A model generated the notes under the pieces. That model saw nothing but the letters and a program-made list of their open reading frames with translations, did no database searches and was not told the origin of the DNA. 43,360 nt of DNA. It comes from Acidimicrobiia bacterium. GTDB taxonomy: Bacteria > Actinomycetota > Acidimicrobiia > IMCC26256 > JAMXLJ01. Of the stretch, positions 1 to 43,360 are shown piece after piece (the stretch's first letter is position 1; each line of letters opens with the position of its first letter). The stretch is taken from assembly GCA_024281095.1 (NCBI GenBank), contig JAMXLJ010000078.1, positions 1 to 43,360 on the forward strand, in the 5' to 3' direction. Both the position numbers and the translations under genes were made by a program.

Positions 1-1128
1 CGGCTGAACGGTGCGCTTCGCGAGGTCGACATGGTGGCCCGGCTCGGCGGCGACGAGTTCGCCGTCTTCGCATGGGTCGGAGGCGAGAGCGACGCCGCGC
101 ACGTTGCGCGAGTCATCGGTGTGAGTCTCGACGAACCGTTCGAGCTCGACGAGGTCTCGGTGCAGATGCAGGCCAGCATCGGTGTGGCCCTCTACCCGCA
201 GCACGGTACCGACGCCGACACGCTGATCCAGCGCGCCGACGTCGCCATGTATCTCGCGAAGGGCAATCAAACCGGCTACCAGGTGTACAGCGCGGAACGC
301 GATCACAACACGACGCGGCGCCTTGCGCTGGCCAGTGAGCTGAAGCACGCGATCGACGGCGGCGAGCTCGTGCTCCACTTCCAACCCGTCGCGCAGGTCC
401 CGTCGGGTGACGTGAAAATGGTCGAGGGGCTCGTCCGCTGGCAGCATCCCGACCTCGGGCTCATCGCTCCCGACGAGTTCATTCCGCTCGCCGAGACGAC
501 GGGCCTGATCGAGCCGCTCACGCTACGCGTGCTCGAGGAAGGTCTGCGCCAGGCGGCTGAATGGCGCACCGCCGGGCGCGAGCTCGACGTCGCGATCAAC
601 ATCTCGGTGCGCAACCTCTACGAACCCGAGTTCGCGCGTCACGTCGCGGCCCGCCTGGAGCACTGGCAGCTTCCCCCTTCGTCGTTGCACCTCGAGATCA
701 CCGAGAGCATGTTGATGGCCGACCCGGTGCGCGCGGAGCCGGTGCTCGCGCAACTGCACGTCCTCGGTGTCGTGCTCGTGCTCGACGACTTCGGTACGGG
801 GTACTCGTCACTCGCTCGTCTGAAGCGTCTTCCCGTCAGCAAGATCAAGATCGACAAGTCCTTCGTGATGGGCATGTGCACCGACGAGAACGACGCCGCG
901 ATCGTGCGCTCCACGATCGAGCTCGCGCGCAGCCTCGGCCTGGCCGCGGTCGCGGAGGGTGTCGAGTCGGAACGGGCCTGGCTGATGCTGGCCGAGTTCG
1001 GGTGCCACGCGGCGCAGGGTTATTACCTGAGCCGCCCGGTGCCCGCAGCCAAGCTCGACCTCTGGCTCACGCAGCGTGGAGTTTCGGCGGCCGTCGAGCG
1101 CGAGCCGTTGCCCGCATCACGGGCGTAA
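1..1128 (+). CDS. GGDEF-EAL cyclic-di-GMP protein, 5' partial
   Basis: The reading frame is open from base 1, so the N-terminus lies outside the window. The visible part starts at the end of a diguanylate cyclase domain: GGDEF is at residues 16-20 of the visible frame, followed by the usual IGVALYP and ADVAMYLAK elements. A complete EAL phosphodiesterase domain follows. The metal and catalytic positions are present: the E of EGL (the family motif is EAL), N in NISVRNL, E in LEITES, DD in LDDFGTGYSS, K in KIKIDKSFV, E in AEGVES, and QGYYLSRP. The family makes and/or degrades the second messenger c-di-GMP. Both halves look catalytically intact here; the A-to-G change in EAL is conservative. No sensor domain is visible because the start is cut off. 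It reads toward the anti-sigma cluster, but the 60-base gap contains a candidate promoter, so co-transcription is uncertain. Confidence 0.93.
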   Translation, partial: RLNGALREVDMVARLGGDEFAVFAWVGGESDAAHVARVIGVSLDEPFELDEVSVQMQASIGVALYPQHGTDADTLIQRADVAMYLAKGNQTGYQVYSAERDHNTTRRLALASELKHAIDGGELVLHFQPVAQVPSGDVKMVEGLVRWQHPDLGLIAPDEFIPLAETTGLIEPLTLRVLEEGLRQAAEWRTAGRELDVAINISVRNLYEPEFARHVAARLEHWQLPPSSLHLEITESMLMADPVRAEPVLAQLHVLGVVLVLDDFGTGYSSLARLKRLPVSKIKIDKSFVMGMCTDENDAAIVRSTIELARSLGLAAVAEGVESERAWLMLAEFGCHAAQGYYLSRPVPAAKLDLWLTQRGVSAAVEREPLPASRA

Positions 1129-1174
1129 TCCGCCGGGAGAACGGGGAGCGCGCGGCCGGGTGCGCTGCGCTGAC

Positions 1175-1180
1175 TAAATT
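1175..1180 (+). promoter_or_regulatory. Candidate -10 hexamer for leaderless start at 1189
   Basis: TAAATT (preceded by TGAC) ends 8 bases before the GTG at 1189, the spacing expected when transcription starts at the start codon. It is an AT-rich spot in a GC-rich gap. No convincing -35 element is seen. Confidence 0.4.
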
Positions 1181-1188
1181 GTGCCCCC

Positions 1189-1611
1189 GTGCCGTCGCTG
1201 GACCTTGATGGCGGGCCGCAGAGCCCGCGCGACTGTCGACGCTTCGTCAACGAGACTGCGACCGTTTGGGGCGTCCGGGGCGACCAGCTCGACATCGCCC
1301 GGCTGCTCGCGACAGAGCTCGTCACGAACGCGATGCTGCACGGAGCGCCGCCGATCCGCATCTCGGCCCACCGCTCCAACGCGGTCGTCCGCATCGAGGT
1401 ATCCGACGCAAGTCCCCAGCTTCCGCTCCCGCGTCCGTTCGACGTCGAGGCTCCGACCGGACACGGCATCCTGCTCGTCGAACGGCTCGCGCGCCGATGG
1501 GGCGTCGAACCGGTCGACACCGGCAAGACCGTCTGGTTCGAGGTCATCGGGTCGACAACGGTGACCGCGCCGCAAGCCGCCGCGCTTCCGTCGCAGGCGA
1601 TCCAGGCGTGA
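1189..1611 (+). CDS. Anti-sigma factor kinase, RsbW/HATPase_c family
   Basis: A 140-residue GHKL-fold protein of the RsbW/SpoIIAB type. Such proteins bind a sigma factor and phosphorylate a STAS antagonist. Visible motifs are the N-box (ELVTNAMLHG, about residues 44-53) and the G2 box (GHGILLVERLARRWG, about 90-104). The G1 box reads SDASPQLP rather than DxGxG, so its nucleotide site may be weak. GTG at 1189 is chosen because it sits 8 bases after TAAATT and no Shine-Dalgarno sequence precedes it. The stop overlaps the next start (GTGA), so the two are translationally coupled. A STAS antagonist and a SpoIIE phosphatase within 900 bases complete a partner-switch set. The sigma-factor target is not in the window. 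Confidence 0.85.
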   Translation: MPSLDLDGGPQSPRDCRRFVNETATVWGVRGDQLDIARLLATELVTNAMLHGAPPIRISAHRSNAVVRIEVSDASPQLPLPRPFDVEAPTGHGILLVERLARRWGVEPVDTGKTVWFEVIGSTTVTAPQAAALPSQAIQA

Positions 1612-2078
1612 CCGGCGAGGGCGATCCGACGCAACTCCTCGACGTCACGCTGGTCAACCTCCCCGTCGAACAGTTTTGGCGCTCGCAGCAACACCATGAC
1701 GCGCTGCTTCGCGAATTTGCGCTCGTCGCCGTCGCCGTCGAGTCGGACCACGAGGCCGTTCCCGCTCGGCTGCTCGCACTCGTCCGACAGCTGACCGCGC
1801 GGTTCGGTCGCTTGTCGGCCGAGCCGGAGGCGCGCCTTCGCGACGCGATGGAGCAGGGCGTCGCGACCGTCGACCTCCGGTTCCAGGTGCCACCTGCCGC
1901 CAAGGACGCGGCAGTAAACCTCGGTCGCCTCCTCGACGAAGCCGACGAGTACTGCCGGCAGGGGGCGCTCCTCACCCTCGCCACGCCGCCCGACGTGCTC
2001 GCGTTCCGGCGGCGGTACCTCGCGGAGTTCGTCCGCCAGATCGGCGGGGCGCCGCCCCGTCCATGGGAGCGCCCGTGA
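1608..2078 (+). CDS. Uncharacterised protein coupled to the anti-sigma kinase
   Basis: A 156-residue soluble, mostly helical protein of no family I can name. The GTG start overlaps the stop of the kinase gene by four bases (GTGA), which fixes the start and implies co-translation. Notable stretches are VTLVNLPVEQFWRSQQHHDA near the N-terminus and LLTLATPPDVLAFRRRYLAEF near the C-terminus. There is no signal peptide, membrane segment or cysteine pair. Its position between a kinase and a STAS antagonist suggests an accessory part of the switch, for example an adaptor or sensor. That role is inferred from position only. Confidence 0.8.
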   Translation: MTGEGDPTQLLDVTLVNLPVEQFWRSQQHHDALLREFALVAVAVESDHEAVPARLLALVRQLTARFGRLSAEPEARLRDAMEQGVATVDLRFQVPPAAKDAAVNLGRLLDEADEYCRQGALLTLATPPDVLAFRRRYLAEFVRQIGGAPPRPWERP

Positions 2079-2081
2079 GCG

Positions 2082-2405
2082 TCAGCTCGCGGCGTAGCGG
2101 AACAGCGACGACACCCCCGCCACGTCGAGCACCTTCCGCACCTCGGCACTCGGCCGGACCTCGAGCGTGCCGTTCGACGCTCGCAGTCGTTGCGCAGCCT
2201 GGATGAGCACGCTCATGCCGATCGAGTCCATGAACGCGGTGGCGGTGAGGTCGACGATGCAGTCGCCGGGGTGGTCGCCGAACACCTCGCGGAGCGCGGC
2301 CCGCAACCGCGGCGAGGTGAGGAAGTCCAGCTCGCCCTCCACCCGGATCACGGGGACCGCCCCTTCCGGTGTCTCGACCTCGACGGAGAACGGTGGGTCG
2401 ACCAC
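2082..2405 (-). CDS. STAS-domain anti-sigma factor antagonist
   Basis: A 107-residue single STAS domain (RsbV/SpoIIAA type). The phosphorylation loop reads FMDSIGMSVL with the conserved DS, so it can accept phosphate from an RsbW-type kinase and lose it to a SpoIIE-type phosphatase. I chose GTG at 2405 because an AAGGTGG element lies just upstream on the minus strand. An upstream GTG at 2438 would add 11 residues that do not look like STAS sequence. The gene is convergent with the 1608-2078 gene, three bases apart, and divergent from the phosphatase at 2496. The 90-base gap at 2406-2495 must hold both promoters. Confidence 0.88.
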   Translation of the reverse strand: MVDPPFSVEVETPEGAVPVIRVEGELDFLTSPRLRAALREVFGDHPGDCIVDLTATAFMDSIGMSVLIQAAQRLRASNGTLEVRPSAEVRKVLDVAGVSSLFRYAAS

Positions 2406-2495
2406 GGTCCACCACCTTACCCATTGGCCCGGCCGCACACCCGCCGAGGCCGAGCGGTGTGTCCGTTGCCGCCGGCGTCACCCTTTGGTCGACTG

Positions 2496-4082
2496 ATGTC
2501 ATTGCGCGGCCGACTGCTCATGCTGCTGGTCGTGCCCCTGATCGTCGTCGCCGCGGGCGGCGGCGCAGGCGCGTCCGTTGTCGGCGCGCGCGATCGGCAG
2601 AACGCGGCGTTGCACACGCTCACGACCGCGCGGCTCCGGTCCGAGCAGCTCACAACGGCGTATGCCGAACAGTTCCAATCCTTGATCGCGTACTTCCTGA
2701 ATCCGACGGATCTCGTCCTGAATCCGTACAACCAGGCGCAGACCACCGCGACCCGGCTGACCCGGTCACTCCAAGGCGATCTGCGGGTCGCGCCCCGCGT
2801 GTTACCCGATCTCGACCGCATCGGGCGGCTCGCCGAATCGCTGCGCAGTCGAGCGATCGATCCCGCGCTCGCCTTGATGAAGGCGAACCGGCGGGACGAT
2901 GCCTTCCGTCTCGTATTGGCACCCGACGTCATGGCGCAGGCAAACCAGATACGCGACCTGCTGGCCAATCTGGGACGCGATATCGACCGCGAAGTCCGGC
3001 ACCACAACGCGGCGCGCAACAGCCTCAACGCCTGGCTCCTCGCGGACTCGATCGCGACGCTCGCCGCACTCCTCGCATGCCTGCTCGTCTCCGCGGCGCT
3101 CATCGATCGGTGGACCAAGCGTCCGATCGACAAGATCGCGGCGGCAGTGCGAGCGGTGCACGGCGGAGCGCTTGGTACCGAGGTGCCACCGGTCGGGCCA
3201 CCCGAGCTCGCCGCGCTCGGTCACGACGTCGACGAGATGCGGGCGCGGATCATCCGCGAACTGACCGAGAACATTCGCGCGCGCGAAGCATTGGAGCAGA
3301 ACGCATCGCTCGTCCTCGCCCTTCGGCGCCTGCTCGAGCCCACGCCGACCGGCGTCCCCGCGGGCTGGAAGGTCGCGACCGGTCTGCGACCGGCCGAAGG
3401 TCTCGTCGCGGGTGATTCCTACGACGTCGCGTTGCTCCCCAACGGCAACTTCGCGCTCGTGCTCGTCGACATTGCCGGGCACGGTGCGGTTTCCGCGGTG
3501 ACGTCGTTGCGGTGTCAGGAGCTGCTGGGCGTGGCCCTGGCAGACGGCCGCCAGCCCGGTGACGCGATCGCCTGGCTGCTGGAGCAAATGCGGGACCCGG
3601 GCGTCGAGCTCTTCTTCACCGCGTTCGTGGCGACGATCGACCCCGAGACCGGCCGGTGCTGTTACACGAACGCCGGTCACCCGTCGCCGCTGCTCGCCAC
3701 CGGCGACGGCGTCGTGACGCTGGACCCGAGCGGGCCCATTGTCGGGCCGATCCAGGCGACGTGGCACAGCGAGGAGACCGTGATCGAACCGGGACGCGCG
3801 CTTGCGATCTACACCGACGGGCTCACCGACCCCCGCCACAGCGACGAAGAGACCTCGGTGTTGCAAGAGGTGGCCAAACTGCTCGAGGACCCGTCGGTCG
3901 ACCCGGGCGAGATGGTCACGGCCGTGCTCGCAGGCCTCGAGAGCCGCAACGCGGGTCGCCTGCGCGACGACGTGACCCTTGTCGTGATCCAGCGCGGAGA
4001 AGGTGCGCGTCCCGGCACGGAAGGTAGCGGCGCGACGGACGCGACCGACGCGACCGACTCGGTGCGCACCATCAAGGCTTGA
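2496..4082 (+). CDS. Membrane-bound SpoIIE/PP2C serine phosphatase with HAMP domain
   Basis: A 528-residue membrane phosphatase expected to dephosphorylate a STAS antagonist and so activate a sigma factor. Order: TM helix at about 7-30; an extracellular helical sensor (about 31-178, four-helix-bundle/CHASE3-like); TM helix at about 179-203 (LATLAALLACLLV region); a HAMP linker beginning RWTKRPIDKI; a short coiled coil; and a SpoIIE domain from about residue 290. Metal-binding aspartates are present in VAGDSYD and VDIAGHG, followed by YTNAGHPSP, YTDGLTD and the terminal DDVTLVV. The frame is open far upstream, but ATG at 2496 is the first start that puts the signal-anchor helix at the N-terminus. 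The sensed signal cannot be told from sequence. Confidence 0.9.
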   Translation: MSLRGRLLMLLVVPLIVVAAGGGAGASVVGARDRQNAALHTLTTARLRSEQLTTAYAEQFQSLIAYFLNPTDLVLNPYNQAQTTATRLTRSLQGDLRVAPRVLPDLDRIGRLAESLRSRAIDPALALMKANRRDDAFRLVLAPDVMAQANQIRDLLANLGRDIDREVRHHNAARNSLNAWLLADSIATLAALLACLLVSAALIDRWTKRPIDKIAAAVRAVHGGALGTEVPPVGPPELAALGHDVDEMRARIIRELTENIRAREALEQNASLVLALRRLLEPTPTGVPAGWKVATGLRPAEGLVAGDSYDVALLPNGNFALVLVDIAGHGAVSAVTSLRCQELLGVALADGRQPGDAIAWLLEQMRDPGVELFFTAFVATIDPETGRCCYTNAGHPSPLLATGDGVVTLDPSGPIVGPIQATWHSEETVIEPGRALAIYTDGLTDPRHSDEETSVLQEVAKLLEDPSVDPGEMVTAVLAGLESRNAGRLRDDVTLVVIQRGEGARPGTEGSGATDATDATDSVRTIKA

Positions 4083-4089
4083 TCGATTC

Positions 4090-5019
4090 TCAGGCTCCGG
4101 CGCTGTCCGCGGGCCAGTTGTATTCCGTCCAGCCGGTTCCGGTGCGCCCGTCGTCGGTCTTGAACCGACACATCGCACGCGGGAAGCGTGCCTCACGGCC
4201 GTCGTCGGCGACGAGCAGCACTGGTGCGTGCGCGACCGGCTCAGTCGTGAAGCGCAGGCCGCCGATTCGCTGCCGGGCATCGACCGGAAGCTGCTCGCCG
4301 TCGAGCGAGACTTCACACTCGACGGCGCTCACGCGTTCCTGACCGGTGCCGGGCAGCGTCACGTACCCCTCCCGGAACAGGTCTGCACCCGTCAGCATGG
4401 ATCGCGCCGCGTGGAAGAACGTCCCGTCGTCGAGATGGCCGGCGGTCCAGTTCCACGGGAACAGCCACCAGTCGCGCACGCCCCACGAGTGGTCGCGCTG
4501 GCCGGGGCAGTCCACGTTCACGGTCTCGTCGCCGATGGTCACGTGCCCGGTGACCCACGCCGACTGCTCGTACCGCGTCGTGGCTTCGTAGGCGAACACG
4601 GGCCCCTGGCTGGCCCAGTCCAGCTCGACCCGGACCGCAACGGGATCGCCGTGGGCGCCATGGAACACCTGTGCCGGATCGCCGAAACGCGTGGCGCTGC
4701 CCTCGGCGACCACACGGCACCGCAGCAGCGGCTCGGGCATCTCGATCGCGATGCCGGCGCCGTCGCCGCCGACTTCGAGCGCGTCTTCGGCCGGGCACGC
4801 CAGCGAGTGGTCGCACAACGCGACGAGCGGCCGCTCCTGACCGACCAGGTACACCCACAGCCAGCTGCGCGCGAGGTTGGGATACACCCCGAGCCTCACG
4901 TATCCGCCGTACGACGTGTCGCTCGCGGCGAAGTCGAGATACCAGGACTCGCCCCACAGCGCTTCGGCACCGGCCGCGTGCCGACCTTCGTCAGCCGGCG
5001 TCACCTCGAACGCACCCAC
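4090..5019 (-). CDS. DUF7064/DUF7065-like (CrtC-like fold) protein
   Basis: A 309-residue cytosolic protein rich in W, Y and beta-strand sequence. The central motif GQRDHSWGVRDWW, with WNWTAGHLDDGTFFH after it, resembles the paired DUF7065/DUF7064 domains found in many actinobacterial proteins, which share a lipocalin-like fold with carotenoid hydratase CrtC and tocopherol-cyclase-like proteins. The usual inference is binding of a hydrophobic ligand, but the reaction is unknown. GTG at 5019 is supported by GGGGAGCGGC just upstream on the minus strand. The gene is convergent with the SpoIIE phosphatase gene, seven bases apart. Confidence 0.75.
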   Translation of the reverse strand: MGAFEVTPADEGRHAAGAEALWGESWYLDFAASDTSYGGYVRLGVYPNLARSWLWVYLVGQERPLVALCDHSLACPAEDALEVGGDGAGIAIEMPEPLLRCRVVAEGSATRFGDPAQVFHGAHGDPVAVRVELDWASQGPVFAYEATTRYEQSAWVTGHVTIGDETVNVDCPGQRDHSWGVRDWWLFPWNWTAGHLDDGTFFHAARSMLTGADLFREGYVTLPGTGQERVSAVECEVSLDGEQLPVDARQRIGGLRFTTEPVAHAPVLLVADDGREARFPRAMCRFKTDDGRTGTGWTEYNWPADSAGA

Positions 5020-5054
5020 CGCCGCTCCCCTGTCGTCGCTGACGCGAAGCTACC

Positions 5055-5348
5055 TCAGGGGTGCGATGGTGCCGGCGGGGCGCCGGCGACGTCGAACGCC
5101 ACCTGGTCGGCGTAGCACCACCACCAGTCCTCGCCCGGTTCGTACGACCGCACGATCGGATGCCCGCCGTCTCGGAAGTGGCCGGTCGCGTGCTTGTTCT
5201 TCGAGCTGTCGCAACAGCCGACGTGCCCGCAGGCCATGCACAACCTGAGGTGAACCCACGTGTCGCCGATCGCGAGGCACTCCTGACACCCCGTCGACGC
5301 CGGCGTGACATCGTGAATCGTGTCCAGATGGCTGCACGTCACCGGCAT
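5055..5348 (-). CDS. UBP-type zinc-finger protein
   Basis: A 97-residue protein made almost entirely of one UBP-type zinc finger (ZnF_UBP, PF02148). The ligand pattern is visible: C5/H7, CQEC at 21-24, CMACGHVGCC at 37-46, then HATGHF and GGHPIV. In eukaryotes this fold binds the ubiquitin C-terminus; bacteria lack ubiquitin and the role of the stand-alone bacterial form is unsettled. The start is firm: ATG at 5348 with GGAGG six bases upstream. The minus-strand neighbour 4090-5019 begins 36 bases downstream. Confidence 0.85.
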   Translation of the reverse strand: MPVTCSHLDTIHDVTPASTGCQECLAIGDTWVHLRLCMACGHVGCCDSSKNKHATGHFRDGGHPIVRSYEPGEDWWWCYADQVAFDVAGAPPAPSHP

Positions 5349-5405
5349 CGGCTGCCTCCACTCCCCGCGGGTTTCTGGGGACCTACAAGGCGTGCCGGGA
5401 GCCGC

Positions 5406-6251
5406 CTATTCCGCGGCACCGCCGGCTGGTTCGCGCCGCGGCGAGGGGGTCACGGAGGGTCGCGGTGAACGGGCGATCGCGAAGAGGCCGGGCGTCGCGT
5501 CGGTGATGTGGTCGGTCACCGAGAAGTGGCTGGCGTCGAGCCCCGAGCCCACGCCGTTCACCGCCGAACCGAGCAACCTGTACACGACGGGCAATGCGCG
5601 CGTGTAGCTCCACACGTACGCGCGCCGCGGGATCTTCTTGCGCAGGTCGAATCGGTCGAGGCGAAGGATGCGCTCACCACTTCGCCGGCGCTGGGCGAAG
5701 TCGGCCTTGATCGCGTCGTCACCTTCGAGACCGAACAGCTCGACATCCTCGAAGAACAACCGCAGCATCGACTCGAGCTGCTTCGGTTCGAACAGGTACA
5801 CGTGGAAGGGGTTCTCGAAGTCGGCCGGTGCGTTCGGTGTGATCACGAACACCGTGCCTCCCGTACGCGTCACACGTGCCAACTCCGCCACGTGCGCCTC
5901 CGGCGCGACGAAGTGCTCGATGATGTGCGAGGAGCACACCCAATCGATCGAGCGGTCGCGGAACCCGAGCCGTGCGCCGTCCATCGCGGCGAAGCGGACA
6001 TCGCCGCCCCGAGTCCCACCGGGACCCCACTCCGCACCCGCGGCGACGGCGGTGGCCGGGTCGTAGTCGGCGCCGATCACCGTGCGGCCGGCACCTGCGA
6101 GCCGTGCCGTCTCGTCGCCGACTCCACAACCGACGTCGAGGACGACGCCCCCGCCCAGCCGGTTGACGACCTCGCGGTACCCGGCGTCGTGAAACGCGAG
6201 CAACGAGTCAGGCGTGACGTCGCGCATCGGGCGCTCGCCGGTCAATTTCAC
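5406..6251 (-). CDS. Class I SAM-dependent methyltransferase
   Basis: A 281-residue methyltransferase. The SAM-binding motif I is VLDVGCGVGDET (about residues 38-49), followed by an acidic loop (IGADYDP), a motif around DWVCSSHIIEHF, and GGTVFVITPN. The fold matches Methyltransf_11-type enzymes; the substrate is unknown, though the neighbouring glycosyltransferase makes a sugar or lipid plausible. GTG at 6251 is chosen because GGAGGG lies eight bases upstream on the minus strand. An ATG eight codons in has no comparable site. It is divergent from the GT4 gene at 6383. Confidence 0.88.
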   Translation of the reverse strand: MKLTGERPMRDVTPDSLLAFHDAGYREVVNRLGGGVVLDVGCGVGDETARLAGAGRTVIGADYDPATAVAAGAEWGPGGTRGGDVRFAAMDGARLGFRDRSIDWVCSSHIIEHFVAPEAHVAELARVTRTGGTVFVITPNAPADFENPFHVYLFEPKQLESMLRLFFEDVELFGLEGDDAIKADFAQRRRSGERILRLDRFDLRKKIPRRAYVWSYTRALPVVYRLLGSAVNGVGSGLDASHFSVTDHITDATPGLFAIARSPRPSVTPSPRREPAGGAAE

Positions 6252-6341
6252 GGGTGCGACCCTCCGGTCTGGCGCTCGGAAAACTGGCCTCGCGTGATCG
6301 TGAACCGCGCGCTCACGCAAGGCGCGGTGCGTGGCGGCGCG

Positions 6342-6347
6342 TACACT
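6342..6347 (+). promoter_or_regulatory. Candidate -10 hexamer upstream of the GT4 gene
   Basis: TACACT lies 35 bases before the GTG at 6383 and fits the actinobacterial TANNNT pattern. No clear -35 box is seen, so confidence is low. Confidence 0.25.
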
Positions 6348-6382
6348 ACCCGGACCATTCGACGGAAGCGGAGCTGCACGTC

Positions 6383-7579
6383 GTGAGCCCGACCATCGGA
6401 CCGTCCGCCGCCGACATCGGCAAGCTGGGAGATCTCGCTGCGGAGTCAGGCCTGCACCGCGTGAGCATGCTCGCATGGCGCGACCTCGACGATCCCGAGG
6501 CCGGCGGTAGCGAGGTGCACGCGTCGACCGTCGCTCACTACTGGGCGGAAGCCGGCCTCGAGGTCACCATTCGCACGTCCTTCGCGGCCGGAGCGCCGCA
6601 GATGAGCTGGCGCGACGGGTACCGCGTCATCCGCAAGGCCGGTCGGTACATGGTCTTTCCGAGGGCGGCCTTCAGCGAGATGATGGGTTGGCACGGCGGC
6701 CGCGACGGGCTGGTCGAGATCTGGAACGGCATGCCGTTCTTCTCGCCGGTGTGGGCCCGCACACCGCACATCACCTTCCTGCATCACATTCACGGCGTGA
6801 TGTGGAACATGACGCTTCCGCCTCGACTCGCGAGCGCCGGTCGTTTCGTCGAGTCGCGTCTTGCGCCACCCCTGTACCACTGGACGCCCATCGTCACCCT
6901 GTCGGAGTCGTCGAAGCGCGAGCTCGTCGACGAGCTGCACTTCAAGTCGGGTCGCGTCACCGTCGTACCGCCCGGCATCGACCCGAAGTTCTCGCCGGGT
7001 GGCGGGCCCTCGGGGGATCCGCTCGTCGTCGCGGTCGGGCGCCTCGTTCCGGTCAAGCGGTTCGAGCTGTTGATCGACGCACTCGTCGACCTCAAAGACC
7101 GTTTCCCGAACCTCACCGCGGTCATCGTGGGCGAGGGATACGAGCGTGAGTCGCTCGAGGCGCAGTTGCGCGATGCACGCGCCGACGACTGGATCTCCTT
7201 GCCGGGTCACGTCACCGACGAGGAGCTGATCGATCTGTATCGCTCCGCGTGGGTGATCGCGAGTGCGTCGGCGCGTGAGGGCTGGGGCATGACCCTCACC
7301 GAAGCGGCCGCATGCGGCACGCCCGCGGTTGCGACGCGGATCGCCGGGCACGAGGACGCGGTGGTCGACGGTCGAACCGGCCTGCTCACGGCTGAGCGCC
7401 GAGAGGACCTCTCGGCGGCACTGGGTCGTGTTCTCGGCGACGAAGACCTGCGGGCACGGCTCTCGGGCGGCGCACGTGAGCACGCCGCCCGCTACACGTG
7501 GGGCGCGACCGCGCTCGGAACCCTCGAAGTTCTCGCGCGCGAAGCCATCCGCCTTCGCGGCCGCCGCTCCCCGCGTTAG
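6383..7579 (+). CDS. Glycosyltransferase family 4
   Basis: A 398-residue retaining GT-B glycosyltransferase. The N-terminal Rossmann half has the glycine-rich acceptor loop DPEAGGSEVHAS. The C-terminal half has the donor-binding sequence VVAVGRLVPVKRFELLIDAL and the EX7E motif in REGWGMTLTEAAACGTPAVA. It transfers a sugar from a nucleotide-sugar donor; acceptor and sugar are unknown. GTG at 6383 is preceded by GGAG with nine bases of spacing; frame-open sequence further upstream overlaps the divergent methyltransferase promoter region and is not used. It ends 11 bases before the convergent P-type ATPase gene. Confidence 0.9.
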   Translation: MSPTIGPSAADIGKLGDLAAESGLHRVSMLAWRDLDDPEAGGSEVHASTVAHYWAEAGLEVTIRTSFAAGAPQMSWRDGYRVIRKAGRYMVFPRAAFSEMMGWHGGRDGLVEIWNGMPFFSPVWARTPHITFLHHIHGVMWNMTLPPRLASAGRFVESRLAPPLYHWTPIVTLSESSKRELVDELHFKSGRVTVVPPGIDPKFSPGGGPSGDPLVVAVGRLVPVKRFELLIDALVDLKDRFPNLTAVIVGEGYERESLEAQLRDARADDWISLPGHVTDEELIDLYRSAWVIASASAREGWGMTLTEAAACGTPAVATRIAGHEDAVVDGRTGLLTAERREDLSAALGRVLGDEDLRARLSGGAREHAARYTWGATALGTLEVLAREAIRLRGRRSPR

Positions 7580-7590
7580 CCCGAGCAACC

Positions 7591-10500
7591 TCAGTCGCTC
7601 GCACCGATCGCGGGCAGCGCACGGGGTGCGAGCCACGCGCCGAGCGTTCCCAGGCCTGCCGCGCCGAGGCCGATCGCCCAACCGGCCGGTCCGAGTGGTC
7701 TCGAGCCGAAGACGTGTGACACCCCGGGCGTCTGGACGACGCCGGCGAGGGCGGCCATCGACACGCCCGTGGCCGCGAGCACGAGAGGGCTGCCATGGCC
7801 GGCCACCGCGGTCTGACCGAGTTGTGTGCCCACGAGTGCCACGAGGCCGACCGTGTTGGCCCGGTGCGCAGTGCCGGTCATCCGCGCCGCGTACCACGCG
7901 ACGCTCGCGGCCCCGGCTGTTGCAACCGCGCGCACCGCGACATCACGCGTGAGCGCGGAGCCGAGCGATGCCTCAGGTCCTTCACGTACGAGTGCCTCGG
8001 GCGTGGTGTTCCGCGGCGGCGACAGCGCGAGCGCGAGTGACGGCGCCAGGTCCGTCATCAGATTGACGAGGAGCAGCTGCCGTGCGTTGAGCGCCGCCTG
8101 ACCGAACAGGCCGGTGCCCAACGTGAACAGGATCTCCCCCAGGTTCCCCCCGAGCAGCACCGAGATCGCGTCACGTACCGACGACCACAGCGCGCGTCCC
8201 TCGATGATCGCGTCGACGATCGTCTCGATGCGATCGTCGGTCACGACGAGATCGGCGGCATCGCGCGCCGCGTCGGTGCCATGCTGGCCGAGCGCGATCC
8301 CGACGTCGGCCAATCGGATCGCCGGCGCGTCGTTGGCACCGTCACCGGTGACCGCGACCACGCGGCCGCGCCGCCGCAGCGATTCGACGATGCGGGCCTT
8401 CTGCGCCGGGCTCACGCGCGCGAATACCGCGACGGCGTCCACGACCTCGTCGAGCGCGGCGTCGTCGAGGGCCTCGAGCTCCGGCCCCGTCATCGTGATC
8501 CGCTCTGCACCACCGTCGTGGAGGTTCAGCTCGGTGGCGATCGCCTCGGCAGTGGCGGGATGGTCGCCCGTGAGCATCACGACGTCGACGCCCGCGCGCC
8601 GCAGCCCGTCGACGGCGAGCCGCGCGCTTTCCCGAACCGTGTCGGCGAGCGCGACGAAGCCGAGCAGCTCGAGGCGGTCGACCCGTTCGTCGGCGATGTC
8701 CTCGGCTCTCGTCGTTCGCTCGGCCACAGCGAGCACGCGCAACCCATTGCGTGCCGACTCGTCGATCGCGCGTTCCACTTCGCGCAGCAACTCCTCGTCG
8801 AGCGGGCCGTGGCCGCGCCACCGGTCGGACCGGGGCAGGACGATCTCGGGTGCGCCCTTGACCGCGATACGCCGGTCCCCGCCGTACCGGCCGAGCACCG
8901 CGTGGTATCCGCGGGTCGGTTCGAAGGGAAGCTCGTGCAGGTTCTTCCACACGTTCGTGTCGTCGCGGGTCACACCGGCGAGCTCCGCGCCTTCCACGAT
9001 GGCGGCGTCGGTCGGGTGAGCGATGGTTCCGTTCGACGTGGGTGGCGGCGTGGCGCGCAACGCCGTACGGAGCACCGCGCGCTGTTCTTCGCTCAGCGCG
9101 TCGACGGGTGCGTCGTGCACGCCGTCGGAGACGCGCTGCAGCGAGATCCTCCCTTCGGTGAGCGTCCCGGTCTTGTCGAAACCCAGCACGTCCACCCGCC
9201 CGAGTGCTTCCACCGCGCGGCCGTGGCGCACCAGCGCCTCGCGCCGTGAGAGGCGACGGGCCGCACCGAGCTCGGCGATCGTCGCGACGAGTGGCAGGCC
9301 CTCCGGGACGGCGGCAACCGCGAGGCTGATGCCCGTGCCGAGTGTCGCGTTCACCGGCTGGCCGCGCAGCAGCCCGGCCGCGGTGAGGAGCCCGCCCGCG
9401 CCGAGGGCAACCGGGATGGTCACCGACGTCATCGCCCGGAGGCGCCGGTCGACACCGCTCGACTTCTGCGGGCCGCGCACGCTCGCCACCTGGCCGACTT
9501 CCGTGTCGTCACCCGTCGCGACCACGACGGCCGTCCCCCGCCCCGCGGCCACGGTCGTGCCCTCGAACAGCATGGAATGCCGGTCGCCGAGCGATTCCGC
9601 GACGGACGGCTCCGCGAGCTTGGTGACGAGGTGCGACTCGCCCGTGAGGCTCGACTCGTCGACCTCGAGCGCGCTCGCGTCGACGACGCGCGCGTCGGCC
9701 GGCACGACGTCGCCGGCATGCAGCTCGATCACGTCGCCCGGTACGAGCCGGTCCGCGACCACGACGTGCTCGTCACCGTCGCGATGCACGCGTGCCGTCA
9801 ACGCGCTGCTGTCGACGAGGCGCCTCAACGACCGATCGGCCCGGCTCCGTTGGAGCGCGCCGACGACCGCGTCGACACCCACGAGCGCGGTCATCAACCC
9901 TGCGTCGACGAGGCCGCCCGTCAACGCCGAGATCCCAGCCGCGGTGGCGAGCACCGGTGTCAGCGGGCTGGCGAGCTCCTGGAGCGCGGCCTGCACGAGC
10001 GGCGGGGCCTCGCCGTTGTCGGCGGACGTCTGCGCGGCGTGACGCTGCTCCGCCTCCCGCTCGGTGAGGCCGGCATCGGATGTGCCGAGCGCGTCGAGGG
10101 TCGCATCGACGCTCAGCGCGTGCCACGGCGTGCTCGTGCCCGCACGCGGGGTCGGCCGCCTCGTGAGCCGCGACCCCGTCCAGGCGCCCATCGTCGTGGC
10201 GGCGAGCGCGGCAGTGTTGACGCCGAGCATGATCCGTGCGGCGGAGCCCTGACGCGGCCCCGACAGGCCGAGCAACGCGCCCGCGCTCGACCCGTACAAG
10301 GCGAGCGTGGTCGACCAACGGCTCACGTCGCGCGCCGATCCGACGGCCGCGACCATGAGCCACAGCTCCTGCATCGTGCCGCACAGGACGTGCGCTCCCC
10401 ACGGCACGGGACCGGGCTCGTCGTAGAGGCCGACCCCGCAGTCCGAAGCGAGCAACGCCGCATGGCCATGGCGCGCGGCGAGCATCACGACGCGTCCGTC

Positions 10501-11979
10501 GCTCTGCAGCGAACGCACCGACGACGGAAGATGGCTGCCTCCCGCAACGTCGCCGTCGCAACGGAGTTGCCGCGACACGCCGCTCTTCCGTCCGGCGACG
10601 AGGACCCGGAGGCCCGCGCTTCGGGCCGTGCCCACCAGCGCGTCGGCGAGCGGCTCGAGCTCGGGCAGCACGGGCGCGACAGCGACGAGCCGGCCACCGG
10701 CAAGCAACGCGAACTGCGACGCGTCGGGAGCCTGTTCGCGCGCCGCTCGGCGCACGGTCGGGGGCACGTCGACATCGAGGCGATCAAGGGGGCCGAGCGT
10801 CACGTCTCCCGCCGAGCGAGCCGCGCCCGGCTCGTCGCGATCGAACAGCTCGTTCGCGACGACGGCAAGCTGCGCCAGGTCGACGTCGGGCGCCGCGGGC
10901 ACGAGGGCTCCGAGTCGTTGACGGCCGGTCGTGAGCACCGAGCTGTCGAGCACCAGCGTGTCCAGGCGATCGAGGCGGCGAAGCGCGCGCGTGTCCATGA
11001 CCACCGCGTCACGGCTCGACAGGACACGCGTGAGTTGGGCGCAGAACGCCTCACGCCCGGAGCGGGCCGCTCTCGGCATGCCCGCGAGCAGCGTGTCCGC
11101 AGCCCGTCGAGGGTCGCGCGTCATGCCGAGTACGACGCCGCCCGCCGCCAGCGACGCCAACCCGGCGCGGTTCGCGTAGCGCTCGATCGGCCCGGGCGGG
11201 ATCGCGCTCGGTCGCTTCGTCATCTGGACGTGCGGCAGCGTCGGATCGTGTGGAGCGTGCGAGAGATGTGGCTCGACGCGGATCCATGCCGCCCGACGCG
11301 CCACCGCCTCGCCGTACAGGAGGCTGCGGTGCGCGAGATCCGTGACGAGACCGAACGGCCCCTGCGCGAGGGCCTGGCCCGTCGCGTTCACGAGCGCGAA
11401 GCCAAGCTCCGTCATCGGCTGGCCGATGCGCTCCTCGAGCCCGTGGCGCATGCCCGGAACGTTCTCGAGGAGGCCGACGGCGGCCGCGAGGTCGAGTGGC
11501 AGCGGCCGGACCCGCAGGAGGCGCCCCACGACGCTGATACCGAGGCCGACGACGTCGGCACCGATCGCGAACGCCTGCCGTACCACCGGCTCCGGATCGC
11601 TCGGATGTTCCGGTCGCTCGATCGGGAACCGATCCCCATCGGCGCCGAAGCAGGCCTCGATCGCCTCGATGACCTCGACGAGGTCGTCGAGGTCCGCTTC
11701 GTCGCCGTCGAACGCCACGACGACGCGACCGAGCACCTGGTTCACCGCAGCCCAGTCGACGCCCTTCAGGCGCTCGAGCGCCTCGACGAGCTCCTTCCTG
11801 AAGCGCTCCGAGCCGGGCCGGTCGATGCCGCGAACCTCGATGTGGGCCCGGCCATTGGTGACGCTGCGCCGCCGCCGGCGGCGTATCCGCCGGAGACCGT
11901 CGTCGACGCCGTCCTGATTGTCGGACGGCACCGCCGGAGCGACGCCCGGGCCGCCCTGTTCGAGATCGCTTGCCGTCAC
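7591..11979 (-). CDS. Large P-type cation-transporting ATPase with an inactive N-terminal ATPase-like half (CtpH/CtpI-like)
   Basis: A 1462-residue protein, similar in size class to mycobacterial CtpH and CtpI. Residues about 44-112 look like an HMA-type fold without a CxxC. Residues about 270-600 look like a decayed second ATPase core (see findings). Residues about 610-1462 are the active core: TGES at 779-782, phosphorylation motif DKTGTLT at 935-941, KGAPE at 1041-1045, and TGDGANDAP at 1211-1219. The TM4 motif PEGLP (892-896) and the TM6 NLMTD are type-II features (Ca/Mn/Na-pump group) rather than heavy-metal CPx. The ion cannot be named. GTG at 11979 overlaps the stop of the upstream gene (GTGA), so the pair is an operon. 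It is convergent with the GT4 gene. Confidence 0.93.
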   Translation of the reverse strand: MTASDLEQGGPGVAPAVPSDNQDGVDDGLRRIRRRRRRSVTNGRAHIEVRGIDRPGSERFRKELVEALERLKGVDWAAVNQVLGRVVVAFDGDEADLDDLVEVIEAIEACFGADGDRFPIERPEHPSDPEPVVRQAFAIGADVVGLGISVVGRLLRVRPLPLDLAAAVGLLENVPGMRHGLEERIGQPMTELGFALVNATGQALAQGPFGLVTDLAHRSLLYGEAVARRAAWIRVEPHLSHAPHDPTLPHVQMTKRPSAIPPGPIERYANRAGLASLAAGGVVLGMTRDPRRAADTLLAGMPRAARSGREAFCAQLTRVLSSRDAVVMDTRALRRLDRLDTLVLDSSVLTTGRQRLGALVPAAPDVDLAQLAVVANELFDRDEPGAARSAGDVTLGPLDRLDVDVPPTVRRAAREQAPDASQFALLAGGRLVAVAPVLPELEPLADALVGTARSAGLRVLVAGRKSGVSRQLRCDGDVAGGSHLPSSVRSLQSDGRVVMLAARHGHAALLASDCGVGLYDEPGPVPWGAHVLCGTMQELWLMVAAVGSARDVSRWSTTLALYGSSAGALLGLSGPRQGSAARIMLGVNTAALAATTMGAWTGSRLTRRPTPRAGTSTPWHALSVDATLDALGTSDAGLTEREAEQRHAAQTSADNGEAPPLVQAALQELASPLTPVLATAAGISALTGGLVDAGLMTALVGVDAVVGALQRSRADRSLRRLVDSSALTARVHRDGDEHVVVADRLVPGDVIELHAGDVVPADARVVDASALEVDESSLTGESHLVTKLAEPSVAESLGDRHSMLFEGTTVAAGRGTAVVVATGDDTEVGQVASVRGPQKSSGVDRRLRAMTSVTIPVALGAGGLLTAAGLLRGQPVNATLGTGISLAVAAVPEGLPLVATIAELGAARRLSRREALVRHGRAVEALGRVDVLGFDKTGTLTEGRISLQRVSDGVHDAPVDALSEEQRAVLRTALRATPPPTSNGTIAHPTDAAIVEGAELAGVTRDDTNVWKNLHELPFEPTRGYHAVLGRYGGDRRIAVKGAPEIVLPRSDRWRGHGPLDEELLREVERAIDESARNGLRVLAVAERTTRAEDIADERVDRLELLGFVALADTVRESARLAVDGLRRAGVDVVMLTGDHPATAEAIATELNLHDGGAERITMTGPELEALDDAALDEVVDAVAVFARVSPAQKARIVESLRRRGRVVAVTGDGANDAPAIRLADVGIALGQHGTDAARDAADLVVTDDRIETIVDAIIEGRALWSSVRDAISVLLGGNLGEILFTLGTGLFGQAALNARQLLLVNLMTDLAPSLALALSPPRNTTPEALVREGPEASLGSALTRDVAVRAVATAGAASVAWYAARMTGTAHRANTVGLVALVGTQLGQTAVAGHGSPLVLAATGVSMAALAGVVQTPGVSHVFGSRPLGPAGWAIGLGAAGLGTLGAWLAPRALPAIGASD

Positions 11980-12509
11980 GGGTTGCAGGACCGGCAGGGA
12001 ACCCGACCCTCGGCGAGCGCTTCGTCACGGCTGACCTCGCGAGCGTCCCCTCGGACGCTGCTGCACCCGGGTCGGTGGAACCGCGTGCCCCCGGTGACGA
12101 GAACGATCGGCGCGCCGCCGGGCGCCGAGGGCGACAGCGGGGACGCGCTCGGCGTCCCCGCCACCTCGAGCGTCGATGCGCCGTCCGTCGCGGTGGGTGT
12201 CGCGGTCCCCGCGGCACCGCCGCGCACGTGACGAGCGGCGCGGAACTGGATGAGACCGAAGCCTGCGCCCGCGGCCGCCCCTTTCGCGGCGTCGATCCCG
12301 ACCGCGGACACCTGTCCCGCCGTCGACGCGACACGGCGTGCGATGGTCGCGCCGGTCGATCCCGCGTGCTGCGCGACCCCGGCCGCGACGCGGCCGCCCG
12401 CACGGACGGGCCGCGCCACGACGCCGAAACCGTCGGCAGCGGATCGGCGGCCAGTCAGGAAGCCCGCCGCGATCGCCAGCAGCACAACCAGCGCTTCGGT
12501 GGGTTCCAC
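11976..12509 (-). CDS. Membrane-anchored protein with C-terminal Ada-like zinc-ligand motif
   Basis: A 177-residue protein. An N-terminal hydrophobic helix (residues about 4-18) is followed by a low-complexity Ala/Gly/Arg stretch and a compact C-terminus reading RFHRPGCSSV, then EALAEGRVPCRSCNP. The H-P-x-C plus PCxxC arrangement matches the short metal-binding motif shared by Ada-type zinc sites and several nuclease-associated tails, so it probably binds one zinc. GTG at 12509 is preceded by GGAGGAAGAGG on the minus strand. Its stop overlaps the ATPase start by four bases. An accessory or sensing role for the pump is inferred from this coupling only. Confidence 0.78.
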   Translation of the reverse strand: MEPTEALVVLLAIAAGFLTGRRSAADGFGVVARPVRAGGRVAAGVAQHAGSTGATIARRVASTAGQVSAVGIDAAKGAAAGAGFGLIQFRAARHVRGGAAGTATPTATDGASTLEVAGTPSASPLSPSAPGGAPIVLVTGGTRFHRPGCSSVRGDAREVSRDEALAEGRVPCRSCNP

Positions 12510-12701
12510 CCCTCTTCCTCCTCGGCTCGCGCACCGCCCCGCCAGCGATTCGGGGGAACATCTCCCCAACGACCGGCCGCGCCAACCTGAACAGTGTCGT
12601 CCGCGACGTCGCGGCGTCGTTTGAACGGAACATGAATCGCGGGGAAACACCACGTTGCGCCCACAATGGTGCGATCGGCCGCGCGATGGGGGCCGCCCGG
12701 T

Positions 12702-12707
12702 AGGGTA
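12702..12707 (+). promoter_or_regulatory. Candidate -10 hexamer in the 12510-12796 divergent gap
   Basis: TAGGGT fits TANNNT and points at the GT39-like gene 90 bases downstream. The rest of the 287-base gap holds nothing else I can name; it must also carry the promoter of the minus-strand ATPase operon. Confidence 0.25.
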
Positions 12708-12796
12708 CGGACCCGCCGGAGCCGCCGGCCGGTGATCCCGGGCCGGAAGCCGGTCGCCTCGTCCCCCGTAACGGCACCCGCGGAGCCGCTTTGCCG

Positions 12797-14164
12797 ATGA
12801 CGTCGACCGGCGATTCCCGTGAGCGGCCCGTGGCCGGACCCGCCCCGACGCAGACGGCGTACCGGCGGATCGTCAACCCGTTCACGGTGGGCCTGGCCGT
12901 CGCCGGCGTGCTGGCGCTCGTCGTGCGATGGGTGTTCATCAGCGTCGTCGATCCGCATGTGCCCGCGATCGGGGACGCGAGCGCGTACCACCTGCTCGCG
13001 AACAATCTGGCCGACGGGCGGGGCTACATCCGGCCCTTCGACCTGCTCGTGATCCACAAGGTGCACACCACCGCGGAGTACCCGCCGCTCTTCCCCGCCG
13101 TGCTGTCGGTCGTGTCGTGGTTCGGCGCGAAGAGTGTCCAGGCGCAACGTCTGTGCATGGGCGTGGTCGGTACCGCGACGGTCGTCGTCATCGGCATGGT
13201 CGGACGCCGCGTCGCGGGCGTGACCGCAGGCCTGACCGCCGCGTTCGTCGCGGCCGTGTACCCGATGCTGTTCCAGAGCGACGCGACACTGATGAGCGAG
13301 ACCCTGTTCGTGTTCCTCGTGGCCTCCGCAGTGCTCCTCGCCTACCAGTGCGCGGATCGTCCGACGGTCGTGCGGTTCGTGGCCCTGGGCGGGGTCATCG
13401 GCCTCGCGACGCTCACGCGAGCCGAAGGCGCTCTGCTCACTGTGTTGCTCGTGGTCCCCCTCGCGGTCCGTGTCCCGAACGTGTCGGCGCGCCGGCGGCT
13501 GTTGTTCGGCGCGGTCGGCGTCGGCTTGGCGGTGGTCGTGGTCGCGCCGTGGACGATCCGCAACCAGCGCCGTTTCCACGCGTTCGTGCCCGTGTCGACG
13601 AACATCGGCACCGCACTCGAGGGTGCGAACTGCCGCCCGGTCTACTCGGGGTCGTTCATCGGCCTGTGGCGCTCGAACTTCACGCTCAGCCCCTCGTCGC
13701 CGGACGCCTGCTTCACCGGCTTCGACATTCGCCGGCCCGACTTCAACGAGGCTCGTATCTCCGCGACGCACCGCGACCGGGGCGTCCGCTACGCGCGACA
13801 CCACGCAGGGCGGCTTCCCGCGGTGGTGGTCACGCGCTGGTTGCGCACGTGGGGTCTGTTCCGTCCGCACCAGCAGATCAACGAAGCTGCGCTCGAGGGC
13901 CGGCCGAAGCGCTGGGAGACGCTCGGTACCTGGATGTACTGGGCGCTCCTGGCGCCTGCGATCGGCGGCCTCGTTGTCGCCGTCCGGCGCCACCGGCGCG
14001 TCTGGCCCCTCGTGGCCACGATCGTGATGGTCTCGCTCAGCACCGTCGCGACCTACGGCAACCAACGCTTCCGGGCCGGTGCGGAACCTGCGGTCGTGAT
14101 CCTCGCCGCCGTGGGCCTCGTGGCCGCGGTCACGATCGTGCGCCGTCGCCTCGCCCCCGCGTGA
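12797..14164 (+). CDS. GT39/ArnT-like integral-membrane glycosyltransferase, copy 1
   Basis: A 455-residue polytopic GT-C protein with about ten membrane helices. The first outer loop carries GDASAYHLLANNLADGRGY and then EYPPLFPAVL, the arrangement typical of PMT_2/ArnT-type enzymes that use polyprenyl-phosphate sugars on the outer membrane face. A distinctive pair of motifs, GANCRPVYSG with IGLW, and RHHAGRLPAV followed by FRPHQQ, recurs in the paralogue at 14534. ATG at 12797 is used; a TTG six bases earlier sits closer to the GGAG at 12782 and is also possible. Donor lipid could come from the synthase at 21241-21981. Confidence 0.85.
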   Translation: MTSTGDSRERPVAGPAPTQTAYRRIVNPFTVGLAVAGVLALVVRWVFISVVDPHVPAIGDASAYHLLANNLADGRGYIRPFDLLVIHKVHTTAEYPPLFPAVLSVVSWFGAKSVQAQRLCMGVVGTATVVVIGMVGRRVAGVTAGLTAAFVAAVYPMLFQSDATLMSETLFVFLVASAVLLAYQCADRPTVVRFVALGGVIGLATLTRAEGALLTVLLVVPLAVRVPNVSARRRLLFGAVGVGLAVVVVAPWTIRNQRRFHAFVPVSTNIGTALEGANCRPVYSGSFIGLWRSNFTLSPSSPDACFTGFDIRRPDFNEARISATHRDRGVRYARHHAGRLPAVVVTRWLRTWGLFRPHQQINEAALEGRPKRWETLGTWMYWALLAPAIGGLVVAVRRHRRVWPLVATIVMVSLSTVATYGNQRFRAGAEPAVVILAAVGLVAAVTIVRRRLAPA

Positions 14165-14173
14165 GGTGCGCCG

Positions 14174-14179
14174 TACCCT
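14174..14179 (+). promoter_or_regulatory. Candidate -10 hexamer for leaderless start at 14187
   Basis: TACCCT ends seven bases before the ATG at 14187, and no Shine-Dalgarno sequence is present. The same spacing recurs at other genes in the window. Confidence 0.35.
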
Positions 14180-14186
14180 ATGTCGG

Positions 14187-14495
14187 ATGTTGTGGCTCGA
14201 ACGGCACGTGGTGAACGCGTTGATCGATGACGACGACGCACGGCGGCGCGCCGCGATCACCCACTACGTGGACGACTCGTTGCGCGACATGCCCCAGCAT
14301 CTCCGGTTGGGCGTTGCCGCCGAGTCAGTGGTCCTCGGAATCCGTCCGCGTGTGATGTCGCTCCTCGGCCGCTTCGGGAGCGAGCAGGCCCGGGCCTCGG
14401 TGCGGCGGTGGGAGGCGAGCCCCATCGGCCTGATCCGGCAGTATCCACGGCTGCTCGGATCACTCGTGCTCTTCGCCGACGGAGAGCTTCCGTAG
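14187..14495 (+). CDS. Small unknown helical protein
   Basis: A 102-residue protein of no recognised family. It is largely helical with an acidic patch (DDDDARRRAAI, residues about 12-22) and a moderately hydrophobic middle (GVAAESVVLGI). No clear membrane helix or signal. ATG at 14187 is chosen for the TACCCT hexamer seven bases upstream. It lies between the two GT39-like paralogues in the same direction, which suggests but does not prove a shared function. Confidence 0.6.
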   Translation: MLWLERHVVNALIDDDDARRRAAITHYVDDSLRDMPQHLRLGVAAESVVLGIRPRVMSLLGRFGSEQARASVRRWEASPIGLIRQYPRLLGSLVLFADGELP

Positions 14496-14533
14496 AGCTC
14501 CGTGTCCGTCCACGTTCCCCGCGCCGCCAACGC

Positions 14534-15841
14534 GTGACGCTCTCAGAGGCGTCGACGCCGTCTTCTTCGTCGGAACGGTCACGCTTCGCGCTCTCGCTCG
14601 GGGCGGTGGCCGTTGCCGCGCTCGCGGTGCGGATCATCTACGTGCTGGGTTGGAAGAACCCCGTACAGCCGGCCGGCGATCCGTTCTACTACCACTACGC
14701 GGCGAACTTCCTCGTCGAGGGCAAGGGCTTCCTGCACCCGTTCGCACTGCTGAAGCAACACGTGCAGACGCCCGGCGCCGACCATCCGCCCGGGTATGTG
14801 CTCGCCCTCGCGGTCAGCTCCCTCTTCGGTTTTCGTTCGTTCCTCGACCACCAGATCTGGTCGTGCGTCATCAGCACCGTCGCGGTCGTCGTGGTCGGCC
14901 TCACCGGCCGGCGCATCGCCGGTGAACGCGCCGGCCTGATCGCCGCGGTGCTGGCCGCCGCGTATCCGAGCTTCTGGGTCAACGACGGGCTCGTGCTGTC
15001 CGAGACGCTCGTCCTCCTCTTGACGACCTTGGCCGCGCTCACGGCGTACTGGCTGTGGGAGCGACCGTCGCCGGGACGGGCCGCGGTCTTCGGGTTGGTG
15101 ATCGGCGCGAACGCACTGACGCGCGCCGAGACCCTGTTGATCCTGCCGTTCATCGCGGTGCCGCTGTTGCTCCTCGACCGACGACTCCCGTTGGGGCGGC
15201 GCCTCGCCGTGCTCCTCGTGACCGCCGTGGCGTGCGCGGCCACCATCGCGCCGTGGAGCATCTACAACCAGACGCGCTTCCAGCACACCACGCTGCTCTC
15301 CACCGGACTGGGCAACGTGCTGGTGGTGGCCAACTGCGACCGGGTCTACAGCGGGCCGGCGATCGGGTTCTGGTTCCACCCGTGCCTGACCGACCTGCCC
15401 CAGCCTCCCGGCGACCGCTCCAGCCAGGAGCTCGCATACCGGAAGATCGCCCTGCGCTACATGCGCCACCACTCCGGCCGGCTGCCCGCCGTGATGTGGG
15501 CCCGCCTCGGCCGCACGTTCGGGTTCTACCGACCCAACCAGCAGCTGCTCTACGACGCGCAGATCGAGACCCGCAACATCGGCGCGGGCCGGGTCGCGCT
15601 CGCCATGTACTACGCGTTCGTGACCCTCTCGATCGGCGGCGCGTTGGTGTTGCGGCGGCGGGGCCTGCCGATCTCGCCGCTGGTCGGGCTCGTCGTCAGC
15701 ACCGCGGTCACCGTGGTCCTCACCTACGGCCAGACGCGTTTTCGCGCCCCCGCTGAGCCCGCGTTCGTGTTGCTCTCGGCGGTCGCGATCGACGCGCTGC
15801 TGCTACGTCGCGCGCGCGTCCGCCCTACGGCAGCCGTTTGA
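14534..15841 (+). CDS. GT39/ArnT-like integral-membrane glycosyltransferase, copy 2
   Basis: A 435-residue polytopic protein and a clear paralogue of the 12797 gene: GDPFYYHYAANFLVEGKGF, then DHPPGYVLAL in the first loop, VANCDRVYSG with IGFW, and RHHSGRLPAV followed by YRPNQQ. It should transfer a sugar from a polyprenyl-phosphate donor outside the membrane. GTG at 14534 is the first start that leaves a short cytosolic tail before TM1 (RFALSLGAVAVAALAVRI); no strong ribosome site is visible, so the start is uncertain by some codons. The 3' end overlaps the convergent epimerase gene by 17 bases. Confidence 0.83.
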   Translation: MTLSEASTPSSSSERSRFALSLGAVAVAALAVRIIYVLGWKNPVQPAGDPFYYHYAANFLVEGKGFLHPFALLKQHVQTPGADHPPGYVLALAVSSLFGFRSFLDHQIWSCVISTVAVVVVGLTGRRIAGERAGLIAAVLAAAYPSFWVNDGLVLSETLVLLLTTLAALTAYWLWERPSPGRAAVFGLVIGANALTRAETLLILPFIAVPLLLLDRRLPLGRRLAVLLVTAVACAATIAPWSIYNQTRFQHTTLLSTGLGNVLVVANCDRVYSGPAIGFWFHPCLTDLPQPPGDRSSQELAYRKIALRYMRHHSGRLPAVMWARLGRTFGFYRPNQQLLYDAQIETRNIGAGRVALAMYYAFVTLSIGGALVLRRRGLPISPLVGLVVSTAVTVVLTYGQTRFRAPAEPAFVLLSAVAIDALLLRRARVRPTAAV

Positions 15842-16850
15842 GCAGCGCGAGGGCGCCGGGGCGCACGGGCGACTGATGGTGCGAACCCCCCGCGAGGTCG
15901 TCGCGGTGAGCGAGGAACCACTCGTACGACTCGATCACCATCTGCGCGTTCGAGTGCTTCGGTTCCCAGCCCAGCTCGGCCCGTGCGCGTGAGATGTCGA
16001 AGTACAACGACTCGCCGTACAAGAGCCAGTGGTACGGCGCGATGGGCGCCATCCGCAGCTCGCCGAGCGCACGCATCGCGAGCTGTGCCGGAGCCGCCGG
16101 CAACGACTGCACCCGCGAGCCCGTCTTCGCGTGGTCGACGAGCGCCTGCAAGGTCTCGCGCATCGTGCCGAATTCCGCCGCGCCGACGTTGTAGACCGCG
16201 GCGCCTTCGCGCTGCGCGGCGCGAAGGCATGCGTCGGCAAGGTCCTCCGCGTGCACGAGCTGGTAACGGTTGTCGCCCGAGCCCAGCACGAACACGGGTG
16301 ATCCCGCGGCGACGAGCTCGAAGAGGATCGCCATGATCCCGAGGCGTCCGTGGCCGAGGATCGTACGGGGGCGAACGATCGTGACATCGGCTCCGTTGTG
16401 CACAGCCCGCCGGCACAGCAGCTCGGCTTCGAGCTTCGCCCGTCCGTAGTCCTCGAGGGGCCGGCAGGGCGAGTCCTCGTTCACGGGGTTCGACTCGGGG
16501 ATCCCGAACACCGCGCTCGACGACGTGTGCACGACCTTCTGCACGCGCGCGTCACGCGACGCCAAGAGGACGTTCGCGGTGCCCACCACGTTGACCGACC
16601 AGAACAATGAGCGATCGCGGGCAAGCGGCACCTGCGCGACGTTGTGCAGCACCACGTCCACACCGTCGCACGCGGTGCGCAGAGCCTCGCGATCCCGAAC
16701 GTCGCCGCGCACGAACTCGACGGACGCGTCCGTGTCCGACGGCGCGTTCACGTCGAAGATGCGGACCTCGTGCCCGGCCGCGAGAGCCTGGGCCGTCAGC
16801 ACACTGCCGAAATAGCCGCTGCCGCCGGTGATCAGCAGGCGCCGGCCCAT
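15825..16850 (-). CDS. NAD-dependent epimerase/dehydratase (extended SDR), first of pair
   Basis: A 341-residue extended short-chain dehydrogenase. The nucleotide motif is LLITGGSGYFGS at the N-terminus; the catalytic serine is in HTSSSAVFG and the YxxxK in DYGRAKLEAE. Family members epimerise, dehydrate or oxidise nucleotide sugars, or act as 3-beta-hydroxysteroid dehydrogenases; sequence alone does not decide. Its ATG shares one base with the stop of the upstream gene (TGATG), so the two are translationally coupled. The C-terminal phrase FDISRARAELGWEPKHS is matched in the partner by CDISRARAELGYDPQVA, so the pair arose by duplication. Confidence 0.88.
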   Translation of the reverse strand: MGRRLLITGGSGYFGSVLTAQALAAGHEVRIFDVNAPSDTDASVEFVRGDVRDREALRTACDGVDVVLHNVAQVPLARDRSLFWSVNVVGTANVLLASRDARVQKVVHTSSSAVFGIPESNPVNEDSPCRPLEDYGRAKLEAELLCRRAVHNGADVTIVRPRTILGHGRLGIMAILFELVAAGSPVFVLGSGDNRYQLVHAEDLADACLRAAQREGAAVYNVGAAEFGTMRETLQALVDHAKTGSRVQSLPAAPAQLAMRALGELRMAPIAPYHWLLYGESLYFDISRARAELGWEPKHSNAQMVIESYEWFLAHRDDLAGGSHHQSPVRPGALALLKRLP

Positions 16851-17926
16851 CAGAGCCGCTCCCCGTGCTGCATCGCGAAGCGCACGCTTCGGCGCATCCC
16901 CTCGAACAGCGCGACCTGGGGGTCGTAACCCAGCTCCGCACGCGCTCGGCTGATGTCGCAGGCGATCGTGTCCTTCAGTTCGCCGAGCACATGGATCGCC
17001 TGCTGGTAGAGCCCGCGCCGTTGCAGCAAGCCGTCGGCCTTCGTCGCGATCTCCGCGGCGACACGCGGGATGCGGGGCTGGCGCTGCGTCACCTGCAGCC
17101 CTTCGGCCTCGAGCGCTTCGCGCACCGTGTCGAAAATCGTGCGCAGCTCGTACGGATCCGCGTCGGCGATCCAGTACGCGCGTCCCGGCGCCGCCGCGGC
17201 ATGCTCCGCGCAGAGCAGGCCGTCCACCAGGTTGCCGGTGAACACCATGGACCGCTGTTGCGTGCCGTCTCCGATCAACGGAAAGCGACCGCGGCGAATC
17301 GCGGAGAGAAACTGCGTCTGGCGGGCCGGCTGCTCGGGCCCGTAGAACCACGGGGCGCGCAGGATCACGGTGGGCACGTCGCCGCGCTCATGGCTCTGCT
17401 TCACGAGGAGCTCCGCCTCCATCTTCGACTGCCCGTAACCCATGTAGGGGTTGTAGGGCGAGTCCTCGGTGAAGCGGTCCAAGGGTGTGGGGTTCGCGCC
17501 AAAGGGCGAGTTCGATGACACGTGCAGGAAGCGACCCGCGGCCGCTCGGCGCGCGCGGTCGAGCGCGAGCTCGGTGCCGCCCACATTGACGTCGAAGAAC
17601 TCGCGTGTCCGTCCGACCGGGTGGATCACCGCAGCCGCGTGGAACACCGTCGCGCCCGACACGTCGTCGAAGAGCTTGTCGAGCGCGACGGGATCGCGAA
17701 CGTCGCCGACGATGACCTCGACGCTCGGATCGAGCAGCTCGAGGAGCGGCGCCTCGTCGTCGGACTGGACGAGACAACGGATGCGCGTCCTCGTGCCCAC
17801 GAGGGCCGGAACGAGGTTGCGTCCGAGCCAACCCGCCGCGCCGGTCACCACCGCGTCGACGGCCCGAGGTCCGGCCTGCTGTTCGTCGAGAGCTTCGGTC
17901 AACGAGTTGCTCCTGCTGGAAGGCAT
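16850..17926 (-). CDS. NAD-dependent epimerase/dehydratase (extended SDR), second of pair
   Basis: A 358-residue extended SDR. After about 23 N-terminal residues of low conservation comes VVTGAAGWLGRN (NAD-binding); the active site is VSSNSPFG with YGQSKMEAE. Substrate-side sequence WFYGPEQPARQTQFL and the C-terminal DISRARAELGYDP are typical of 3-beta-HSD-like and nucleotide-sugar enzymes. It is the first gene of a two-gene minus-strand operon with the SDR at 15825-16850. ATG at 17926 has no strong ribosome site, and an internal start is possible. The 71 bases to the divergent acyltransferase must contain both promoters. Confidence 0.87.
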   Translation of the reverse strand: MPSSRSNSLTEALDEQQAGPRAVDAVVTGAAGWLGRNLVPALVGTRTRIRCLVQSDDEAPLLELLDPSVEVIVGDVRDPVALDKLFDDVSGATVFHAAAVIHPVGRTREFFDVNVGGTELALDRARRAAAGRFLHVSSNSPFGANPTPLDRFTEDSPYNPYMGYGQSKMEAELLVKQSHERGDVPTVILRAPWFYGPEQPARQTQFLSAIRRGRFPLIGDGTQQRSMVFTGNLVDGLLCAEHAAAAPGRAYWIADADPYELRTIFDTVREALEAEGLQVTQRQPRIPRVAAEIATKADGLLQRRGLYQQAIHVLGELKDTIACDISRARAELGYDPQVALFEGMRRSVRFAMQHGERL

Positions 17927-17997
17927 CGCCCGGGACGCGTCCGGAGCGGTTGCTCCCCACCACGGACGTCGGCGTGTGCTGTGGGAGACTACGCGCG

Positions 17998-19407
17998 ATG
18001 ACGACCACGGCTCCGTCGCAAGCGGGCGGCCGCGCCGCGGTCGGTGGGCGATTCCCGTGCTTCGACGGGCTGCGCGCCATCGCCGCCGTATCGGTGCTGC
18101 TGACGCACGTGGCCTTCTCGGCCGGCGCGAACACGGGCAGCGTGCTCGGCCGGTACTTCGCCCGCATGGACGCCGGTGTGGCGGTGTTCTTCGTCATCTC
18201 CGGCTTCCTGCTCTACCGCCCGTTCGCCGCCGCGCACCTATCGGACCGCCCTGCACCCGCGACCGGGCCGTACTTCTGGCGACGGTTCCTGCGCATCTAT
18301 CCGGCCTACTGGCTCGTCGTGATCGTCATCGTCTACGTGTTCGCCGACAAGCACATTCACGATCTCGAGAGCTTCGTGCTGTGGTTCGGCCTCGTGCACA
18401 TCTACAGCCAGAAGCACGCCTTCGGCCCGCTCGTGCAGTCGTGGACGCTCGCGACCGAGGTGTCGTTCTACGTCTTCCTCCCGGTGTGGGCATGGCTGAT
18501 CCGTCGCGGCACCCGGAACCGCCCCACGTCGAAGCGGCTGCAGCGCGAGTTGATCGGCCTCGCGTTGCTCGTCGTGGTGTCGGTCGCGTGGAAGGCGTTC
18601 GTCCTGTCGTACGGATTCTCCGACGGCCGCATCGGTCAGTTGAAGATGTGGCTCCCGTGGTGGCTCGACATGTTCGCCGTCGGCATGCTGCTCGCGGTCG
18701 GCAGCGTCCGCGCCGTGCACCTCGAACGGCCGGCGCCGCTACGTCTCGACGCGCGCCGCGCTCCGGCCGTGTGCTGGCTGCTCGCGCTCGCGGCGTTCGT
18801 CGCGGTGTCCACCGGCATCGGCATGCCGTACAAGGCGGGCGGCATCCCGCTGCACCTGCTCTGGGGCCAGCACTACCTCTACCTCGCGACCGCGGTGTTT
18901 CTCGTCCTGCCGGCGGTATTCGGCCCGCAGTCTCGCGACAGCGGTCTCGTGCGGCGCTTCCTCATGAATCGCGTCGTGGTGTATCTCGGCGTCGTGTCGT
19001 ACGGCATCTACCTCTGGCACGACCCGTGGATCGACCGGTACGTCTCCTGGACGGGCGTCACGCTGTTCGGCGTCTACCGAAGCAGCACGCCGTTCGCGTG
19101 GCACACCTCGAGCGTCGTGAGCGTGCCGTTCTTCGCGATGATCCTCGCGGTCTTCGCTCTCACCGTGGCCGCCGCCTCCGTGAGCTGGTTCGCCCTCGAG
19201 CGCCCGGTGCTGCGGCTGAAGCGCCTCGGCGAGCGCAGACTCGCGCACCTCACCCCCGGCCCCGCGCCGGTGACGAGCGGCGCCGCGCCGACGCCGCGGC
19301 CGCGGTCATCCGCTCCCGAGCCCGCGTCCAACGGAGAAGGGTCGAGCGGAGAAGGACAGGCCGCCGCGCCCGGCCTCCCCGTACCTCCGGACGGGTCGCA
19401 CCGTTGA
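17998..19407 (+). CDS. Acyltransferase family 3 (OafA/YrhL-like) membrane protein
   Basis: A 469-residue protein with about ten membrane helices. The family signature at the N-terminus, CFDGLRAIAAVSVLLTH, contains the conserved catalytic histidine; GVAVFFVISGFLLYRPF and RFLRIYPAYW follow. Such proteins acylate cell-surface glycans or lipids by moving acyl groups across the membrane. The C-terminal 60 residues are a Pro/Ala-rich cytosolic tail with no known domain. The ATG lacks a Shine-Dalgarno site; a GAGACT hexamer seven bases upstream could be a leaderless -10. It sits in the glycan block, consistent with decorating that product. Confidence 0.9.
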   Translation: MTTTAPSQAGGRAAVGGRFPCFDGLRAIAAVSVLLTHVAFSAGANTGSVLGRYFARMDAGVAVFFVISGFLLYRPFAAAHLSDRPAPATGPYFWRRFLRIYPAYWLVVIVIVYVFADKHIHDLESFVLWFGLVHIYSQKHAFGPLVQSWTLATEVSFYVFLPVWAWLIRRGTRNRPTSKRLQRELIGLALLVVVSVAWKAFVLSYGFSDGRIGQLKMWLPWWLDMFAVGMLLAVGSVRAVHLERPAPLRLDARRAPAVCWLLALAAFVAVSTGIGMPYKAGGIPLHLLWGQHYLYLATAVFLVLPAVFGPQSRDSGLVRRFLMNRVVVYLGVVSYGIYLWHDPWIDRYVSWTGVTLFGVYRSSTPFAWHTSSVVSVPFFAMILAVFALTVAAASVSWFALERPVLRLKRLGERRLAHLTPGPAPVTSGAAPTPRPRSSAPEPASNGEGSSGEGQAAAPGLPVPPDGSHR

Positions 19408-19553
19408 TGTCGAGTGGTACCCCGGCCACGGACGGTGCGGCGACGGGGGTCCGCCGTCCGCGCCTGCTGTTACAGTCACCGGCTCCGCATTCGTCACGTC
19501 ACCGCGTGCGACGATCCGCTGTGCATCGACAGGCCGGCTAGGGCGAGCGATCC

Positions 19554-21257
19554 GTGGCAACCACCCAGGAACGGCGCAAGGCCACAACGGAGACGAGCCC
19601 GGTGGCGCGGCGTCGGGGACTCACGCCGCGCCAGCGCAACCTCCTCGCACTCGGCGTGATCGCGTGCTGCTTCGCCCTGCCCTTGCGCGGCCTGCTCCGC
19701 AGCCAGGGACCGCCGATGGAAGAGGGCTTCATGCTCGTCTTCCCGGAGCGGGTCCTTCACGGCGACCTGCCCAACCGGGACTTCCTCCATCTCTACGGGC
19801 CCGGCAGCCTCTGGGTACTCGCGGGCTGGTTCAAGACCTTCGGCGTGAGCCTGTGGTCGGAGCGGCTGTTCGGCCTGCTCCAGCAGATCGGCATCGTGCT
19901 CGGCGTCTACGGCCTCGCCCGCCGTTGGGGGCGCGCGGTGGCGTTGCCGTGCGCCCTGATCTCGCTCGTGATCATCGTCCCGCCCATCGGGCTCACCGCG
20001 CTCGCCTGGGTCGGCGGCGTCGCGCTCGGGGTGCTCGGCCTGCTCACCGTCGTCGAGGCCCGCAGCACGCCCGATCCCACCCGGGCCGGCCGGCTCGCGC
20101 TGCTCGGCGGGTTCCTGTCCGCGTGGGCTCTGCTCTACCGGCCCGATCTCGTGGTGGCGGTCGCCCTCGGCACCATCGTGATGGCGTGGGGCATGAGCCG
20201 CCCGTTCGTGCGGCGGATCCTGGTCGGCTTCGGCGCCGGCATCTCCTTGTACCTCATCCATCTCTTCACGGCGGGCCCGCGGGCCGTGATCAAGGGAATG
20301 GTCCTCGACCCGGTGATCTATCTCCGGGGCGGACGCCGCTTGCCGATTCCACCGCCCTGGAACCATCTCGACGGCTTCCTGCAGCGGGCCGGCTCATTGC
20401 AGCAGCTGCACTGGCCCATCCCCTCGCTGCGCGCATCGCAACAGCTCACGCTGTGGTTCGTCGGTCTACTGGCGAGCATCCTCACGCTCGTCGTGGTCGG
20501 TGTCCGGACGTTCCGTCGCGATCGGTCACGGTTCGAAGCACGCGTGCTCCTCGCGGTCGCACTGTTCAGCCTCGGCATGGTCCCGCAGGCGCTGCAACGG
20601 GTCGACTCCGCGCACTTCGGCTGGGTCGGGTGCGTGCCCGTCGCCTTCCTTCCCGTCGCGCTCACCGAGATCCTCCGCGTGCGGGCACCCGGCTGGCAGC
20701 CGAGGACCCGCGGGGCGCTGGCCGGTGTCGGGACGCTCCTCGCGCTGCTCCTCGTCGTGCCCTTCTACACGTTCCGCACGTACAGCGACTATGCGGGTCA
20801 GACCTTCGACCAGCATCGCCTCGCCTGGAAGATCGAGCGCAAGGGCCGGGTCTTCTATTACGGACGACCCGACGTCGCCGCGGCCGCGAAACAACTCCTC
20901 GCCAAGGTCGACGAGATCGGCAAGCCCGGCCAGCGCCTGCTCGTGGGCACCACCGATCTGCGCAAGACGCCGTACAGCGACGCGTACCTCTACTACCTGC
21001 TGCCCGAGTACCCGCCGGGCACGTACTACATCGAGATGGACCCGGGCGTCGCGAACCGCAAGGGCTCGAAGCTCGCCCACGACGTGGCGACGTCGGACAT
21101 CGTCATCCTCTCGTCGGTGTGGAACGACTGGAGCGAGCCGAACGACTCACGCAAGGTCGGCTCCGACGTGCCGAACGAGGTGCTGCACCGCGACTTCGTC
21201 GATGTCGGCAGCTACGGCAACGACTTGTACGAGCTGTGGGTCAAGCGTCGTCGGTGA
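19554..21257 (+). CDS. Polytopic glycosyltransferase-like membrane protein
   Basis: A 567-residue protein with about ten membrane helices (residues about 25-420) and a soluble outer C-terminal domain of about 140 residues. The first loop reads MEEGFMLVFPERVLHGDLP then RDFLHLYGPGSLW, reminiscent of GT-C enzymes in which an acidic residue and a following GP/PP mark the active loop. This suggests a polyprenyl-phosphate-sugar transferase, but I cannot assign a family with certainty. GTG at 19554 is chosen as the first start; an extended -10-like TGTTACAGT lies at 19468-19476 in the 146-base gap. Its 3' end overlaps the convergent synthase gene by 17 bases. Confidence 0.75.
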   Translation: MATTQERRKATTETSPVARRRGLTPRQRNLLALGVIACCFALPLRGLLRSQGPPMEEGFMLVFPERVLHGDLPNRDFLHLYGPGSLWVLAGWFKTFGVSLWSERLFGLLQQIGIVLGVYGLARRWGRAVALPCALISLVIIVPPIGLTALAWVGGVALGVLGLLTVVEARSTPDPTRAGRLALLGGFLSAWALLYRPDLVVAVALGTIVMAWGMSRPFVRRILVGFGAGISLYLIHLFTAGPRAVIKGMVLDPVIYLRGGRRLPIPPPWNHLDGFLQRAGSLQQLHWPIPSLRASQQLTLWFVGLLASILTLVVVGVRTFRRDRSRFEARVLLAVALFSLGMVPQALQRVDSAHFGWVGCVPVAFLPVALTEILRVRAPGWQPRTRGALAGVGTLLALLLVVPFYTFRTYSDYAGQTFDQHRLAWKIERKGRVFYYGRPDVAAAAKQLLAKVDEIGKPGQRLLVGTTDLRKTPYSDAYLYYLLPEYPPGTYYIEMDPGVANRKGSKLAHDVATSDIVILSSVWNDWSEPNDSRKVGSDVPNEVLHRDFVDVGSYGNDLYELWVKRRR

Positions 21258-21981
21258 CTCGCTTGCGGCCGCGCTCGAAGCGGTCGCGAATCCCCCACCA
21301 GCTCACGAGGCCCATCTCCTCGATCATCACCGCGGCCGACATCTTCGACTGGCCCCGTTCTCGGTCGGTGAAGGTGATGGGCACCTCGGCGATACGCCCA
21401 CCCCACATCGCGACGCGGTACGCGAGCTCGATCTGGAATCCGTAGCCCTTCGCGCGCGTGCTCGCGAAGTCGATCGCCTTCAGCACGTCGGCGCGATACG
21501 CGCGGTAGCCGGATGTGGCGTCGTGCACGCCGGTACGCAACATGAAGCCCGTGTAGAGGTTGCCGTACTTCGACAGGCCCCGCCGGTACCACGGCCAGTG
21601 CGGGATGGATCCGCCGGGGACGTAGCGCGACCCGATCGCAAGGTCCGCGCCGTTCTCGAGCTCGCGCAGCAGAGCCGGGATCGCCCGGGGGTCGTGTGAG
21701 AGGTCCGCGTCGATCTGCATCAGCACGTCGTAACCGCGGTCGACACCGATGGAGAATCCGGCCCGGTATGCGCTTCCCAGGCCTCGCTTCGACGGCCGCC
21801 GCAGGACCTGGATCTGACCGAGCTCGGACCCGACCCGTTCCGCGATGTCGGCCGTCCCGTCGGGGCTGTTGTCGTCGATCACGAGGATGTCCGCGTCGGG
21901 CACGGCCTCGCGCGCGCGACGGAGGAAGTCCTCGATGTTCATCGCCTCGAGGAATGTCGGCGTGCAGATCAGGACGCGCAT
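21241..21981 (-). CDS. Polyprenol monophosphomannose synthase-like GT2 (Ppm1/Dpm1 family)
   Basis: A 246-residue GT2 enzyme without membrane helices. Signatures of dolichol-phosphate mannose synthases are present: PTFLEAMNIEDFL and IDDNSPDGTADI at the N-terminus, the metal-binding DAD in MQIDADLSHDP, GSRYVPGG, ATSGYRAYR, and the C-terminal RERGQSKMS. It makes polyprenyl-phosphate mannose (or a related sugar) from the nucleotide sugar on the cytosolic side. That is the donor type used by the GT39-like and PIG-V-like proteins in this window, so it probably feeds them. ATG at 21981 gives the usual family length; the open frame upstream has no family similarity. Confidence 0.92.
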   Translation of the reverse strand: MRVLICTPTFLEAMNIEDFLRRAREAVPDADILVIDDNSPDGTADIAERVGSELGQIQVLRRPSKRGLGSAYRAGFSIGVDRGYDVLMQIDADLSHDPRAIPALLRELENGADLAIGSRYVPGGSIPHWPWYRRGLSKYGNLYTGFMLRTGVHDATSGYRAYRADVLKAIDFASTRAKGYGFQIELAYRVAMWGGRIAEVPITFTDRERGQSKMSAAVMIEEMGLVSWWGIRDRFERGRKRVTDDA

Positions 21982-22051
21982 CGGCAGGCAGGGTGCTCGA
22001 CGGTGCGCATGGGAGTCAAGGACTCCGCCAGACGACGATCGCCCCGCGCAC

Positions 22052-23641
22052 CTAGCTGGTCGCGCCGCCGCGGGGCGCGGCGTCGGAGATCGACCGCGGG
22101 ATGATCGGCGCGGCCCGGCCGGTGCCGGACTCCGCCGTGCCTTCCCCTTCCTCGTCGCCTTCCTCGTGGTACTCCTGCTCGACGTTGACGCTCCACACGT
22201 CGTGGCGGCCACCAAGGATGTTCTCGACGGTGAGCATCGCGGTGTACATCGAGTGGTCCTGGTTGTTGTACTTGTGCATCCCGTTGCGGCCGACGGGATA
22301 GACGTTCGGGCAGTTCTGCGCGATCCACTGGCGCATCACGTCGACGTTCGCCTTGTAGTGGTCGTCGTAGTGCGGGTACGCCTTGGGCACCCGGACCACG
22401 TAGCCGGCCTCCACGCGCGACGAGTCGGCGAGGCCGAGCGTGTCGAGCTCGCGCTTGGCCTGCTCGATGAGCTCGTCGTCGGGCTTCGTCCACATGTCGT
22501 CACCCTCGGTGACGAAGAACTCGAGCCCGAGGCACGTGCGGCCGTCCTTCACCATGTAGGGCGACCAACGGCCGAAGTTCTGGATCCGGCCCACCGCGAC
22601 GTCGGGATCGTGGATGTAGATCCAGTTGTCGGGGAAGCTGTACTCCTCGGGCACGACGAGCGCGACCGTCATGAAGTCGCGGTACCGCAGGTCGCGCGCG
22701 GCGGCGAGCACGTCGGGCGGCGGCGGGGGGTCCATCGCCTTGACCAACGAGCTCATCGGCATCGACGACACGACGTGTGTGCACTCATAGCGGCTCGGCG
22801 CGCCGTCGGTCTGCGCGGTGACCGCGTAGGCCCGACCGTCGGCGTGGTGCACAGCAGTCACCTTGCTGTTGAACACCACTTTCGTGCCCGCCGCGGTGAC
22901 GAGCTCGGTGGCCTTCTCCCACATCTGGCCCGGCCCGAACTTCGGGTAGTTGAACTCCTCAATGAGGCTCGTCACCTGCTTCGACTTGTCGCGGCCGCGC
23001 TTCAGCGACTTGGGCTTGATGCCCTCCCACAGCGCCTTGAACAGCGACAGGTCCTTCACCCGCTGCGCGCCCCAGTCGGCCGACAGCTCGGAGACCGGCA
23101 CGCCCCAGACCTTCTCGGTGTAGGTCTTGAAGAAGTGCTGATAGAGGCGCCAGCCGAACCGGGCGGCGTAGAAGCCCTCGAGGTGCTCCTGGTCCTTCGG
23201 CGGCTTGACCCGCACCCAGAGGTAGGAGCCCCCGCAGCGCACCGCCTCGACGAAGCCGAGCTGCTTGAGCGCGTTCATCGGGACGATCGGGTAGTCGAAC
23301 AGCTTCCCGCGGTAGAAGATCCGGCTCATGCGGGGACGGCGCAGGAACTCGCCCTCGCCGAGGATCTCGAACCAGAGATCGTCGACCGGCTTCACCTTCG
23401 TGAAGAACCGGTGGCCGCCGATGTCGAAACGCCAGCCGTCACGCTCGACGGTGCGGCTGATGCCGCCCACGACGTCGTCGGCTTCGAGCACCGCCGAGGT
23501 GTGGCCCCGCTTCATCAGCATGTAGGCCGCGGTGAGACCGGCCGGGCCGGCTCCGATGATGACCACTTGCGGCTCGGCACCGGCGTTCCCGCGATGAGCT
23601 TCCGCTCCGCCGTTCGTGTCTGCCGTCGTGTCGTCGCTCAT
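22052..23641 (-). CDS. NAD(P)/FAD-dependent oxidoreductase, amine-oxidase/UGM-like
   Basis: A 529-residue flavoprotein. After about 24 variable residues comes the dinucleotide motif VVIIGAGPAGLTAAYML, then VVGGISRTVERDGWRFDIGGHRFFTK, the second FAD-contact segment of the amine oxidase/protoporphyrinogen oxidase/UDP-galactopyranose mutase superfamily. Later segments include YTEKVWGVPVSEL, and YPHYDDHYKANVD near the C-terminus. Its reaction is not determined; in cell-envelope clusters such proteins are often annotated as UGM-like or protoporphyrinogen-oxidase-like. ATG at 23641 has GGAG five bases upstream. It is 70 bases upstream of the synthase gene on the same strand, so an operon is possible. 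Confidence 0.88.
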   Translation of the reverse strand: MSDDTTADTNGGAEAHRGNAGAEPQVVIIGAGPAGLTAAYMLMKRGHTSAVLEADDVVGGISRTVERDGWRFDIGGHRFFTKVKPVDDLWFEILGEGEFLRRPRMSRIFYRGKLFDYPIVPMNALKQLGFVEAVRCGGSYLWVRVKPPKDQEHLEGFYAARFGWRLYQHFFKTYTEKVWGVPVSELSADWGAQRVKDLSLFKALWEGIKPKSLKRGRDKSKQVTSLIEEFNYPKFGPGQMWEKATELVTAAGTKVVFNSKVTAVHHADGRAYAVTAQTDGAPSRYECTHVVSSMPMSSLVKAMDPPPPPDVLAAARDLRYRDFMTVALVVPEEYSFPDNWIYIHDPDVAVGRIQNFGRWSPYMVKDGRTCLGLEFFVTEGDDMWTKPDDELIEQAKRELDTLGLADSSRVEAGYVVRVPKAYPHYDDHYKANVDVMRQWIAQNCPNVYPVGRNGMHKYNNQDHSMYTAMLTVENILGGRHDVWSVNVEQEYHEEGDEEGEGTAESGTGRAAPIIPRSISDAAPRGGATS

Positions 23642-23800
23642 GTCGCTCCGCGTGCGTCAAAACGGTGTGTGGCTGGCGAGGTCATCCACTGTCGCGCACG
23701 CCGTTACGACCCTGGCGCGCCGCGCGGCGGCTACGGAGTGTAACCGGCGGGCATCGCCGCGAGCCGTTCGTGGGCCCATTCGTGCGCCCGGTCCGCCGCG

Positions 23801-24934
23801 TCAGGGCACGTACGCACCGAAGAAGAGCAGGAGGCTGTACGCGACCAGCCCGGCTCCGCAGGCCACGAAGACGGTTCGGGCGACGAGCTCACGGCGGGTG
23901 ACGATCGCTGTCACCAGCACGAACGGGAACAGCGAGAAGCAGTACCGCTCCATCGAGTCGAGGTTGTGCGCGGAGAGCACCAGGGCGACACCGGCGGCGG
24001 CGAACGCGGTGGCCGACGCCGGGAGCCGCCGGGCCACGAGCACCAGCAGGGCCAGGAACAGCACCGCGGAGACGAAGTGGAGACCCGTCCCGACGTGGTG
24101 GGTTCCGACGAGGGCCGACGCCGAATGCGACAGCGAGGCGACCGGGTCCTGCACCCCGCCGCGTGCGATTCGGCGCTGCTGGAGGTGGAGCGGCTCGAGC
24201 CAGTCGCCGTAGCGCACGCCCACCCACGCGAGGTACGTGCCCGTACCGGCGACCGGCGCCACGACCGAAGCGAGGCGGGCGATGCGGTCGCGGGCGCCCG
24301 CCGCCTTCCAGCCGCGGGCAGCCTCGATCGCCGCGGCGGCCCCGAGCACGGCTCCGAACGGCCGGGTGAGGCCGGCGAGGTACCCCGCGGCCGCCGCGCC
24401 CCACCACCGCCGCCGCCGCAGGCAGAGGTACGCCCCGACCGACAGCGCCATGAACACCGCCTCGGCGTACCCGAGCACGAGCACCGCGGCCGGCGGAGCC
24501 AGCGCGACGAGCCACATCGCCCGGTCGACCGCGGCCTCGTCACCGGTCTCGAGCCGGGTGAGGCGACCCAGCAGCACCGCGAGGACGAGCGCCGCCACGT
24601 TGACGACGAGCAGCAAGGCCGCGGCGTCGCCCGTGACCCAGCCCACGGCCCGCGTCAGCAGAGGGACGAGCGGGAAGAACCGCAGGCTGCCGTCGGCGCG
24701 GTGGTACCCGTGCTCGGCGATGGCGCGGTACCACGCGGCGTCCCACGCGAAGAGTCCCTGCCCGAGGGGAACCGGCCTCGGCCGCGCGCCGACGCTCGTG
24801 GCGCTGAAGCGGGCGAGGGCGAGGGTTGCCCCGACGACCAGCCGCGCGAGCATCCACGGCACGAGCGCGACCCGAACGTCGCGCAGCCAGGTCGCCGTCC
24901 CGGGCTCGCCGACCGCGATCTGGCGCAACGACAC
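23801..24934 (-). CDS. PIG-V-like mannosyltransferase membrane protein
   Basis: A 377-residue polytopic GT-C protein. The first outer loop holds WDAAWYRAIAEHGYH, the PIG-V signature (W-D-x-x-Y-x-x-I-A-x-x-G-Y), then FFPLVPLLTRA; GYLAGLTRPFG is also typical of this family. Bacterial members are taken to be polyprenyl-phosphate-mannose-dependent mannosyltransferases. The frame is open to 25156, but GTG at 24934 puts TM1 (VALVPWMLARLVVGATLAL) close to the N-terminus; a GTG at 25108 is the main alternative. The 251-base gap to the divergent 25186 gene holds promoters only. Confidence 0.85.
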   Translation of the reverse strand: MSLRQIAVGEPGTATWLRDVRVALVPWMLARLVVGATLALARFSATSVGARPRPVPLGQGLFAWDAAWYRAIAEHGYHRADGSLRFFPLVPLLTRAVGWVTGDAAALLLVVNVAALVLAVLLGRLTRLETGDEAAVDRAMWLVALAPPAAVLVLGYAEAVFMALSVGAYLCLRRRRWWGAAAAGYLAGLTRPFGAVLGAAAAIEAARGWKAAGARDRIARLASVVAPVAGTGTYLAWVGVRYGDWLEPLHLQQRRIARGGVQDPVASLSHSASALVGTHHVGTGLHFVSAVLFLALLVLVARRLPASATAFAAAGVALVLSAHNLDSMERYCFSLFPFVLVTAIVTRRELVARTVFVACGAGLVAYSLLLFFGAYVP

Positions 24935-25137
24935 GCTCCCCGCGTGCCGCCGGGCGGGCGCCTCGACATGACGGGTCGCGGGGCCCGCCCGCTCTCCCCC
25001 GGCCGGCTCTTCATTGCGCAACGGCCGCGACGGTACCGCCCGGCCCGGGATGCCGGCGGGACCGCTCAGGAGGGCGTCGTGGGGAACAAAATGGAACAAT
25101 TTGCGCACGCACCTCGTCGCAGCGCAGGCGGGCGCCG

Positions 25138-25143
25138 TACCCT
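25138..25143 (+). promoter_or_regulatory. Candidate -10 hexamer upstream of 25186
   Basis: TACCCT, identical to the hexamer at 14174, lies about 43 bases before the chosen ATG. No -35 is evident. Confidence 0.25.
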
Positions 25144-25185
25144 TCCCCGCAACCACGACCCGTGACGGCCGTCAAGGCGGTGGCG

Positions 25186-25860
25186 ATGCCCGAATATGAG
25201 TACGCGTTCCTGGCGATCACGCGTGTGCGCACCGAATTCGTCGCGCTCGCCGACGGCACGGAGCTCGCGCTCGACAACCGGGGCGTGGAGGCCGTGCTCG
25301 CCGCGTACTTCGACGAACGGGTCGTGCCCGAAGTGCACCGCCGCGACGCGGAGGCCGACAGCGCGTGGCAGCGGGGCCTCGACGAGTTCGCGTCCCAGGT
25401 GCAGGTCGTCCACCGCACCGTGAAGACCGGTGTGCTGGGCCCGCGGGAAGACCGCGTGAACCTCGTGTTCCCCGACGGCAGCGAGGCCGAGGTCTATCCC
25501 GAGGAGATCAACGAGGAGATCGCCCGGCGCTACTCGACTCAGCAGCGCAAGCCGTCACCACGTTCCCTCGCCTTCGAGCAGTGGCTCGCCGAGGCCGGCG
25601 CCACGACGCGGTGGCGGGTGGAATGGCACGCCACCCTCTACATGGACGACGGCGCACGCGAGGTGAGGCTGCAGACCCCACGGGGGTGGACGTACGGCGC
25701 ACCGCTCGACGCGATCGTCCCGTTGCTGAACGAGCTCGGGCGGCGGCGTTGGCGGCTCGTCACCGTCGACGAGGACAAGGGGCTGTACGCCGGGATCGAG
25801 TCGGCGAACAGCGCCGCTCCTGTGCGGATCCGCTACACGTTCGCGCGCGAGCGGCTCTGA
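25186..25860 (+). CDS. Unknown protein with DUF4177-like C-terminus
   Basis: A 224-residue soluble protein. The C-terminal stretch LLNELGRRRWRLVTVDEDKG resembles DUF4177, a short domain of unknown function that pairs a Leu-Asn-x-hydrophobic-Gly helix with a W-x-L-V strand. The rest, including AVLAAYFDERVVPEVHRRDAE, matches nothing I recognise. ATG at 25186 is supported by AAGGCGG about eight bases upstream; an in-frame GTG at 25162 is an alternative. It is divergent from the PIG-V-like gene and convergent with the small gene at 25876. Confidence 0.75.
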   Translation: MPEYEYAFLAITRVRTEFVALADGTELALDNRGVEAVLAAYFDERVVPEVHRRDAEADSAWQRGLDEFASQVQVVHRTVKTGVLGPREDRVNLVFPDGSEAEVYPEEINEEIARRYSTQQRKPSPRSLAFEQWLAEAGATTRWRVEWHATLYMDDGAREVRLQTPRGWTYGAPLDAIVPLLNELGRRRWRLVTVDEDKGLYAGIESANSAAPVRIRYTFARERL

Positions 25861-25875
25861 GCGACGCCCCGCAGG

Positions 25876-26142
25876 TCAGTCCGAGAGGAGCAGGAGCAGC
25901 AAGGGAGCCTCGTCGTGAGGCGCCTCCTCGCCGGCGGGCTCCTCATTCTTCTCCGGCGCCTCCACCGGTGGCGGTCCGTTCGAGAAGTAGACCTTGCGGA
26001 CGCCCGGAGCCAGGTCGGCGACGAGATGGGCGGGATCGCCTTCGAACCCCCATCGCACGGTCTCCACGTCGGGGCCCGGCCGCGCCACGCCGAGCACCGG
26101 TTCGCTGCCGGGCCGCGCATCGCCGACGAGGAGCTCACGCAT
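25876..26142 (-). CDS. Small unknown protein with acidic/Pro C-terminus
   Basis: An 88-residue protein, unrecognised. The N-terminal part (MRELLVGDARPGSEPVLGVA, then PAHLVADLAPGVRKVYF) looks folded; the tail is a Pro/Glu-rich linker ending in a run of six leucines before SD. No membrane or metal motif is clear. The ATG lacks an obvious Shine-Dalgarno site. No larger ORF competes convincingly, and the next minus-strand gene lies 78 bases upstream, so it may be the second gene of a unit with the HATPase protein. Confidence 0.55.
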   Translation of the reverse strand: MRELLVGDARPGSEPVLGVARPGPDVETVRWGFEGDPAHLVADLAPGVRKVYFSNGPPPVEAPEKNEEPAGEEAPHDEAPLLLLLLSD

Positions 26143-26220
26143 CCGTCGAACCGTAGCGGGCTCGACATCGCGTGGCGACCGCTTCGCGCAGGTTCGGCGG
26201 GCGCACGGTTCGCGCTCGCG

Positions 26221-26655
26221 CTACTCCGAACCGCCGAGCTCGAGCCACATCATGTCGTGACCGTCACGACCGCGCTGCAGACCCCACTTGCGGGAGAAGG
26301 CCGCGACGACCGCAAGGCTCATCTGCTCGGCAACGTCGCGGGGCGGCGGGTCTGCATTGCCGAACGGCACGCCCTCCGCACGAACCGCGATCCTCACAGT
26401 GCGGTCGGTCGCGTCGAGATCGAGGCGCACCGTTCGAGGAGCGAGGCGAACCGCGTTGCTCACGAGCTCCGAGGTGACGAGAACGGCTGCCGGCACATGC
26501 GCACCGAAGCCCCACTCCTCGACGCGCTCGCCCACCGCCACACGCGCGAGGCGCACCCCGTCCGGTGTCGGGGGGAGTCGCATCGAGAACGCATCGCCGG
26601 AGTTGACGACCTCGACCATCGGTCCACCATTGGCCACAGGAGAGCCGTTCCCCAT
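26221..26655 (-). CDS. Degenerate HATPase_c anti-sigma-like protein
   Basis: About 144 residues with the RsbW-type layout. The N-box is intact (VLVTSELVSNAV), but the G1 box reads VRAEGVPFGN without the usual aspartate (DxGxG), and the G2 position has VAEQMSLAVVAAFSRKWG, lacking the GxGL glycines. The ATP site therefore looks impaired, and the protein may bind partners without phosphorylating them. ATG at 26655 is used; ATGs at 26670 and 26619 are also in frame, and the fold begins just after 26619. It is divergent from a STAS gene (26806), with a 20-base palindrome in between. Confidence 0.78.
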   Translation of the reverse strand: MGNGSPVANGGPMVEVVNSGDAFSMRLPPTPDGVRLARVAVGERVEEWGFGAHVPAAVLVTSELVSNAVRLAPRTVRLDLDATDRTVRIAVRAEGVPFGNADPPPRDVAEQMSLAVVAAFSRKWGLQRGRDGHDMMWLELGGSE

Positions 26656-26682
26656 GACGCGTTTTGCCATGCGCGCCCGGCG

Positions 26683-26702
26683 TCTCACCCGCGCGGGTGA
26701 GA
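26683..26702. promoter_or_regulatory. Perfect 20-base palindrome in a divergent promoter region
   Basis: TCTCACCCGCGCGGGTGAGA is a perfect inverted repeat. It lies 28 bases upstream of the minus-strand HATPase start and about 100 bases upstream of the STAS gene. Location and symmetry suggest a dimeric regulator's operator; it is not followed by a T-run and lies between divergent starts, so a terminator is unlikely. Confidence 0.5.
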
Positions 26703-26733
26703 TGGTTCATCCCGCTCGGTATCGAGACGATAG

Positions 26734-26787
26734 GGTGACCCGGGTCGTTGAGCAGCCAGGGGCCGCGCCATCTGTGGTGACCCGGGT
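26734..26787 (+). repeat. Pair of 12-base direct repeats upstream of the STAS gene
   Basis: GGTGACCCGGGT occurs at 26734-26745 and again at 26776-26787, 42 bases apart (about four helical turns). Each contains the palindrome ACCCGGGT. The first copy overlaps a TAGGGT hexamer (26731-26736) that could be a -10 box. A regulator-binding role is possible but unproven. Confidence 0.4.
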
Positions 26788-26805
26788 GATCCGTCGGAGA
26801 GGGAC

Positions 26806-27129
26806 GTGCCCAATCCACCTGACTACTTCGAAGCCCGTGTCGTCGAACGCGGCGACCGCCCGACCGTCGAGCTCGTCGGAGAACTCGACATGGCCAGTGC
26901 ACCGCAACTCGACAGCTGCGTGCGGGCACTCGCCGACGAAGGCGCGGAGGTCGTGACGCTCGACCTGTCGCGACTCGAGTTCTGCGACTCCAGCGGGGTC
27001 GCGGTCTTCGTCCGCTGGTCCAAGCCGTCGACCGAGGGATCTCCAGCGTTGCAACTGCGGGGAGCGCAGGGCACCGTGCGCCGCGTCTTCGAGGTGGCCG
27101 GCCTGGCCCACATGCTCGACACCGCCTGA
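26806..27129 (+). CDS. STAS-domain anti-sigma factor antagonist
   Basis: A 107-residue single STAS domain. The strand-loop ELVGELDMASAPQLDSCV is followed by the phosphorylation site LEFCDSSGVAVFV with the conserved DSSG. It should be phosphorylated by an HATPase kinase and bind it when unphosphorylated. GTG at 26806 has GGAGAGG just upstream. The divergent HATPase gene is its obvious partner, although that kinase looks degenerate. Confidence 0.88.
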   Translation: MPNPPDYFEARVVERGDRPTVELVGELDMASAPQLDSCVRALADEGAEVVTLDLSRLEFCDSSGVAVFVRWSKPSTEGSPALQLRGAQGTVRRVFEVAGLAHMLDTA

Positions 27130-27252
27130 CGGGGCGACGCCCGCACGACGAGGTATCCGAACGTTGGCCGCTGCGGTTGACATTCGACGAACGCCAGGTG
27201 TCGGCTGGTGTCGAGGCACCGACTGCTTCGACGCGAAGCACGAGGAGGGGGC

Positions 27253-29073
27253 ATGAGCAAGCGTCGACACCGGCGCGCAGTGGGCCCGGCTCTCCTCATG
27301 GTCGTACTCGCGATCGCGGCGATGCTCGCCGCGTGCGTGCCACCCAGGTCCGGCGGTGTCGCCGCGACCGACGGCTTCCAGCGCGGATCGTCGAGCGGCT
27401 GGGGTACGGCCGACACCGGGGGCTGGTGGTCGCTCGTCGGGTCACCGTGGGAGTGGGCCGTCCTGCCCGGAGCAGGAGTCGTCAACGCCGCCGCCAACGA
27501 TCAGGAGCTCGGGTACCTGTCGCAATCGACGGTTCAGGACGTCGACATCACCGAGACGATGCACCTGCCGCGCTGCACCGGCACGGGCAAGAGCTGCGAA
27601 TCGTCCGTCATCGGTCGTTACTCGCCTGCCTTCAACCCCACCTACTACAGCGTCGGCCTCGTGCAGGGTGCCGGTTCACCCGACATCTTCCTGCGGGCAA
27701 CGCGCAGCGACGGCACGCCCCTGAGCCCCGATCTCGACACCCATCTCCCTGCGGGCGACGGCGCCGCGCTGCAGCTCCGTGTCCAGCTCAGCGGAGTGAA
27801 TCCCACCGCAGTGCGTGCGTACGTCTGGAGCAGTGGCGGGTCGGAGCCCGGGAGCTGGCTGCTCGATACGACCGACAACGACGCTTCCGAGCAGGGCCCT
27901 GGAATGGTCGGTGTGCGCTTCCACAACGAGGACACCGCCGCGACGCACACGTTCCAAGTGAACAGCTACGTCGCCAACGGCACGGCGACACTGGTCACCA
28001 CGACGCCGAACCCGACGGGCACCGCTCACCTGCTGTACGTCGTCGACGACGGTCACGTCTACGTGTACGACATCGACAACAACCACGCCTTGGTGAAGGA
28101 CTTCGCCATTCCCGAGGCGGGCAAGCGCGGACTGGTGATGGCGCCGAGCCGCGGCCTTCTCTACATCTCGGAGTGCGGCCTCACGAATTGCTCCGGGCAG
28201 CACGGCAGTCTGCTCGCATACGACCTCGTGCACGACGTGGTCGCGTGGATCGCGAACTACAAGTTCGGCGTCGACCAGCCCGCGATCACACCCGACGGCT
28301 CGAAGATCTACATGTCGCACGGCGACGACGGCGGTGATTTCACCCACACGGTGCTGGATGCGAACGACGGCAAGCCGATTGCTTCCATCACGACGGGGAC
28401 GAACGGCCACAACACCATCGCCTCGTTGGACGGGAAGCAGGTCTTCATGGGTGGCTACTCGGGGAGCACCTCCGACTACCTCCATGTCGTCGACACCGCG
28501 ACGAATCAGGTCACGCTGAACGCCGGGCCGACCGTCAAGGGGATCCGCCCGTTCACGATCAACGGCAAGCACACCCTCGCGTTCACCACCTCGAGCGACA
28601 CCTGTGGCTTCCAGGTGCTGGACCTCACGAAGGGGCAGGTGCTCGCCACCGTCGGGTTCGGCGGCTTTTGCATGTGGCAAACGAATGCTCCGAGCCACGG
28701 CATCTCGCTGTCACCCGACGAGCGGCGCGTGTACGTCGTCGACGCTCCTCTCCACCTGCTGGAGGTCTACGACGTCGGTGGGCTACGCGCCGGCGCGCCG
28801 GCATTCGTCGCCAGCGTCCCGCTCGGCAAGATGGACGGGAACGAGTCGCCCTGCCAGAGTTTCTGCGTCCAAGAAGGCTGGGCACTGAACGATCTGTCCG
28901 GTCGGTACGTCTACGTCGGCGACGCGGGCAACATCGTCGACACCAGCACGCTGAAGGTGGTCGCCACGCTGGCACCGCTTCAGAACACGCGTCAGGTCAT
29001 CGAGATCGATTGGGCCAACGGCGCAACGAGCGGCACCTCGACCCGGTTCGGCGTGGGACGCCTGACGAGTTAG
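27253..29073 (+). CDS. Secreted beta-propeller-like lipoprotein
   Basis: A 606-residue lipoprotein. Signal peptide with lipobox LAAC; the lipidated cysteine is residue 28. An N-terminal region of about 200 residues looks like a beta-sandwich (QRGSSSGWGTADTGGWW onward). The C-terminal part, from about residue 255, has YVTN-like beta-propeller blades with repeating phrases such as HVYVYDIDN, AITPDGSKIYMSHG, YLHVVDTATNQVT and SLSPDERRVYVVDA. Paired cysteines may form disulphides. ATG at 27253 has a perfect AGGAGG upstream. Function is unknown; such propellers often mediate binding. The stop overlaps the convergent HATPase gene by four bases. Confidence 0.88.
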   Translation: MSKRRHRRAVGPALLMVVLAIAAMLAACVPPRSGGVAATDGFQRGSSSGWGTADTGGWWSLVGSPWEWAVLPGAGVVNAAANDQELGYLSQSTVQDVDITETMHLPRCTGTGKSCESSVIGRYSPAFNPTYYSVGLVQGAGSPDIFLRATRSDGTPLSPDLDTHLPAGDGAALQLRVQLSGVNPTAVRAYVWSSGGSEPGSWLLDTTDNDASEQGPGMVGVRFHNEDTAATHTFQVNSYVANGTATLVTTTPNPTGTAHLLYVVDDGHVYVYDIDNNHALVKDFAIPEAGKRGLVMAPSRGLLYISECGLTNCSGQHGSLLAYDLVHDVVAWIANYKFGVDQPAITPDGSKIYMSHGDDGGDFTHTVLDANDGKPIASITTGTNGHNTIASLDGKQVFMGGYSGSTSDYLHVVDTATNQVTLNAGPTVKGIRPFTINGKHTLAFTTSSDTCGFQVLDLTKGQVLATVGFGGFCMWQTNAPSHGISLSPDERRVYVVDAPLHLLEVYDVGGLRAGAPAFVASVPLGKMDGNESPCQSFCVQEGWALNDLSGRYVYVGDAGNIVDTSTLKVVATLAPLQNTRQVIEIDWANGATSGTSTRFGVGRLTS

Positions 29074-29465
29074 CGCGGCGCGGTCGCGACGGTGAACCAC
29101 ACGGTCTTTCGGCGGCCGTCGGCGGACCGGCTGATCCCCCAGTCGTCCGCGAGCGCGCGCACGATCTGGAGACCGCGGCCCGTCGGTTGCGTCGGGCGCG
29201 GGGACCTGATCGTCGGTTGACCCGGGCCCGCGTCAGTGACCGACACCCGGACCGACTCGGCCGTGCGATCGATCGCGACGCTGAACGCCGTGGCGGCGTG
29301 CCGAACGCTGTTCGTCGTGAGCTCCGACACCATGACCGCGACCGCGTCGGCGACCGCCCGGGGGAGGTCGTCGAGCGTACGCAGTGTGTACCGGCGGGCC
29401 TCGGTGACCGCGGCGGCGGAGTTCGGGAACCGTCGTTCGTCCGTCATCACTCGATCGCCGGTCAC
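29070..29465 (-). CDS. Anti-sigma factor kinase, RsbW/HATPase_c family
   Basis: A 131-residue GHKL kinase with all three motifs intact: N-box MVSELTTNSVRHA, G1 DAGPG and G2 GRGLQIVRALADDWG. It is the third gene of a minus-strand operon of phosphatase, antagonist and kinase. GTG at 29465 overlaps the STAS stop by four bases (GTGA); an in-frame ATG at 29447 is an alternative. Of the three kinases in the window it is the only one with a fully canonical ATP site. Confidence 0.88.
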   Translation of the reverse strand: MTGDRVMTDERRFPNSAAAVTEARRYTLRTLDDLPRAVADAVAVMVSELTTNSVRHAATAFSVAIDRTAESVRVSVTDAGPGQPTIRSPRPTQPTGRGLQIVRALADDWGISRSADGRRKTVWFTVATAPR

Positions 29466-29782
29466 TCGAGACGCAGCACCGGCGTGAGGCCGGTGACCTC
29501 GATGATCTGGCGGATCAGCGCCGACGCGTTGCGAATCCGGATGCCGGGAACTCTTTCCGCCACACGCAGGAGCATCGCGAGCCCGGCGCTGTCCATGTAG
29601 CCCAGGTCGGCCAGGTCGAACACGACCGGCTCGTGCGCTTCGGGCAGCGCCGTGTCGATCTGCGCGGACACCGCGTCGACGTTGGAGGTGTCGATCTCGC
29701 CGGCGAGACGGATCACCGGTGTGCCGGTCGTACCCGCTTCCGTCTCCACGGTGGCGACCGCGGCGTCGTCTACGTCTGCCAT
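29462..29782 (-). CDS. STAS-domain anti-sigma factor antagonist
   Basis: A 106-residue STAS domain with GEIDTSNVDAV and the phosphorylation loop LGYMDSAGLAMLL. The start codon ATG at 29782 lies inside the 3' end of the phosphatase gene (13-base overlap) and is preceded by GGGAG; the stop overlaps the kinase start. The phosphatase, this antagonist and the kinase are thus made from one message in a fixed ratio, a standard partner-switch operon. Confidence 0.9.
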   Translation of the reverse strand: MADVDDAAVATVETEAGTTGTPVIRLAGEIDTSNVDAVSAQIDTALPEAHEPVVFDLADLGYMDSAGLAMLLRVAERVPGIRIRNASALIRQIIEVTGLTPVLRLE

Positions 29783-31440
29783 CGAACTCCCATCAGGGCG
29801 GTGTCGTCGCTGGAGCCGTTGGGGATGACCTCCCGGAGCACATGGTCGAGCAGGTCTTCGAGGGCGCCGTTCGGATGAGCCGCCGCGTTCTCGAGATCCT
29901 GCAGACCGCGGGCAAGAGATTGCCCACGACGTTCGACGAGCCCGTCCGTGTACACGAGCAGCGTCGCACCGCGAGTGATCGGAACCGTGACCTGACGGTA
30001 CGGCGCCGGGCCGGTCACGCCGACGGGAACGTCGATGTCCGTCGGAACGAACTCGGTGCGCCCGGATCTGACGAGAAGCGGCGCGGGATGGCCGGCGTTC
30101 GAGACCGTGAGCGTTCCGGCGTTCAGGTCGATGACCGCGCACACGACCGTGGCGAACTGTCCGTCGCGCTCGAGGCTGATCAGGCGGGCAAGCTTCGTGA
30201 GGATCTCGGCGGGCGGGTCGCCCTCGACCGCGTACGCGCGGATCGCAAAGCGCAGCGACGCCATCATCGTCGCGGCGTGAAGCCCGCGACCCGACACGTC
30301 GCCGACCACCACGACAACGCGATGGTCGTCGAGGGGCACGACGTCGTACCAGTCGCCGCCGACGTCCATCCCCTCGACACCTGCGACGTACCTGCCCGCG
30401 ATCTCCAACGACGGGACGGTCGGGAACGATTCGGGCACCAGACTGCGCTGGAGCGTCTGCGCGATGGTGCGTTGATCGGCGTACAGGCGCGCGTTCTCGG
30501 CGGCCAGCATCTCCGCGTGCGCACGACGGCGGGCGACTCGTTCGACGAGCGCCGCGGCGGCGAGGGTGAGGATGACCCCGAAGGCGCCGAGGAGATACGG
30601 GAGCCGCGCGAGCAACGTGCCACCGAGCTCCTTGTGCGGAGTCATGACGAACAACAGCTGTGAGTCGCCGAATGGCACCGTGGTCGACGCGCGCCGTCCG
30701 CGAAGAAGCGCGCCGCCGGTGCTCGATGCCAGCAGCCGAGCCGGATCGGGTGTGCGCCCGAGGTACAGCGCATAGCCGAGATCCGCGAAGGCGGAGTTCT
30801 TGTCGACGGCTGCTCGCCGGTTCTTCGGCAGCGCGGCTTCCGCGTACACCATGAACCGCGCGCCCGGTTTCGGCTCGATGTAGGCGTAGCCGAGCCGGCG
30901 GTCAGGCGCGCCGAGCAGGTCGATCACCGATACGCCGCTCGCCCGCGACGCGCGGCTCAACACGGCACGGATCTGATCGGCAGGCTGTGCCGTCAACTCG
31001 AGCGGTTTGCCCACGACGACCAGCGGCGCGGGGGTCACGCCCTGGACCGGCCACAACGATGCCGAAACGAAGGGCCCACGGGGGGTCGTGACCAGTGGAC
31101 GGAACAATCCCTCGAATGGCGGCTGCTGGCCGTTGGTGGCATCGGCGAGCACCGCCCCCGACGACAACGGCGTCTGGACGTTCGGGATCGCCGCGGTCAG
31201 GACGGCCGCCGCCTCTCGTACCCGTTGGCGCAAAAGCCGCTTCTCGTTGCTGTCGTGCACGGCCGACGCGCCCCATGAGAGCACGGCGGTGATCAAGAGT
31301 CCGACAAGCATCACCGTGAAGGTGCTGCCGTAGAAGCGCCGGGCGCGCGGCGGGGTCACAGGCTCGGCGCCAACCGGCTCCCGCTTCCCTACCGTGGCCG
31401 CCGGCTTCACGTCGGCGACCGCACTTGCGGGTAGATCCAC
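29770..31440 (-). CDS. Membrane-bound SpoIIE/PP2C serine phosphatase
   Basis: A 556-residue sensor phosphatase. A cytosolic N-terminal tail of about 37 residues precedes TM1 (FTVMLVGLLITAVLSW). An outer sensor of about 230 residues follows, then TM2 (LPYLLGAFGVILTLAAAALV), a short coiled coil, and the SpoIIE domain beginning LQRSLVPESFP. Catalytic metal sites are in VGGDWYD and VVGDVSGRG; YTDGLVERRG and the final DDTALMGVR are typical. GTG at 31440 is chosen because GGAGG lies four bases upstream and because the open frame further upstream has no domain. It is the first gene of the three-gene switch operon. The outer domain resembles no named sensor that I can identify. Confidence 0.88.
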   Translation of the reverse strand: MDLPASAVADVKPAATVGKREPVGAEPVTPPRARRFYGSTFTVMLVGLLITAVLSWGASAVHDSNEKRLLRQRVREAAAVLTAAIPNVQTPLSSGAVLADATNGQQPPFEGLFRPLVTTPRGPFVSASLWPVQGVTPAPLVVVGKPLELTAQPADQIRAVLSRASRASGVSVIDLLGAPDRRLGYAYIEPKPGARFMVYAEAALPKNRRAAVDKNSAFADLGYALYLGRTPDPARLLASSTGGALLRGRRASTTVPFGDSQLLFVMTPHKELGGTLLARLPYLLGAFGVILTLAAAALVERVARRRAHAEMLAAENARLYADQRTIAQTLQRSLVPESFPTVPSLEIAGRYVAGVEGMDVGGDWYDVVPLDDHRVVVVVGDVSGRGLHAATMMASLRFAIRAYAVEGDPPAEILTKLARLISLERDGQFATVVCAVIDLNAGTLTVSNAGHPAPLLVRSGRTEFVPTDIDVPVGVTGPAPYRQVTVPITRGATLLVYTDGLVERRGQSLARGLQDLENAAAHPNGALEDLLDHVLREVIPNGSSDDTALMGVRWQT

Positions 31441-31598
31441 CGAACCTCCGAAGACTGGGAGCGATGGGACCGCCGTCGTGCGCAGGGATGGTAACCGACG
31501 ACGCAGCCACGACGATCGCCCGGCCTGAGCGCGTGTTCGCGGACTGCAGCGTATGGTCACTTCTCGAGGGTCGCTCTCCCGTTCGCGAGTGCGGATGC

Positions 31599-32393
31599 TC
31601 AGCTCGCCCGACGAACCGTCCGCCATGCCTCCCAGGTCACGCGGAGGATCAACGCCGTGATGCCGAGGCCGAGCAGCGGGTCCATGATCGGGACCCCGGC
31701 CGCAACGAACAGCGCGGACGCGACGACTGCGAGGCTGACGTACGCGTCGGCGCGCGCGTGGTGGCCGTCGGCGGTGAGCGCGGCGCTGTTGAGGCGTTCA
31801 CCGGTCCGGGTCCTGATGCGCGCCGCGACCGCGTTTCCGAGACAGCCGATCGCGCCGGCGCACGCCAGCGCAAGGAGGTGGTGCGGGCGCGTGGGATGGA
31901 TGAGTCGCTCGACCGATTCCCCGGCCGCGACGCAGGCGCTCACGAAGATCGTGGCGACGACGATGAAGCCGGCGCGGCGCTCTGCGACACGCGAGCCGAG
32001 GATGAACGCGAGGGCGAGCGGCAGCGCCGTGAGGGCGTCGCCACCGTTGTGGATCAGGTCGGCGAGGAGCGCGACGCTGCCGCTGGCCACGAACACGAGG
32101 GCCTGAACGAGCGCGGCCGCGCCGAGCACGGCGAGTGACAATGCGACGGCTCGGATCCCAGCCCGGGACCGCTTGATGCTCTCGTCGATCAGCCCGTGTG
32201 AGTGGCTGCGCCCATCGGCGTGGTCGTGGTCATGACCATGCACGCGCGCGTCTTGACGTTCGAGCGGGTGGTCGTGCTCGAGGTGCGGAAGCGGAACCGA
32301 CCGTGGGAACGCGCCCGGCACGTGGCGGTGCGCGGTCCGGTAGGAGTGTGCATGGACTCGGCTGCCGTGGCGGTGCAGCTCGGAGCAGGTCAC
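31599..32393 (-). CDS. Cation diffusion facilitator (CDF) zinc-type exporter
   Basis: About 264 residues with six membrane helices and a His-rich cytosolic N-terminus (HGHDHDHADGRSHSHG), usual in zinc exporters. Metal-site motifs are HNGGD in TM2 and HARAD in TM5; both are HxxxD, the pattern linked with Zn/Cd selectivity. It lacks much of the C-terminal cytosolic domain of larger CDFs (it ends soon after TM6). GTG at 32393 is used; a TTG at 32435 and a GTG at 32321 are alternatives, as no clear ribosome site exists. It is divergent from the zinc-sensor ArsR gene, the standard arrangement for metal-induced efflux. Confidence 0.85.
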   Translation of the reverse strand: MTCSELHRHGSRVHAHSYRTAHRHVPGAFPRSVPLPHLEHDHPLERQDARVHGHDHDHADGRSHSHGLIDESIKRSRAGIRAVALSLAVLGAAALVQALVFVASGSVALLADLIHNGGDALTALPLALAFILGSRVAERRAGFIVVATIFVSACVAAGESVERLIHPTRPHHLLALACAGAIGCLGNAVAARIRTRTGERLNSAALTADGHHARADAYVSLAVVASALFVAAGVPIMDPLLGLGITALILRVTWEAWRTVRRAS

Positions 32394-32463
32394 GGAACCA
32401 GCGTACGGCCTGGCGAACCGAAAGACCTCCCGCAAGGCGGTTACTCGTCGAGCACGCTCGCCG

Positions 32464-32469
32464 TAGCAT
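32464..32469 (+). promoter_or_regulatory. Candidate -10 hexamer for the ArsR transcript
   Basis: TAGCAT ends seven bases before an ATG at 32477. If transcription starts there the message would be leaderless and begin with a nine-codon ORF ending at the arsR-family start. Confidence 0.35.
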
Positions 32470-32476
32470 CAGCGGC

Positions 32477-32506
32477 ATGCCCACCGTCGCCGGTGCCCGT
32501 ACGTGA
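32477..32506 (+). CDS. Possible nine-codon leader peptide coupled to the ArsR gene
   Basis: ATG at 32477 opens MPTVAGART, then TGA at 32504-32506, which overlaps the GTG start of the regulator (GTGA). The ATG is seven bases after TAGCAT, suiting leaderless initiation. There is no Shine-Dalgarno site for the GTG itself, so coupling from this ORF would explain how it is translated. Too short to be scored by composition. Confidence 0.35.
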   Translation: MPTVAGART

Positions 32507-32856
32507 GCCGGTCGGAGCGGCTCGTCGAGCACGTCGCCGAGCAGATCGCCGACACGATGTTCGCGTTGTCGACGCCGAGCAGGGTCCAGATCCTCGACTG
32601 CCTGCGTGACGGGCCGCGCTCGGTGAAGCAGCTGACGAACGTGCTGGCGATGGAGCAGTCGGCGGTCTCGCACCAGTTGCGTGTGCTGCGCGACCACACG
32701 CTCGTAAAAGTCGAACGGGTCGGGCGGACCAGGCTCTACGCACTGCACGACGAGCATGTCACCGCGTTGCTCGACGAGGCGTTACGCCATGTCGAGCATC
32801 GGACGCGGCGCAAGCGGCGGCAGCGCGCCGTCGCCGCTGGGGCGGACGAGCGGTAG
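32503..32856 (+). CDS. ArsR/SmtB-family metal-sensing repressor with alpha-5 zinc site
   Basis: A 117-residue winged-helix repressor. The recognition helix region is SAVSHQLRVLRDHTLV, followed by the wing VGRTRLYAL. Helix alpha-5 has D83, H85, H96 and H99, exactly the D-x-H-(x10)-H-x-x-H ligand set that binds Zn(II)/Co(II) across the dimer in SmtB and CzrA. The alpha-3 CxC of cadmium/lead sensors is absent. It should release DNA when zinc is bound. The GTG start overlaps a short upstream ORF. The divergent CDF gene and the downstream transporter at 32862, six bases away, are likely targets, and a matching operator lies at 34566-34589. The C-terminus is a basic tail. Confidence 0.9.
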   Translation: MSRSERLVEHVAEQIADTMFALSTPSRVQILDCLRDGPRSVKQLTNVLAMEQSAVSHQLRVLRDHTLVKVERVGRTRLYALHDEHVTALLDEALRHVEHRTRRKRRQRAVAAGADER

Positions 32857-32861
32857 GCGAC

Positions 32862-34529
32862 GTGGCGACGGTCAACGAGCGCCAGGCGCGTAGGGCTGGT
32901 GCGGGGTCGGTCGCCTCCGCGTCGTTCACGCCGCTCACGGACCGCCGTTCCGTCCTCGACCGCGCGCATCGAGGCGACATCCTGGGCGCACTCGGACGCG
33001 TTCAGTCATTCGACACGGCACCGCGGCGCTCGCTGCGCCGTCGGGTCGCGACGCTGTTCGCGATCATGGGACCGGGTGTCGTCGTGTTGCTGGCCGACAA
33101 CGACGCCGGCGGCCTTTCCATCTACGCACAGGCGGGACAGGACCACGGGCTCCGGCTGCTGTGGTTGGTGGTGGTCCTCGCGCCGGTCCTGTTCGTGAAC
33201 CAGGAGATGGCGGCTCGGCTGGGTGCCGTGACCGGCGCCGGTCACGCGCGGTTGATCTTCGAGCGGTTCGGCCGGCGATGGGGCGGCTTCGCCCTCGCCG
33301 ACCTGCTGGTGCTGAACTTCCTCACGATCGTGACCGAGTTCATCGGGATCGCGCTCGGCCTCGGGTACTTCGGCGTGAGCCGGTACGTCTCGGTGCCCAT
33401 CGCGGCGGCACTGCTCGTCGCGGTCACGGGGACCGGCAGCTTCCGCAGATGGGAACGGGTGATGTACGCGCTGGCCGCGGTCAGCTTCGTTTGCGTGCCG
33501 TTCGCCGTCCTCGCTCGTGCACACCATCCCGCTGCTCAGGCCGCACCTCGTGTCGCAGATCCACTGACGGGCGGGGCGCTGCTCTTCGTCGTCGCGCTGA
33601 TCGGGACGACCGTGGCGCCGTGGCAGCTGTTCTTCCAGCAGTCGAACGTCGTGGACAAGCGCATCACGGCACGCTGGCTCGGCTACGAGCGCGTCGACAC
33701 CCTCATCGGCACGATCATGTTCACCATCGGCGCCGCCGCTGTGCTTGCGGGATGCGCCTTCGTGTTCCGGTCGACGCCCTGGCACGGTGGCTTCTCCGAC
33801 GCGGGACGGACCGCAGCCGCGCTCCGTTCGCGTGCCGGGCCCTGGGTCGGTGCGCTGTTCGCGATCGCGGTCGTCAACGGGTCGGTGTTCGGCGCGGGGG
33901 CCGTCACACTCTCGACGTCGTATGCCCTCGGTGACGCATTCGGCACGAAGCATTCCCTGCACCGCCGTTGGAAGCAGGCTCCGGTGTTCCACGGCAGCTT
34001 CGCCGCGTTGGTCGTGCTCGCCGGCGCGGTCGTCCTCGTCCCTGGTGCACCACTCGGGCTCGCCACCATCGCCGTGCAGGCCCTCGCCGGGATCCTTCTG
34101 CCCAGCGCGACGGTGTTCCTGTTGCTGCTGTGCAACGACACCGCACTGCTCGGTCCGCGCACGAACCCGCGATGGCTCAACGCGCTCGCTTCGGCCGTGG
34201 TCGGCACGCTCATCGTGCTGTCCGCACTGCTGACCGTCTCGACCCTGTTCCCACACCTCGACCCGGCCGTCGTCGCCGCGACCCTCGCGATCGGTGCCGG
34301 CGGCGTCGGCATCGCTACCTTCGCCGTGCTCACCGCGCCGCGCCCGCGCACCACGTTTGCCGGCACGCACTGGGACCGCACGACGTGGACCACACCACCG
34401 CTCGAGACGATCCCGCCGCCTGAACGATCTCGGGCACGAACGTTCGGGCTGGTCGTCCTGCGGTCGTACCTCCTGCTCGCCGGGGCCCTGACGATCGTGA
34501 AGATCGTCCGGCTCATGGTCGGCGTCTGA
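32862..34529 (+). CDS. Nramp-related divalent cation transporter with altered metal site
   Basis: A 555-residue protein with about 11 membrane helices and a basic N-terminal tail of about 60 residues. It has the Nramp layout, but TM1, normally GPG(x8)DPGN, reads GPG then DAGG (D81-G84), and TM6, normally MPHN, reads APWQ (A252-Q255). The selectivity-determining TM6 methionine is thus alanine. Such changes occur in SLC11-related proteins outside the classical Mn/Fe group, including bacterial Nramp-related magnesium transporters. The substrate here is unknown. GTG at 32862 follows the ArsR stop by five bases, so the two are probably one operon under metal control. Confidence 0.88.
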   Translation: MATVNERQARRAGAGSVASASFTPLTDRRSVLDRAHRGDILGALGRVQSFDTAPRRSLRRRVATLFAIMGPGVVVLLADNDAGGLSIYAQAGQDHGLRLLWLVVVLAPVLFVNQEMAARLGAVTGAGHARLIFERFGRRWGGFALADLLVLNFLTIVTEFIGIALGLGYFGVSRYVSVPIAAALLVAVTGTGSFRRWERVMYALAAVSFVCVPFAVLARAHHPAAQAAPRVADPLTGGALLFVVALIGTTVAPWQLFFQQSNVVDKRITARWLGYERVDTLIGTIMFTIGAAAVLAGCAFVFRSTPWHGGFSDAGRTAAALRSRAGPWVGALFAIAVVNGSVFGAGAVTLSTSYALGDAFGTKHSLHRRWKQAPVFHGSFAALVVLAGAVVLVPGAPLGLATIAVQALAGILLPSATVFLLLLCNDTALLGPRTNPRWLNALASAVVGTLIVLSALLTVSTLFPHLDPAVVAATLAIGAGGVGIATFAVLTAPRPRTTFAGTHWDRTTWTTPPLETIPPPERSRARTFGLVVLRSYLLLAGALTIVKIVRLMVGV

Positions 34530-34565
34530 CCCGTCCGCGTCCGCGGCCGCGGCCGCGCTCGCCGG

Positions 34566-34589
34566 TAGCATGAACAGTTGTTCATGTTA
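34566..34589 (+). promoter_or_regulatory. SmtB/CzrA-type operator, 11-2-11 inverted repeat
   Basis: Left arm TAGCATGAACA, spacer GT, right arm TGTTCATGTTA. The arms pair at 10 of 11 positions. The TGAACA-N2-TGTTCA core matches the 12-2-12 TGAA/TTCA operators of SmtB/CzrA-like zinc sensors, and it is an AT-rich island in GC-rich DNA. It overlaps the spacer just upstream of a TAGGAT hexamer, where a repressor would block RNA polymerase. The gene it should control is the ABC operon starting at 34790. Confidence 0.75.
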
Positions 34590-34593
34590 GGAT
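34588..34593 (+). promoter_or_regulatory. Candidate -10 hexamer of the ABC operon
   Basis: TAGGAT abuts the right arm of the operator. Transcription from about 34600 would give a leader of roughly 190 bases before the first gene. Confidence 0.4.
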
Positions 34594-34642
34594 CGTTGCG
34601 TTCCGGTGCCGCGTCGCGGTGGAGTGACGGGGAGGTGTGCTC

Positions 34643-34711
34643 GTGCGTGCCCGACCACGAAGTCCCGAGCCCTCGTCCGTCCGCGTGACGTCAGCGATCC
34701 GGGCCAGCTGA
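34643..34711 (+). CDS. Possible 22-codon leader ORF
   Basis: GTG at 34643 is preceded by GGGGAGGTG, a strong ribosome site, and runs 22 codons to TGA at 34709-34711. The product is Arg/Ser/Pro-rich and not recognised. Because it lies in the long leader of the ABC operon it could be a regulatory leader peptide or chance; no other feature is seen in 34594-34780. Confidence 0.3.
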   Translation: MRARPRSPEPSSVRVTSAIRAS

Positions 34712-34789
34712 CCCGCTGGCTCGTCGGGCCCGCGTTCCCGCGTCGTCTGCCCTTGAGCGCGGCCCAGTACCCGCCCACTCGAGGTGGTC

Positions 34790-35092
34790 ATGCCGTGGGA
34801 CGTTGCCGCCTGCATCCTGGCGGCGTTTGCAGCCTTCCTTGCGGTCGCAGCGCCGCACGCGGCGCGTAGCAGCCGCGCCGGGGCCCGGTTCGCCGTCGCG
34901 CTGCTGATCACGGTCGGGGCGAACGCGGCGATCGCCGTCGTCGAGCCGAGTACGGCCGTCGAGGTCCTCGCGCTCGCAACGGGCGGTGGGCTGCTCGTCG
35001 CGTTACACCGATGGGCCGCGGCACTGCACCGAGGGACACCACACGGTCACCGCGAACGTGCGACCCGTCGAGATCCGTCCGACAACGCCTGA
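34790..35092 (+). CDS. Small membrane protein, first gene of the ABC operon
   Basis: A 100-residue protein with two or three membrane helices (about residues 5-25, 35-53 and 58-76) and a basic, His-containing C-terminal tail. No family recognised. ATG at 34790 has GAGGTGG just upstream; a GTG two codons earlier is also possible. It ends 19 bases before the permease gene and shares its promoter, so it may be an accessory subunit of the transporter; this is inferred from position. Confidence 0.65.
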   Translation: MPWDVAACILAAFAAFLAVAAPHAARSSRAGARFAVALLITVGANAAIAVVEPSTAVEVLALATGGGLLVALHRWAAALHRGTPHGHRERATRRDPSDNA

Positions 35093-35111
35093 AGGGAGGA
35101 GGTGAGCTCCG

Positions 35112-36848
35112 ATGGCTATGCGCCGCCAGTTTCCGACACGAGACGTGCTTCGTCGCCCGCGGCTTCGTCCGGTCGACCTGCTTGTCGGCGCAGCCGTCTT
35201 CGCCCTCCTCTACGGGCTGCTCCGACTCGGTCTGACGCTGACCGCGCCGTTCTCACCCGCGCACGCGCCGTCGAAGATCTCGACCGATCCCTCGCAGCTT
35301 CCCGGCTACGCGCTGCGATCGCTCGCGCGCATGTTCATCGCGCTCGGCCTCTCGGTCGCGTTCACCTTCGTGTACGGCACGGCGGCCGCGCGTTCCCGCC
35401 GTGCGGAGAAGGTGCTCATCCCGATCCTGGACATTCTGCAGTCGGTGCCGATCCTCGGGTTCCTCTCGATCACGGTCACCGCGTTCATCGCGCTGTTCCC
35501 GCACTCGATCCTCGGTCTGGAGTGCGCGTCGATCTTCGCGATCTTCACGTCGCAGGCGTGGAACATGACGTTCAGCTTCTACCACTCGCTGCTCACGCAG
35601 CCTCGCGAGCTCGACGAAGCAGCGCGCCTCATGCGCCTCACCAAGTGGGAGCGGTTCTGGAAGCTCGACGTCCCGAGCTCGATGATCGGGCTGGTCTGGA
35701 ACGGGATGATGAGCTTCGGCGGCGGCTGGTTCTTCCTCACCGCGTCGGAGGCCATCACCGTCAACAAGCACTCCTATGCGCTGCCCGGGATCGGCAGCTA
35801 CGTGGCGACGGCGAGCGCGCAGTCGGACCTGGGCCGGGTCCTGCTCGCGATCGGCGTCATGATCGTCATGGTCCTCGCTGTGAACTTCCTCTTCTGGCGC
35901 CCGCTCGTCGCGTGGTCGGAACGGTTCCGCATCGAGACGACCGAGGCCTCCGAACAGCCGCGCAGCATCATGCTCGACACGCTCCGCCGTTCCCACGTCC
36001 CGCGTCTGCTCGGACGGCCGCTCCAGCCCGTCGTGACCGGTCTCGACCGGGCGACGCGCGTCTTCGGGATCGCCGATCGGCCGCTCACACCCAATGTCGT
36101 GCGCCGTCGTGCCGGCGATGCCGTTTTCGGCGTCGTGGTGGCGATCGGGGTGGTCATCGGCGCGGCGTCGGCGCTCAACTACGTGCAACGCACCGTGGGC
36201 CTCGACGAGTTCGCGCACGCCTTCGCTCTCGGTGCCGTGACGTTCGGCCGGGTGCTCATCCTGCTCGTCGCGTCGACGCTCATCTGGGTGCCTGTCGGTG
36301 TGAAGATCGGCCTCTCGCCGCGCCTTGCGCGCTACGCACAACCCATCGTGCAGGTCCTGGCGAGTTTCCCGGCCAACTTCTTGTTCCCGTTCTTCGCCGC
36401 GTTCCTGATCGCGACCGGCATCAGCCTCAACGTCGGGGGGATCGTCCTGATGGCGCTCGGCGCGCAGTGGTACATCCTCTTCAACACGATCGCGGGGGCC
36501 ATGTCGATTCCGTCCGATCTGCGCGAGGCGATGGACAACTTCGGGGTGCGCGGCTGGCAGCGCTGGCGGCGCCTCATCATCCCGGGGATCTTCCCCGCGT
36601 ACGTCACCGGTGGGATCACCGCTGCCGGTGGCGCGTGGAACGCGTCGATCATCGCCGAATACGTCACCTACGGTCACCACACCCTCGTGGCGACCGGGCT
36701 CGGTGCCTACATCGCCCAAGCAACCGTCAACGGTGAATTCGCCAAGATCCTGACCGGCATCGTCGTCATGAGCATCTATGTCGTCGGGCTCAATCGGATC
36801 GTGTGGCGACGCCTCTATCGTCTTGCCGAAGCCCGCTACTCGCTCTGA
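35112..36848 (+). CDS. ABC transporter permease, fused double domain (NitT/TauT-like)
   Basis: A 578-residue protein made of two BPD_transp_1 permease domains in tandem, so one chain supplies the whole channel. Each half ends in an EAA loop: ELDEAARLMRLTKWERFWKLD in the first (about residue 175) and DLREAMDNFGVRGWQRWRRL in the second (about 480). The EAA loops contact the ATPase. The halves resemble the SsuC/TauC/NrtB group. ATG at 35112 has a perfect AGGAGGTGA at 35097-35105. No gene for a periplasmic or lipoprotein binding component is in the operon. Substrate unknown; the upstream operator points to a metal-related role. Confidence 0.92.
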   Translation: MAMRRQFPTRDVLRRPRLRPVDLLVGAAVFALLYGLLRLGLTLTAPFSPAHAPSKISTDPSQLPGYALRSLARMFIALGLSVAFTFVYGTAAARSRRAEKVLIPILDILQSVPILGFLSITVTAFIALFPHSILGLECASIFAIFTSQAWNMTFSFYHSLLTQPRELDEAARLMRLTKWERFWKLDVPSSMIGLVWNGMMSFGGGWFFLTASEAITVNKHSYALPGIGSYVATASAQSDLGRVLLAIGVMIVMVLAVNFLFWRPLVAWSERFRIETTEASEQPRSIMLDTLRRSHVPRLLGRPLQPVVTGLDRATRVFGIADRPLTPNVVRRRAGDAVFGVVVAIGVVIGAASALNYVQRTVGLDEFAHAFALGAVTFGRVLILLVASTLIWVPVGVKIGLSPRLARYAQPIVQVLASFPANFLFPFFAAFLIATGISLNVGGIVLMALGAQWYILFNTIAGAMSIPSDLREAMDNFGVRGWQRWRRLIIPGIFPAYVTGGITAAGGAWNASIIAEYVTYGHHTLVATGLGAYIAQATVNGEFAKILTGIVVMSIYVVGLNRIVWRRLYRLAEARYSL

Positions 36849-36881
36849 GCGCGCACGGTCATTGTCGTGAAGGAGAGCACC

Positions 36882-38216
36882 ATGGCTTCGAGAGTCCTCA
36901 CCGGCGCGGGGACCACGATCCTCGCCGCCGACCACATCACGAAGGCGTTCACCACGCCGAACGGTGACCCGCTCCCGGTGCTCGACGACATCAGCTTCCA
37001 GCTCCGCGAGGGCGAGATCGTCGCCCTCCTCGGCAAGTCGGGCTCGGGCAAGTCAACGCTGCTGCGCTGCCTCGCGGGACTCATCGCACCCAGCAGCGGC
37101 CGCGCCCTCTACAAGGGTGAGCCGGTGCGCATCGCCAACCCCGGCGTCGCCATGGTGTTTCAATCGTTCGCGCTCCTGCCGTGGCTGACCGTTCTCCAGA
37201 ACGTCGAGCTCGGTCTCGAAGCCCGCGCCGTGCCGGCCGACCAGCGCCGCGACCGCTCGCTGCGCGCGATCGACCTCATCGGTCTCGACGGCTTCGAGTC
37301 CGCCTACCCCAAAGAGCTCTCCGGCGGGATGCGCCAGCGCGTCGGCTTCGCCCGTGCGCTCGTCGTCGAACCCGACGCCCTCTTCATGGACGAACCGTTC
37401 TCCGCCCTCGACGTCCTCACCGCCGAGAACCTGCGCACCGAGCTTCTTGCGTTGTGGTCACGCAGCGACTTCCCGACCCGCGCCATGCTGATCGTCACCC
37501 ACAACATCGAAGAAGCGGTGCTCCTCGCCGACCGGCTCTTCGTCCTCTCATCCAACCCCGGCCGCATCCAAGCCGAACTCACGATCGACCTCCCCCGCCC
37601 GCGGGACCGCAGAAGCCCGGCGTTCGAGGCCCTCGTCGACCAGGTCTACGGCATCCTCACCGGACGCGAGCCGACCCCCGAGGTCGAAGCGCCGGCGCGA
37701 CCCGGGCCGACCGATGTTCCGCTCCCGAGCGCGACGGTCGGCGGCATGGCCGGACTCCTCGAGATCCTCGCCGCGCACGACGGCCGAGAGGACCTGCCCG
37801 ACCTCGCCCACGAGCTCACATTCGAAGTCGACGACCTGCTCCCCCTCGTCGACGCGACCACGATGCTGGAGTTCAGCACCGTCGACGACGCCGATCTCGA
37901 GCTCACCGACCTCGGACGCGTCTTCGTCTCGGCCGACATCCTCCGCAGCAAAGAGCTCTTCGCCCGCCAAGCCCGCGAGCACGCGCCGCTCGTCCGCTCG
38001 ATCTGGAACTCCCTGCACGCGACCAAGGACGGGACGCTCAACGAGGGTTTCTTCATCGACATCCTGCGCCGCGGCTTCACCGAGGACGAAGCCCAGCATC
38101 AGCTCGACATCGCGATCGACTGGGGTCGCTACGGCGAGCTCTACGACTACGACGCCAACACCGGCGAGCTCACGCTCGACACCGGCGCACCCGACGTCCC
38201 CGTACTGTCGACGTAA
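36882..38216 (+). CDS. ABC transporter ATPase with C-terminal AAA-associated domain
   Basis: A 444-residue protein. The N-terminal ABC ATPase has Walker A GKSGSGKST at 51-59, Q-loop Q94, signature LSGGM at 146-150, Walker B LFMDEP at 167-172 (D170, E171) and the H-loop at H207; it resembles SsuB/TauB/NrtD. After an acidic/Pro linker, residues about 285-434 form an AAA_assoc_C-type domain (PF09821-like) with a winged-helix look: LTDLGRVFVSADILRSKELFA, then a helical end with LDIAIDWGRYGELYDYD. That domain is thought regulatory, but its ligand is unknown. ATG at 36882 has AAGGAG six bases upstream. It pairs with the fused permease 33 bases upstream. Confidence 0.92.
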   Translation: MASRVLTGAGTTILAADHITKAFTTPNGDPLPVLDDISFQLREGEIVALLGKSGSGKSTLLRCLAGLIAPSSGRALYKGEPVRIANPGVAMVFQSFALLPWLTVLQNVELGLEARAVPADQRRDRSLRAIDLIGLDGFESAYPKELSGGMRQRVGFARALVVEPDALFMDEPFSALDVLTAENLRTELLALWSRSDFPTRAMLIVTHNIEEAVLLADRLFVLSSNPGRIQAELTIDLPRPRDRRSPAFEALVDQVYGILTGREPTPEVEAPARPGPTDVPLPSATVGGMAGLLEILAAHDGREDLPDLAHELTFEVDDLLPLVDATTMLEFSTVDDADLELTDLGRVFVSADILRSKELFARQAREHAPLVRSIWNSLHATKDGTLNEGFFIDILRRGFTEDEAQHQLDIAIDWGRYGELYDYDANTGELTLDTGAPDVPVLST

Positions 38217-38417
38217 ACACGAGGCTCGTCAGGGCGCGCCCGAGCCGCCAGGTATCGACGCTGACCTGGCCCGCCCCGCGATCGCGCTCAGCACGGAACG
38301 CCACCACTCCGAGCGTCGTCGGCCGCCCTGCCATCGCGAGTGCAGCGGCGCCCGTCTGGGACAGCCGCCCGGAGCACCGGCAGGAACTCCGCGAGGGCTG
38401 CGTCGGTGTCGTGGTCG

Positions 38418-38897
38418 TCAAGGTCGTGGTCGTGGCGACGTGGTGGTCGGCGAACTCGTCGATGTCGTGGCCCGGGACCGCGACGCAGGCGATGACACGG
38501 TGGTCGCCAGCGTTGTGACCGTCCGCGGCGCGGCCCCCGCGGCCGCCATCGGCTGTGTGACGGGCAGGTTCGCCCTGAACTCCGACGGTGACAGGACCGA
38601 CGCGAACAGCTGGGTCAGCTGGTCGGTGACGGTCCTGACCGGTTCGGACGTCCTGGCAGCAGGATCGAGCGGCGCCGGGGGCGGCCTGACCAAAGTCATG
38701 CGGCCGGTCGGCGTGATGCCGGCGGCCGAGCCGGACGAGGCGGGCGTCCTTGGCTTCCCATTCGTGACGATCACATGGGCGCTGTGGCGGGGTCCGTGCG
38801 TCACCACCATCGAGGCGGCCGCGAACACGAGTCCCGTGAGCAGCAAGGCGACGAGCAACCGCTCCTCGTTGGTGCGTGCGTCAAACCACCTCAGCAC
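38418..38897 (-). CDS. Hypothetical membrane-anchored Thr/Ser/Pro-rich protein
   Basis: About 159 residues with one N-terminal membrane helix (LLVALLLTGLVFAAASMVV) preceded by a short charged tail, then a low-complexity outer part ending in a Ser/Thr/Pro-rich tract. No family recognised. GTG at 38897 follows an AGGCAGG element; the frame is open to 38939. A typical signal-anchor N-terminus supports a real gene, but the composition of the tail could also come from decaying DNA. Bases 38217-38417, between the ATPase gene and this one, hold nothing I can name. Confidence 0.45.
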   Translation of the reverse strand: MLRWFDARTNEERLLVALLLTGLVFAAASMVVTHGPRHSAHVIVTNGKPRTPASSGSAAGITPTGRMTLVRPPPAPLDPAARTSEPVRTVTDQLTQLFASVLSPSEFRANLPVTQPMAAAGAAPRTVTTLATTVSSPASRSRATTSTSSPTTTSPRPRP

Positions 38898-39532
38898 CGC
38901 GACCTGCCTCTGCCGCACAGCTATCCCAACGCAACCCAACCCGACAGGAGCGCTCGGTGCGTGTCAGGCCAGTCTGCGCGTCCGGAGCCGGTCCGCGCCG
39001 GCCTCTGCTCCGGCGACGACCATCTTGCGTGGGCCGTCTTCCGCGGGCCTTCCAGTGCCCGCTTGTACAGTCGCGCGCGTTCGGCGAATCGCCTCATGGC
39101 GCGCAGTCGCGGCGCTCGACTACGACCAGCTGTCCCAGTCGTTGTCGCCGGATCCAGTGCCATCGCGGGAGGACGATTGACCTGCGCCGTGCATCTCGTA
39201 CGCAACAGCTGCATGACGCGTCGAACAAGAACGGGTCGCAGATCACGCGTCAGATGCGTGTGATGGCTCTCGCACCCGGGTTCATCGTGGTCGCGCCGCG
39301 CGTTCTGCATGAACGCGTGACCACGCACGATCACACGGGCCGAGTGGTCGGGTGTGACGCCCTCGGACCGCGATGCAGCCCACCGCAACAGAGCCGCCGC
39401 AACCATTCGTCTCGCACAAGACCGCCGGCGAGATCATCGACACTCTCGCTAGCGACTGCCGGCGGATCTCCGACTCAGGTCACGAGACGCGCATCAGCGG
39501 GCCGCAAGAAGCGCCGCTGACCAGGTATTTGC
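38898..39532. other. Gene-poor stretch, no supported feature
   Basis: Open frames exist on both strands here, but none shows a recognisable domain, a good start site or a consistent codon pattern. The stretch borders the duplicated tRNA fragment and is probably remodelled or decaying DNA. Confidence 0.5.
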
Positions 39533-39583
39533 TCCGAGCGGACGACGGGGACTCGAACCCGCGACCCCAACCTTGGCAAGGTT
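39533..39583 (-). repeat. Duplicated 3' half of tRNA-Gly (att-like copy)
   Basis: These 51 bases match 42232-42281 except for one extra G. They cover the tRNA from the anticodon stem-loop to its 3' end plus four bases beyond. There is no 5' half, so it cannot make a tRNA. It is in the same orientation as the intact gene, as expected for the distal attachment site of an element inserted at the tRNA 3' end. Confidence 0.8.
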
Positions 39584-39825
39584 AGAAAGCCCGACGCGTA
39601 ACCTGCGGAAATGAGTAAATACCGGCTGGCCTGCGCCTATAAGCGCGCGTTAGCGCGAGTTGTTTCGCGTCCCCGCGCTACGTCGCGCGGCCAATTAGCG
39701 GCCTCTCGGCTTCGCGCGCCCCAGACGGTCGACGAGTCGGGACAGCTCGTCAAAAATCGGTACAACGTCCCCTCGTAACCCGCGCCTCCGCAGGGACGGT
39801 TGTCCAAGCGCGGTCCGAAGGCCGA

Positions 39826-39831
39826 TACGTT
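39826..39831 (+). promoter_or_regulatory. Candidate -10 hexamer for leaderless start at 39840
   Basis: TACGTT ends eight bases before the ATG at 39840; there is no Shine-Dalgarno site. Confidence 0.35.
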
Positions 39832-39839
39832 GGACGGCC

Positions 39840-40676
39840 ATGATCCCTTTCCTGCTTCACCGACACGTCAAAGCCGCGTGCGGCGTCACCGCAGCCCTCG
39901 TCGTCCTCCTCGCGTCGTGCGGCGGCGGCTCCGGTACCAAGAGCTCGAGCACAACAGTGCCCGGCGGCAGCACGTCCACGACCAGTGCCGGTCGATCATC
40001 GGCGCAACTCGCCGCCGACCGGCAGACCGCGCGCGCAGCACTCCTGAGGCTCAGCGACCTCCCCGCCGGTTGGGACGCCAAGGCACGCGACGACTCGAGC
40101 AACAACACCCCTGCCCTGAAGGCAGCGGAAAAGGCGTTCGGCCAATGCCTCGGGATCGACCCGGCACTGCTCAGCAACCAGGACGACACGACAAAAGCCA
40201 CAGCCACAAGCGACAAGTTCACCGACGGGCAAAACATGGCAGTCGAGAACAACGTCGAGTACGAGCCCGACACGACCCAGCTCAACCAGGTCATGACCGC
40301 ACTGCAACAGCCACAAGCCCGCCAGTGCTTCCAGACCTTCGTCAACACCGCAGTGAAGAGCTCGATCGAACACCCCAGCCCGGGGTCGACAATCCCGCAA
40401 GGCGTCACCTTCGGCAACCCTGAGGTCGCCACCGTCAACCTTCCCGGTCTCAACGCCGACACCGCCGTCGACTACCGGGTCTCCATGCCGGTCAGCGCCC
40501 GCGGGTTCACCATCAGCGTGTACCTCGATCTGCTCTTCGCCACCCGGGCACGCGCCGTCACGCTCTTGACGTACCAGGACGTCTCCAAACCGTTCCCCGC
40601 AGACCGAGAAACCCGGCTCGCCAACACCGTGCTGAACCGACTTCCCGGCGCGGGTCAGACAGCACCGCCCGCCTAG
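39840..40676 (+). CDS. Putative lipoprotein, unknown function
   Basis: A 278-residue exported protein. The signal peptide ends in lipobox LASC with lipidated C27, followed by a Gly/Ser/Thr linker. The mature domain begins RAALLRLSDLPAGWDAKARDD, a phrase common in actinobacterial secreted sensor-like lipoproteins, and has two cysteines likely to pair (FGQCLGID and ARQCFQTF). No enzymatic motif. It uses more A-rich codons than the core genes, in line with its position between the tRNA repeats. The start is set by the TACGTT hexamer eight bases upstream. Confidence 0.82.
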   Translation: MIPFLLHRHVKAACGVTAALVVLLASCGGGSGTKSSSTTVPGGSTSTTSAGRSSAQLAADRQTARAALLRLSDLPAGWDAKARDDSSNNTPALKAAEKAFGQCLGIDPALLSNQDDTTKATATSDKFTDGQNMAVENNVEYEPDTTQLNQVMTALQQPQARQCFQTFVNTAVKSSIEHPSPGSTIPQGVTFGNPEVATVNLPGLNADTAVDYRVSMPVSARGFTISVYLDLLFATRARAVTLLTYQDVSKPFPADRETRLANTVLNRLPGAGQTAPPA

Positions 40677-40748
40677 AACGAACGGCCGGAAGCGCTCCAA
40701 CCGCACCAGTCGCTCACGAGCCCGCGCGCGTACACACGTCGGCGTTTG

Positions 40749-41462
40749 TCAGGGCGACCGAGTGACGAGATCGTTGAACGTCGCCTCACTCGTCGACGGC
40801 GCGTGGCCGATGTACCAGCCCGTCGCGCCCGGATCGCTCCAACCCGCGGGCAGCGTCATCGCACCGCCGTAGTGCGGATCTCCGTACGCCGGTTCGGCCT
40901 GCCCGGGCCGCCAGGCCTTGAACTCGAGCGTGGACCCGTACACGCGGGCGCAGAAGTACCACGGCGGCGGATACACCGTCGTTCCCGAGAGCACGAACTC
41001 GCTCGACAAATCGACCCCGCCCAACAAGGTGAACGGCGGGGTCTGCGTCGTGTCCCAGACGTGGAAGTTGAAGATCCACAGTGCGCCGAGCCAGATGTTC
41101 TTCGTGACGGTGACGAGCCGGTATCCGCCGGTAACGGTGCGGATCCGCAGCGCGGCCCCCTGTTGTACGAGGGTGTTGGTTTGCGTCGCCCATGTCGCGC
41201 AGGTCTCCGCGGAGCTGACAGAGGGGCTGTCGCTGGGCCAGAAGATCTCACGGGTGTTGTTGTCTGGCGTCTGGGAGATGAACGACGCCGTCCCCGGCGC
41301 GGACGCCATGGAGAAGGGTTGACTCCCCGTCAGTACCGCGCTCACCAAAGGCGCGGTGTCGTGGAAGTCGTACGTGGTGCAAGCCACACACACCATGGCG
41401 GTCAGACACAAGCCTGCCGCGGTACGCCACCGATTGCGTCGCATATGCCGTGGACTGCCCAT
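40749..41462 (-). CDS. Putative lipoprotein, unknown function
   Basis: A 237-residue exported protein. The N-terminus (RHMRRNRWRTAAG, then a hydrophobic core) ends in CVAC followed by TT; C28 is the likely lipidation site, with an unusual cysteine at position -3. The mature part is rich in aromatic residues and Thr/Ser (YPPPWYFCARVYG, SDPGATGWYIGH), suggesting a beta-rich fold; no family recognised. ATG at 41462 is near an AGGGGGA element; an in-frame ATG at 41444 is an alternative. It is convergent with the other lipoprotein, both inside the tRNA-bounded segment. Bases 41463-41751 contain nothing I can support. Confidence 0.72.
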   Translation of the reverse strand: MGSPRHMRRNRWRTAAGLCLTAMVCVACTTYDFHDTAPLVSAVLTGSQPFSMASAPGTASFISQTPDNNTREIFWPSDSPSVSSAETCATWATQTNTLVQQGAALRIRTVTGGYRLVTVTKNIWLGALWIFNFHVWDTTQTPPFTLLGGVDLSSEFVLSGTTVYPPPWYFCARVYGSTLEFKAWRPGQAEPAYGDPHYGGAMTLPAGWSDPGATGWYIGHAPSTSEATFNDLVTRSP

Positions 41463-41751
41463 CTTCCCCCTGATGACCAGTTGTGCCCGGGCCGCGGCCT
41501 TGCGAACCTGCCATTCCGTGGAGATCGATCTCAATCCTGGGCGCGAAAACCTCGCCCTCCTCGACCTGACAAGCGATCGCCTCCAAAGACAGGTCGAAGT
41601 TGGAGCGGGCGCCAACGCAGCCCGCCATCAAAGGCGATCGCTCCCGGGTGCCATACACGTCCGGATAGGCCACTGAGTTGTTTTCTCTCGCGTGCGAAGC
41701 GTCCGCGGGCTCACCGGGGAGCGAACGGGTGTTCAAGGAGTCTCGCGTGCG

Positions 41752-41952
41752 TCAGATCGCCACCGCGGCTGGTGTTCGATCTCCGCCCGATCGAACGATG
41801 ACTACATCGAACATGCTCGCCCGGAGCCAGTCATGCACGGTCTGGCGCGCCGCCCCGCAGCGCCGCGCCACATCAGTGACCGTCGCCCCGTCGTTGAGGA
41901 CCTCCAACACCGCCTGATAGCGCTGCTCCACCAGCCCCAACTCCACGAGCAT
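41752..41952 (-). pseudogene. Truncated IS481-family transposase N-terminus
   Basis: A 66-codon frame. The first 45 residues (LGLVEQRYQAVLEVLNDGA, then VTDVARRCGAARQTVHDWLR) are the helix-turn-helix that opens IS481-type transposases. After DWLRAS the sequence departs from the family and stops, so the whole DDE catalytic domain is missing. It is an insertion-sequence relic. Its presumed upstream end lies in the repeats at 42053-42108. Confidence 0.7.
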
Positions 41953-42052
41953 CGACGGCCTCCTCCGGACCTGCGAGCGCGAGACAACCCACAGCGAAGA
42001 AGGTGGCGACCACGAACAGGTGGATCTCGAGTGTCAGCCAGGAGGCGGAGTC

Positions 42053-42108
42053 ACTGTCGCCCAGCTACCGGGGCCGCGTCCCGAGACTGTCAACCAGCTA
42101 CCGGGGCC
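42053..42108 (-). repeat. Two tandem 23-base repeats near the IS481 relic
   Basis: ACTGTC, two variable bases, then CCAGCTACCGGGGCC occurs at 42053-42075 and 42086-42108 (period 33). A partial third copy (GTGTCAGCCAG) is at 42031-42041. The TGTC start and position beyond the transposase start suggest the terminal region of the lost insertion sequence. Nothing else is seen in 41953-42230. Confidence 0.45.
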
Positions 42109-42231
42109 ACGGTTTCCATCATGAACCGGGTCCGCACAGAGAATCCTGCGGCCAGTTTGCGGCCAGTTGCGGATCTGCGGGCGCTTCCCCACTCTCCTGA
42201 TGTTGAGAACAACGCTGTGACGGGCGGCTCT

Positions 42232-42281
42232 TCCGAGCGGACGACGGGACTCGAACCCGCGACCCCAACCTTGGCAAGGTT
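42232..42281 (-). repeat. tRNA-proximal copy of the att-like repeat
   Basis: Fifty bases that match 39533-39583 with one base fewer. They include the anticodon-to-3'-end half of the intact tRNA-Gly gene plus four flanking bases, as at a regenerated attachment site. Confidence 0.8.
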
Positions 42282-42308
42282 GTGCTCTACCAACTGAGCC
42301 ACGTCCGC
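42236..42308 (-). tRNA. tRNA-Gly (anticodon GCC)
   Basis: A 73-base gene, CCA not encoded. On the minus strand the acceptor arms are GCGGACG and CGTCCGC; the D arm is GCTCAGTTGGTAGAGC; the anticodon stem-loop is CAACC-TTGCCAA-GGTTG with anticodon GCC; the T arm is GCGGG-TTCGAGT-CCCGT. All arms pair (one G-T), so it should be functional. Its 3' half is duplicated 2.65 kb downstream. Confidence 0.96.
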
Positions 42309-42360
42309 GTGCCGAGCCAGGATAGCAACCGGGCGACGGGCCCTCGGGGAGGACACACGT

Positions 42361-43056
42361 ATGAGCGGCACGGCCGAGGGCGCCCGATCGCCGCTGGAGC
42401 TGTTGGGGGTGCTCGGCATCCAGGACGTGGAGATCGGCCCGGACCTGCACCATCTCGAGATCTACACGCTCCGGGGCCTCATCACGCTCCTCTGGCACGG
42501 GCCCGACGAAATCCGCGATGTCGTGATCGCGTGCGGCGGCGCCATGGGCGGGTTGCTCGGCCCCGCAAACGGCTTGTACCACCACCTCGGAACCGCGCTC
42601 GTGGAGCGCGGCATCGGCACGCTTCGCGTCGGCTATCGCCGCCCGAACGATCTCGACGCGTGTGTTCACGACCTCGCCGCGGTCGCGGACCTCGCGTGGC
42701 ACCACGGCGCGCGGCGCTTCGTCACGATGGGACATTCGTTCGGCGGCGCGGTTGCCATCCAGGCCGGCATCGTGCTCGGCGCGCATGCCGTGGGCGTGGT
42801 CACATTGTCGACGCAGTCAGCCGGCTGCGAGGAGGCAAGCCAACTCGGCGAAGTTCCACTGCTCCTGTTGCACGGTGAGCACGACGAGATGTTGCCGCCC
42901 GAGACGAGCTTCATCGTGCGCGAGCTCGCCGGGCACGGCGAGCTCGTGATCCTCCCCGGCGCGGGTCATGGTCTCGTCGAAGCGGGCGACGAGCTGCGCG
43001 CGCGACTCCTCGACTGGGTCCCTGCGCGCTTCGAGGACGCGCCGCCGCCGGGATAA
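42361..43056 (+). CDS. Alpha/beta hydrolase
   Basis: A 231-residue alpha/beta hydrolase. The nucleophile elbow is GHSFGG (Ser about residue 123), the acid is in LLLHGEHDEMLPPE and the catalytic His in LPGAGHGL. The oxyanion region is near IACGGAMGGLLGP. It is a small single-domain form (dienelactone hydrolase or esterase size); the substrate is unknown. ATG at 42361 has GGGGAGG upstream. It is divergent from the tRNA gene, 52 bases away. Confidence 0.88.
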   Translation: MSGTAEGARSPLELLGVLGIQDVEIGPDLHHLEIYTLRGLITLLWHGPDEIRDVVIACGGAMGGLLGPANGLYHHLGTALVERGIGTLRVGYRRPNDLDACVHDLAAVADLAWHHGARRFVTMGHSFGGAVAIQAGIVLGAHAVGVVTLSTQSAGCEEASQLGEVPLLLLHGEHDEMLPPETSFIVRELAGHGELVILPGAGHGLVEAGDELRARLLDWVPARFEDAPPPG

Positions 43057-43085
43057 CTGTCACACCCCCCGTTCATACTGAAGTC

Positions 43086-43360
43086 ATGATCGGGTTGGCG
43101 GAGGCTCGACAGCTCGAAGCGGCGGCGAGCGCGATGCTCGACGCGCTCGAGCCCGACGCGGTGCCTTCCACCGATGCCGTCGCCGTCTGGGAAGCACTCG
43201 ACGCCGCCGCCCGCAAGATCACCGCGATGGCGACGTTGATGGCGCGCCGAGTTGACGATTCGCGGGCGTGGGCACGTGCCGGTGAGCGCAACGCCGCCGA
43301 CTTCATGGCAATGCGGTCGGGCAATTCCGTTGCATCGGCGCGCGCGCAGCTGGACGTGTC
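43086..43360 (+). CDS. DUF222-type protein, 3' partial (probable HNH endonuclease family)
   Basis: The frame is open from ATG at 43086 to the window edge (91 codons visible). The N-terminus (LAEARQLEAAASAMLDALEP, then KITAMATLMARRVDD and NAADFMAMRSGNSVASA) matches the helical DUF222 domain that opens many actinobacterial HNH-endonuclease-like proteins, present in many copies per genome. The HNH part would lie beyond the edge. A CATACT hexamer six bases before the ATG could be a leaderless -10. Confidence 0.75.
   Translation, partial: MIGLAEARQLEAAASAMLDALEPDAVPSTDAVAVWEALDAAARKITAMATLMARRVDDSRAWARAGERNAADFMAMRSGNSVASARAQLDV

Follow-up and report, generated by a model that had tools for sequence, protein, structure and literature searches.

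A candidate SmtB/NmtR-type operator ahead of an ABC unit with predicted magnesium links in an Acidimicrobiia genome

The window, that is, the whole 43,360-nucleotide stretch of Acidimicrobiia DNA analysed here, contains an inverted repeat at 34566–34589 that is a candidate operator for an ArsR/SmtB-family sensor with alpha5 metal ligands. The reading we favour, with moderate confidence, is that this sensor, probably the product of 32503–32856, represses a downstream ABC module for Mg2+ transport. Judged from the sequence, the assignment of the operator to the SmtB/NmtR type is fairly secure, and the window ArsR is the probable protein acting at the site. The candidate, which has no assigned strand, was identified from its sequence, from shuffled controls, from its uniqueness in the genome, and from the same core preceding arsR-CDF in the related genomes G168 and G219. 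A preliminary description had placed the ABC operon in a metal regulon, a proposal that gains support here; relatives of the unit are wired to magnesium supply. That magnesium appears to be the metal of the transport module (ABC and NRMT) was not foreseen.

The inverted repeat and its gene neighbourhood

The repeat is of the 11-2-11 type, TAGCATGAACA-GT-TGTTCATGTTA, with 10 of 11 pairs and a TGAACA-N2-TGTTCA core, exactly as first described. The core, CATGAACA-GT-TGTTCATG, is perfect, as is the inner 8-2-8 portion. Hyphenated TGAA/TTCA half-sites with a 2-base centre are also found in the 12-2-12 operators of the SmtB/CzrA family (SmtB, ZiaR, AztR, and AzuR), and AATACCTGAACA-GA-TGTTCAAGTATT from Anabaena is among the sites listed for this family (PMC8790569). 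The known targets of SmtB/CzrA are metal efflux pumps and metallothioneins, whereas the window site precedes the ABC unit of a magnesium-type module.

The repeat is intergenic, located 36 bases past the stop codon of the Nramp-type gene and 194 bases ahead of the small ORF that opens the ABC unit. A TAGGAT hexamer that had been placed directly against the repeat overlaps it by two bases (34588–34593). It reads TGT-TAGGAT, an extended -10-like element (34585–34593, plus strand) that lies over the right arm and may be the promoter of the ABC unit; this reading comes from inspection of the letters alone, and a consensus scan found no full sigma-70 promoter.

On the upstream side, a gene for a CDF cation exporter with a His-rich N-terminus (31599–32435, minus strand, family search) is divergent from arsR (32503–32856, plus strand), and the gene for a Nramp-family protein of the NRMT (Mg2+) type (32862–34529, plus strand) is located 5 bases past arsR. 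The ABC unit, also on the plus strand, opens with a small hydrophobic ORF of 102 residues with no family assignment (34784–35092), followed by a permease with two fused BPD_transp_1 domains (35112–36848) and an ATPase with a C-terminal AAA_assoc_C (PF09821) domain (36867–38216), both identified by family search. Elsewhere in the window, a SpoIIE phosphatase (family test) in the region 29070–31626 adjoins small ORFs that resemble STAS and anti-sigma kinase domains, and the ORF 42090–42419, which reads DVAQLVEHNLAKVGVAGSSPVVRS, looks spurious; such a pattern is frequent where a tRNA gene gets translated.

The window ArsR and the recurrence of the core

The window ArsR combines an HTH_5 winged helix with a DxH-x10-HxxH ligand set (LHDEHVTALLDEALRHVEH), the features of an alpha5 metal sensor. 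Among solved proteins it is closest to NmtR (E 4e-25), SmtB, and CzrA, and the recognition helix is near-identical. It is 54% identical to NmtR, the Ni/Co sensor of Mycobacterium tuberculosis, and has the same core of the recognition helix (MEQSAVSHQLRVLR) and the same alpha5 pattern D-x-H...H-x-x-H, present as DEH...HVEH in the window protein. An HTH_5 search of the source genome gave 12 matches, and among the 10 viewed as translations the window ArsR is alone in combining the QSAVSHQLR recognition helix with the full DxH-x10-HxxH set.

The ArsR gene 2 kb upstream of the repeat had been described as zinc-type; its position stands, but zinc as the metal is not supported, since among solved ArsR proteins the nearest match is NmtR (Ni/Co). 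In NmtR, His3 and the N-terminal amine complete a six-coordinate nickel site beyond alpha5, and the protein senses Ni and Co (PMC7055735). Unlike NmtR, which has an N-terminal Gly-His arm, the window ArsR as called (MSRSERLVEH, with a presumed start codon) lacks a His/amine arm of this type, and would retain an alpha5-only site like those of SmtB and CzrA. Because the arm is missing from the protein as called, Zn or Co sensing is equally likely, and zinc is a possible metal for this sensor.

Repressors of the SmtB type usually control their own genes. No repeat of the present kind was found within 300 bases upstream of arsR (best match 7/12), nor before the CDF gene. A precedent for a missing autoregulatory site is AzuR of Anabaena, which acts elsewhere and whose gene has no repeat close by (PMC8790569), and by this analogy a repeat at the promoter of arsR itself would not be obligatory for an SmtB/CzrA-type operator. 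An operator sequence for NmtR was not found in the literature searched.

Two genomes of the same class, both from genus g93, carry the exact core where arsR begins in an arsR-CDF operon, as AATATATGAACA-TC-TGTTCAGATATT in G219 and ATACATGAACA-TA-TGTTCATATAT in G168. Both ArsR proteins carry the alpha5 ligand set DTHV...HYLH, and in G219 the Pfam matches exceed the curated cut-offs for arsR as well as for CDF, with ZT_dimer included in the exporter. These two operons, and the location 2 kb from the repeat of the one such ArsR (SmtB/NmtR type) seen in the source genome, speak for the SmtB/CzrA-type operator that had been proposed. Exact cores occur in 16 of 385 genomes across the class, no commoner than in the reversed control, and the support therefore lies in the position of the G168 and G219 cores and not in their numbers.

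The core and related repeats are also found in other settings. In G043 (L180), TGAACACATGTTCA overlaps the start of a TetR gene, and in the source genome two near-adjacent repeats of the TGAAC-N4-GTTCA type are located between divergent P450-like and TetR genes (L142, ~1480–1515), so that other proteins can use the core. A further copy, ATGAACATGTGTTCAT in G384 (L182, 1501–1514), lies ~15 bases before the gene for a 178-residue membrane protein and has no ArsR nearby. That the window repeat is the operator of another dimeric repressor, e.g., a TetR-family protein encoded elsewhere, is nevertheless unlikely, since inspection by eye of the genes listed for the window revealed no TetR gene, and the CAT...ATG flanks are nearer to those of the arsR-CDF sites than to the TetR site, which reads CTGAACA...TGTTCAG.

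A chance palindrome between two genes, with no protein site at all, is likewise quite improbable. With any gap of 0–8, palindromes of equal score are expected at 0.12 per shuffled window (60 dinucleotide shuffles), a figure that leaves some room for chance in a site picked by eye; with a gap of 2, the expectation falls to 0.015 per window (200 dinucleotide shuffles of the window), and TGAACA-N2-TGTTCA is present in none of 200 shuffled windows. Counted by pairs alone, 10/11 repeats are not rare (~1.9 expected, 5 seen in the window), but the others are G+C-rich, and the rarity of 34566–34589 resides in its A+T-rich core. When the 4.39-Mb, 98% complete source genome was scanned for the repeat, as the preliminary description had advised, the window copy proved to be the sole exact TGAACA-N2-TGTTCA by search counts over the genome, and the three one-mismatch versions of the core are all within genes. 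This uniqueness, the intergenic position over a -10-like element, and a distance of at most 2.1 kb from the only ArsR of the SmtB/NmtR type observed in the source genome argue against chance. A lone site within ~2 kb of the lone sensor of its kind would be roughly a 1/1000 coincidence under random placement, an estimate of our own for a site that was picked knowing the ArsR.

The absence of the repeat at orthologous operons does favour chance. Conservation of the repeat had been named as a test, but the repeat was found upstream of none of the ~80 orthologous ABC units, and none of these loci carries a window-type ArsR beside the ABC genes. A 10/12 match in L070 falls within an ArsR coding stretch and was rejected as a conserved operator. 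In three genomes of the class that have the ABC unit (G068, G150, and G036), the window ArsR has no match at E 1e-15, and the missing repeat in these genomes therefore says little on binding here.

A LexA (SOS) box, through which LexA would repress the downstream unit, is a serious alternative, yet highly improbable. In its favour, the Gram-positive/actinobacterial SOS box has GAAC-N4-GTTC at its core, the source genome has a LexA gene (family search) and 40 YGAAC-N4-GTTCR sites versus 2 in the reversed control, and the window site departs from the CGAACA-N2-TGTTCG sites of that genome at the outer bases only. Against it, the recognisable SOS promoters of the genome (recA, lexA, imuA-like, uvrD-like, and uvrA) all read CGAAC...GTTCG, a pattern that 34566–34589 does not match as its outer bases are T and A and extend as CAT...ATG, and no SOS-like gene lies downstream. 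The SOS regulon itself, with CGAAC-N4-GTTCG, was located on contigs C28, C70, C81, and C139 of the source genome G000 (L140, L141, L152, L153, and L162); the recA and the imuA-, uvrD-, and uvrA-like genes are named from their sequences, and LexA alone is confirmed by family search.

Magnesium links of the NRMT and ABC genes

The best solved match of the protein encoded at 32862–34529 is the Mg2+ transporter EleNRMT (7qia, E 8e-65), ahead of the runner-up (2e-12) by ~50 orders of magnitude. The signature of NRMT joins DxxG in helix 1 to TxxA/T in helix 6 (PMC8806188); it is present in the window protein as DAGG and TTVA, and the DxxG/TxxA signature is common to EleNRMT and Clostridium acetobutylicum NrmT. 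The window gene is preceded by arsR, in contrast to the M-box of known NRMT magnesium transporters. The arsR-nrmT pairing was found in none of 29 other NRMT loci of the class, and an M-box is located ahead of NRMT in two of the 19 class loci scanned.

The ABC unit, previously described as NitT/TauT-like, is more than that label conveys, given that the adjacent "Nramp" is an NRMT and that relatives of the unit are headed by M-boxes, follow mgtA or mgtC, or lie beside a different ArsR. Orthologous units pair a fused permease with an AAA_assoc_C ATPase, and the genes linked to them are mgtA, mgtC, CorA, NRMT, and ArsR. M-box (ykoK) Mg2+ riboswitches head six such loci, from Arthrobacter, Sinomonas, Leifsonia, and Nocardia, either directly at the ABC unit (L040 5587–5755, L047 5560–5735, and L053 4071–4252) or ahead of mgtC-ABC (L060 4795–4965, L072 4877–5047, and L083 4840–5010). 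M-boxes are also located beside linked NRMT genes (L039, L050, L065, and L066) and, in Leucobacter, at a CorA operon close by (L101, L104, and L107). By guilt-by-association, we predict Mg2+ as the substrate of the ABC unit. A genome-wide search of 48 genomes found the M-box (RF00380) in 20 and did not find it in the source genome; neither an M-box nor any other Rfam element exceeds the gathering score in 31000–38600.

An ArsR gene is located beside the ABC unit in 31 of 80 loci. In Micrococcales-type genomes it diverges from the permease gene, whereas in Pseudonocardiales and Mycobacteriales it diverges from mgtA-mgtC-ABC; in Streptomyces and kin it is located just downstream of the ABC genes. 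These ABC-linked proteins fall into a clade of their own that excludes the window ArsR (tree support 93/98; the placement of the L178 row carries no meaning). The divergent regions often hold another palindrome, up to AACACTTGCGCAAGTGTT (L041 3306–3323, L042 512–529, and L052 3037–3054, with similar ones in L051, L057, L064, L101, L104, and L105), which sits at the promoter that the ABC-linked ArsR has in common with either mgtA or the permease gene, and is the likely operator of this clade. CTTGYRCAAG is present in 9 ArsR-divergent loci versus 1 unrelated locus, with 178 scanned. Near the window ABC unit, ACTTGCGCAAGT, the putative operator of the ABC-linked clade, is absent. No M-box heads the ABC unit in the 19 ArsR-divergent loci scanned with Rfam.

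Proposed control and its meaning for Mg2+ transport

In the mechanism that we propose, ArsR dimers would, while free of metal, occupy the TGAACA half-sites across the -10 region and keep the ABC unit repressed, and would be released once a transition metal (Zn, or Ni/Co) is bound. If the ABC unit and the neighbouring NRMT gene together constitute a magnesium-transport module, the site would couple Mg2+ transport to an excess of transition metals. Assuming that the direction of transport is inward, raised Mg2+ import could, as a conjecture, counter Ni, Co, or Zn that enters via, or displaces Mg2+ from, Mg2+ sites.

The recognised classes of bacterial Mg2+ transport are CorA, MgtE, MgtA/B, NRMT, and CorB/C (PMC4072509, PMC9276622), and the 2022 review of Mg2+ transport among these two sources names no ABC type. 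We tentatively suggest that ABC transporters of this build, in which the permease is fused and the ATPase carries AAA_assoc_C, may represent a class of Mg2+ transporter that has gone unrecognised and is controlled by the M-box, by the ArsR clade with ACTTGCGCAAGT, or, in the present genome, by an SmtB/NmtR-type ArsR that would tie Mg2+ transport to transition-metal stress. If the ABC unit moves Mg2+, a new transport class would be added, and in the window a transition-metal sensor, not a riboswitch, would be in control. The regulators would then have been swapped on one transporter, with RNA in some genera and two kinds of ArsR in others.
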